A stretch of 29,636 nt of DNA from a virus. The stretch lies in IMG/VR virus record IMGVR_UViG_3300031774_000097, positions 1-29,636 of that record; one strand, written 5' to 3'. The notes beneath the pieces are model-generated. The model was not told the origin of the DNA. It saw nothing but the letters and a program-made list of their open reading frames with translations, and did not search any database. Shown here piece after piece: positions 1 to 29,636 of the stretch. The translations under genes were made by a program, and so were the position numbers. Every line of letters starts with the position of its first letter. Position 1 is the stretch's first letter.

Positions 1-161
1 TTCAGGCGATGAGAGTGAGATTATTTAATAAAGCAGTTTCAAAAGGTCAATTACAAACAGCAGCACAAATCCTGGATTCATTAGGCAAAGTTATTGGAGA
101 GTCAGTAGAGACAGTCAATATTCAAGCACCTGAACTGTCAATAAAAGTAGAAACAAAGTAG
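1..161 (+). CDS. 3' fragment of a phage gene, possibly small terminase subunit
   Basis: An open frame enters from the left edge (first full codon at base 3) and stops at TAG 159-161, giving a 52-residue C-terminus that ends ELSIKVETK. It contains LFNKAVSKGQLQTAAQILDS, a helical, alanine/glutamine-rich segment followed by LGKVIGES. Small terminase subunits of phages often end in a similar helix-rich oligomerisation segment, so this is my best guess, but no DNA-binding domain is visible because the 5' part is missing. It lies on the plus strand while the tail genes at the far end lie on the minus strand. No terminator is evident after the stop. The identity is uncertain; that it is coding is likely but rests only on the open frame and composition. 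Confidence 0.45.
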   Translation, partial: QAMRVRLFNKAVSKGQLQTAAQILDSLGKVIGESVETVNIQAPELSIKVETK

Positions 162-291
162 TACATACTTATTAGTAACAAAGATTAGCAATATATGTTT
201 AAGGTAGGCGGTAATCGTATATAACATAAATATTTTTAATACTACACCCCCCATTGATAAGTTATTGTAATGTAATAATAATGTTATTTTG

Positions 292-320
292 GTGTACTTC
301 TGATGTCAGTATGGTATAAT
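292..320 (+). promoter_or_regulatory. Extended -10 promoter driving the structured RNA
   Basis: A perfect extended -10, TGGTATAAT (312-320), is present; the matching -35 position (about 292-297, GTGTAC) is weak, as is common for extended -10 promoters. Transcription would begin near 327. The gene-free stretch 162-291 upstream is AT-rich and holds an inverted repeat TACACC (about 245-250) / GGTGTA (291-296) that brackets a second weak promoter-like TTGATA; nothing else is recognisable there. Confidence 0.6.
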
Positions 321-326
321 AAAGAG

Positions 327-670
327 TGAAGGGAGAAAAAATTTTTCCTTCTTACATATCTTGTTGGGAGTCTCGGATTCGACATCCAGACCAAAGAGTT
401 TCAAACCTCCCAGACTTCAAGAGTAGTAAGTATCCTAGAAAGCTACATCACTTGAAGAAGAAGTCAAATAGGTTCGACTATGATTTTGACTTCATGCCTT
501 GCAAGAGACACAAAGATTCCCTTTTATCTCTAAGCTGTTGCACTCAGAGCGACCCAGAGAGCCAACAGGAGCTTAGATCTATTGACTAGCTTTCTTACTC
601 TCCTCAACAGCACTCGCAAGCCCTACAACAGCTTACAGATAAAAGGCATCTAATTCCTTTTATCTTTTTC
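327..670 (+). ncRNA. Structured RNA / attenuator-like leader
   Basis: This stretch begins about 7 bases after TATAAT, ends in an intrinsic terminator, and contains many inverted repeats. TCTTG 359-363 pairs with CAAGA 418-422 and TGGGAG 365-370 with CTCCCA 407-412, enclosing a small hairpin GGAT 375-378 / ATCC 384-387 whose loop region contains TTCGAC. GAAGTCAAA 460-468 pairs perfectly with TTTGACTTC 485-493. The 20-mer at 521-540 (CTTTTATCTCTAAGCTGTTG) is complementary at 19 of 20 positions to 626-645. Part of the same arm (530-540) can instead pair with CAACAG 563-568 and GCTTAG 571-576. The long pairing also consumes the 5' arm of the terminator (638-646), so terminator and long stem are mutually exclusive. 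It could be a riboswitch-like leader of the gene at 690 or a free-standing phage RNA. I do not recognise a known family: no tmRNA tag, RNase P or 6S signature was found. Confidence 0.6.
638..669 (+). terminator. Intrinsic terminator overlapping an antiterminator pairing
   Basis: GATAAAAGG (638-646) pairs with CCTTTTATC (656-664) across a 9-base loop and is followed by TTTTT (665-669). The 5' arm is also the 3' half of the 20-bp pairing with 521-540, the arrangement expected of an attenuator. Confidence 0.65.
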
Positions 671-678
671 ACTTATCC
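670..678 (+). promoter_or_regulatory. CACTTATCC leader element, copy 1
   Basis: CACTTATCC follows directly on the U-tract of the preceding terminator and ends 11 bases before the ATG at 690. The same nonamer (or CATTTATCC) precedes the genes at 1559, 2363 and 7896. Its role is unknown. Confidence 0.45.
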
Positions 679-689
679 AAAAGTTAATT

Positions 690-983
690 ATGACCTACGC
701 AGTGATGACCTACAGAGGAGCTTCCAACGGCTGGCAAGATGCAAGCGACAACAACATTCGCAAGCATCAGCAAGACGCTTTAGAGTATTGCGAACTACTT
801 TCAAAAGTAAGACCACAATTCATTCATAAAGTAGAAGTTCTAAGTGAACCAACTCTTCCAATGTTTACATCGTTGAGAATTGGCGAACCAAGAAATGAAG
901 TTTACACACTTCCAAAAGGTCAATACTTAAAACTAAGAAAAAGAAACTTTATTCAAAAAATCATTAGGAGGTTATTTTTCTAA
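690..983 (+). CDS. Hypothetical small phage protein, basic C-terminus
   Basis: 97 residues, starting MTYAVMTYRG. The N-terminal half is mixed alpha/beta in character (GWQDASDNNIRKHQQDALEY) and the last 25 residues are strongly basic and hydrophobic (LKLRKRNFIQKIIRRLFF), which could contact nucleic acid or membrane. I do not recognise the family. It is the first gene after the structured leader and terminator, and the CACTTATCC element lies 11 bases upstream of the ATG; there is no Shine-Dalgarno sequence. An AGGAGG at 966-971 inside its 3' end serves the next gene, whose ATG overlaps its TAA (TAATG). If the upstream RNA is an attenuator, this gene and the ones coupled to it would be its targets. 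Confidence 0.7.
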   Translation: MTYAVMTYRGASNGWQDASDNNIRKHQQDALEYCELLSKVRPQFIHKVEVLSEPTLPMFTSLRIGEPRNEVYTLPKGQYLKLRKRNFIQKIIRRLFF

Positions 984-1111
984 TGTCTGAAGTTGAATAT
1001 GATTTCTATTTCGCTGGAATAAATTGGGAAGAGACTTTTGACCTCTTCCCAAAACTCCAAAAAAAAATTGATTATGATTTTGAATTTGAGGACTTAAAAA
1101 ATGAAGATTAA
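983..1111 (+). CDS. Small acidic hypothetical protein
   Basis: 42 residues, MSEVEYDFYFAGINWEETFD and onward, ending FEFEDLKNED. It is very acidic and aromatic. The start overlaps the previous stop (TAATG) and AGGAGG at 966-971 gives an adequate ribosome binding site. Its own end overlaps the start of the next small gene by 11 bases in another frame. The tight packing and ribosome binding site support expression; function unknown. An acidic, aromatic small protein in an early phage region could be a DNA-mimic type inhibitor, but nothing in the sequence proves this. Confidence 0.55.
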   Translation: MSEVEYDFYFAGINWEETFDLFPKLQKKIDYDFEFEDLKNED

Positions 1112-1235
1112 ACTAATTTGTTTTTCTTTCTTATTTGGTTGTGTGATTTATTCAGGCTTTGGAATTTACCAGAGCCTAAACGCACTAACAAATAATTACT
1201 ATCAAACTTTAACGGAGCTTACAAATGACCTATAA
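1101..1235 (+). CDS. Small membrane protein with one N-terminal transmembrane segment
   Basis: 44 residues: MKIKLICFSFLFGCVIYSGF then a polar tail with asparagine and threonine, ending LTELTNDL. The first 22 residues form a single hydrophobic segment after a lysine pair, so it is either a signal anchor or, with Cys at position 14 (LFGC), a lipoprotein-like signal. GAGG at 1088-1091 lies about 9 bases before the ATG. It overlaps the preceding gene by 11 bases and the following gene by 11 bases in different frames, typical of a compact phage operon. Function unknown; superinfection exclusion is one possibility by analogy with other tiny phage membrane proteins, without direct evidence. Confidence 0.5.
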   Translation: MKIKLICFSFLFGCVIYSGFGIYQSLNALTNNYYQTLTELTNDL

Positions 1236-1455
1236 CGGTTGGACAAATTACGAAACTTGGAATGTAGCTTTATGGATGGACAATGACGAACCAACATATC
1301 ACATTGCAAGAACATCAAAAGATTTTAACGACTTCAGAGATGAATTAAAATTCTTAACTGGAGTTGTAAAATCTGGAGATGGGGTGAACCATTGGGACTC
1401 TAAATTAAATATTGAAGAACTCAATGAAAAAATCCGAGAATATCACGAGGGGTAA
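1225..1455 (+). CDS. WTNYETWNVALW-type phage protein of unknown function
   Basis: 76 residues, opening MTYNGWTNYETWNVALWMDN. This N-terminal motif is, from memory, a recurrent conserved signature in small proteins of many phages (a DUF7249-like family); no biochemical function is known to me. The remainder is acidic and helical (FNDFRDELKFLTGVVKSG, EELNEKIREYHEG), with HW near residue 56. ACGGAG at about 1211-1216 lies roughly 9 bases upstream of the ATG. The stop codon sits in the stem of a strong intrinsic terminator, so this is the last gene of the 690-1455 operon. Family assignment is fairly secure by the motif; role is not known. Confidence 0.75.
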   Translation: MTYNGWTNYETWNVALWMDNDEPTYHIARTSKDFNDFRDELKFLTGVVKSGDGVNHWDSKLNIEELNEKIREYHEG

Positions 1456-1473
1456 AAACAACCCCTCCTTTTT
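1447..1473 (+). terminator. Intrinsic terminator after the WTNYETWN gene
   Basis: GAGGGGT (1447-1453) pairs with ACCCCTC (1461-1467) around a 7-base A-rich loop, followed by TTTTT (1469-1473). The stop codon TAA 1453-1455 lies inside it. Confidence 0.85.
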
Positions 1474-1516
1474 ATCAAAAATTCCTTAAAGGTTTTAAAG
1501 ATTTTAAAACTTTTAA

Positions 1517-1540
1517 AGAGTTTTTATAAACTCTATTTTT
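1517..1540 (+). terminator. Second terminator, directly upstream of the gene at 1559
   Basis: AGAGTTT (1517-1523), loop TTAT, AAACTCT (1528-1534), then ATTTTT (1535-1540). It is only 44 bases after the previous terminator and sits just ahead of the next start codon, so it looks like a leader terminator rather than a gene end. AAACT (1507-1511) can pair with AGTTT (1519-1523) and would disrupt it. All stems here are AT-rich and weak, and an inverted repeat GTTTTAAA / TTTAAAAC lies just upstream. Confidence 0.6.
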
Positions 1541-1549
1541 CATTTATCC
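1541..1549 (+). promoter_or_regulatory. CATTTATCC leader element, copy 2
   Basis: CATTTATCC immediately follows the terminator U-tract and ends 9 bases before the ATG at 1559. It differs from the other three copies by one base. Confidence 0.4.
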
Positions 1550-1558
1550 TAGAAAATT

Positions 1559-1786
1559 ATGGCTTTGAATGTTTTATTAATTGCTGATCCTTACGGAGCG
1601 TGCGGACATATTGCAAGCACTAAGGACAAAAAATCTTTAATAGATTTTGTAGAGGATCGAGGTTATGAAGCTGTAGAGTTTCAAAACGAAGACTACGACC
1701 CAAAAGAAGATACAGTATCAAGTCTCTCTGAGGAGTGCGGATATTTTACTGTAAAAGATTTACCAGATGTAAGCGAGGAGCTATGA
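1559..1786 (+). CDS. Hypothetical small acidic phage protein
   Basis: 75 residues, beginning MALNVLLIADPYGACGHIAS. A hydrophobic beta strand (NVLLIADP) followed by a glycine-rich turn and then acidic helix segments (KSLIDFVEDRGYEAVEFQNE) suggests a small alpha/beta fold, but I do not recognise a family. It lies after a double terminator and a CATTTATCC element and has no Shine-Dalgarno sequence. Its stop overlaps the next start as ATGA, so the two are probably translated together. Function unknown. Confidence 0.7.
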   Translation: MALNVLLIADPYGACGHIASTKDKKSLIDFVEDRGYEAVEFQNEDYDPKEDTVSSLSEECGYFTVKDLPDVSEEL

Positions 1787-2085
1787 AAGAATATAAAGCG
1801 ACTGATCCTGAAATGGTTCAGGCTCAAAAAGACTTAGCAAAAATGTCAAATTTATCTGATCGGGTCATTACAAATGATGATGACCTTTTTCAGGAGCTTG
1901 CAACGATCCAAAAGAAATTATGCCAAATTTCTGAATGGAAATCTCATTTTCTGCAAAGATATGAGGACATATTAGAAGAGCAACATAACTTGGAAACTCA
2001 GTTATGCGTCTTTCAAAATGAGATGCTTCACAGTTTCGAATTATGCTTCCGATATTACAAGACAAAAAAGAAGGGCTTTAAATAG
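1783..2085 (+). CDS. Coiled-coil hypothetical protein
   Basis: 100 residues from the ATG at 1783, MKEYKATDPEMVQAQKDLAK. I chose this start because it forms an ATGA overlap with the stop of the preceding gene and has GAGGAG (1776-1781) just upstream, although a longer open frame runs back to 1735. The body is helical with heptad character (FQELATIQKKLCQISEWKSH, YEDILEEQHNLETQLCVFQN), indicating a coiled coil, and the C-terminus is basic (YYKTKKKGFK). No family recognised. Its stop codon lies in a hairpin that can terminate transcription from both directions. Confidence 0.65.
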   Translation: MKEYKATDPEMVQAQKDLAKMSNLSDRVITNDDDLFQELATIQKKLCQISEWKSHFLQRYEDILEEQHNLETQLCVFQNEMLHSFELCFRYYKTKKKGFK

Positions 2086-2096
2086 CCCTATCTTTT
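2072..2096. terminator. Bidirectional terminator between convergent genes
   Basis: AGGGCT (2072-2077), loop TTAAAT, AGCCCT (2084-2089), then ATCTTTTT on the plus strand; on the minus strand the same stem runs into TCTTTTTT (2071 back to 2064). It contains the stop codons of both converging genes. Confidence 0.8.
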
Positions 2097-2266
2097 TCTA
2101 ACTTTAATTTACATCTAGTGAGAATCAAAGTTTCATATAACTTTTTATCTGATCTTAAAGCTTTAGTAAGTAAGTTATCCCACTCTTCAGAGGACAATTT
2201 ATTAAGTTTGTATGGATCGTAACCCATTTCTTCGATTGAAAGTATGTAAGACTTAATGAGACTCAT
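2078..2266 (-). CDS. Hypothetical small protein, isolated minus-strand gene
   Basis: 62 residues, MSLIKSYILSIEEMGYDPYK and onward, ending KLKLEKDRAI. Predicted to be all helical, with no motif I recognise. It is the only minus-strand gene in the left 5.4 kb. It converges on the coiled-coil gene through a shared bidirectional terminator, and its start faces away from the promoter of the DUF2958 gene, so 2267-2362 is a divergent promoter region; a minus-strand TTGTCA lies near 2308-2313. Divergent single genes like this are sometimes regulators, but no DNA-binding motif is visible. Confidence 0.6.
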   Translation of the reverse strand: MSLIKSYILSIEEMGYDPYKLNKLSSEEWDNLLTKALRSDKKLYETLILTRCKLKLEKDRAI

Positions 2267-2305
2267 TATGGAATAGTAAATGTATTATTAATATATCATA
2301 ACAGA

Positions 2306-2335
2306 TTGACAATGGCATTATATATATACTATTAT
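2306..2335 (+). promoter_or_regulatory. Sigma-70-type promoter for the DUF2958 operon
   Basis: Perfect TTGACA (2306-2311), an 18-base spacer of alternating AT, and TATTAT (2330-2335). Transcription should begin near 2342, giving a leader of about 20 bases that contains the CACTTATCC element. Confidence 0.75.
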
Positions 2336-2348
2336 TAAAAATGTAAGT

Positions 2349-2357
2349 CACTTATCC
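2349..2357 (+). promoter_or_regulatory. CACTTATCC leader element, copy 3
   Basis: CACTTATCC lies a few bases inside the predicted transcript and ends 5 bases before the ATG at 2363. Because the promoter is clearly upstream, the element acts, if at all, in the RNA or on early elongation. Confidence 0.45.
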
Positions 2358-2362
2358 TACTT

Positions 2363-2659
2363 ATGAAACTTTTAACTAAAGAACTTCAAAAGAAGTTACC
2401 TCCTTTATACGCTCAAGACGGAAAAGGAAAAGAAGCAATCGCCTATGTAAAATTCTTTGACCCCTGTGGTTCATGGACTTGGTACGCTACAGAATACGAC
2501 CCAGAAGAAAAACTCTTTTTTGGTCTTGTAGATGGACATGAAAAAGAACTAGGTTACTTCTCTTTACCTGAGTTGGAGTCTATTAAAAGACCTTTTGGAC
2601 TTGGAATCGAAAGAGACATTCATTTCGACCCAATAAAACTATCTGAGTTAGGTGTTTAA
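2363..2659 (+). CDS. DUF2958 family protein
   Basis: 98 residues. The sequence follows the DUF2958 family almost end to end as I remember it: LLTKELQKKLPPLYAQDGKG, then VKFFDPCGSWTWYATEYDPE, then LFFGLVDGHEKELGYFSLPE, and finally GLGIERDIHFDP. Length matches the family. DUF2958 proteins occur in phages, plasmids and conjugative elements, but no biochemical role is established to my knowledge. It is the first gene after a strong promoter and the CACTTATCC element, with no Shine-Dalgarno sequence, and leads a run of coupled genes that continues to about 5420. Family assignment is confident; function is open. Confidence 0.9.
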   Translation: MKLLTKELQKKLPPLYAQDGKGKEAIAYVKFFDPCGSWTWYATEYDPEEKLFFGLVDGHEKELGYFSLPELESIKRPFGLGIERDIHFDPIKLSELGV

Positions 2660-2660
2660 T

Positions 2661-2873
2661 ATGACTAATTTAAACATCACAATAAATACAGATAATGCAG
2701 CCTTCTCTGATTCCAATTTGGGATCGGAGATTGCTCGCATTTTAAAAAGTTATGCAAACGCTATCGAAACTGTAGTCGATCCAGACACCTCATGGGAACT
2801 TGAAACAAGACTCAGAGATATTAACGGAAATACAGTTGGTCAAGTCAAATTATCTATGGAGGATTCTTTTTAA
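2661..2873 (+). CDS. Small conserved phage protein (INGNTVG type)
   Basis: 70 residues from ATG 2661, MTNLNITINTDNAAFSDSNL. A GTG at 2652 in the same frame would add three residues, but the ATG lies just after the previous stop and is the simpler start. A conserved-looking block reads ETRLRDINGNTVGQVKLSME. Similar small proteins with INITINTDNAAF and RDINGNTVG motifs are, from memory, widespread in phage genomes, with no known function. The fold is probably alpha/beta. The stop overlaps the next start (TAATG), so it is coupled to the following coiled-coil gene. Confidence 0.75.
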   Translation: MTNLNITINTDNAAFSDSNLGSEIARILKSYANAIETVVDPDTSWELETRLRDINGNTVGQVKLSMEDSF

Positions 2874-3106
2874 TGGATAGAGATATGAAAAAAATCTTGG
2901 AAGTTTTACAAGAACAAGACAAGAAAATTGCTGACATAACCAAAATGATTACTGAATCTACTGGTTGTACTCTTAAAGCATTTGAGGGTCAGCAACAACT
3001 TAATGAATCTCAAAGAGAAGTAAATCATGCCTTAAGAGATGGCTTAAAAGATTTATTTAATGCAATTTCAAACATTACATCAATTCTTACAGGAGGTAAA
3101 AACTAA
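2873..3106 (+). CDS. Small coiled-coil protein
   Basis: 77 residues, MDRDMKKILEVLQEQDKKIA and onward. Almost entirely helical with heptad spacing of leucine and isoleucine (KIADITKMI, LNESQREVNHALRDGLKDLF), ending NITSILTGGKN. The family is not recognised. Start and stop both overlap neighbouring genes by a base (TAATG at each end), which makes co-translation with the genes before and after likely; AGGAGG near 3091-3096 inside its 3' end is the ribosome binding site of the next gene. Possibly an oligomerising adaptor, but this is guesswork. Confidence 0.65.
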   Translation: MDRDMKKILEVLQEQDKKIADITKMITESTGCTLKAFEGQQQLNESQREVNHALRDGLKDLFNAISNITSILTGGKN

Positions 3107-3657
3107 TGGGTCTAGATATGTACCTAGAAGGCTCTTTTTCGACCAGAGCATATATACAACCTACCGAACAGCAATATGCTGATATGCGAGAAGGTAAGGA
3201 GGTAAATGTTGAACAATCTCCTGAATTAAAAGATGCTATTGCTGCTATTGGTTTTGAAGACGCTCCAATAGATCATCAATACAACCATTTTCAATATGTC
3301 TTCCCGATCATAACTTGGAGAAAAGCTAATTCAATTCATAAGTTTTTTGTTGACGAAGTTCAGGGTGGGAATGACAACTGCGAACGTCATTATGTATCCA
3401 GAGGAGATTTAGAAATTCTTTTAGATCGTATCAATACTATTCTTGATATAAAAACTCCAGTTGCTAGAGAAATGAAGGCAGAGGAACTTTTACCAACTGA
3501 TACTGAAGGTTGTTTCTTTGGTTCAAAAGAATATGACGATTGGTACTATCAAGATTTAAAACGTACCAAAGATATTCTTGAAAAGGTTTTTGAATACGAA
3601 GAACAAGCTGAATCAGGAAAATGCTTTGATAGTTTCTATTATCAATCATCTTGGTAG
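3106..3657 (+). CDS. GLDMYL-type conserved phage protein of unknown function
   Basis: 183 residues with a set of motifs I recognise from a widespread phage and bacterial family of unknown function: GLDMYLEG at the N-terminus, TWRKANSIHKFFVDEVQGG near residues 69-87, HYVSRGDLEILLD near 94-106, LLPTDTEGCFFGSKEYDDWY near 128-147, and FYYQSSW at the C-terminus. Invariant tryptophan, histidine and acidic residues suggest an enzyme or metal-binding fold, but no activity is known to me. Length fits the family. A good Shine-Dalgarno sequence (AGGAGG) lies 5' of the start. Part of the 2363-5420 operon. Confidence 0.85.
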   Translation: MGLDMYLEGSFSTRAYIQPTEQQYADMREGKEVNVEQSPELKDAIAAIGFEDAPIDHQYNHFQYVFPIITWRKANSIHKFFVDEVQGGNDNCERHYVSRGDLEILLDRINTILDIKTPVAREMKAEELLPTDTEGCFFGSKEYDDWYYQDLKRTKDILEKVFEYEEQAESGKCFDSFYYQSSW

Positions 3658-3668
3658 GAGGTATATAT

Positions 3669-3821
3669 ATGTCACATCCTGTAAATACTGAGATTTTAGA
3701 ATCTCTATTCGATGAACAGATTGATGCTGTTCAAAAAAGATTTCCCTCTCTTTCAAATAGAGAGGTTGAAATTATTGCAGCAAGAAGAGCTAAACGTCTT
3801 TTTTGGGAGATGGCTCAATGA
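3669..3821 (+). CDS. Small helical hypothetical protein
   Basis: 50 residues: MSHPVNTEILESLFDEQIDA, then VQKRFPSLSNREVEIIAARR and a tail AKRLFWEMAQ. AGGAGG at 3656-3661 lies 7 bases upstream of the ATG. The basic helix near the C-terminus could contact nucleic acid. Its TGA overlaps the ATG of the following HTH protein as ATGA, so the two are likely co-translated and may act together. The family is not recognised. Confidence 0.65.
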   Translation: MSHPVNTEILESLFDEQIDAVQKRFPSLSNREVEIIAARRAKRLFWEMAQ

Positions 3822-4153
3822 ACATAACCGAAAGCCGTGACGAAGCATTTGAAGCAATAGCTGAGATGCTGCGTACCAATGTTAAGAAAACAAAGATAGC
3901 TTCTCAACTTGCTGCTGATTATTGCGTAAGCGATAAAACAGTTTATAAATGGATTACCAGAGTGGAAGAGATGTATGACATCGAACCAATCGAATCTATT
4001 TTGCAGCAACAAAAATCTGAATTAAAATCTGAAATTTATCAGGATTTAATTCGTGATTATCATAAAGCTAAAACTGATAAAGATGATGAGTTACGCAGGA
4101 AAATCGGAGCTATATTAAATAACACTTACCTTAAAAAAATTAATTTCAACTGA
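3818..4153 (+). CDS. Helix-turn-helix DNA-binding protein
   Basis: 111 residues from ATG 3818 (MNITESRDEAFEAIAEMLRT); the frame is open back to 3803, but the ATGA overlap with the preceding stop favours 3818. Residues about 18-50 form a clear helix-turn-helix of the kind seen in small terminases, transposases and phage regulators: KTKIASQLAADYCVSDKTVY followed by KWITRVEEM. The rest is a long charged helix with the motif KDDELRRKIGAILNNTYLKK. It could be a transcription regulator or a small-terminase-like protein; the C-terminal helix would suit oligomerisation. A perfect 12-bp palindrome lies 4 bases after its stop and may be its operator. Function inferred from the HTH only. Confidence 0.7.
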   Translation: MNITESRDEAFEAIAEMLRTNVKKTKIASQLAADYCVSDKTVYKWITRVEEMYDIEPIESILQQQKSELKSEIYQDLIRDYHKAKTDKDDELRRKIGAILNNTYLKKINFN

Positions 4154-4157
4154 GAAT

Positions 4158-4169
4158 TTCGCTAGCGAA
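4158..4169. repeat. Perfect 12-bp palindrome, possible operator
   Basis: TTCGCTAGCGAA lies between the stop of the HTH gene (4153) and the ATG at 4172. It is GC-richer than its surroundings. As DNA it could be a dimer binding site; as RNA it lacks a loop and could form only a shorter hairpin, right where the ribosome would bind. Confidence 0.4.
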
Positions 4170-4171
4170 TT

Positions 4172-4471
4172 ATGATTGACAACCCACTTCCAAATCAAGT
4201 CATGCAAGAAATGGATACGATCCAAAAAGATGCTGACTTTGAAGACTATTGTAAAAACCATGCAATAGAAATTGCTAAACACTACAAAGTACATGATGAT
4301 TTACATGATGACTTTGCAGAGTGGTATCACGATTATATGTCTCAAAATCCTGAATTGTTTGAACCTACTTTCATTCTTCTCGATTCTGATTATATAGTCG
4401 ATTGGTGGAAGGACAACGGAGAATACTTTGATGATTTTAAATCACCTTATATGGAGATTACAAAATGTTAG
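4172..4471 (+). CDS. Acidic hypothetical protein
   Basis: 99 residues, MIDNPLPNQVMQEMDTIQKD, strongly acidic with many aspartates, tyrosines and tryptophans (DDLHDDFAEWYHDYMSQNPE, YIVDWWKDNGEYFDDF). Histidines near residues 25, 32, 36, 39 and 48 mixed with acidic residues could bind metal. No Shine-Dalgarno sequence is visible; the palindrome described above occupies the leader. I do not recognise the family. The acidic composition resembles that of DNA-mimic proteins, but many phage small proteins are acidic, so this is only a thought. Confidence 0.65.
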   Translation: MIDNPLPNQVMQEMDTIQKDADFEDYCKNHAIEIAKHYKVHDDLHDDFAEWYHDYMSQNPELFEPTFILLDSDYIVDWWKDNGEYFDDFKSPYMEITKC

Positions 4472-4505
4472 AAATGAAAAGTGAGTCTCATGGAAGGAGG
4501 TTTGT

Positions 4506-4700
4506 ATGACTGATTTCGTTCCAATGACACGTTACTCTAGGTGCAAAAGATACTCGGGTGCATTAATAAAATGCCCTGAGTGTAGTTCAATCAAAACTAT
4601 CTATCATCTTTCTTGGTCAGCAATATTTTGCCAAGACTGTGAACAGTATATAGATAAATACGATTGGTTCATAGAAAAAGGTAAACATTCAAAACTATAG
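4506..4700 (+). CDS. Zinc-ribbon protein
   Basis: 64 residues. Two CxxC knuckles, CPEC (23-26) and CQDC (42-45), about 16 residues apart, form a typical zinc ribbon; a basic stretch YSRCKRYSG precedes the first knuckle and the C-terminus is lysine-rich. The start has one of the best ribosome binding sites in the region (AAGGAGG, 7 bases upstream). Its ATG overlaps the TGA of a 14-codon frame (4465-4509) that begins at the end of the previous gene. Zinc ribbons of this kind act in nucleic-acid or protein binding; the partner is unknown. Confidence 0.7.
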   Translation: MTDFVPMTRYSRCKRYSGALIKCPECSSIKTIYHLSWSAIFCQDCEQYIDKYDWFIEKGKHSKL

Positions 4701-4710
4701 GAGAAAACTA

Positions 4711-4869
4711 ATGCCCATTTACAACGTCACAGTTACTAAAAAACAATCTTGTTGGAATGTAGAAGCCAACAGTTATGAAGAAGCTCAAGAACTTGCTTTA
4801 GAAGAATGTGAACTAAATTCATACAAGTATTACACTTACTTTGATATTGATACAGTTGAAGAAGACTAA
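4711..4869 (+). CDS. Small hypothetical protein, ferredoxin-like pattern
   Basis: 52 residues: MPIYNVTVTKKQSCWNVEAN, then SYEEAQELALEECELNSYKY and YTYFDIDTVEED. The order strand - SYEEAQELALE helix - strand (YTYFDIDTVEE) is a familiar beta-alpha-beta pattern of small phage proteins in which a side chain-rich strand pair packs on one helix. TAGGAG lies 9 bases upstream of the ATG. The stop overlaps the start of the next gene (TAATG). Too short to have been obvious as a gene without the ribosome binding site and overlap, but the composition is convincing. Function unknown. Confidence 0.65.
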   Translation: MPIYNVTVTKKQSCWNVEANSYEEAQELALEECELNSYKYYTYFDIDTVEED

Positions 4870-5078
4870 TGCCTAAAGGTAAATACTACGAATATCAAAT
4901 CAAACGTTCCGCACTAGATAACGATTATCTCTCTGGTAATATTGATGACTTTCAATATGCCAGAGAGTCTCTTGACCTAGACTTGGAATATGAACCATAC
5001 ATACTAGCTCAAACTATCAATAGCGAAATCGCTAAAAAACAACATGGAATTGATGATGCCAAACAACAACTGGATTAA
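4869..5078 (+). CDS. Small helical hypothetical protein
   Basis: 69 residues, MPKGKYYEYQIKRSALDNDY and onward; tyrosine- and acid-rich, helical (DFQYARESLDLDLEYEPYIL, NSEIAKKQHGIDDAKQQLD). The start is coupled to the previous gene by a TAATG overlap; the 3' end overlaps the next small gene by 23 bases in another frame. No family recognised. It belongs to the string of very small genes at the 3' end of the plus-strand operon. Confidence 0.6.
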   Translation: MPKGKYYEYQIKRSALDNDYLSGNIDDFQYARESLDLDLEYEPYILAQTINSEIAKKQHGIDDAKQQLD

Positions 5079-5217
5079 CTTTCCTAAAAATCCTTATGAT
5101 GGACAAGTTTTTTACTATCCTCCTACAGAAGATTGCTTTACATATATCGCTCCTTCAAAAAAAACAGGAGAAGGACAATGGATTATGATTACTCATCAAG
5201 ATTTTTCTAGACCATGA
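5056..5217 (+). CDS. Small aromatic hypothetical protein
   Basis: 53 residues from ATG 5056 (an ATG one codon earlier, 5053, is equally possible): MPNNNWINFPKNPYDGQVFY, YPPTEDCFTYIAP, KTGEGQWIMITHQDFSRP. The pattern N-FP-NP-GQ followed by an aromatic strand and GQWIM resembles short beta-hairpin modules found in phage tail proteins, where they read roughly 'NPsdGqty...ngk.W.w'. It overlaps the preceding gene by 23 bases and its TGA overlaps the next start (ATGA). Function unknown. Confidence 0.55.
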   Translation: MPNNNWINFPKNPYDGQVFYYPPTEDCFTYIAPSKKTGEGQWIMITHQDFSRP

Positions 5218-5420
5218 ATAAAATTCCAAAAAAGTTTTTTCAAAAAGCTCCTAAAACTTATTATTCCTCAAAAGAATATAAAACCCATGTACTTCAAGAA
5301 AATCAAAAAAATATCTACATAATTCCTTGCGTTTGCAACATACCTAAACTTTCTCAAAGAGTTACCTATGAAACTTGGAAACAATATTGGTCAGATATTC
5401 TTCAAGCTGCTACTAATTGA
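5214..5420 (+). CDS. Small basic hypothetical protein
   Basis: 68 residues, MNKIPKKFFQKAPKTYYSSK, lysine- and tyrosine-rich at the N-terminus, with a central hydrophobic strand NIYIIPCVCNIP and a C-terminal helix ending DILQAATN. Coupled to the previous gene (ATGA). It is the last plus-strand gene of this cluster and its last 19 bases overlap the 3' end of the convergent nuclease gene, so there is no room for a terminator between them. No family recognised. Confidence 0.6.
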   Translation: MNKIPKKFFQKAPKTYYSSKEYKTHVLQENQKNIYIIPCVCNIPKLSQRVTYETWKQYWSDILQAATN

Positions 5421-6253
5421 TCGTTCTTTACCATATCTTGAAACTCTGCTACCTTTTCCTTAAATAACGCACCACAACCTATCAACTCCATAGCTGTTAC
5501 CCACCGAAGTTGTAATCCGTTCTTCCTTATTATACATATCAATCCCCTTTTTGCTCTAACTCCAGTTTTTTCATATAGTCCCTCGTTATACGCACCTATT
5601 TGTAATAAATGATCTTGTAAATATTTTTCTGGTTTATCCGTATCTTTTCCGTAAGTTTTGAAATCTACTATTGTTAATTCTGAATGACCATCAGGATTTT
5701 CTGTATCTATTAAAGCGTCACATTGACCAGCATAACCTGATGAATGGTTCACATTAAATTCACTAAGATGAATGGCTTTTATATCTTCTAAAAAAGGTTG
5801 TATATTTCGGGTGTACTCACTACACGCCCATTGTTCTGGGATTTTATTTTTACCATGAATGGCGTTTTGTAATGCCCATGTTGTAATTGCTTGGCTAGGT
5901 CGTGCCAAACCATCTTCATAAGTTTTCCAACCATTCCTTTTGTTTGCTGAATTTATTGCCATTATAGACGCAGTTTTTAATATTTTCTCGCAATATGAAT
6001 GGACTGCTGTACCAATACTACAGGCCATATCTCTGTGTTCTAAATTACCTGGGCGTTTAGCCCATTTCATTAATGCTGCTTTTTGTTCCGCAGGAGCAGT
6101 GTGTTTTAATATCGAAGTTACTGAATGATATTCTCTCTCCTCTTCATCACGATAAACTCGGTGCTTTCCTGAGTCATCACGCACCAAAGATGAATGACGT
6201 AATCCAGCTAACAAGTTTTGCCTATCTGTTTCTCTAGATAAGGCAAGTGTCAT
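5402..6253 (-). CDS. PD-(D/E)XK nuclease, RecB/Cas4-like phage exonuclease
   Basis: 283 residues. The motifs of the RecB/Cas4 branch of PD-(D/E)XK nucleases appear in order: GTAVH (81-85, His85), GYAGQCDALI (173-182, Asp179), the core IVDFKTYGK (195-203, Asp197 and Lys199), and LLQIGAYN (216-223, Gln218). Such enzymes bind Mg2+ or Mn2+ and resect or degrade DNA ends; phage members work in recombination, genome processing or host DNA breakdown. An Fe-S cluster, as in Cas4, is not evident. It is the last gene of a minus-strand group containing a probable SSB, which suits a recombination role. The start MTLALSRE at 6253 is preceded by only a short gap and no clear Shine-Dalgarno sequence. Many TGAATGR repeats fall inside this gene. 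Confidence 0.85.
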   Translation of the reverse strand: MTLALSRETDRQNLLAGLRHSSLVRDDSGKHRVYRDEEEREYHSVTSILKHTAPAEQKAALMKWAKRPGNLEHRDMACSIGTAVHSYCEKILKTASIMAINSANKRNGWKTYEDGLARPSQAITTWALQNAIHGKNKIPEQWACSEYTRNIQPFLEDIKAIHLSEFNVNHSSGYAGQCDALIDTENPDGHSELTIVDFKTYGKDTDKPEKYLQDHLLQIGAYNEGLYEKTGVRAKRGLICIIRKNGLQLRWVTAMELIGCGALFKEKVAEFQDMVKNDQLVAA

Positions 6254-6307
6254 TTGTTTATGAATGATTTTTGTTTTACTGTAACTGGATTGCGTTTGAT
6301 TTGCAAG

Positions 6308-6493
6308 TTATAGGTCTTTCTCAGTTATGTCGACCCAATGGAACCAATCTATTGTCGATTTTAAAATGCAATCTCCAAAATCTTTTTCTTCATATCTAAA
6401 AGTTCTTTTTAGGTCAAAGTCATAATGAACCTGACCTAAATATGGAGCTTTAGGAAAATTTATTCCCATTGATGATCTAAAATAGATACTCAT
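6308..6493 (-). CDS. Small hypothetical protein
   Basis: 61 residues from the ATG at 6493 (MSIYFRSSMGINFPKAPYLG); a start four codons earlier (6505) is also open, but 6493 makes an ATGA overlap with the stop of the upstream gene. The protein is aromatic and charged (YDFDLKRTFRYEEKDFGDCI, DWFHWVDITEKDL). No motif or family recognised. It sits between the zinc-finger-like gene and the nuclease in the minus-strand group, with a 54-base gap before the nuclease that contains one ATGAATG copy. Confidence 0.55.
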   Translation of the reverse strand: MSIYFRSSMGINFPKAPYLGQVHYDFDLKRTFRYEEKDFGDCILKSTIDWFHWVDITEKDL

Positions 6494-6777
6494 AATGCTT
6501 GCCAACCTTTTTTCTTCCTGTATGAATGACTTTTTCTTCTGAATTTAAGTACGTTATGACTTTTAGGTTTCATTGAAGTTAAGTGCCAACCGTTTCCTTT
6601 AGGACACTCATAAGCATATGAATGGCCTTTTCCTTTCTTGCACATTTCTGCTGCGATAATTTTTGCTTCTTCTTCTGATCTATAGCTGACCTTATCGCAT
6701 TTATAACAATGACCTAAAACTATAAATCCTTTTTCGTGAATATAACTTTGAAGATTTAAAAAACTAAGTCTTTGCAT
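6490..6777 (-). CDS. Zinc-finger-like small phage protein
   Basis: 95 residues. CYKC (24-27) and a later pair of cysteines (MCKKGKGHSYAYECPKGNGW) plus His in WHLTS fit a small treble-clef or C2H-type zinc site. The arrangement 'CxxC - acidic helix AEMCKKG - YECP...GWHLTS' is, from memory, a recurring small phage and plasmid protein family of unknown role in which the last strand reads 'C..C..wHlt'. The C-terminus is basic (KFRRKSHSYRKKKGWQAL), consistent with nucleic-acid binding. Start at 6777 directly abuts the stop of the RHH gene; the stop overlaps the next start (ATGA). Confidence 0.65.
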   Translation of the reverse strand: MQRLSFLNLQSYIHEKGFIVLGHCYKCDKVSYRSEEEAKIIAAEMCKKGKGHSYAYECPKGNGWHLTSMKPKSHNVLKFRRKSHSYRKKKGWQAL

Positions 6778-6999
6778 TTATATAGTTATTTCCTCCTTAT
6801 GTTCAATAACTTCAGGTCTGGAAGAATGTACACTCAATTTATTTTTCATTACAGGTGCAAAGTAATTATCAATACTTCTTCTAATTAATTCAGAAATAGA
6901 AGTCCCAGGTCTGGAATGTTCTTTTAATAATTCGTACTGTGATTTAGTAATTTGAATGGAAATCCTATGTAAAGCATAAGGATCAGATGATTGAGTCAT
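6778..6999 (-). CDS. Ribbon-helix-helix regulator
   Basis: 73 residues from the ATG at 6999 (MTQSSDPYALHRISIQITKS); the frame is open to 7053 but that stretch lies in the promoter. The segment RISIQITKSQYELLKEHSRP, then GTSISELIRRSIDNYF, is a textbook ribbon-helix-helix: one strand for DNA contact, helix A, turn, helix B. CopG/Arc-type dimers bind operators and usually repress their own operon. It is the first gene after a strong promoter and heads the group with the zinc-finger-like protein, a hypothetical protein and the nuclease. It may bind the promoter spacer or the TGAATGR repeats, but this is not shown. The C-terminal 25 residues are charged and probably flexible. Confidence 0.75.
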   Translation of the reverse strand: MTQSSDPYALHRISIQITKSQYELLKEHSRPGTSISELIRRSIDNYFAPVMKNKLSVHSSRPEVIEHKEEITI

Positions 7000-7021
7000 A
7001 ATAAATAATATATATGACATC

Positions 7022-7050
7022 ATTGTAGTATATATATAACGTCTTGACAA
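7022..7050 (-). promoter_or_regulatory. Promoter of the RHH-nuclease operon
   Basis: On the minus strand TTGTCA (7050-7045), a 17-base spacer, and TACAAT (7027-7022). Transcription should start near 7015, 16 bases ahead of the RHH start codon. ATGACATCAT (7013-7022), overlapping the -10 and start site, has inverted ATGA/TCAT arms and is a possible operator. Confidence 0.7.
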
Positions 7051-7064
7051 CAATATATTTACAT

Positions 7065-7096
7065 AAAAAAAACTGCCAGTAGATTAGGCTGGCAGT
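7065..7096 (-). terminator. Strong intrinsic terminator after the SSB-like gene
   Basis: Read on the minus strand: ACTGCCAG (7096-7089), 9-base loop, CTGGCAGT (7079-7072), then a run of seven T (7071-7065). It separates the SSB-like gene from the RHH operon, which then starts from its own promoter. Confidence 0.9.
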
Positions 7097-7119
7097 CAGG
7101 ATTGCGTTTAACTCTTTTA

Positions 7120-7722
7120 TTATCCTCCGAAAGGATCTTCATAGGATAAAAGTTTTTTTAAATCAAAACCTTTTGACTTAACTTTCTCCCATGCTGATTC
7201 CAACTCTGGTTGATCGTCTTCATCCTGTGGCTCTATTTGAACGTCATAGTTCCAACGACCACCTTCTCTATCTAAGGAAAGAGATAAATCCCATGCCATT
7301 AGATTTTTATACTTTCTGTTTAAAGATAGTTTTCTGATTTTGCTAAGAATTTGATATTGGTCTGCTTCTAAGATACGAACCATTTTGTTCTTGTAATCGT
7401 AGATAGGCCAAACATATGTTTCTTTTGCTTCTGCTGGTTCTGTACTTTGGAATTTTGTTCCTCTTGTATAAGAACCACCCATTTCAGTAAGAATTTCTTC
7501 TTCTGTTGGTTTGCTCATAAATCTAAAGGACTTACCTTTTTCTCCGTGAACAGACTCTCCGTAGATTTTCCAAAAGATTAGGGGATCTTCTTCCAATAAT
7601 GCGAAAGAAACTGGTTCTTTTGGATCTACTTTTGATGGGTTTAAATATGAAGAAACAAGTGGGCGATCCCCCTGCTCTTCTGCTTTTTTGACTTTTTCTT
7701 CAAAAGTGGCTGAAAATTTCAT
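7120..7722 (-). CDS. Probable phage single-stranded DNA-binding protein
   Basis: 200 residues, MKFSATFEEKVKKAEEQGDR. The middle holds the pattern YVWPIYDYKNKMVRILEAD, then QYQILSKIRKLSL, then LMAWDLSLSLDREGGRWNYD: a beta strand carrying 'rvrileadqyqI', a helix, and 'wDlslsr...g..Y.v'. This is the layout I associate with phage gp32-like or OB-fold single-stranded DNA-binding proteins, in which the core strands are followed by a flexible acidic region (EPQDEDDQPELESAW here) and a short C-terminal tip ending DPFGG. Its place, divergent from the primase-helicase and near a nuclease, fits a replication role. The classification rests on pattern memory, not on an alignment, so a different DNA-replication accessory protein is possible. 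Confidence 0.55.
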   Translation of the reverse strand: MKFSATFEEKVKKAEEQGDRPLVSSYLNPSKVDPKEPVSFALLEEDPLIFWKIYGESVHGEKGKSFRFMSKPTEEEILTEMGGSYTRGTKFQSTEPAEAKETYVWPIYDYKNKMVRILEADQYQILSKIRKLSLNRKYKNLMAWDLSLSLDREGGRWNYDVQIEPQDEDDQPELESAWEKVKSKGFDLKKLLSYEDPFGG

Positions 7723-7759
7723 AATAGTGAAATTGTTAAATAGCGTTTGTAATCAATGG

Positions 7760-7774
7760 GCAAAATATATTTGC
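7760..7774. repeat. 15-bp near-palindrome in the divergent region, possible operator
   Basis: GCAAA (7760-7764) and TTTGC (7770-7774) are inverted around ATATA, between the starts of the divergent SSB-like gene (7722) and the primase-helicase promoter (7794). A weak minus-strand promoter-like TTGTGC lies at 7778-7773, so a protein bound here could affect the SSB-like gene. Apart from this and the promoter elements, 7723-7793 holds nothing I recognise. Confidence 0.35.
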
Positions 7775-7793
7775 ACAATCTCATTCTAATAGC

Positions 7794-7822
7794 TTGACCC
7801 GTAATTGTAAATAGCCTAAAAT
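7794..7822 (+). promoter_or_regulatory. Promoter of the primase-helicase gene
   Basis: TTGACC (7794-7799), a 17-base spacer, TAAAAT (7817-7822). The predicted start near 7829 leaves a 67-base leader with a hairpin and the CACTTATCC element. Confidence 0.7.
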
Positions 7823-7828
7823 GAAAAA

Positions 7829-7895
7829 ACCTCCGAAGTCTGGCGAATTGCAAACCAGAAATCAGAGGCTTTCACTTATCCTAATAGAATGATAC
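7829..7895 (+). promoter_or_regulatory. Hairpin leader with CACTTATCC element, copy 4
   Basis: The leader starts almost directly with a stem: CCTC (7830-7833) pairs with GAGG (7865-7868) and TCTGG (7839-7843) with CCAGA (7855-7859), an interrupted hairpin; then GCTTT, CACTTATCC (7873-7881), and the ATG 14 bases further on. An overlapping frame ATGATACATGAC at 7889 ends after six codons. There is no Shine-Dalgarno sequence. Confidence 0.5.
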
Positions 7896-10028
7896 ATGAC
7901 AATTATTAGTTTCGTCAAGACTCTTCCTAAGAACCTCGTTTACGCACCTATATATAAAAAAGATGCACTAATGAAATCAGGCCGTAAGGCTACTGGTAAA
8001 AATCCATTAGAAGAATCATGGGAAAGAGATTTTGATAAGCATGATGTAGAACTTGCGATTGAAAAAAATCCTGATTTACAAGCAGTTGGACTTTATACAG
8101 GAATCAGAGGTAAAGGTATCGTGATTCTCGATATTGATAAAGACCATGCAGCATTGAAAAGAAAATGGTCTGAAACGCTTGTAGGTGCTCCTAAGATCAC
8201 TTCTACTAAGAAAGATGCAGCAAAATATATCTTTAGCGTTCCAGAAGCTCTATGGGGTGAGGTGAAGGGTCATGGCCTTCGTAAAGAAGAAGGTGGTAAT
8301 TATGAAATACTTTGGGGTAGAAGACAAGGTGTTATCTTTGGTGCTTACCCAGGTGGACATAGTTCAAAAGAAGGTTTCTATACATTAACTGGCGATCTTT
8401 CAAAAATACCTGTAGCTCCTGCTTGGTTATTGGCTGAGATGAAAGCTCCTCCAAAACCTGTTCAGAATAAAAAGGATTTAGACTTTAGCGATAGAACAGA
8501 AGATGAGATTGCTCAAATCATTCACGACTGTCTATCTGTTATTTCTCATCAGGGTTTAGGTAGTAGAGAACATTGGGTGAGAGTTGGAATGGCTATCCAC
8601 TCTGCTTTACCTAATGATCTTGGTTTATCTTTATGGTCATTCTGGTCTGCTCAAGATCCTGACTTTGCTGCTGAATGGGAAGATGCTGGAGATTATGATA
8701 CTCCCTGCACTACTGCTTGGTATTCATTCAAAGCTGGTGGTATTGGATTAGGAACTCTTATCTGGTTAGCTGATAGAGAAGATCCTGAAAGACATAGATT
8801 CTCTGCTGAAAACAAAAAGATTGTCAAAGAAGCTGAAGAGAAGAAAGTTCAAGAGGTTAGAACATCAACTCTTGATTTCGGTGATGTGATAAAACGTGCC
8901 AAAAATATTCTTGAGTTAGATAACCCTGCTGAGATGAACTATAAGTTAAATACTTTGGCATTGAAAGCTGGTTATAGAGATCAATCATCTTTAGAAAAAC
9001 TTATTGTCGATCAGATTCAATATGAAAGCCAAAAAGGTATTCTTGATATAGCTGATCTTTTTGCATTAGATATTCAGAGGGAATACTTGATACCTGACAT
9101 TCTCCCTACTCCTTCAGTTGTTCTTATTTATGGTGCTGGTGGAGATGGTAAATCCATGAGTGCTTGGACTATGGCAAAACATATTGCTACTGGAGATCCT
9201 TTCCTAGTTAGAGGTAGTAAAGTTCCTGTAGATCAAGGCAATGTTCTGCTATTGAATGGCGATCAACCACTATCTCAACTTAAAGAACAGCTAGAAGAAG
9301 TTAACTTTCCTATTGAAAGCAACGTAAAAATTCAAACTGATTGGCAACTGCAAAGATATGCTCAATTTATTAAGTTAATGCAAACTTACACACCAAAGCT
9401 AGTTGTTATTGACTCTTTGATTGGTTGTAGCGGTGGTAGAGCTTTTGATGAAAACAAATCAGATTTTGCTCAACCTTTGTATTGGCTGACTAGAAATAAT
9501 GGGGTTCTCTTTCCAAGGACAACTATCCTTATTATTCATCACGCTAATAAGAATGGTGGATTTAGGGGAACTTCAGCTATAAGAGATGCTGTTGATGAAA
9601 CTTGGAAGTTATCTAAACCGACCCAAGAACAAATCAATAAGGTAGGTCGTAATAGCAGATTTATTACTATCGAAAAATCTAGGTCTGGAAGAATGGGTAC
9701 TCAAATGATAATGAAGATGAAAGATGACCTTACCTTTGCTATCGCTGACTACACTCCTGAGGTTTCTGCTGATTCTGGATCTCCTACAACTGTTCAAGAT
9801 AAAGTTCTTCAAAAGCTAAGAAAAATTCATCCTGAAACTTATACCATAAATCAAATGATTCACGATCCAATGGTTGATGGTAAAGATGCTGCGATAAGAA
9901 AATCGTTCCAAAGATTAATTAAAAAAGGTCTTATCGAACTTATAGAAGATGATAATTCTAATAAGTCTTATAAAGCAGTCCTCGCACGGGGAGAGGGTGC
10001 ATATCTTGTCCCATTAGAAGAATCTTAG
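7896..10028 (+). CDS. Bifunctional primase-polymerase / RecA-fold helicase
   Basis: 710 residues in three parts. Residues about 5-185 look like the bifunctional prim-pol domain of archaeo-eukaryotic type: the metal-binding acids are in VILDIDKD (76-83, Asp79 and Asp81), followed by STKKDAAKYIFSV and the strand NYEILWGRRQGVIFGAYPGG (135-154). Residues about 203-295 resemble the primase C-terminal (PriCT) linker, with REHWVRVGMAIHSAL. Residues about 385-620 are a RecA/RepA-like ATPase: Walker A GAGGDGKS (413-420), Walker B KLVVIDS (501-507), and IIHHANKNGGFRG (546-558). The C-terminus (about 630-695) looks like a winged helix. Such fusions make primers and unwind DNA at phage and plasmid origins. 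It is transcribed alone from its own promoter, and an array of octamer repeats begins in its last codons and continues beyond it. Confidence 0.9.
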   Translation: MTIISFVKTLPKNLVYAPIYKKDALMKSGRKATGKNPLEESWERDFDKHDVELAIEKNPDLQAVGLYTGIRGKGIVILDIDKDHAALKRKWSETLVGAPKITSTKKDAAKYIFSVPEALWGEVKGHGLRKEEGGNYEILWGRRQGVIFGAYPGGHSSKEGFYTLTGDLSKIPVAPAWLLAEMKAPPKPVQNKKDLDFSDRTEDEIAQIIHDCLSVISHQGLGSREHWVRVGMAIHSALPNDLGLSLWSFWSAQDPDFAAEWEDAGDYDTPCTTAWYSFKAGGIGLGTLIWLADREDPERHRFSAENKKIVKEAEEKKVQEVRTSTLDFGDVIKRAKNILELDNPAEMNYKLNTLALKAGYRDQSSLEKLIVDQIQYESQKGILDIADLFALDIQREYLIPDILPTPSVVLIYGAGGDGKSMSAWTMAKHIATGDPFLVRGSKVPVDQGNVLLLNGDQPLSQLKEQLEEVNFPIESNVKIQTDWQLQRYAQFIKLMQTYTPKLVVIDSLIGCSGGRAFDENKSDFAQPLYWLTRNNGVLFPRTTILIIHHANKNGGFRGTSAIRDAVDETWKLSKPTQEQINKVGRNSRFITIEKSRSGRMGTQMIMKMKDDLTFAIADYTPEVSADSGSPTTVQDKVLQKLRKIHPETYTINQMIHDPMVDGKDAAIRKSFQRLIKKGLIELIEDDNSNKSYKAVLARGEGAYLVPLEES

Positions 10029-10175
10029 TCGTACCAATAGATTTCAGTGGGACAACTATGTGAGACAAGATAGATTGTCCTATTATAATTGGAACGTGAG
10101 ACAACTTTACTTGTCCCATACCCTTGTCCCACACCAAATCAAAGCTGTGGAGCGTGTTTATAGAGAATGGGACAA
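10006..10175. repeat. Octamer array TTGTCCCA / TGGGACAA, candidate origin iterons
   Basis: Eight copies in 170 bases in both orientations: TTGTCCCA at 10006, 10111 and 10124; TGGGACAA at 10048 and 10168; variants TGAGACAA at 10061 and 10097 and TTGTCCTA at 10075. Several make inverted pairs (10061/10075, 10097/10111) able to form hairpins or to bind dimers. The first copy is inside the primase-helicase gene, the rest fill the gene-free stretch 10029-10230. Position directly behind a replicative primase-helicase suggests a replication origin; operator sites are the alternative. Confidence 0.55.
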
Positions 10176-10230
10176 TTTCAGCCACTCTCCCCAGAGAAAA
10201 TACTAAATAACATCATTAGAATCTGAATCT

Positions 10231-10329
10231 ATGACTACACAACAAAGAATCGAAGCTGCAAAACAAAGAATTGCTGAATTGGAGCGTTTAATTAAATGTT
10301 GGACAAAAGTTAATACAACGAGATTGTGA
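10231..10329 (+). CDS. Possible 32-residue helical peptide
   Basis: MTTQQRIEAAKQRIAELERL then IKCWTKVNTTRL. The first 22 residues form an excellent amphipathic coiled-coil helix, which is unusual by chance in AT-rich DNA. There is no Shine-Dalgarno sequence. Short coiled-coil peptides of this kind occur in cyanophage genomes. It lies between the octamer array and the next regulator-like gene. Moderate to low confidence that it is translated. Confidence 0.4.
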   Translation: MTTQQRIEAAKQRIAELERLIKCWTKVNTTRL

Positions 10330-10353
10330 TAATATAGTCTTAAAAAGATATTC

Positions 10354-10650
10354 ATGGCTCAATCTGGCAAGAATCCTCGAGGAAACAAAAAATATTACCA
10401 TGTTTTGATAGACATAAACCGAGGAGAACTCTTTGATAAATATATTAGAGAAGAACTGAAAGTTAAGCCTACATCTTGGATTCGAGATATTGTTTATAAA
10501 TTTTTACAAGACAATATTGATGAGAAAGAGTACAATGAAGCTCTAAAGAAAGACGAGGAAAATTGGAAAAAAGTTATTCAAAATCGACTACAAGGCAGAG
10601 CATTATCAAGACTCCTGAACTCAATCAACAAGAAAACGAACCAAAAATAG
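10354..10650 (+). CDS. Probable ribbon-helix-helix-like DNA-binding protein
   Basis: 98 residues, MAQSGKNPRGNKKYYHVLID. A basic N-terminal tail is followed by the strand YYHVLIDINR, a helix GELFDKYIREEL, a turn KVKPT and a second helix SWIRDIVYKFLQDN: the order and spacing of a ribbon-helix-helix fold. The C-terminal half is a charged helix (EYNEALKKDEENWKKVIQNR) with a basic end. A TAATAT (about 10330-10335) lies 18 bases before the ATG and could be a -10 element giving a nearly leaderless transcript. Close to the octamer array, it is a candidate for the protein that binds those repeats. The RHH call is by pattern only. Confidence 0.6.
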   Translation: MAQSGKNPRGNKKYYHVLIDINRGELFDKYIREELKVKPTSWIRDIVYKFLQDNIDEKEYNEALKKDEENWKKVIQNRLQGRALSRLLNSINKKTNQK

Positions 10651-10733
10651 TTACTGATGGAACGTATAATTATATGATTATCAATGGAGTTCGACATTGG
10701 TTATCAATTCCACCTGACACCTACGAAAAATGA
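10563..10733 (+). CDS. Possible overlapping gene starting at TTG
   Basis: In the frame one base behind the preceding gene, codons from 10602 on read IIKTPELNQQENEPKIVTDG, TYNYMIINGVRHWLSIPPDT and YEK, then TGA 10731-10733 overlapping the ATG of the next gene (ATGA). The composition is protein-like, unlike the end of the preceding frame. The only upstream start of the usual set is TTG 10563 with GAGG four bases before it; ATG 10674 would give just 19 residues. It may be a small real gene, or the true C-terminus of the preceding protein reached by a frameshift. Confidence 0.35.
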   Translation: MEKSYSKSTTRQSIIKTPELNQQENEPKIVTDGTYNYMIINGVRHWLSIPPDTYEK

Positions 10734-11014
10734 GCGATTCTAAAAAGCTAAGACGATTAAAAGAAATAAGACGTAAAAATCTTGAAAGAAATCTTTTAGA
10801 TATAGAACTAAAAGGATATGATCACTATATTTTTATCAACGAAAGAAATAAAGCTCAGGTAGTTTCAAGGCAGGGTGGATGGATTACAGAACATATTAAA
10901 ACAGCAATTCTTAAATTTAATTATGAAATAGATAAAATTGATAAATTATTTGTAAAAGATTTTACTGATAAAGAACTTAACGAATACGAAAAAACTTTTT
11001 TAAAGGATTCTTAG
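10730..11014 (+). CDS. Basic helical hypothetical protein
   Basis: 94 residues, MSDSKKLRRLKEIRRKNLER. The N-terminal 30 residues are a very basic helix; the centre has a strand-turn-strand (HYIFINERNKAQVVSRQGGW) and a C-terminal acidic helix (DFTDKELNEYEKTFLKDS). Nucleic-acid binding is plausible from the charge. The start overlaps the TGA of the small frame before it (ATGA). The 3' end overlaps the convergent gene by 38 bases. No family recognised. Confidence 0.6.
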   Translation: MSDSKKLRRLKEIRRKNLERNLLDIELKGYDHYIFINERNKAQVVSRQGGWITEHIKTAILKFNYEIDKIDKLFVKDFTDKELNEYEKTFLKDS

Positions 11015-11252
11015 GTTTTACCTTTCGCATTTCTGTTACAACACGATTAGCTTCTAACTCAATCAATCTATTTAATAAAGAAGCCATAAAAATATCTTGG
11101 TCAAACTTCTTTCTGACCATATGAGTGCAATATCTTTTTATATTATCTAAATCATTACTTTTCATAATTTCCCTACATTGCATTTCAATTTCTAGCTCCA
11201 ACTCTGGAGGTGCTGGTTCGATATCAATGTTGAGAAATTTAGTAATTTTCAT
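10977..11252 (-). CDS. Helical hypothetical protein
   Basis: 91 residues, MKITKFLNIDIEPAPPELEL. After a proline-rich N-terminus the protein is helical (EMQCREIMKSNDLDNIKRYC, MASLLNRLIELEANRVVTEM) and ends in a basic tail KVKPKNPLKKFFRIR. I do not recognise the family. Its start overlaps the stop of the upstream minus-strand gene (ATGA), so the two are co-translated; GGAGG at 11255-11259 gives a good ribosome binding site. The 3' end overlaps the converging plus-strand gene. Confidence 0.6.
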   Translation of the reverse strand: MKITKFLNIDIEPAPPELELEIEMQCREIMKSNDLDNIKRYCTHMVRKKFDQDIFMASLLNRLIELEANRVVTEMRKVKPKNPLKKFFRIR

Positions 11253-11410
11253 GCTGGAGGAAAAAGCTGTTTTTCTAATATTGCGACTGCTTTATCATCT
11301 AAAGTATTTGTAGTTTGTTTTGCGATTGATTTTAATAAATCCACGACCAATCTCTTAACAGCAGTTGTCGTTAAAAAGGTCATTAAGATTGGTTTTAGAA
11401 TCTTATACAT
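11249..11410 (-). CDS. Small protein of cyanophage type, hydrophobic N-terminus
   Basis: 53 residues: MYKILKPILMTFLTTTAVKR, LVVDLLKSIAKQTTNTLDDK, AVAILEKQLFPPA. The pattern 'KRLVVDLLKxlAKqTtNtlDDkaV..le..L' is, from memory, common in small proteins of marine phages, where a hydrophobic first helix precedes it. It could be a holin accessory or membrane-associated protein, but no function is documented to my knowledge. It forms a two-gene minus-strand unit with the gene downstream and diverges from the membrane-protein gene at 11494. Confidence 0.6.
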   Translation of the reverse strand: MYKILKPILMTFLTTTAVKRLVVDLLKSIAKQTTNTLDDKAVAILEKQLFPPA

Positions 11411-11446
11411 AAAGTTGATATATCTATTACTACCTTACCGCTATTT

Positions 11447-11458
11447 GCCAAACTTGGC
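11447..11458. promoter_or_regulatory. Inverted repeat in divergent promoter region
   Basis: GCCAA (11447-11451) and TTGGC (11454-11458) are inverted around AC. The repeat overlaps two possible plus-strand -35 elements (TTGCCA, TTGGCC) whose -10 partners would be near 11467-11484 (TTATAT, TAGTAT). A regulator binding here could control the divergent genes at 11410 and 11494. Confidence 0.35.
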
Positions 11459-11493
11459 CTCAATCCTTATATTTATAGTATATCACTAAGATT

Positions 11494-11790
11494 ATGGCAA
11501 CTCAAGACCCGAAAACCGACCCAATTACAGAAGAAAAAGAGGAGAAAGAAGGTCCTTCTCTTTTATCAAATATTACGCAAATGATTATTCTTTTTTGGAG
11601 TTTGGGGGTAATTTCTTACGCATACTTCGGAAATTCAATGAAACAAATTGATACGACTTTCGCTGCTGGATTATTGTCGGCAGTGATGTCTAATATGGGA
11701 TTACAGGTGAAAAACAACGCAAATGGCAAAAAGAGGCCATTTAATGTAGTATCGAATAAAGACAATAATGTTGGTATCAGTAAAAAATGA
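11494..11790 (+). CDS. Membrane protein, possible holin
   Basis: 98 residues. A charged N-terminus (MATQDPKTDPITEEKEEKEG) is followed by a hydrophobic segment at about 25-46 (LLSNITQMIILFWSLGVISY), a short loop, a second weaker hydrophobic stretch FAAGLLSAVMSNMGLQ and a basic tail (NGKKRPFNVVSNKDNN). Size, one or two membrane segments and a basic C-terminus match holins, which form membrane pores at lysis, but no endolysin gene is recognisable beside it. It overlaps the following signal-peptide gene by 4 bases (ATGA), so the two are co-expressed. Holin is an inference. Confidence 0.55.
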   Translation: MATQDPKTDPITEEKEEKEGPSLLSNITQMIILFWSLGVISYAYFGNSMKQIDTTFAAGLLSAVMSNMGLQVKNNANGKKRPFNVVSNKDNNVGISKK

Positions 11791-12305
11791 AGAAATTAAT
11801 CCCTTTACTACTGTTATTATCAGCACCAGCTTATGCTGATATAACTTCAAAATTTACATCTAGCGTAAGCGTAAAAGTTGACGCTGCTATGACACAGGCA
11901 ACACGGATTGGTGCGTCATATAGTGCTTCTGGAAGCAATATCGGGACAAGTGATACAAACGATCAGATCGGAGGACTAACTGTAAGTAATGGTGCAGTTA
12001 CTTTAAATGCTGGAGATTATTCTATAAATGGTTGTGGAGAAACACCTGCTAACTGTGCTAGTACATGGTCATTAACAGAGTCATTCACAGCAGCAGATAC
12101 AATTCCATCAAATAACGGAACAGAAAATACAACAATTACTGCTGGAACAGTTCCTAATTTTGGTAGTGTAATTTCAACTGTAGCTGGAAGTGGAGATGGT
12201 TTTGCTGGATCTATCACATCAGGTCATGGGATCACAGGATTACATGAGGGAGATTCGGGTTCTACTGTTACAGGACAGTTTGTAACGGAGCTAACTATAA
12301 GATGA
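11787..12305 (+). CDS. Exported protein with signal peptide, Ser/Thr/Gly-rich
   Basis: 172 residues. The N-terminus MKKLIPLLLLLSAPAYADIT is a textbook Sec signal peptide with cleavage after AYA. The mature part begins TSKFTSSVSVKVDAAMTQAT and is rich in Ser, Thr, Gly and Asn with beta-strand repeats; two cysteines (GCGETPANC) may form a disulfide. From memory, a similar opening (ADIT..TSSVQLxVD.A.TQATRIGSSYS) appears in conserved cyanophage proteins encoded near the tail genes. Function unknown; export to the periplasm or outer membrane of the infected cell is implied by the signal peptide. First of three adjacent exported-protein genes. Confidence 0.7.
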   Translation: MKKLIPLLLLLSAPAYADITSKFTSSVSVKVDAAMTQATRIGASYSASGSNIGTSDTNDQIGGLTVSNGAVTLNAGDYSINGCGETPANCASTWSLTESFTAADTIPSNNGTENTTITAGTVPNFGSVISTVAGSGDGFAGSITSGHGITGLHEGDSGSTVTGQFVTELTIR

Positions 12306-12308
12306 TTT

Positions 12309-12749
12309 ATGAAAAAGCTCTTATTGTTGCTTCTGCTATATGCCATACCTGTTAAATCGCAGCCTGTTGTCCCGAACTTTACAACGGGAACTCTTTCAAG
12401 CACCACGAATACAACAACCTCAATCAGTGAGACTATTACTTCTACAGATTATTTTGGTAATTCTTATGAGTACACTGTTACTGGATTGGGAGTCACAACC
12501 GATGGATCAGTCGCTCCAAATGCAACGGATGTTACAGGGACAATAAACGGGGAAAGTCAGACATGGACAGGATTAGACTTATCAACAAACAACAAGCCAG
12601 TATTCACACTAACCGACTCAAGTTCTGGGAACGCATTTCAATTTACGGAAACTTATCGTGGCCCAGGTGGGGTATCAAACGTAACAACGATCCAAAGAAA
12701 TATAGAATCCCAAAGCGTAGTCACAAGTACCTCAGTGTTCTCTCAGTAA
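12309..12749 (+). CDS. Exported protein with signal peptide, Thr-rich
   Basis: 146 residues. Signal peptide MKKLLLLLLLYAIPVKSQPV, cleavage probable after VKS. The mature chain is Thr/Ser-rich and beta-strand-like (NFTTGTLSSTTNTTTSISET, IQRNIESQSVVTSTSVFSQ). No cysteines, no enzyme motif. It starts three bases after the stop of the previous exported protein, with no clear Shine-Dalgarno sequence, and its last 187 bases overlap the next gene in another frame. Together with its two neighbours it makes a set of phage proteins sent out of the cytoplasm; role unknown. Confidence 0.7.
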   Translation: MKKLLLLLLLYAIPVKSQPVVPNFTTGTLSSTTNTTTSISETITSTDYFGNSYEYTVTGLGVTTDGSVAPNATDVTGTINGESQTWTGLDLSTNNKPVFTLTDSSSGNAFQFTETYRGPGGVSNVTTIQRNIESQSVVTSTSVFSQ

Positions 12750-13345
12750 TTCTGCTATCTCCCACGCAGGTTTTAGCTAATGCAGTAAGTCAGTCAAATA
12801 ATGGCTCGGTTACGAATATGGCTGTACAAACTTTGACGGGAAATATGACAACTAATCAGTATGGTGGAAATATTGTATGCCAAGGGCCAACTTTATCTAT
12901 CAGCCCATTTACTACTTTTGGAGCTAATTATTTAAAACCTTATCGGGATTATTACGAAACACCTTTCTATGATCCAACAGACGCAAATGACGATGGTGTG
13001 CCAGATAACCCAGGAGATATTTTATTTATGCAAAAAAATTATTCTGGAACGAATAAAGATAGTTATGCTTTGAACTTTGGAATATCAGCTACATTCAGTA
13101 TTCCGTTAGACAGAGGATTCCAGAATCAATGTAAATCTGCTGCTGATACACAAATTTCTATACAGAAACAAGTACTAGAAAATAAGAGATTAGACTGGCA
13201 GATCGCAAGAATCCGTGAATGTGGAAAATTAAAACAGGAGGGAATAATGCTGACTACCGATAGTCCCTTTTTTAATATCTGTAAGGATGTTTATTTAGTG
13301 CCGAAGGCAAATCAAGTTATCCCACATACTCATAAATTAAAGTAA
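12563..13345 (+). CDS. Exported protein with misplaced or unusual start, overlaps previous gene
   Basis: 260 residues if translated from ATG 12563. Residues about 56-74 (YLSVLSVILLSPTQVLANA) are a signal-peptide core with an ALA-type cleavage site, and the mature part (NAVSQSNNGSVTNMAVQTLT, VCQGPTLSISPFTTFG, SIPLDRGFQNQCK, ARIRECGKLKQEGIML) matches, from memory, a conserved marine-phage family that normally starts at such a signal peptide. Here the only ATG, GTG or TTG in frame is 12563, which would put 55 basic residues in front, all overlapping the previous gene. Either this long n-region is real, or initiation uses a rare codon near 12700, or ribosomes enter by a -1 shift from the previous frame. 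The mature part has four cysteines and a DANDDGVPDNPGD stretch that resembles a calcium-binding turn. Confidence 0.65.
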   Translation: MDRIRLINKQQASIHTNRLKFWERISIYGNLSWPRWGIKRNNDPKKYRIPKRSHKYLSVLSVILLSPTQVLANAVSQSNNGSVTNMAVQTLTGNMTTNQYGGNIVCQGPTLSISPFTTFGANYLKPYRDYYETPFYDPTDANDDGVPDNPGDILFMQKNYSGTNKDSYALNFGISATFSIPLDRGFQNQCKSAADTQISIQKQVLENKRLDWQIARIRECGKLKQEGIMLTTDSPFFNICKDVYLVPKANQVIPHTHKLK

Positions 13346-13497
13346 GCAAAAGCTCTTTCTAACTAGGGAGTGTTAGCTGTGGTTAGAACTTCCTTTGCTT
13401 AATATTGATTATACACAAAATTTGCAGTAGACAAGCACGGGTTGAAACTTGTCTACCTAGACGCCCTATCCATTGCCTTGTCGAATAGGGTTTTTTT
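13343..13497 (+). other. Three-hairpin RNA region ending in a terminator
   Basis: Between convergent genes, 13346-13495 holds three inverted repeats. (1) TAAGCAAA 13343-13350 / TTTGCTTA 13394-13401, enclosing TTCTAAC 13357-13363 / GTTAGAA 13382-13388. (2) GTAGACAAG 13427-13435 / CTTGTCTAC 13448-13456, a perfect 9-bp stem. (3) CCCTAT 13464-13469 / ATAGGG 13485-13490 followed by seven T. One terminator would suffice, so the first two stems may belong to a 3' UTR-derived small RNA or protect the transcript end. Confidence 0.5.
13464..13497 (+). terminator. Intrinsic terminator of the exported-protein operon
   Basis: CCCTAT (13464-13469), 15-base loop, ATAGGG (13485-13490), then TTTTTTT (13491-13497). 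It ends plus-strand transcription just where the minus-strand gene stops (13496). Confidence 0.75.
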
Positions 13498-14140
13498 ATT
13501 CTACTTTATCTTTCTTCTTTGTAAGTTTCTTTACGATATTTTTTATAGCTGGTTTTATTATATTGAGAATAAGAGGGCTACTCGCAGCCACAAGGCCAAT
13601 AACAGCAGTAGAAACAATAGTGCTCGGTTCTGGGATGTATTGATCCACAAAAGGAACGTCTTCATATAAAGTGATGCACTCAATCCCATCATCACCTCTT
13701 TCATGTCCGATGACACGCTCCAATCGTTTTTCGTTACGAAAGTCTCCAACTCGCTGATCTTTGCTACCTGGGCAGGGTTCTATTTTTATAGCTTCCTTTT
13801 CTTTTGGAATATCGGGAATCTCAGGTGTCTGAGGTTCTGGAATATTAGTATTGTTTATAGGCTTTTCTTTTTTCTGCTCTACAATTTCAATTTTTTTCCT
13901 GTCATAATTTATTGGAACGAAAGAAGGTATTTTGCCTTCGGGACAGCTATAAAATGCTCCATTTACATCATCTTCGATTATTTGTGTATTTTTTATACTT
14001 GCATCTCTATGAGTTTTGACGCACCCAGGTAAATCTATGTTTGGTAGAGGTACATTTAGGTTTGGTAAAGGAGTGGAAATATAAGTATTTACATTTATCT
14101 GAGGTATCTGCGGTATTACTATCTCACGAATTTCAGTCAT
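13496..14140 (-). CDS. Proline-rich protein with C-terminal membrane anchor
   Basis: 214 residues from ATG 14140 (MTEIREIVIPQIPQ); an ATG two codons earlier (14146) is also possible. The N-terminal half is rich in Pro, Ile and Asn (PLPNLNVPLPNIDLPG), then CVKTHRDASIKNTQIIEDDV, SCPEGKIPSFVPINYDR, and the linker IPEPQTPEIPDIPKEK. A hydrophobic segment near residues 174-198 (STIVSTAVIGLVAASSPLIL) is followed by a very basic tail ending LTKKKDKVE, so the protein is probably a tail-anchored membrane protein. From memory, the CVKxHRDA...DDPNG...PSF.PInY pattern is conserved in marine phages next to tail fibres. The function is not known; a lysis or virion-membrane role is conceivable. Last gene of the minus-strand tail region. 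Confidence 0.65.
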   Translation of the reverse strand: MTEIREIVIPQIPQINVNTYISTPLPNLNVPLPNIDLPGCVKTHRDASIKNTQIIEDDVNGAFYSCPEGKIPSFVPINYDRKKIEIVEQKKEKPINNTNIPEPQTPEIPDIPKEKEAIKIEPCPGSKDQRVGDFRNEKRLERVIGHERGDDGIECITLYEDVPFVDQYIPEPSTIVSTAVIGLVAASSPLILNIIKPAIKNIVKKLTKKKDKVE

Positions 14141-14300
14141 AGGCATCTCTTCTTTTATAAACTTCTACATATGACTCACATTTAGGGCAAGAGAAGTTAC
14201 TAACCATTGAATACTCTGCATATAAAACAGGCTGGAAATCTTCCTCTATATCAGCATCAGCACCCCAGATAAGTTCAGTATTACAATGCCAGCAGTTCAT
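14133..14300 (-). CDS. Small zinc-ribbon protein
   Basis: 55 residues: MNCWHCNTELIWGADADIEE, DFQPVLYAEYSMVSNFSCPK, CESYVEVYKRRDAYD. Two CxxC knuckles (CWHC 3-6, CPKC 38-41) form a complete zinc ribbon with an acidic middle. Small proteins of nearly this sequence pattern (MNCWHCxTELIWG...) are, from memory, conserved in cyanophages. The stop overlaps the start of the next gene by 8 bases and its start overlaps the stop of the previous gene (ATGA), so it is firmly part of the operon although it is very short. Binding partner unknown. Confidence 0.75.
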   Translation of the reverse strand: MNCWHCNTELIWGADADIEEDFQPVLYAEYSMVSNFSCPKCESYVEVYKRRDAYD

Positions 14301-14518
14301 TTTTTAGGAATAGGAATAGATGGGCCAGATATATCGGGCATAGCATTATCTAGTACTTTAGGCATTAGTGTTTGAACATTTCCCATGATCTCATTCATAA
14401 CTCTTGCTTTGAATTGTTCTGATGTTACATATTTATATGCAAAGTACGTTCCACCACTCATGGAAGCTACCATAAGAAAAGAAACAATGCTAAGAACATT
14501 AGCAATTTTTTGAAACAT
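14297..14518 (-). CDS. Small membrane-anchored protein
   Basis: 73 residues. One transmembrane segment at about 8-30 (VLSIVSFLMVASMSGGTYFA) is followed by a helical extramembrane part (YVTSEQFKARVMNEIMGNVQ) and a proline-rich end (DISGPSIPIPKK). Orientation and size resemble small phage spanin-like or holin-like proteins, but no signature decides this. Its start codon shares CATG (14516-14519) with the start of an oppositely oriented small ORF. It overlaps the zinc-ribbon gene by 4 bases (ATGA). Confidence 0.65.
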   Translation of the reverse strand: MFQKIANVLSIVSFLMVASMSGGTYFAYKYVTSEQFKARVMNEIMGNVQTLMPKVLDNAMPDISGPSIPIPKK

Positions 14519-14648
14519 GATTAAATTTGCGATACTAAAAGCACTATCTTTTACAAGTGTGCTTGTATTACTGCTTATTGTAGCCCTATCCCCTCTCTAC
14601 GTCACTATGGGCTTAATGACAAGACAAATGCAAGAATCTACCCGTTAG
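14517..14648 (+). CDS. Possible small membrane protein on the opposite strand
   Basis: 43 residues, MIKFAILKALSFTSVLVLLL, IVALSPLYVTMGLMTRQMQE, STR. A single strong transmembrane helix with a short basic/polar tail. It fills the only gap (14519-14637) in the minus-strand gene series, has its stop within the 3' end of the next minus-strand gene, and starts at the same CATG as the divergent gene at 14518. I have a memory of similar short proteins ending '..MGL.TRQMQESTR' in marine phages, which favours its being real. No Shine-Dalgarno sequence or promoter is seen. Confidence 0.5.
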   Translation: MIKFAILKALSFTSVLVLLLIVALSPLYVTMGLMTRQMQESTR

Positions 14649-15180
14649 GATCTACTGGATATTGTGTCATGTTAGGTGTCACGACACCATCTTTTTCTGT
14701 TGAACCATAAAGAGTAACTAAGGCTGCTGTATCTGCACAATTATCAATCTCTGTTTCTCTTGTCGCACAAGCAGTTCTAACCGCAGTCCTGTAAGTTTTT
14801 ATCGCTGTAGGAATAGCTTTTGATGCTTCATATTTTCTTACAACGTACCAATCATATTTTGCTAACAAAGAACCCGCAGTTGCTTTTTCCTGTGACTTCA
14901 ATACAGATTTAACACCTAAAGTAACAACCTGATTTCCATTTTCATCTTTTACTAAATTACCTTCTTGATCTTTTGCATCTACATCATCAAGTGCTTTTGC
15001 AGATCCATCGGCATTATAAAAACGATTATCATATACTGGATCGTCAGCAACCTCAGTAATTCCGAGATCTTTTTTCTCTTGTGCTGATGATAGTCTTAAC
15101 CAGTTAGCAGGGTACTGAATATCCTTGTGGGTAAATGCCACATCAACAGCTAAAGGTGATCCGTCTAATTTAAAAGCCAT
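14638..15180 (-). CDS. Tail fibre-associated protein, probable assembly chaperone
   Basis: 180 residues, MAFKLDGSPLAVDVAFTHKD, IQYPANWLRLSSAQEKKDLG. The opening 'aFkldGxplavd..F...gi.YPanWLrls..ek..lGItEv.d' is a motif I recognise from many marine phage genomes directly after the last fibre gene. The C-terminal part (YEASKAIPTAIKTYRTAVRT) resembles the helical region of fibre assembly chaperones, which assist trimer folding. The gene follows the big fibre gene with a 9-base gap, the usual place for such a chaperone. Role is inferred from position and pattern. Confidence 0.6.
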   Translation of the reverse strand: MAFKLDGSPLAVDVAFTHKDIQYPANWLRLSSAQEKKDLGITEVADDPVYDNRFYNADGSAKALDDVDAKDQEGNLVKDENGNQVVTLGVKSVLKSQEKATAGSLLAKYDWYVVRKYEASKAIPTAIKTYRTAVRTACATRETEIDNCADTAALVTLYGSTEKDGVVTPNMTQYPVDPNG

Positions 15181-15189
15181 AACTCTATA

Positions 15190-18063
15190 TTACCTCGCCC
15201 TTGCATATTTGAAAGGAGATTCTGCAAATGCTAAATAAATATAACTACCAGAATTAACAATATCGTAACCTGTACGAAATTTAAAACCATTACTTACTAA
15301 ATCAATATTTACAGCTGAATTTGTACTTTCTTGATTGACACCTTCAGCAATCAAGTAATTATCTATAACATTCTCAGGTGATCTTTTAGCGTCATATATT
15401 ACCCAACTATTTGCTGTATTTGTTTTTTTAACCATCAACCATGCTGGTCTAAAACCTGTAAAAACAAACGTGCCAGCACTTGATCCGTTGCCTGTATATG
15501 ACCCAAACTTGCTATACCCATCAACACCTGAAAAACAATAAGCAACATAAGTCTCACCAGATCCATTTAAATCTGTATAAGCTGCTTGATGTTGGACTGT
15601 TGAAGTTGGATCATTTCCATAATACAAAGCACTTGAACCTGACTGTGCAGCACTGGTATTAAGACGAATTACTCTATGACTTGTACTACTTGCATTATCA
15701 AGATTTTTGTTATATATAGTCCAATTTCCAGTAGCATTTCTGGTTTTAGTAATTATTGTATCTGGTACTACTCCAAGACCATGCCCACAAGTTCCAGCAC
15801 TACCTGTACCTGTGTAGGTCATGATTGAAAACCCTGCTGAAGCATTTGCTTTTACAGTTGTTTGAATTGACCCATCAAAATTACTTGATCCAAGAGTTGA
15901 GTTTGTATTTATCTGACCACCCATTCCACTATGAACCGAGCACCAATAGTAAAGCACTGGTGCGGATGCTGGTACTGTTATATGTAATCTTCTTGTAGTA
16001 GCTGCTGCAAATCCTAATGTGTATTCACTGTAAGTTTTAGATACTCCATCTAAGAAGTATGTAATTCCAGAAGTATAAACAGTTCCGTTAGCTGCCGTTC
16101 CGATACTGAATGGATGAGATGCATTTGACGCATCATCCATGTTAAAGATATAAGTGCCACCTTCTGCTAGATCAAGAGTTACAGCAGAGGTTCCAAAACC
16201 ATCAAATCTATACTTATTACCAGAGTCAGAAACAACTGTAACTGCATAAGTTTTGCCATCTGTATCGCCAGCATTCCAGTTCCATACAGCATAATTTATA
16301 CCAGATTGATTAAAATAGGTGGTTCCAGCACTTCCTTTTGTAAATGAAAACCCATTAGCATCAAAGGAGTTCAGAAAACCATATGTTGCATTATCAGCAG
16401 CAGCACCTTCAGCACCCGTTCCTGCTGGACTTCCTCCTCCAAGATTTAATGCTTTAGAATTTCCAGCACCACGAACAGCATCATATAACAAGTGAACATA
16501 AGCTGCGGTTCTAGGTTTACTCCACAACCAATCAGGTTGAAATTCTAAAACATTAGATAACGTCCTTGTAGCATTACCATCACCTGTATAGAGAACAGTA
16601 TCAAAATGTTTATTAGGTAGCAGTATTGTTGGGTCGGGTAAGTTTGCTGAATTTAATTTTTTGAATCCTGTAGGAGGGGTATAGCTAAATGCTCTTTGTC
16701 CAAAGTTAAATGCTCCTTCATCTGTACCATTATAGGCTTGAACTGCTGGTGCAATAGCTGCACTTTGCATAGTTGTTGAAAATGAAACTATTTCTCCTGT
16801 GTTATTTGCTGGATCTTGGCTTGCAAAAAAAGTTCCGTTTTTAGAGAAATATACTTTTTTATTATCCATGTCTAAAGCAACACCAACAATATCATTAGTC
16901 GTTGATTGAGGAACATTTGTATTTGTACCAGATGTATTAGCACCACCTCTTATGTAAGAATTACCTACCCAATAAGCTATACTTGTAGCTGCTACTCCAA
17001 GTTCATTGGTTTGGTCATCTTGGTTACTGGCAAGTCTTACATCACTTTGTATTACTCCAATAAAAGGTCTTAAAGAATCTGCTGATAAAATTTTAACTTC
17101 CCAATACCATTTACCACTTGATACTGCAAAAGTTGCTCTTGTTGATGCCCAAACTCCACTTGCTGCTTTTACTTGTAAATTACCGTTGCTATAAACAAGA
17201 TGACTAGCAGTGGTCACACCGTTATCTAATGGATTTAATGTTGGATAATTAAGTGTAGGTGTGTCTTCTAAAGAATCATTGCCTTCACCAGCACTTACAG
17301 AAAAATTATTTGGTGTGAAGTTGTTGCCGTTACCGCTTGTATCTTTGCCAAGTGTTGTTGCAGTCGTTCCAGAATTATCTGAAAAATTCAAATAAAATCC
17401 ATTTGTTCCATAACTTCCAACATACTTTTTAGGATTCCATTGACCTGTTAATACATTTGTTTCTGCAAAATATGATGGGTCGTAAGCCTGACCATCAATA
17501 AAATTTGCTTCTGCATAGTAACAACCACTATTATCTGCATAATTAGAATATCTTCCTATGCGATGCTTACCTTGTCCCCAAGTAGAATCACCTTGAGTGT
17601 TACCATTAATTACGCTGTTTTGGTTTTGATTTGGATTATCCGATTGGTCAAAAGCTGTTTCTCTGAATCCATTAACATAAAGTCTCATTCTGTCTCCAGC
17701 AGTCGAATTACCAGAATCCCAAATTGCAACTATATGATACCAAGCACTTGGATCTCTAAACTTTCTTGTAGTGATATAGATACCAGCAGCAGATCCTGGG
17801 TAATTAGTGAATTTTAATCTATCACTATTACCAAAGTTAACCATAGTGGATACAGAACTATCTCCTGATGAGAAAATAGCTTGATGTTCTCCATTAACAG
17901 GTTTTTTTACCCATATACTAAGAGTCCATTTATTTAAATTACTATTACCTAAAGTTGCTTGTAAATAAGCATCATCATCACGATTAAACCTTAAACTGCG
18001 TTGTACTTCGTATGCCTTCTTCCCTCCAAGAAAAAAAGGGTTAGGACTGCCAAGACTGCTCAT
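15190..18063 (-). CDS. Large tail fibre/adhesin with LamG, SPRY and cupredoxin-like domains
   Basis: 957 residues. Residues about 25-230 are a concanavalin A/LamG-type jelly roll (RSLRFNRDDDAYLQ, WTLSIWVKKP, WYHIVAIWDSG, MRLYVNG, HRIGRYSN). About 300-460 is a SPRY-like domain (GKWYWEVKIL, IAYWVGNSYIRGG, VGVALDMDNKKVYFSKNGTF). About 475-605 and 725-957 look like two halves or repeats of a phage fibre domain of DUF7483 type (FQPDWLWSKPR, VVPDTIITKTR, FRPAWLMVKK). Between them, about 606-718, sits a cupredoxin-like domain with type 1 copper ligands His650 (SHPFSIG), Cys708, His711 and Met714 (YYWCSVHSGMGG). Such proteins bind host surface glycans. It overlaps the preceding fibre gene by one base. 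Glycan binding is inferred from the folds. Confidence 0.75.
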   Translation of the reverse strand: MSSLGSPNPFFLGGKKAYEVQRSLRFNRDDDAYLQATLGNSNLNKWTLSIWVKKPVNGEHQAIFSSGDSSVSTMVNFGNSDRLKFTNYPGSAAGIYITTRKFRDPSAWYHIVAIWDSGNSTAGDRMRLYVNGFRETAFDQSDNPNQNQNSVINGNTQGDSTWGQGKHRIGRYSNYADNSGCYYAEANFIDGQAYDPSYFAETNVLTGQWNPKKYVGSYGTNGFYLNFSDNSGTTATTLGKDTSGNGNNFTPNNFSVSAGEGNDSLEDTPTLNYPTLNPLDNGVTTASHLVYSNGNLQVKAASGVWASTRATFAVSSGKWYWEVKILSADSLRPFIGVIQSDVRLASNQDDQTNELGVAATSIAYWVGNSYIRGGANTSGTNTNVPQSTTNDIVGVALDMDNKKVYFSKNGTFFASQDPANNTGEIVSFSTTMQSAAIAPAVQAYNGTDEGAFNFGQRAFSYTPPTGFKKLNSANLPDPTILLPNKHFDTVLYTGDGNATRTLSNVLEFQPDWLWSKPRTAAYVHLLYDAVRGAGNSKALNLGGGSPAGTGAEGAAADNATYGFLNSFDANGFSFTKGSAGTTYFNQSGINYAVWNWNAGDTDGKTYAVTVVSDSGNKYRFDGFGTSAVTLDLAEGGTYIFNMDDASNASHPFSIGTAANGTVYTSGITYFLDGVSKTYSEYTLGFAAATTRRLHITVPASAPVLYYWCSVHSGMGGQINTNSTLGSSNFDGSIQTTVKANASAGFSIMTYTGTGSAGTCGHGLGVVPDTIITKTRNATGNWTIYNKNLDNASSTSHRVIRLNTSAAQSGSSALYYGNDPTSTVQHQAAYTDLNGSGETYVAYCFSGVDGYSKFGSYTGNGSSAGTFVFTGFRPAWLMVKKTNTANSWVIYDAKRSPENVIDNYLIAEGVNQESTNSAVNIDLVSNGFKFRTGYDIVNSGSYIYLAFAESPFKYARAR

Positions 18064-18497
18064 TAGCTAAAGTTTCCAATAAACTGTACAGCTATATTTG
18101 TGTTGGTTCGTGCTATCCAAGCAATAACATCTACCTGGTTTGCACCTGTTGATAATGTAGGTGCTGTGCCATCACTGAAATCCCAATACGATCCAAATGC
18201 TGCGGTTCTACTTCCTGTACCATCTTGAGTTATAAATAAAACACCACTCTGTCCAGCAGAGATATTAGAAGGGTTGGCAAGAGTTATATTACCTGTAAGT
18301 GTCATTGAAAAATTATTAGCAGTTCTAAAATCTAAAGTATGTGTACCAGCAGCTAAGTTTCCTAGTGCAGAAACTTCTCCGATAGTTCCTTTTGTAGTAA
18401 CCCTTCCGTTACCACCAGACGTTCCACCATTATCAAATACAAGGGTATTTAGTCCACTTGTTTCATGTTTTACGTTAGTGACTTTTAATGTGCTCAT
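18063..18497 (-). CDS. Short tail fibre protein
   Basis: 144 residues, MSTLKVTNVKHETSGLNTLV. After a glycine-rich linker the chain reads TLDFRTANNFSMTLTGNITL, ANPSNISAGQSGVLFITQDG, TGSRTAAFGSYWDFSDGTAP. The 'F.ltGn.TlanPsn..aGqsG.i.itQDatGSRt' pattern is a well-known beta-structured module in phage tail proteins, usually at the C-terminal end of fibres or as separate fibre genes. It starts 1 base from the stop of the chaperone-like gene upstream. Likely a virion protein; its exact location in the tail is not determinable. Confidence 0.7.
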   Translation of the reverse strand: MSTLKVTNVKHETSGLNTLVFDNGGTSGGNGRVTTKGTIGEVSALGNLAAGTHTLDFRTANNFSMTLTGNITLANPSNISAGQSGVLFITQDGTGSRTAAFGSYWDFSDGTAPTLSTGANQVDVIAWIARTNTNIAVQFIGNFS

Positions 18498-18848
18498 TTA
18501 ACTAGGTTCAGTAGGAAAAGTAACAGATGACATATTTAAATTACCACTTGAATCAAGTGTTGGGTTTGCACTAGCTGGTAAATCACGCAAACTTTGACGA
18601 TATGTTTTCCAAGCTGTAGCAAGTGTTAAATCAGAACAGGCTCTCCAATCACAAGCTGCTAATCTTGCATTTCTTTCTACTCTTAATAACCTCATAGGTT
18701 CTGCATCTGTTAATCTCGTTAGTTCTGTGTCTATCTGTGATTCAGTAGGTTTATCACTTCCTGTTAAATTTGCATAATCACTTCCAACCCATGTATATTC
18801 ACCATTTGGTTTTAATGACATAAGTGCATCAAATTTAGTGTAAATCAT
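18498..18848 (-). CDS. Tail fibre assembly chaperone (Phage_tail_APC-like)
   Basis: 116 residues. The N-terminal half (MIYTKFDALMSLKPNGEYTW, DYANLTGSDKPTESQIDTEL) is followed by the chaperone signature NARLAACDWRACSDLTLATA, WKTYRQSLRDLPASANP. The 'R...L.acDWrqlpD......WatYRQaLRDlP' pattern marks the Phage_tail_APC / DUF4376-like family, whose members help fibre assembly. It overlaps the preceding fibre gene by 4 bases and so would serve that fibre. Family call is good; the partner is inferred by adjacency. Confidence 0.8.
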   Translation of the reverse strand: MIYTKFDALMSLKPNGEYTWVGSDYANLTGSDKPTESQIDTELTRLTDAEPMRLLRVERNARLAACDWRACSDLTLATAWKTYRQSLRDLPASANPTLDSSGNLNMSSVTFPTEPS

Positions 18849-19468
18849 GCAGCTAACTCCAAAAGCGTTAAATAACTTGAAGATGATGATTGTTGTGCTG
18901 TACTGGAAGTTGTACCACCATCGCTAAGAGACTTCATTTGTGTTTTATAAGTCAAAGTATCGCCTACACTATATGATGGAGTATGAATCATTGTGACCGC
19001 AAATCTATCATGGAAATTCATACTAGTAGATGATGCACCACCACCACCAAAATAGTATAAATCGTTAGTCTGTGAAGGAACAACGACATTAGAACCTTCT
19101 AATACTTGAACAGATGTACCTGTGTTTACAGTACTTGATGTAGTTCTAAAAAATTGATTAACAATCACTAAAATCTTACTGCTTGCAGCCGAAGGCTGGA
19201 TAGTACCGCTTAATCCAGTATCAACAAAAGTTTGTCCACTTGTAGAAGTTGCAGTAGTAGTTGTATAAGTTTCATATTTTAAAACTTTACCTCCTCCTCC
19301 TGCTGCTGCAAAACTTAAATTTCCAGATCCATCAGTTTTCATAAACTGACCAGCCGATCCATCCGCATTTGGTAATTTAAAAGCTACATCTGCTGCACCT
19401 GGAGCATTGGTTGGAGCGTTGAGTGAAACAACATTACCGCCTGAATGTTTTAGTGATATTTTGCTCAT
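18845..19468 (-). CDS. Tail fibre protein
   Basis: 207 residues. N-terminal attachment-like segment MSKISLKHSGGNVVSLNAPT and the motif ADVAFKLPNADGSAGQFMKT, DGSGNLSFAAAG, common at the base of marine phage fibres, followed by a glycine run and a C-terminal beta-rich domain (VLKYETYTTTTATSTSGQTF, VDTGLSGTIQP, SSKILVIVNQFF, DTLTYKTQMKS, YLTLLELAA). The C-terminal domain is probably the host-contact head. Overlaps neighbours on both sides by 4 bases. Virion location inferred. Confidence 0.7.
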   Translation of the reverse strand: MSKISLKHSGGNVVSLNAPTNAPGAADVAFKLPNADGSAGQFMKTDGSGNLSFAAAGGGGKVLKYETYTTTTATSTSGQTFVDTGLSGTIQPSAASSKILVIVNQFFRTTSSTVNTGTSVQVLEGSNVVVPSQTNDLYYFGGGGASSTSMNFHDRFAVTMIHTPSYSVGDTLTYKTQMKSLSDGGTTSSTAQQSSSSSYLTLLELAA

Positions 19469-19794
19469 GGTTTAGGATATTTGTCTTTGATAGCTTTGAT
19501 AGAAGTTTTCCAACCAGCTACACCACTATGATAAATCGTATCAAGCTGATGTTCAATAGGAGGATACTCTGCTTTACGTTGTGACTTATATGAATCATTC
19601 TCTAAATCCCAAGCAGCTTGTAATGCAGCAAGGCCATTTGTGCAATCTGATTCTGTAGGTTTTGCTCCGCCATCTTTAACAACTAAATTTGCATAAATTT
19701 TATTAGTTGGGTCTGACCAAGAAAACCACTGTCCTGTACGGACAGTTACAAGATAATCTTCAATCTCATTTGGTCTGCCTGTTAAAAAATCCAT
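19465..19794 (-). CDS. Fibre-associated small protein (XkdW / tail assembly type)
   Basis: 109 residues. The C-terminus carries RKAEYPPIEHQLDTIYHSGV, AGWKTSIKAIKDKYPKP, matching the pattern 'Rk.eYP.ieeQLD.ly..G...Wk..I..vK.kyPk' found in XkdW-like and fibre-associated phage proteins. The N-terminal half (FSWSDPTNKIYANLVVKDGG, AKPTESDCTNGLAALQAAWD) resembles that of the second chaperone-like gene at 18498, hinting at common descent. It lies directly after the fibre gene 19796-20458 and overlaps the next fibre start. Assembly role inferred. Confidence 0.7.
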   Translation of the reverse strand: MDFLTGRPNEIEDYLVTVRTGQWFSWSDPTNKIYANLVVKDGGAKPTESDCTNGLAALQAAWDLENDSYKSQRKAEYPPIEHQLDTIYHSGVAGWKTSIKAIKDKYPKP

Positions 19795-19795
19795 A

Positions 19796-20458
19796 TTAAG
19801 TATCAGCTAAACGCATAAAACGAGCAAGAGTTCCACCGTTGTTAATATTATCGGGATTGCCGTCAATAACTACTTTAACTCTAGTTGTTAGAGCATTTGT
19901 TACATCGTAATAAAAAGTATTTTGGTTTTGTGAATACCAAGTTCCAGATATAGCTGGAATGTTGGAATACGACTTTAGGGGTGATCCTGCGTAACTGGAA
20001 CCACTATCTGTTGAGATTTGAGTGTAAATTGAATAACTATCGTGACCAGTACTTCCATAAGCGTATGCTTGTACATTAACTTGCCAAAAACCAGTTGAAG
20101 GGAAAGTCCAAATACCACTTGATTGTGTCATAGCCGAACCAAACCCAGTAGTATTACCATGTGCACTATATTGCGCCCAGTTTACAACAGGATTAGCACC
20201 ACCAGTGAAACTTGTAGTTACGTACCAAACGCTAAGATCAGTTATGCCACCACTTATTCCAGTTAAACCTGAACCATCACCACTTAAACCGCTTGCTGAA
20301 ATTGCAAATTTTTCTACTCCACCAGCCGAAAACTTGATAGTGTCAGCAGCAGGAAAACTTATTCCTGTGTCAGCATCATCACCAGTTATAGCTGGTGCAG
20401 ATACAGATCCAGCTACTCCTTTGATTGCTGGTGTTGTTCCTGATAGTTCTAAACTCAT
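19796..20458 (-). CDS. Tail fibre with C1q/TNF-like head
   Basis: 220 residues. MSLELSGTTPAIKGVAGSVS, APAITGDDADTGISFPAADT and IKFSAGGVEKFAISASG form the common base segment of marine phage fibres. After a glycine hinge (GDGSGLTGISGG) the C-terminal domain has the strand pattern of a C1q/TNF jelly roll: WAQYSAHGNTTG, GIWTFPSTGFWQVNVQAYAY, YSIYTQISTDSG, TRVKVVIDG, GGTLARFMRL. Such trimeric heads are often receptor-binding. Gap to the next gene is one base. Fold assignment by pattern. Confidence 0.65.
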   Translation of the reverse strand: MSLELSGTTPAIKGVAGSVSAPAITGDDADTGISFPAADTIKFSAGGVEKFAISASGLSGDGSGLTGISGGITDLSVWYVTTSFTGGANPVVNWAQYSAHGNTTGFGSAMTQSSGIWTFPSTGFWQVNVQAYAYGSTGHDSYSIYTQISTDSGSSYAGSPLKSYSNIPAISGTWYSQNQNTFYYDVTNALTTRVKVVIDGNPDNINNGGTLARFMRLADT

Positions 20459-20460
20459 AA

Positions 20461-21105
20461 TTAAAGAATAACAAGAGTTGCCCCATTTGGCACGACTACT
20501 TCTTTATTAGCATTTATTGTAGGTGATACTGTGATCGCATTTTTACCAGCAGATAAAGTATATGATTCTGTAATAGTTTGGCCTGTCTCCAAGAACACCT
20601 GATCTGTTCCTCCTCCAGTTGCTCCAGCACCTCCACCAAGTTCTCCCCAGCCTGTATTTTTATATCCTTCAAACCTGTTTTGATCTGAGTTATATCTAAA
20701 TTGTCCTATTGCTGCTGTTGGTGCTCCAGACTGTCCAGGTTGCTGTGCATCAGTACCAACAGGAACTTTTAAAAATCCAGTGGAGTTCATCGCTACATCA
20801 CCTGTCATGGTAGGTGTCGCTGCATTAACTAAACCTAAATTAGCTTGTGTAATATTTCCAATAGTTGTGAACGTACCCGTTCCAGAAGATACCGCAGTAC
20901 AGATTTTTAATAAATTAGTAGACGAATCAATATGTGGCTGAAATTGAACTACATTTCCTGTTCCAGAAGGATCTCCACTTGCAGAGTTTATTGTTCTTAA
21001 AGCTGAAAAAATATCATTTATTCCTGCACGAACCGCAGCACCCGTTCCATTGGCTACATTAAAATTATTACCCGTTTCTTTAGTTGTACTATTGACTCTT
21101 GCCAT
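20461..21105 (-). CDS. Tail fibre base / connector protein
   Basis: 214 residues, MARVNSTTKETGNNFNVANG, TGAAVRAGINDIFSALRTIN. The middle contains the widely shared fibre motif IGQFRYNSDQNRFEGYKNTG followed by WGELGGGAGATGGG and a C-terminal beta region TITESYTLSAGKNAITVSPT. From memory this arrangement (RYNs...FEGY..GaWg.iGGGAGATGGGtDQ.F.EN) is very common in cyanophage fibre proteins. It is the first fibre gene after the tail-tip J-like protein, 25 bases downstream, and is therefore a candidate link between tip and the later fibres. Confidence 0.7.
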   Translation of the reverse strand: MARVNSTTKETGNNFNVANGTGAAVRAGINDIFSALRTINSASGDPSGTGNVVQFQPHIDSSTNLLKICTAVSSGTGTFTTIGNITQANLGLVNAATPTMTGDVAMNSTGFLKVPVGTDAQQPGQSGAPTAAIGQFRYNSDQNRFEGYKNTGWGELGGGAGATGGGTDQVFLETGQTITESYTLSAGKNAITVSPTINANKEVVVPNGATLVIL

Positions 21106-21130
21106 TTCGGTAATATTTTATTTTATTTTA

Positions 21131-24100
21131 TCATCCCTTACCAAATCCGACAGCCTGATAAGTGAAATTTCTATCAATCGAAGCATTTGATGAATTTTTA
21201 AAATGAACAGTAAAACCTGTTCCCGATACGTTAGTAACTTCAAAATAGTCACCTGATGCAAAAGTTCCAACGGGTTGAATGGCAACAGAGGGAAGATTAC
21301 TATTTACACCACCTAAACCAGCAGTTCCAGTAAAGAAGGTATTTGTAAACGTAATATTCTTTGCCCCCGCCCCAGATGCAATCGATGTTGTACTTTGTTC
21401 AGTTCTTCTTTGAAGTGATGCTGTATAACCTAACTGAAATACTCTTATATCTTGGTCAGGATCATTACTTGTTAAATTAACTTTAAATTTAAAACCTCTA
21501 CCCTTATAAGTTCCATTTGCAAATGTTTGGAACGCACTATATGTAGGCGATCCAGTAGACGGATCGTTTTGAGTAACTGCAACTAACATCTCAGCATTAA
21601 CCTTAGTAGCTGTTGCTCCATCAAAATCCACTCTTGCATCTATATCTGAAATCGAATCAAATAAATCTGATGGGAAAAATGCTTCTGTTAAAAAATGACG
21701 TTTTAAATCAAGACTAAATACACCACCTAAATCTAAGAAAGATGTTCCTGAAGATCCTCCAAATTCATATGTGCCTAATGGAGCAATGCCTCCAATATCA
21801 TCTATAGAATTTTCATTATCAAAATTAGTGATTGCATCAAATAAACCCGTACCAGTTAAATTCAAAGAATTTGTTGTTGCATCGACAGCTACGTTAGTTT
21901 TTACACCTTGAAACTTTGGAACATCTAAGTCTTCTCTTCTTGTAAGTGCAATAAGCGGTGCAAGATTATCAGGTAAATCTATTACAACACTTGTTTCCCC
22001 TGCACTAAATCTACCACCATCATCTTGAAATTTTAAAATATATTCTCCTTCAAGATAGGGAACTTCCGCAGTTGTGGTATTTCCTGCTAATGCTTCAATA
22101 AGGTCAGTAGCATTAGAAAAAGTTCCTGTTCCATCAGTTTTTGTCGAATGTCTTACATAAACTCGACCACCATGAGTAACGTCTAAATCAGTAGATAAAT
22201 TCCAACGTAGCCTTACGAGCTTATCACTTATAGGTTCTGCGGTTAGACCAGTAACATCTCCTGGAACTGCACTTTTTCCTACAGCAATATGTGTAAAAGT
22301 TGTGGGATTTGCTGAAGATTCAAGATTTGAACCAACACTAACTAATTCAAAATTATAAGTACCTTCTAACGAATCCAGTATTTGAAATTCTGGTGTTAAT
22401 GATTTTAAAGTTTTAAAATTACCATTGTCTACTTGATATTTTAATTCATAATGAATGGCTCTTGGGACAGAATTAAAATCTATATTCAATCTTGTTCTTG
22501 CTCTATTGCCTTCTGTAAAAAATTCTTCAACAACATTAGGAGCAGAAGGAGCAGGAACAGGTTCGTTTAATACTGTTATATTTCTAACAGGTAGTGCAGA
22601 TCCATCTTCTATAAATGCAAACTTTCCTGAGTTATAAGCCGTTCCAACAATCGCATAATTATCCTTATCTTCAGTTACACTTACGACTCTCCATTGAGTA
22701 GTCTGTAGGGTTGTATTTTCAAGTATCCAAATACTGTTTCTATTAGGAGCAGAGGAAAAAGCAGATGATACCGTAATTACAGCACCAGAAATACTACTTA
22801 CATCTCGTTTTTCTACAGTGCCGTTAGGCATAACAACACTTATTGTTGCGTTATTTGTAGCATCTAGATCGGTGTCTGCTGTGTTATCAACAGTAATAGT
22901 TGTAGTTGTCGCAGTATTGATACGACCACCTCTTCTTAATCCTGCCCTTACTGGATCGCTTACTTCAATAACTTGCCCTGGTCTAACAACTACACCTTCT
23001 GATATTCCAGTAGTAAAACTAATGGTTTCAGTAGAATTTTGCTCTTCAAATAAAATGAATCGGCCTAATCTTCTTGCTTGGTTTCTAGAAGTACAGCCAA
23101 AACCTGTTATCTTTTTATGAATAATTCCATATTTATTTTTAGCAGCAGTATCTTCAACAGTCTCAAAATCTGGCTCTTGATTAGTCATGTCAAAGTAAGA
23201 TACAGACACAACAGTTGATCTTGTTTTTAAACTCGTACCAGAATATATAAATCCTTCAGAAGTTACGTTTGATAAGTTGAATAAATAACTAGCATCTGTA
23301 GGTCTATCTTGAGTAAGAGTTAAAGATCCTGCACCCCAAAATGTCATAGCTCTCATTACAGAACTGAGAGCCATTACTGTTTTAAAAGCATCTGCTCTTT
23401 GATTTAAAACTACGTTACAACTAAATCTAGGTTCTTGACCTCCTTGACCATCATCAACTAATGCAGAAGCATAGACAGAAGCACTATAAAAAGAATATTT
23501 ATCTAGTTGAGCTTCAGTAATATGTTCCCCTAACCCATAGCGACTTTCCGTGATTAAGTTAAATAATATCCAAGCAGGATCGGTTGTCCAATGTGTAGTT
23601 GTAGTAAGCGTTCCATTAAAAGTACCACTGTAAATTAATCTTCCATTTGTTTGATCCACAGTTGCATTATGAGGAATCTTAACTTTTACTCCACGAATCC
23701 TGTATAAACGTCTTGGAATACTAGGAAACTGCTCTGCATCAAAACGCAAATAAGTATGAGCTACATTTGGATATGGCCTTTGTTCATCTATTATCTTTGT
23801 AAAAGATGACCACCTAAAAGTATCTGTTATTCTTTCGCTTGTGCTATCAGCAGAGTCTCTACCAACTGTTATTGAAATTGGAAAAGATGTACCTTGTCTT
23901 AAAGTAATTTTAAAATCTCTAGAATATGCACCTCTTGATTTACCCCTAATACTAAAAGCAGACGTTGGTACTGTAAGTAAATTTAAAAACCCACCAGGGC
24001 CAGTACCAGTAATTTGATTTTTATCAAAACGGGTTGTTCTTCCATTGTTTTCAGTAATTAATATAAATACATCAACTGTGGTTCCTAAATTTTTGCCATC

Positions 24101-24610
24101 TTTTTCATTAATATTAACAAGAGCATCAAAACGTATTGTGACTCTAACTTCATCAATATTAGATTCGGTTATTGTTCTAGTTACTGGTGCTGCATTAGTC
24201 ACTGGAGCATTTACACTAACTTCTGTTTCTATATCACTGACAACTGGTATAGAAGTTTGATTTGCCGTTCCAAAACGGGTTTTAAATAAGACTCTTTGAA
24301 AGTTAAAATCAGCATCCGTTATATTACTTGAATTTGCTGTTGATTTTACAATAGGTGTTTTGTCTAAAAACACATCTTTTAAAGAGGCTTTGTTATAAGC
24401 ATCAGTTCCTTGAGTAAGTCCTGCTGCCGAAGGAAAACCTTCAATCTCTCCTTCACTTAGAACTTCTACAATATTTACTGCTTGCCTACTTTGTACTGAG
24501 CCAAAACTTATAGTAGCAGTACCACTAGGGCCACCACCAAACCATTTAAACGGGTTTAGTTGAATTTCTTTTGGCCCTGCTCCAAAATCAACTCCAGGTA
24601 TTTTAAACAT
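21131..24610 (-). CDS. Tail tip attachment protein, lambda J-like
   Basis: 1159 residues. The N-terminal third has the features of central tail hub / host-specificity J proteins: SRQAVNIVEVLSEGEIEGFP, DVFLDKTPIV, then VKIPHNATVDQTNGRLIYSG and WILFNLITESRYGLGEHITE, the conserved 'DPa...l.L.....yGlg' region. Residues about 500-640 have SFTTGISEGVVVRPGQVIEV, and about 640-860 contain fibronectin type III-like repeats (DVTGLTAEPISDKLVRLRWN). The C-terminal 300 residues are beta-rich and probably the most variable. The protein forms the tail tip and, in lambda, contacts the receptor. Position after K-, I-like genes is canonical; start overlaps the I-like stop by a base. Confidence 0.9.
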   Translation of the reverse strand: MFKIPGVDFGAGPKEIQLNPFKWFGGGPSGTATISFGSVQSRQAVNIVEVLSEGEIEGFPSAAGLTQGTDAYNKASLKDVFLDKTPIVKSTANSSNITDADFNFQRVLFKTRFGTANQTSIPVVSDIETEVSVNAPVTNAAPVTRTITESNIDEVRVTIRFDALVNINEKDGKNLGTTVDVFILITENNGRTTRFDKNQITGTGPGGFLNLLTVPTSAFSIRGKSRGAYSRDFKITLRQGTSFPISITVGRDSADSTSERITDTFRWSSFTKIIDEQRPYPNVAHTYLRFDAEQFPSIPRRLYRIRGVKVKIPHNATVDQTNGRLIYSGTFNGTLTTTTHWTTDPAWILFNLITESRYGLGEHITEAQLDKYSFYSASVYASALVDDGQGGQEPRFSCNVVLNQRADAFKTVMALSSVMRAMTFWGAGSLTLTQDRPTDASYLFNLSNVTSEGFIYSGTSLKTRSTVVSVSYFDMTNQEPDFETVEDTAAKNKYGIIHKKITGFGCTSRNQARRLGRFILFEEQNSTETISFTTGISEGVVVRPGQVIEVSDPVRAGLRRGGRINTATTTTITVDNTADTDLDATNNATISVVMPNGTVEKRDVSSISGAVITVSSAFSSAPNRNSIWILENTTLQTTQWRVVSVTEDKDNYAIVGTAYNSGKFAFIEDGSALPVRNITVLNEPVPAPSAPNVVEEFFTEGNRARTRLNIDFNSVPRAIHYELKYQVDNGNFKTLKSLTPEFQILDSLEGTYNFELVSVGSNLESSANPTTFTHIAVGKSAVPGDVTGLTAEPISDKLVRLRWNLSTDLDVTHGGRVYVRHSTKTDGTGTFSNATDLIEALAGNTTTAEVPYLEGEYILKFQDDGGRFSAGETSVVIDLPDNLAPLIALTRREDLDVPKFQGVKTNVAVDATTNSLNLTGTGLFDAITNFDNENSIDDIGGIAPLGTYEFGGSSGTSFLDLGGVFSLDLKRHFLTEAFFPSDLFDSISDIDARVDFDGATATKVNAEMLVAVTQNDPSTGSPTYSAFQTFANGTYKGRGFKFKVNLTSNDPDQDIRVFQLGYTASLQRRTEQSTTSIASGAGAKNITFTNTFFTGTAGLGGVNSNLPSVAIQPVGTFASGDYFEVTNVSGTGFTVHFKNSSNASIDRNFTYQAVGFGKG

Positions 24611-25215
24611 TATGTTCCTCCTGAGAAGTCCTCTGTATCAATTCCTGCTGACACAATTATAGATCCAGTAAAAACTTCGCCATAAACTACTGGTATCGCA
24701 CTTCCAGCGTTTATAGTATTTAAAATTCCATTAAAATTAAAACTATTTGGATCGTCAAAGTTTGTATCCTCTGGTGCAGGAGTTAACATTTGTGCTGCTC
24801 CCGATAGTGCAAAATATAAACCTAAATTTCCTAACGCAACAGTTAAAGCACTCGCTCCTGCTGATCCTGCAACAAAACCAGATGTAGTTAATGCTGGTGC
24901 TGCACCAGGCAAGAAAATAGCTGTTCCTATGAGAACTGCCCCTAATAAAAATCTTCCAAGACCTCTTCTAGCACCAACAGCCACAGGTACTATTTTTATT
25001 TCTTGTTGACCGACAGGTACATCCAATTCTTTTTCATTTATTTCATATTCTCCAACTTTTATACAATAATTTTGTTCTATCATGTGCGATTGCAGAGCAG
25101 GAAAGTTTGCTGTTAAAAATCTAATAGCATCTACTGTGGAATTTATTTCAGCTTCAAAAGTACGTTGTCCTAAAAAGCGAGCTAGTCTGCCGTAAACTTT
25201 TATTTTACTGAGCAT
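24610..25215 (-). CDS. Tail assembly protein, lambda I-like
   Basis: 201 residues. The N-terminal 75 residues look like a ubiquitin/ThiS-type fold (IKVYGRLARFLGQRTFEAEI, TVDAIRFLTANFPALQSHM), followed by a hydrophobic glycine/alanine region (LGRFLLGAVLIGTAIFLPGA, VALGNLGLYFALSGAAQMLT) and a C-terminal stretch with GSAIPVVYGEVFTGSIIVSA. This is the layout of lambda gpI, a tail-tip assembly factor not found in mature virions. It lies between the K- and J-like genes with overlaps on both sides (11 bases with K), exactly as in lambda. Confidence 0.85.
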   Translation of the reverse strand: MLSKIKVYGRLARFLGQRTFEAEINSTVDAIRFLTANFPALQSHMIEQNYCIKVGEYEINEKELDVPVGQQEIKIVPVAVGARRGLGRFLLGAVLIGTAIFLPGAAPALTTSGFVAGSAGASALTVALGNLGLYFALSGAAQMLTPAPEDTNFDDPNSFNFNGILNTINAGSAIPVVYGEVFTGSIIVSAGIDTEDFSGGT

Positions 25216-25912
25216 AACGATACCTCTTCTTTGTACATTCTATCCATTTTTGGTCATAAGTTTCTCTGGAACTAAGTCTTTTCACACAATGTTGAAGAAT
25301 AGTCTGATCTCCTATATACAAAGCCACATGATCTAACTTACCTGTATTAGTTGTATCCATAAGCAGAACATCTCCAACTTCTGTCTCATCATTCTCACCT
25401 AACTCCACAAAACCTACTTTAGGTAGACCATATTCAAACAAAGGAGATTCAGAAAATTCTTTTGGACTTTTTGGTCTTTTCCAATGCTTTATAACTATAT
25501 CTTTCTTTTGTTTATACCAATCAGTAATTAAACTCCAGCAATCTTGAATATCCCATACCCATTCTCTACCGATTAAACTTTTTTCATACCCAGAAGGCTC
25601 AAAATAATACCAATCTGATGTTTCTGGAGTGACAATATAAAAAGGTAAGTCTAAATATTCACAACTAGCAAGATCAGCTTGACTAGGTGTAGGAGGATGA
25701 TCTGGGTGACTGTGAAATACAGCTACAATTTCGCCCTGATCTTCTGCATTTATCCAATCATCAGGATCTAAAATAAACTGTTCTCCTAACTCTTCAGCAA
25801 GATTCTTGCAAGGAAAATATTTTTCTTTTCCTTTATAGACAGCTACTAAACCACAGGCTTCATGCGGTGCATCTTTTTTTGCGTGTTGTAAAGCAATATC
25901 TTTCCAAGTCAT
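25205..25912 (-). CDS. Tail tip peptidase, lambda K-like (JAMM + NlpC/P60)
   Basis: 235 residues, two domains. The N-terminal JAB/MPN-type metalloprotease has Glu18 (APHEACGL) and the zinc motif HSHPDHPPTPSQAD (67-80; His67, His69, Asp80). The C-terminal NlpC/P60 cysteine-peptidase domain has Cys125 (DCWSLITDWY) and His195 (LDHVALYIG), with His208 as a likely third residue. In lambda, gpK acts in tail-tip assembly, and the NlpC domain is thought to cut peptidoglycan during DNA entry. Both catalytic sets appear intact. Overlaps the L-like gene by 4 bases and the I-like gene by 11. Confidence 0.9.
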   Translation of the reverse strand: MTWKDIALQHAKKDAPHEACGLVAVYKGKEKYFPCKNLAEELGEQFILDPDDWINAEDQGEIVAVFHSHPDHPPTPSQADLASCEYLDLPFYIVTPETSDWYYFEPSGYEKSLIGREWVWDIQDCWSLITDWYKQKKDIVIKHWKRPKSPKEFSESPLFEYGLPKVGFVELGENDETEVGDVLLMDTTNTGKLDHVALYIGDQTILQHCVKRLSSRETYDQKWIECTKKRYRYAQ

Positions 25913-26484
25913 CCTCTAAATGCTCCAATACCAGGAAATAGTTCTTTCGTTGCAATTCTTCCTGGTAGTTTTACATTTACTAAATCTAAAGCGGATTGAG
26001 CTTCCCATGTAACCACATTTCTATTTTCAGTGACTTTTCTATCTAAAAAATAAATTTCTTGAGGAAATTCTGCCGAGGAATCAGGAGTTCCATAAGGATT
26101 TGTATTGCCAGTAAAGTTTACAGCATCTAAAAAACGTGCCAAAGTTCTTATTCTTGTAAATTTTGCACCATTTAAGTCATTACCAACTGTTGTTTCGTTG
26201 ACGTTTTGCATAATCGCAGTAAGCGTTCCAAAAATATTACTCACTGCAATCTTTGGTCTAGGTAAAGTTCCTGTTGAACCAAATTCAAAACCAGTGCACT
26301 CAATAGGAAATCTTAAGTAAGAATTACCAGCCCATACAACTTCTCCATTTGCGTTCATGTTTGCACCGTTATGAAAACGATATAAGGTGTTTGAACCATG
26401 TAAAGCTGCATTTAGTTCAATCGTAAAAAGTTCGATGATTGAACCAGGGTTAATTGCTTGTAATTCTGAAGTTGGTATTGCCAT
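25909..26484 (-). CDS. Minor tail protein, lambda L-like
   Basis: 191 residues, MAIPTSELQAINPGSIIELF. Features of the phage minor tail protein L family: ELNAALHGSNTLYRFHNGAN, GEVVWAGNSYLRFPIECTGF, EFGSTGTLPRPKIAVSNIFG. The C-terminal portion reads IYFLDRKVTENRNVVTWEAQ, SALDLVNVKLPGRIA. Lambda gpL carries four cysteines for an Fe-S cluster in its C-terminal part; here only one cysteine (IECTGF) is present, so no such cluster is expected. It sits between M- and K-like genes with 1- and 4-base overlaps. Part of the tail-tip complex. Confidence 0.85.
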   Translation of the reverse strand: MAIPTSELQAINPGSIIELFTIELNAALHGSNTLYRFHNGANMNANGEVVWAGNSYLRFPIECTGFEFGSTGTLPRPKIAVSNIFGTLTAIMQNVNETTVGNDLNGAKFTRIRTLARFLDAVNFTGNTNPYGTPDSSAEFPQEIYFLDRKVTENRNVVTWEAQSALDLVNVKLPGRIATKELFPGIGAFRG

Positions 26485-26825
26485 TAAGGTTCAAATACTT
26501 GCTCAAAACTAGCTGTAATTCTGTTTCTATCAAAATCAAACATTTCTCTACCAAAATTTTTACATATCCATTTGTAACTTGTAGCTTCATCAGGCGGTGA
26601 CCAATCAAATGACGTACCATTTTTAGCTTCATTTTCTAGAAATGTTTCTATTATGTCTGCATCACTGTCTTTTACATTAAAAGTAAGACTCCAAACTTTA
26701 GGATCTTGATTTAAACCAAAAGTGGTTCTTTGCTGATAACCATCACCAAACTGTGTAATACGTTGCTGTGGCTGACTACGTTTTGTAGCAGAATATTGTG
26801 GTTGAAAATCAGGAAAAGTAGCCAT
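26484..26825 (-). CDS. Minor tail protein, lambda M-like
   Basis: 113 residues, MATFPDFQPQYSATKRSQPQ. Conserved pattern of the Phage_min_tail (gpM) family: FP...P.y....s.......FGDGYQQRTTFGLN, then VWSLTFNVKDSDADIIETFL and GTSFDWSPPDEATSYKWICK. In lambda this protein works at the tail tip next to gpL. Overlaps the tape measure stop and the L-like start by single bases (TAATG style). Length agrees with the family. Confidence 0.9.
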   Translation of the reverse strand: MATFPDFQPQYSATKRSQPQQRITQFGDGYQQRTTFGLNQDPKVWSLTFNVKDSDADIIETFLENEAKNGTSFDWSPPDEATSYKWICKNFGREMFDFDRNRITASFEQVFEP

Positions 26826-28822
26826 TATCTGTTAAGTAAACCTCCAGGTCTTTGTTGGTTAACAAGCTCTCCTTGAACAGCAGCAGCTATCAAAGCACCA
26901 AGTTCCTGTCCTCCAGCATCATCGCCTTGAACATCTGAACCTGATGCGTCTACATTAACAACAACATTGTTAGTACCGCCACCTCCAAGTTTATTATTTG
27001 GCACAACTGTTCCCGTAGATCTAGGAACAAAGAGTTCTGGCCCTTTTTCTCCTACAAGGAAAGATTTACCTCCTGCTGCTGTACCTCCTTTAGCTAACTT
27101 ACCTCCTGTTAAGAAGCCTAATATACCACCGCCTTTGTTACCTGATGACCCAAGAATATCGCCAAATAGTGCTTGATTAAGGGCTAAATCTAAGAATCTA
27201 TCAGCAACGTTATTAAGTAAGTCTCCAAGAGTTGATGTTCCTTTTATCAGACCAGCTATTCCATTTTTTATATCATTACCAATAGTCACGCTTAACTGTT
27301 CAAATGCAGAATTTATTTTTTTAGCATTTTGTTCAAATTCTTTTGCTGCTTTGCTTTTGTCAAATAATTGCTCTACAGTTAATTCTCCTAGCTCTAAAAG
27401 TTTGAGTTCTTCCGCAGTTAAGTTTTTCGTAATAGCTTCAATTTCTTTCTGTCTAGTAGCCTCTTCTATTCCTAAGATTTTAATTTGTTCTTGAAATGTT
27501 ATTTGCTCTTTCATTTTATTAATTTTTTTCTGAGCAGTAGCAACTCTCTTAGCGTCAATGTCTAATAAGTCTTTAGCCGTTCCTGATTCTGTGTTTGTTC
27601 CTGATCCTCCAACAAATTTTGAATCTGGATTTACTTCTTTAACAAGATTAAATTTTCTTATTGCTTGTTGCCTTGTATTTGTTACATTCAAACCTTCAAC
27701 ATTTGTTCCTATTGGTGCTCTTAAAATTTTGTCAATCTGAGATTGATTAAGTGTATCTAAAACACCTCTAAAGTCTTTTATGAATTTATCTTCTGCTGGC
27801 CCAAAATTTACAGTTCCCATGTTTTTTCCAAGGGACACTTTATTTCCTTGATCTATTAATTTATTAATAAATTTAAGAATATTAGCAAGTGGGCCAGCTA
27901 ATGCTATTTGAAGATTAAGGCTTATTTTTGTAAGTTCTTTATTTAATTCTTCAGAAGCCTTTCCTGCTTCTCTTAATTTGTCTGCTCCATCCTCTCCTAA
28001 GACTTGAATTAACTCTTCAGATACTAATGTTGCTAGTTTTTCTCTTTCTCCTAAAGTTTGTAAAACTTGTGCTCTAGCTGCTGCTTCTTTACTACTAAAT
28101 AAAGATTTTTCTTTTAAAAGAGTAAAAGAACCATCGAGTGTATTTAAAGATTTACCTAGTTCAGTTATCCCGTTTACTATATTTGTTACTGTTTGAAGAG
28201 CAGCAGTAGCAACAAGACCTCCTGCAAAGCCTCCCATTTTTCCTGCAACTTTAGTTCCTGCAAAACCACCAGCAAAACCAGCAGCAGCACCTAATGGGCC
28301 TTGTCCAAATAATAAAGGAAACGCCCCAGAAATAGCTCCACTTGTTAGTGCTGACATATTACTTTTTTCGTCTGATCTTCCTCCTCCTCCAAACCCACCA
28401 AAACCACCACCTCGAGAAGCTCTTAAGATTTTTTGTTGTGTTAATTCCTTAGTTTGAGACTGTAATGCTTTTAATTCTAGTAAAGCTGCATCTCCTGATG
28501 CTTTTGCTAATTTAAATTTACCTTGAGAATTAGCCAACGCTGCTCTATTTAAAGCTCTACTTGCTTTATCTGTCTTTAATCCTGCTTCTTTTGCTTTTTG
28601 TATTTGATTTCCAATGCTTCTAACTCGAACCATTGAAGCTCTTTTCTTTTCTTGAATACCTAAAGATTGTTGTTCTAATCTATTGTTTTTATTTGCAGAG
28701 CTACCAGCACCTCTTTTATTTAAACTATCGACTTTGCTACTAACTTTATCTAAAAGTTTTGATAACTCTTGTACTTTTTTAAGACCTTTTACATTAATTT
28801 CTATATCTGCTCTAGTTGCCAC
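26825..28822 (-). CDS. Tape measure protein
   Basis: 665 residues. The N-terminal 150 residues are a lysine/arginine-rich coiled coil (IEINVKGLKKVQELSKLLDK), followed by a glycine-rich break and a hydrophobic segment at about 160-215 (FPLLFGQGPLGAAAGFAGGF) typical of the membrane-interacting part. A second coiled coil covers about 420-510, then DLLNNVADRFLDLALNQALF and the C-terminal motif GGKSFLVGEKGPELFVPRST, a hallmark of many tape measures. Tape measure length sets tail length; using the lambda ratio, 665 residues would predict a tail somewhat shorter than lambda's. It lies directly after the G-T region, as in lambda. Confidence 0.9.
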   Translation of the reverse strand: MATRADIEINVKGLKKVQELSKLLDKVSSKVDSLNKRGAGSSANKNNRLEQQSLGIQEKKRASMVRVRSIGNQIQKAKEAGLKTDKASRALNRAALANSQGKFKLAKASGDAALLELKALQSQTKELTQQKILRASRGGGFGGFGGGGRSDEKSNMSALTSGAISGAFPLLFGQGPLGAAAGFAGGFAGTKVAGKMGGFAGGLVATAALQTVTNIVNGITELGKSLNTLDGSFTLLKEKSLFSSKEAAARAQVLQTLGEREKLATLVSEELIQVLGEDGADKLREAGKASEELNKELTKISLNLQIALAGPLANILKFINKLIDQGNKVSLGKNMGTVNFGPAEDKFIKDFRGVLDTLNQSQIDKILRAPIGTNVEGLNVTNTRQQAIRKFNLVKEVNPDSKFVGGSGTNTESGTAKDLLDIDAKRVATAQKKINKMKEQITFQEQIKILGIEEATRQKEIEAITKNLTAEELKLLELGELTVEQLFDKSKAAKEFEQNAKKINSAFEQLSVTIGNDIKNGIAGLIKGTSTLGDLLNNVADRFLDLALNQALFGDILGSSGNKGGGILGFLTGGKLAKGGTAAGGKSFLVGEKGPELFVPRSTGTVVPNNKLGGGGTNNVVVNVDASGSDVQGDDAGGQELGALIAAAVQGELVNQQRPGGLLNR

Positions 28823-28854
28823 GACTAAACAATAAAAGGTTACTTTATTCTAGC

Positions 28855-29375
28855 TTATCTTCTACGTTTTGCTTTTTCAAATTCTTTTTCTTGTTCTTCA
28901 TTAATTACTTGAAAATATGAACTCCAACCTATTAATTCATCTAAAGTCATTTCTCTTACTTCCTTTAAACTTTTTCCCAATTCTTTTGCAACACCAAATT
29001 GCAACATCATTAAATTATCCCTCTTCAACTCAGCAGCTAGTCTTTTGGGTCGATCATTTCCTCTTCTTCTGTAATAACTGCAAGCATTAGTTTTTGTAAG
29101 TCGCTATCTTTGACTTCATTTTTTAATACATCAATCTCTCCTGCATTAAAAAGTTTTCTACCAGTTTCATCTAATGCTTTAGCAAGTAATAACTGTAAAG
29201 CAAAACTATTATTATCATCTTTAGATAATCTCTGTGCTCTATCACGTTCTGCCATAGTTAATGGACTTACATACATTTCAAAAATAGAACCATCAGATAA
29301 TTCAACTTCCTTTTTTACAGGTTCAAGATTTGCAGCTTTTCTTAAACGATCCAATGCTGATAGGTTGCTTGCCAT
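28855..29375 (-). CDS. Tail assembly chaperone G-T fusion made by -1 frameshift
   Basis: A -1 shift at the slippery heptamer CCCAAAA (29049-29043) joins the first 111 codons of the G-like gene to the frame 29043-28855, giving 173 residues. The added part reads RLAAELKRDNLMMLQFGVAK, ELGKSLKEVREMTLDELIGW, SSYFQVINEEQEKEFEKAKR and RR before TAA (28857-28855). 'MTLDELIGWSSYF' is the usual end of T-type segments: a short helix ending in an aromatic strand. In lambda, gpG and gpGT bind the tape measure and recruit tail tube subunits; the ratio set by frameshifting matters. Position between the tail tube and tape measure genes is exact. The T frame has no good start of its own, in keeping with frameshift expression. 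Confidence 0.75.
29037..29375 (-). CDS. Tail assembly chaperone, lambda G-like
   Basis: 112 residues, MASNLSALDRLRKAANLEPV. Acidic and helical: KKEVELSDGSIFEMYVSPLT, MAERDRAQRLSKDDNNSFAL, and the C-terminus ITEEEEMIDPKD. The 'f...yv.pLT..erdra......' opening after a short strand is the usual pattern of siphovirus tail chaperones. The non-shifted product ends three codons after the slippery site (GAC CCA AAA GAC TAG). It lies downstream of a terminator-like hairpin that separates it from the tail tube gene. Confidence 0.75.
   Translation of the reverse strand: MASNLSALDRLRKAANLEPVKKEVELSDGSIFEMYVSPLTMAERDRAQRLSKDDNNSFALQLLLAKALDETGRKLFNAGEIDVLKNEVKDSDLQKLMLAVITEEEEMIDPKD
29043..29049 (-). other. 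Slippery heptamer CCCAAAA for -1 frameshift
   Basis: In the G frame the site reads C CCA AAA, fitting X XXY YYZ with X=C, Y=A, Z=A. Slipping back by one base lets both tRNAs re-pair and opens the T frame; the zero-frame stop TAG follows one codon later (29039-29037). Confidence 0.75.
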
Positions 29376-29383
29376 AAAATAAA

Positions 29384-29397
29384 ATCAATATATTGAT
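29384..29397. promoter_or_regulatory. Perfect 14-bp palindrome upstream of the G-like gene
   Basis: ATCAATATATTGAT reads the same on both strands and lies 8 bases ahead of the G-like start codon, after the terminator hairpin. It could be an operator or just AT-rich chance sequence; minus-strand TTGCAT (29409-29404) just upstream is a weak -35-like element. Confidence 0.35.
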
Positions 29398-29415
29398 ATT
29401 CTAATGCAAAACATG

Positions 29416-29438
29416 AAAAAACCCCAGATAAACTGAGG
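29416..29438 (-). terminator. Terminator after the tail tube gene
   Basis: Read on the minus strand: CCTCAG (29438-29433), loop TTTAT, CTGGGG (29427-29422), TTTTTT (29421-29416). One G-T wobble in the stem. It should end or attenuate transcripts from the structural genes to the right before the G-T / tape measure genes. Confidence 0.75.
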
Positions 29439-29457
29439 TTCGTTAACTTATGCTAAT

Positions 29458-29636
29458 TTAAGCTGTCTTAGATAGGTCGAATGTAGGAGCAGCACTAGGT
29501 CTGAATGCTATTTCCACAATCTGTCCATCATCTGGGTTTACGTTGAAACTTGCAGATGTAAGAATAATATCCGCCAAGATTGATCTACTTGCGTTTTGAT
29601 CTACGTTAGCACCACTCATCTGACGATCAATATACA
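29458..29636 (-). CDS. Tail tube (major tail) protein, C-terminal fragment
   Basis: The frame enters from the right edge and stops at TAA (29460-29458), giving 59 residues: DRQMSGANVDQNASRSILAD, IILTSASFNVNPDDGQIVEI, AFRPSAAPTFDLSKTA. The 'i.f.psaapt' strand after 'dG....' close to the C-terminus is typical of small major tail tube proteins, and the place immediately before the G / G-T chaperones is where the tube gene lies in lambda-type tails. Only the 3' end is visible, so length and start are unknown. Followed by a strong terminator, which suits a highly expressed structural gene. Confidence 0.7.
   Translation of the reverse strand, partial: YIDRQMSGANVDQNASRSILADIILTSASFNVNPDDGQIVEIAFRPSAAPTFDLSKTA

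Follow-up and report, generated by a model that had tools for sequence, protein, structure and literature searches.

The phage and the locus

The DNA analysed here, called the window throughout, is the whole of IMG/VR record IMGVR_UViG_3300031774_000097 (29,636 bases), and the evidence base consists of sequences of uncultivated phages throughout. The window encodes a lambda-like tail protein J. Among isolates, the Prochlorococcus siphophages MED4-117 and P-HS2 come nearest to it (43% identity), and it has a 72% match to the single-cell virus record AG-345-A17. Based on these matches, the ocean cyanobacterium Prochlorococcus is probably the host of this phage family.

The 3' end of a gene of ~148 aa occupies positions 1–163 (plus strand). 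It adjoins a divergent large terminase in relatives; its name, putative small terminase, reflects this position only, as a profile search matched it to no family. The next gene, and the first 3' of the RNA described below, is a small ORF of 97 aa (690–983, plus strand) with neither a Pfam nor a PHROG match. The same ORF, or a distant relative of it, follows the RNA in every contig of the first set of relatives that is long enough. Shortly downstream of the RNA, one relative (L070) encodes an anti-restriction protein (6915–7829, plus strand) that is ArdC-like and has a metallopeptidase domain, consistent with an early host-takeover operon.

The stretch from 312–320 to the ATG at 690 is intergenic. 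An earlier note on this DNA had described a perfect extended −10 element, and TGG-TATAAT was found at 312–320 (plus strand; TATAAT at 315–320), with TATAAT or a near variant also preceding the RNA in relatives. Transcription would be driven from 315–320 with a predicted start at ~327, and the RNA would extend from about 328 to about 669, some 340 nt. In relatives, the 200 nt 5' of the RNA start contained 1.5 copies of ATGTCA/TGACAT per locus (0.14 after shuffling), and the NtcA-like GTA-N8-TAC was present in 28 of 64 loci against 3.6, the loci being related in both counts; operator or nitrogen-control sites are possible.

The gap from terminator to ATG is 20–40 nt, and a simple scan of the window found no promoter-like site from the terminator to the ATG at 690. 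The gap does contain the motif CACUUAUCC (670–678, plus strand), which occurs before other phage genes too: the 9-base pattern YAYTTATCC lies on the plus strand at 670, 1541, 2349, and 7873, 5 to 15 nt 5' of the starts at 690, 1559, 2363, and 7896, with 5 matches in the window against 1.45 expected. It may be a translation or processing element inside a likely 5' UTR. Upstream of the last of these starts, that of a primase gene, positions 7794–7881 (plus strand) carry TTGACC-17-TAAAAT followed by an internal-loop hairpin, CUUU, and CACTTATCC, a second structured leader that is shorter and similar in plan to the RNA at 327–670.

Folding of 327–670 gave −92.5 kcal/mol compared with −72.9 ± 4.7 for dinucleotide shuffles (z = −4.19; none of 100 as good), which bears out the description of a heavily structured RNA of ~340 nt. 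The same stretch holds an open frame of 87 codons starting at GTG 326, the conservation of which would have spoken for a protein instead. This frame is interrupted by stops in three of the five nearest relatives (L004, L015, and L097), and the stretch that holds it is wholly replaced in most other relatives; it is thus not a gene. Nor was any conserved frame for a ribosome-type leader peptide seen in the relatives.

Searches for known RNA families and isolated phages

For the window and 20 relatives, Rfam 15 returned nothing at the gathering score; four elements run in E-value mode gave chance-level matches only. The RNA of the window had no tRNA or tmRNA match with ARAGORN or Rfam, and, with the relatives included, it matched no described riboswitch aptamer family in Rfam. 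The earlier note had likewise failed to match it to tmRNA, RNase P, 6S, or known riboswitches. Among isolated phages, nothing was found by DNA search with the RNA or by protein searches with the 97-aa ORF and the upstream gene, and a DNA pattern derived from the RNA gave four unrelated chance matches only in 84,980 genomes.

Sampling of relatives

Relatives were gathered in two sets. The first began with 22 loci matched by the 97-aa protein at 690 and was enlarged with two DNA patterns from the RNA. For unbiased sampling, a second set of 80 loci was fetched via the upstream gene alone, among the matches listed, of more than 590 relatives; 5 of them overlapped with the first set. An exact 15-mer, GTCTCGGATTCGACA, was also tried as a relative finder and was rejected, as it retrieved mostly unrelated phages, and the locus labelled L035 proved to be GC-rich DNA unlike this locus.

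The same 3' core was present in 77 of the 80 upstream-gene loci (among the matches listed), and the other three contigs end 2 to 281 nt past the upstream gene, too early for the core. This sampling shows the predicted RNA to be universal at this position in the phage group. In the first set, the last 170 nt before the ATG align in all loci, and the sequence from the −10 box to ~518 aligns only within groups. The RNA consists of two units that are independent of each other, a switch core that is conserved at the 3' end and a 5' domain that can be exchanged, a division that the earlier note had missed.

The 3' core holds two competing helices

The core (520–646, plus strand) is a rod closed by helix P1 (520–529/637–646 and 531–540/626–635, with one C.C mismatch at 530/636), with upper stems and the near-invariant sequences CACUC (541–545) and CUUA (572–575). 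Three strands account for its competing states: S1, the antiterminator strand CCUUUUAUCU (520–529), pairs with S2, AGAUAAAAGG (637–646), and S2 also pairs with S3, again CCUUUUAUCU (656–665), which is continued by a U-run to 669. S2 and S3 form a terminator-like hairpin (637–646/656–665, −9.0 kcal/mol) followed by TTTT. The run at 665–669 is of the UUUUU type in the window; runs are shorter or broken in several relatives.

For P1, 93.1% of cells were paired and 12 of 20 pairs were compensated across 73 relatives (71 distinct rows); neither the share of paired cells nor the covariation score was equalled in 500 shuffles. The long-range pairing of 521–540 with 626–645 proposed from the window is real. 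The other pairing proposed for the same arm, with 563–576, is present in the window but was rejected as a conserved alternative, since even in the best register it was paired in 63% of cells in the relatives, against 93% for the long-range helix. Over the whole core structure, 85.3% of cells were paired compared with 75.1% after shuffling (0 of 500), and pairing fell to 37–56% when the partner was slid by one to three columns.

For the competition between the two helices, 36 distinct S1/S2/S3 triples from 73 elements were examined with S2 randomly reassigned, following an earlier run on 34 elements of the first set. With a shuffling that leaves the relatedness of the sequences in place, S1:S2 was paired in 339 of 360 cells against 306.4 ± 3.6, and S3:S2 in 343 of 360 against 312.7 ± 4.0; none of 10,000 shuffles reached either value. 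The strands were chosen by rule and by eye, which biases the absolute percentages and not the contrast with the shuffles. The S2 variants AGAU, AGGU, AAGU, GGAG, and AACUGA/AAUUGU are each matched in both S1 and S3 (e.g. ATCT/AGAT/ATCT, ACTT/AAGT/ACTT, and CTCT/GGAG/CTTT for S1/S2/S3). The same changes recur against different backgrounds: at P1 position 8, C-G stands in for U-A both among members of core type I (L007 and L065) and between L068 and L069/L070, whose cores are otherwise near-identical.

What has been conserved is a mutually exclusive switch, since S2 covaries with its partner strand in each of the two pairings: the design is either P1 closed (antiterminator) or S2 paired with S3 (terminator-like hairpin), never both in full. 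An attenuator is defined by two exclusive helices with a common strand, one of them a terminator hairpin, and this is what the S1:S2 and S3:S2 covariation describes. The suggestion that the antiterminator arm blocks the 5' arm of the terminator therefore held up in homologues, where its proponent had asked for it to be checked. The P1 and terminator states are almost in balance, the calculated difference being −2.0 ± 2.2 kcal/mol, with P1 favoured in 60 of 73. One relative (L146) keeps the core and P1 and has lost S3, so the core can persist without the terminator; from 2349–2474 and downstream, this locus has a different long inverted repeat (GTTGTAAG...CTTACAAC) in place of S3.

A model of the core, R1, scored 121 bits on the core of the window. 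It found nothing in 386 genomes drawn evenly from the cyanobacterial phylum, a sample with no positive control among its genomes, and gave no more than a chance-level match in MED4-117 and P-HS2. Matches of R1 on the opposite strand were rejected as a second gene, being due to the self-complementary core. Weak second matches on the minus strand lie 360–480 nt downstream of the main core in L147 (1223–1321, E 0.02) and L154 (2543–2641, E 0.07), and these may be chance.

The 5' domain is exchanged as a cassette

The exchangeable slot, 328–518, makes up the 5' two-thirds of the RNA. In the window it holds a 5'-terminal hairpin (331–348, plus strand; 331–337/342–348), in which 3 of 7 pairs are changed on both sides among six relatives of the same family, and a domain designated family A (359–506, plus strand). 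This domain is closed by a helix of 359–364 and 366–368 with 497–499 and 501–506, and contains hairpins at 370–391, 415–457 (inner stem 423–428/441–446), and 460–493. For the six relatives of family A, 95.9% of cells were paired and 13 of 51 pairs compensated (0 of 500 shuffles). In family C (11 sequences), which fills the same slot, 94.5% of cells were paired and compensation was seen in 17 of 36 pairs. Families E, F, G, D, B, and others have different folds there, most with compensations of their own. Several families have 5'-terminal hairpins.

The 75 distinct 5' domains fell into 27 groups on clustering; because some starts are mis-called in the more distant loci, the number of families is stated as ~20. 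About 20 unrelated folded domains take turns in the slot, in phages with up to 98% identity in the flanking gene. Some families have sub-modules in common, so exchange also takes place below the level of the whole domain. In particular, the apical loop (C)AGUAUCCUAGAAAA (425–446 in the window) recurs in L011, L057, L062, L123, L146, and L150, in different 5' families and on differing closing stems (GUAG/CUAC, CUAG/CUAG, and GACG/CGUC), in the manner of a small contact motif that can be transplanted.

The flanks are no guide to the 5' family. Where the upstream genes of two loci were at least 97% identical in nucleotides, the 5' family was the same in only 21% of pairs, and at 75–85% identity in 6%. 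L069 and L070 have upstream genes that are 98% identical and near-identical cores, yet their 5' domains belong to families E and C, respectively. A single 5' family was found with up to 5 core types, in free combination with the ~8 core sub-types, and core type, 5' family, and downstream ORF type likewise combine freely. At the level of sequence comparison, these data show exchange of a cassette at fixed borders, the −10 region and S1. As types, the 5' domain shows no covariation with the core, so nothing in the comparison points to control of the switch by the 5' domain.

Interpretation of the RNA

On balance we consider it probable that the RNA is the leader of an early operon, ending in a bistable transcription attenuator, and that diversifying selection acts on the exchangeable RNA domain in its 5' slot. 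The earlier note had already suggested a phage leader, and one of unknown type is supported by the position of the RNA and the lack of an Rfam match. A sigma-70-type promoter would produce the ~340-nt RNA. Pairing of S2 with S1 would close the core rod and permit read-through into the small ORF and beyond; pairing of S2 with S3 would form the terminator-like hairpin and, with the U-run, end the RNA near 669. Expression of the small ORF would depend on read-through, because no promoter-like site lies between the terminator and its ATG. The balance could be set by a factor that binds the core, or by how the RNA is folded behind the polymerase. Our best guess for the contact site of the core is CACUC (541–545) with CUUA (572–575), and, given the free combination of core, 5' family, and ORF type, this partner is probably one that all hosts of these phages share, e.g. 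polymerase, ribosome, or nuclease.

The 5' two-thirds would form a separate, self-contained domain that is swapped as a cassette between phages. Since the types combine freely, this domain probably acts on its own and probably has a job of its own, either to stabilise or shield the transcript or to bind a host or rival-phage factor that varies between strains. We infer that diversifying selection causes the exchange, and such fast replacement of whole folds would reflect antagonistic or frequency-dependent selection.

A possible role for the 5' domain, compatible with the leader model, is counter-defence or inter-phage immunity, with the domain serving as a decoy, inhibitor, or specificity tag swapped under frequency-dependent selection and the attenuator as control of the 3' end. 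Such a role agrees with the swapping of cassettes at one fixed site whose flanks are almost identical, with the ~20 fold families, with the early position, and with the ArdC-like anti-restriction gene in the same operon of one relative. Lysogenic immunity in particular is unlikely: neither a tyrosine integrase (PF00589) nor an HTH_3 repressor (PF01381) was detectable in the window record and four relatives of 36–43 kb (completeness uncertified), and the Rfam c4 antisense RNA was not matched. As a tentative extension, the slot could be an RNA specificity cassette, in which unrelated domains are swapped at the speed of counter-defence or receptor-binding genes, so that the phages would draw on a shared pool of RNA effectors (decoys, inhibitors, immunity tags) mounted on a common switchable 3' platform.

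Rather unlikely, in our judgement, is a GOLLD-like phage RNA that is stable and stands alone. Here S2:S3 would serve only to end transcription; after release, renewed pairing of S2 with S1 would close the mature molecule, and leaky read-through or another promoter would supply the small ORF. The large folded 5' domain, the 5'-terminal hairpins of several families, the slightly greater stability of P1 than of the terminator state in most relatives, and the universal presence of the RNA at the locus would all suit such a molecule. A stable RNA would have no need, however, for a closing helix that overlaps the terminator; the ATG follows the terminator by 20–40 nt free of promoter-like sites, and the CACUUAUCC ahead of the ORF is like the 5' ends of other phage messages.

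A packaging RNA like the phi29 pRNA would fit the neighbourhood, as both terminase genes, the large and the putative small one, are neighbours of the RNA in relatives, but it is very improbable: the folds swap while both terminase proteins stay 88–100% identical in most, and packaging needs no attenuator. Chance structure or a protein-coding stretch, for which the 87-codon frame at GTG 326 could be cited, is already contradicted by the breaks in that frame and by compensatory changes throughout the RNA, and deserves almost no credence.

Comparison with known systems

In pbuE-type adenine riboswitches, the terminator invades the aptamer's closing helix P1, whose 3' strand doubles as the terminator's 5' arm, and little energy separates the two states. 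The early-operon leader proposed here has the same topology and states near in energy; it differs in its phage context and in having no known aptamer, ligand, or metabolic gene downstream. The P4 CI and P1 c4 immunity RNAs are phage leader RNAs that act through termination, with a specificity that varies between phages. The leader proposed here is alike in type and in its variation from phage to phage, whereas c4 (RF01695) has no match and is a short antisense RNA as opposed to long multi-helix domains; nor was any sign of lysogeny seen in the window record and the four relatives of 36–43 kb.

The manA, wcaG, and PhotoRC-II RNAs are structured RNAs in the likely 5' UTRs of marine cyanophage genes (PMC2864571). 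The present RNA is likewise structured and in a likely phage 5' UTR, whereas those are single conserved motifs before metabolic or photosynthesis genes and are Rfam families, none of which matches here. GOLLD is a giant, highly structured RNA of phages and prophages with a conserved 3' and a less conserved 5' region, the function of which is unknown (PMC12286853). The resemblance, a phage-borne structured RNA with a conserved 3' and a variable 5' region, is in plan only: the present RNA is ~340 nt in length compared with >800 for GOLLD, does not match the GOLLD covariance model, ends in a bistable attenuator, and has a 5' part that is swapped for unrelated folds and not merely diverged. GOLLD is its nearest relative in style, not by membership.

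Implications for the phage family

The swapped front folds suggest an RNA engaged in an evolutionary contest. Attenuator leaders and large phage RNAs are already known kinds; we know of no case in which ~20 unrelated RNA folds alternate in one slot on one conserved attenuator, in phages that are otherwise near-identical at the locus. If the cassettes are effectors, this abundant group of ocean phages would offer a ready set of RNA tools for use on cyanobacterial factors or rival phages, and the role of large phage RNAs would become testable through simple cassette swaps.
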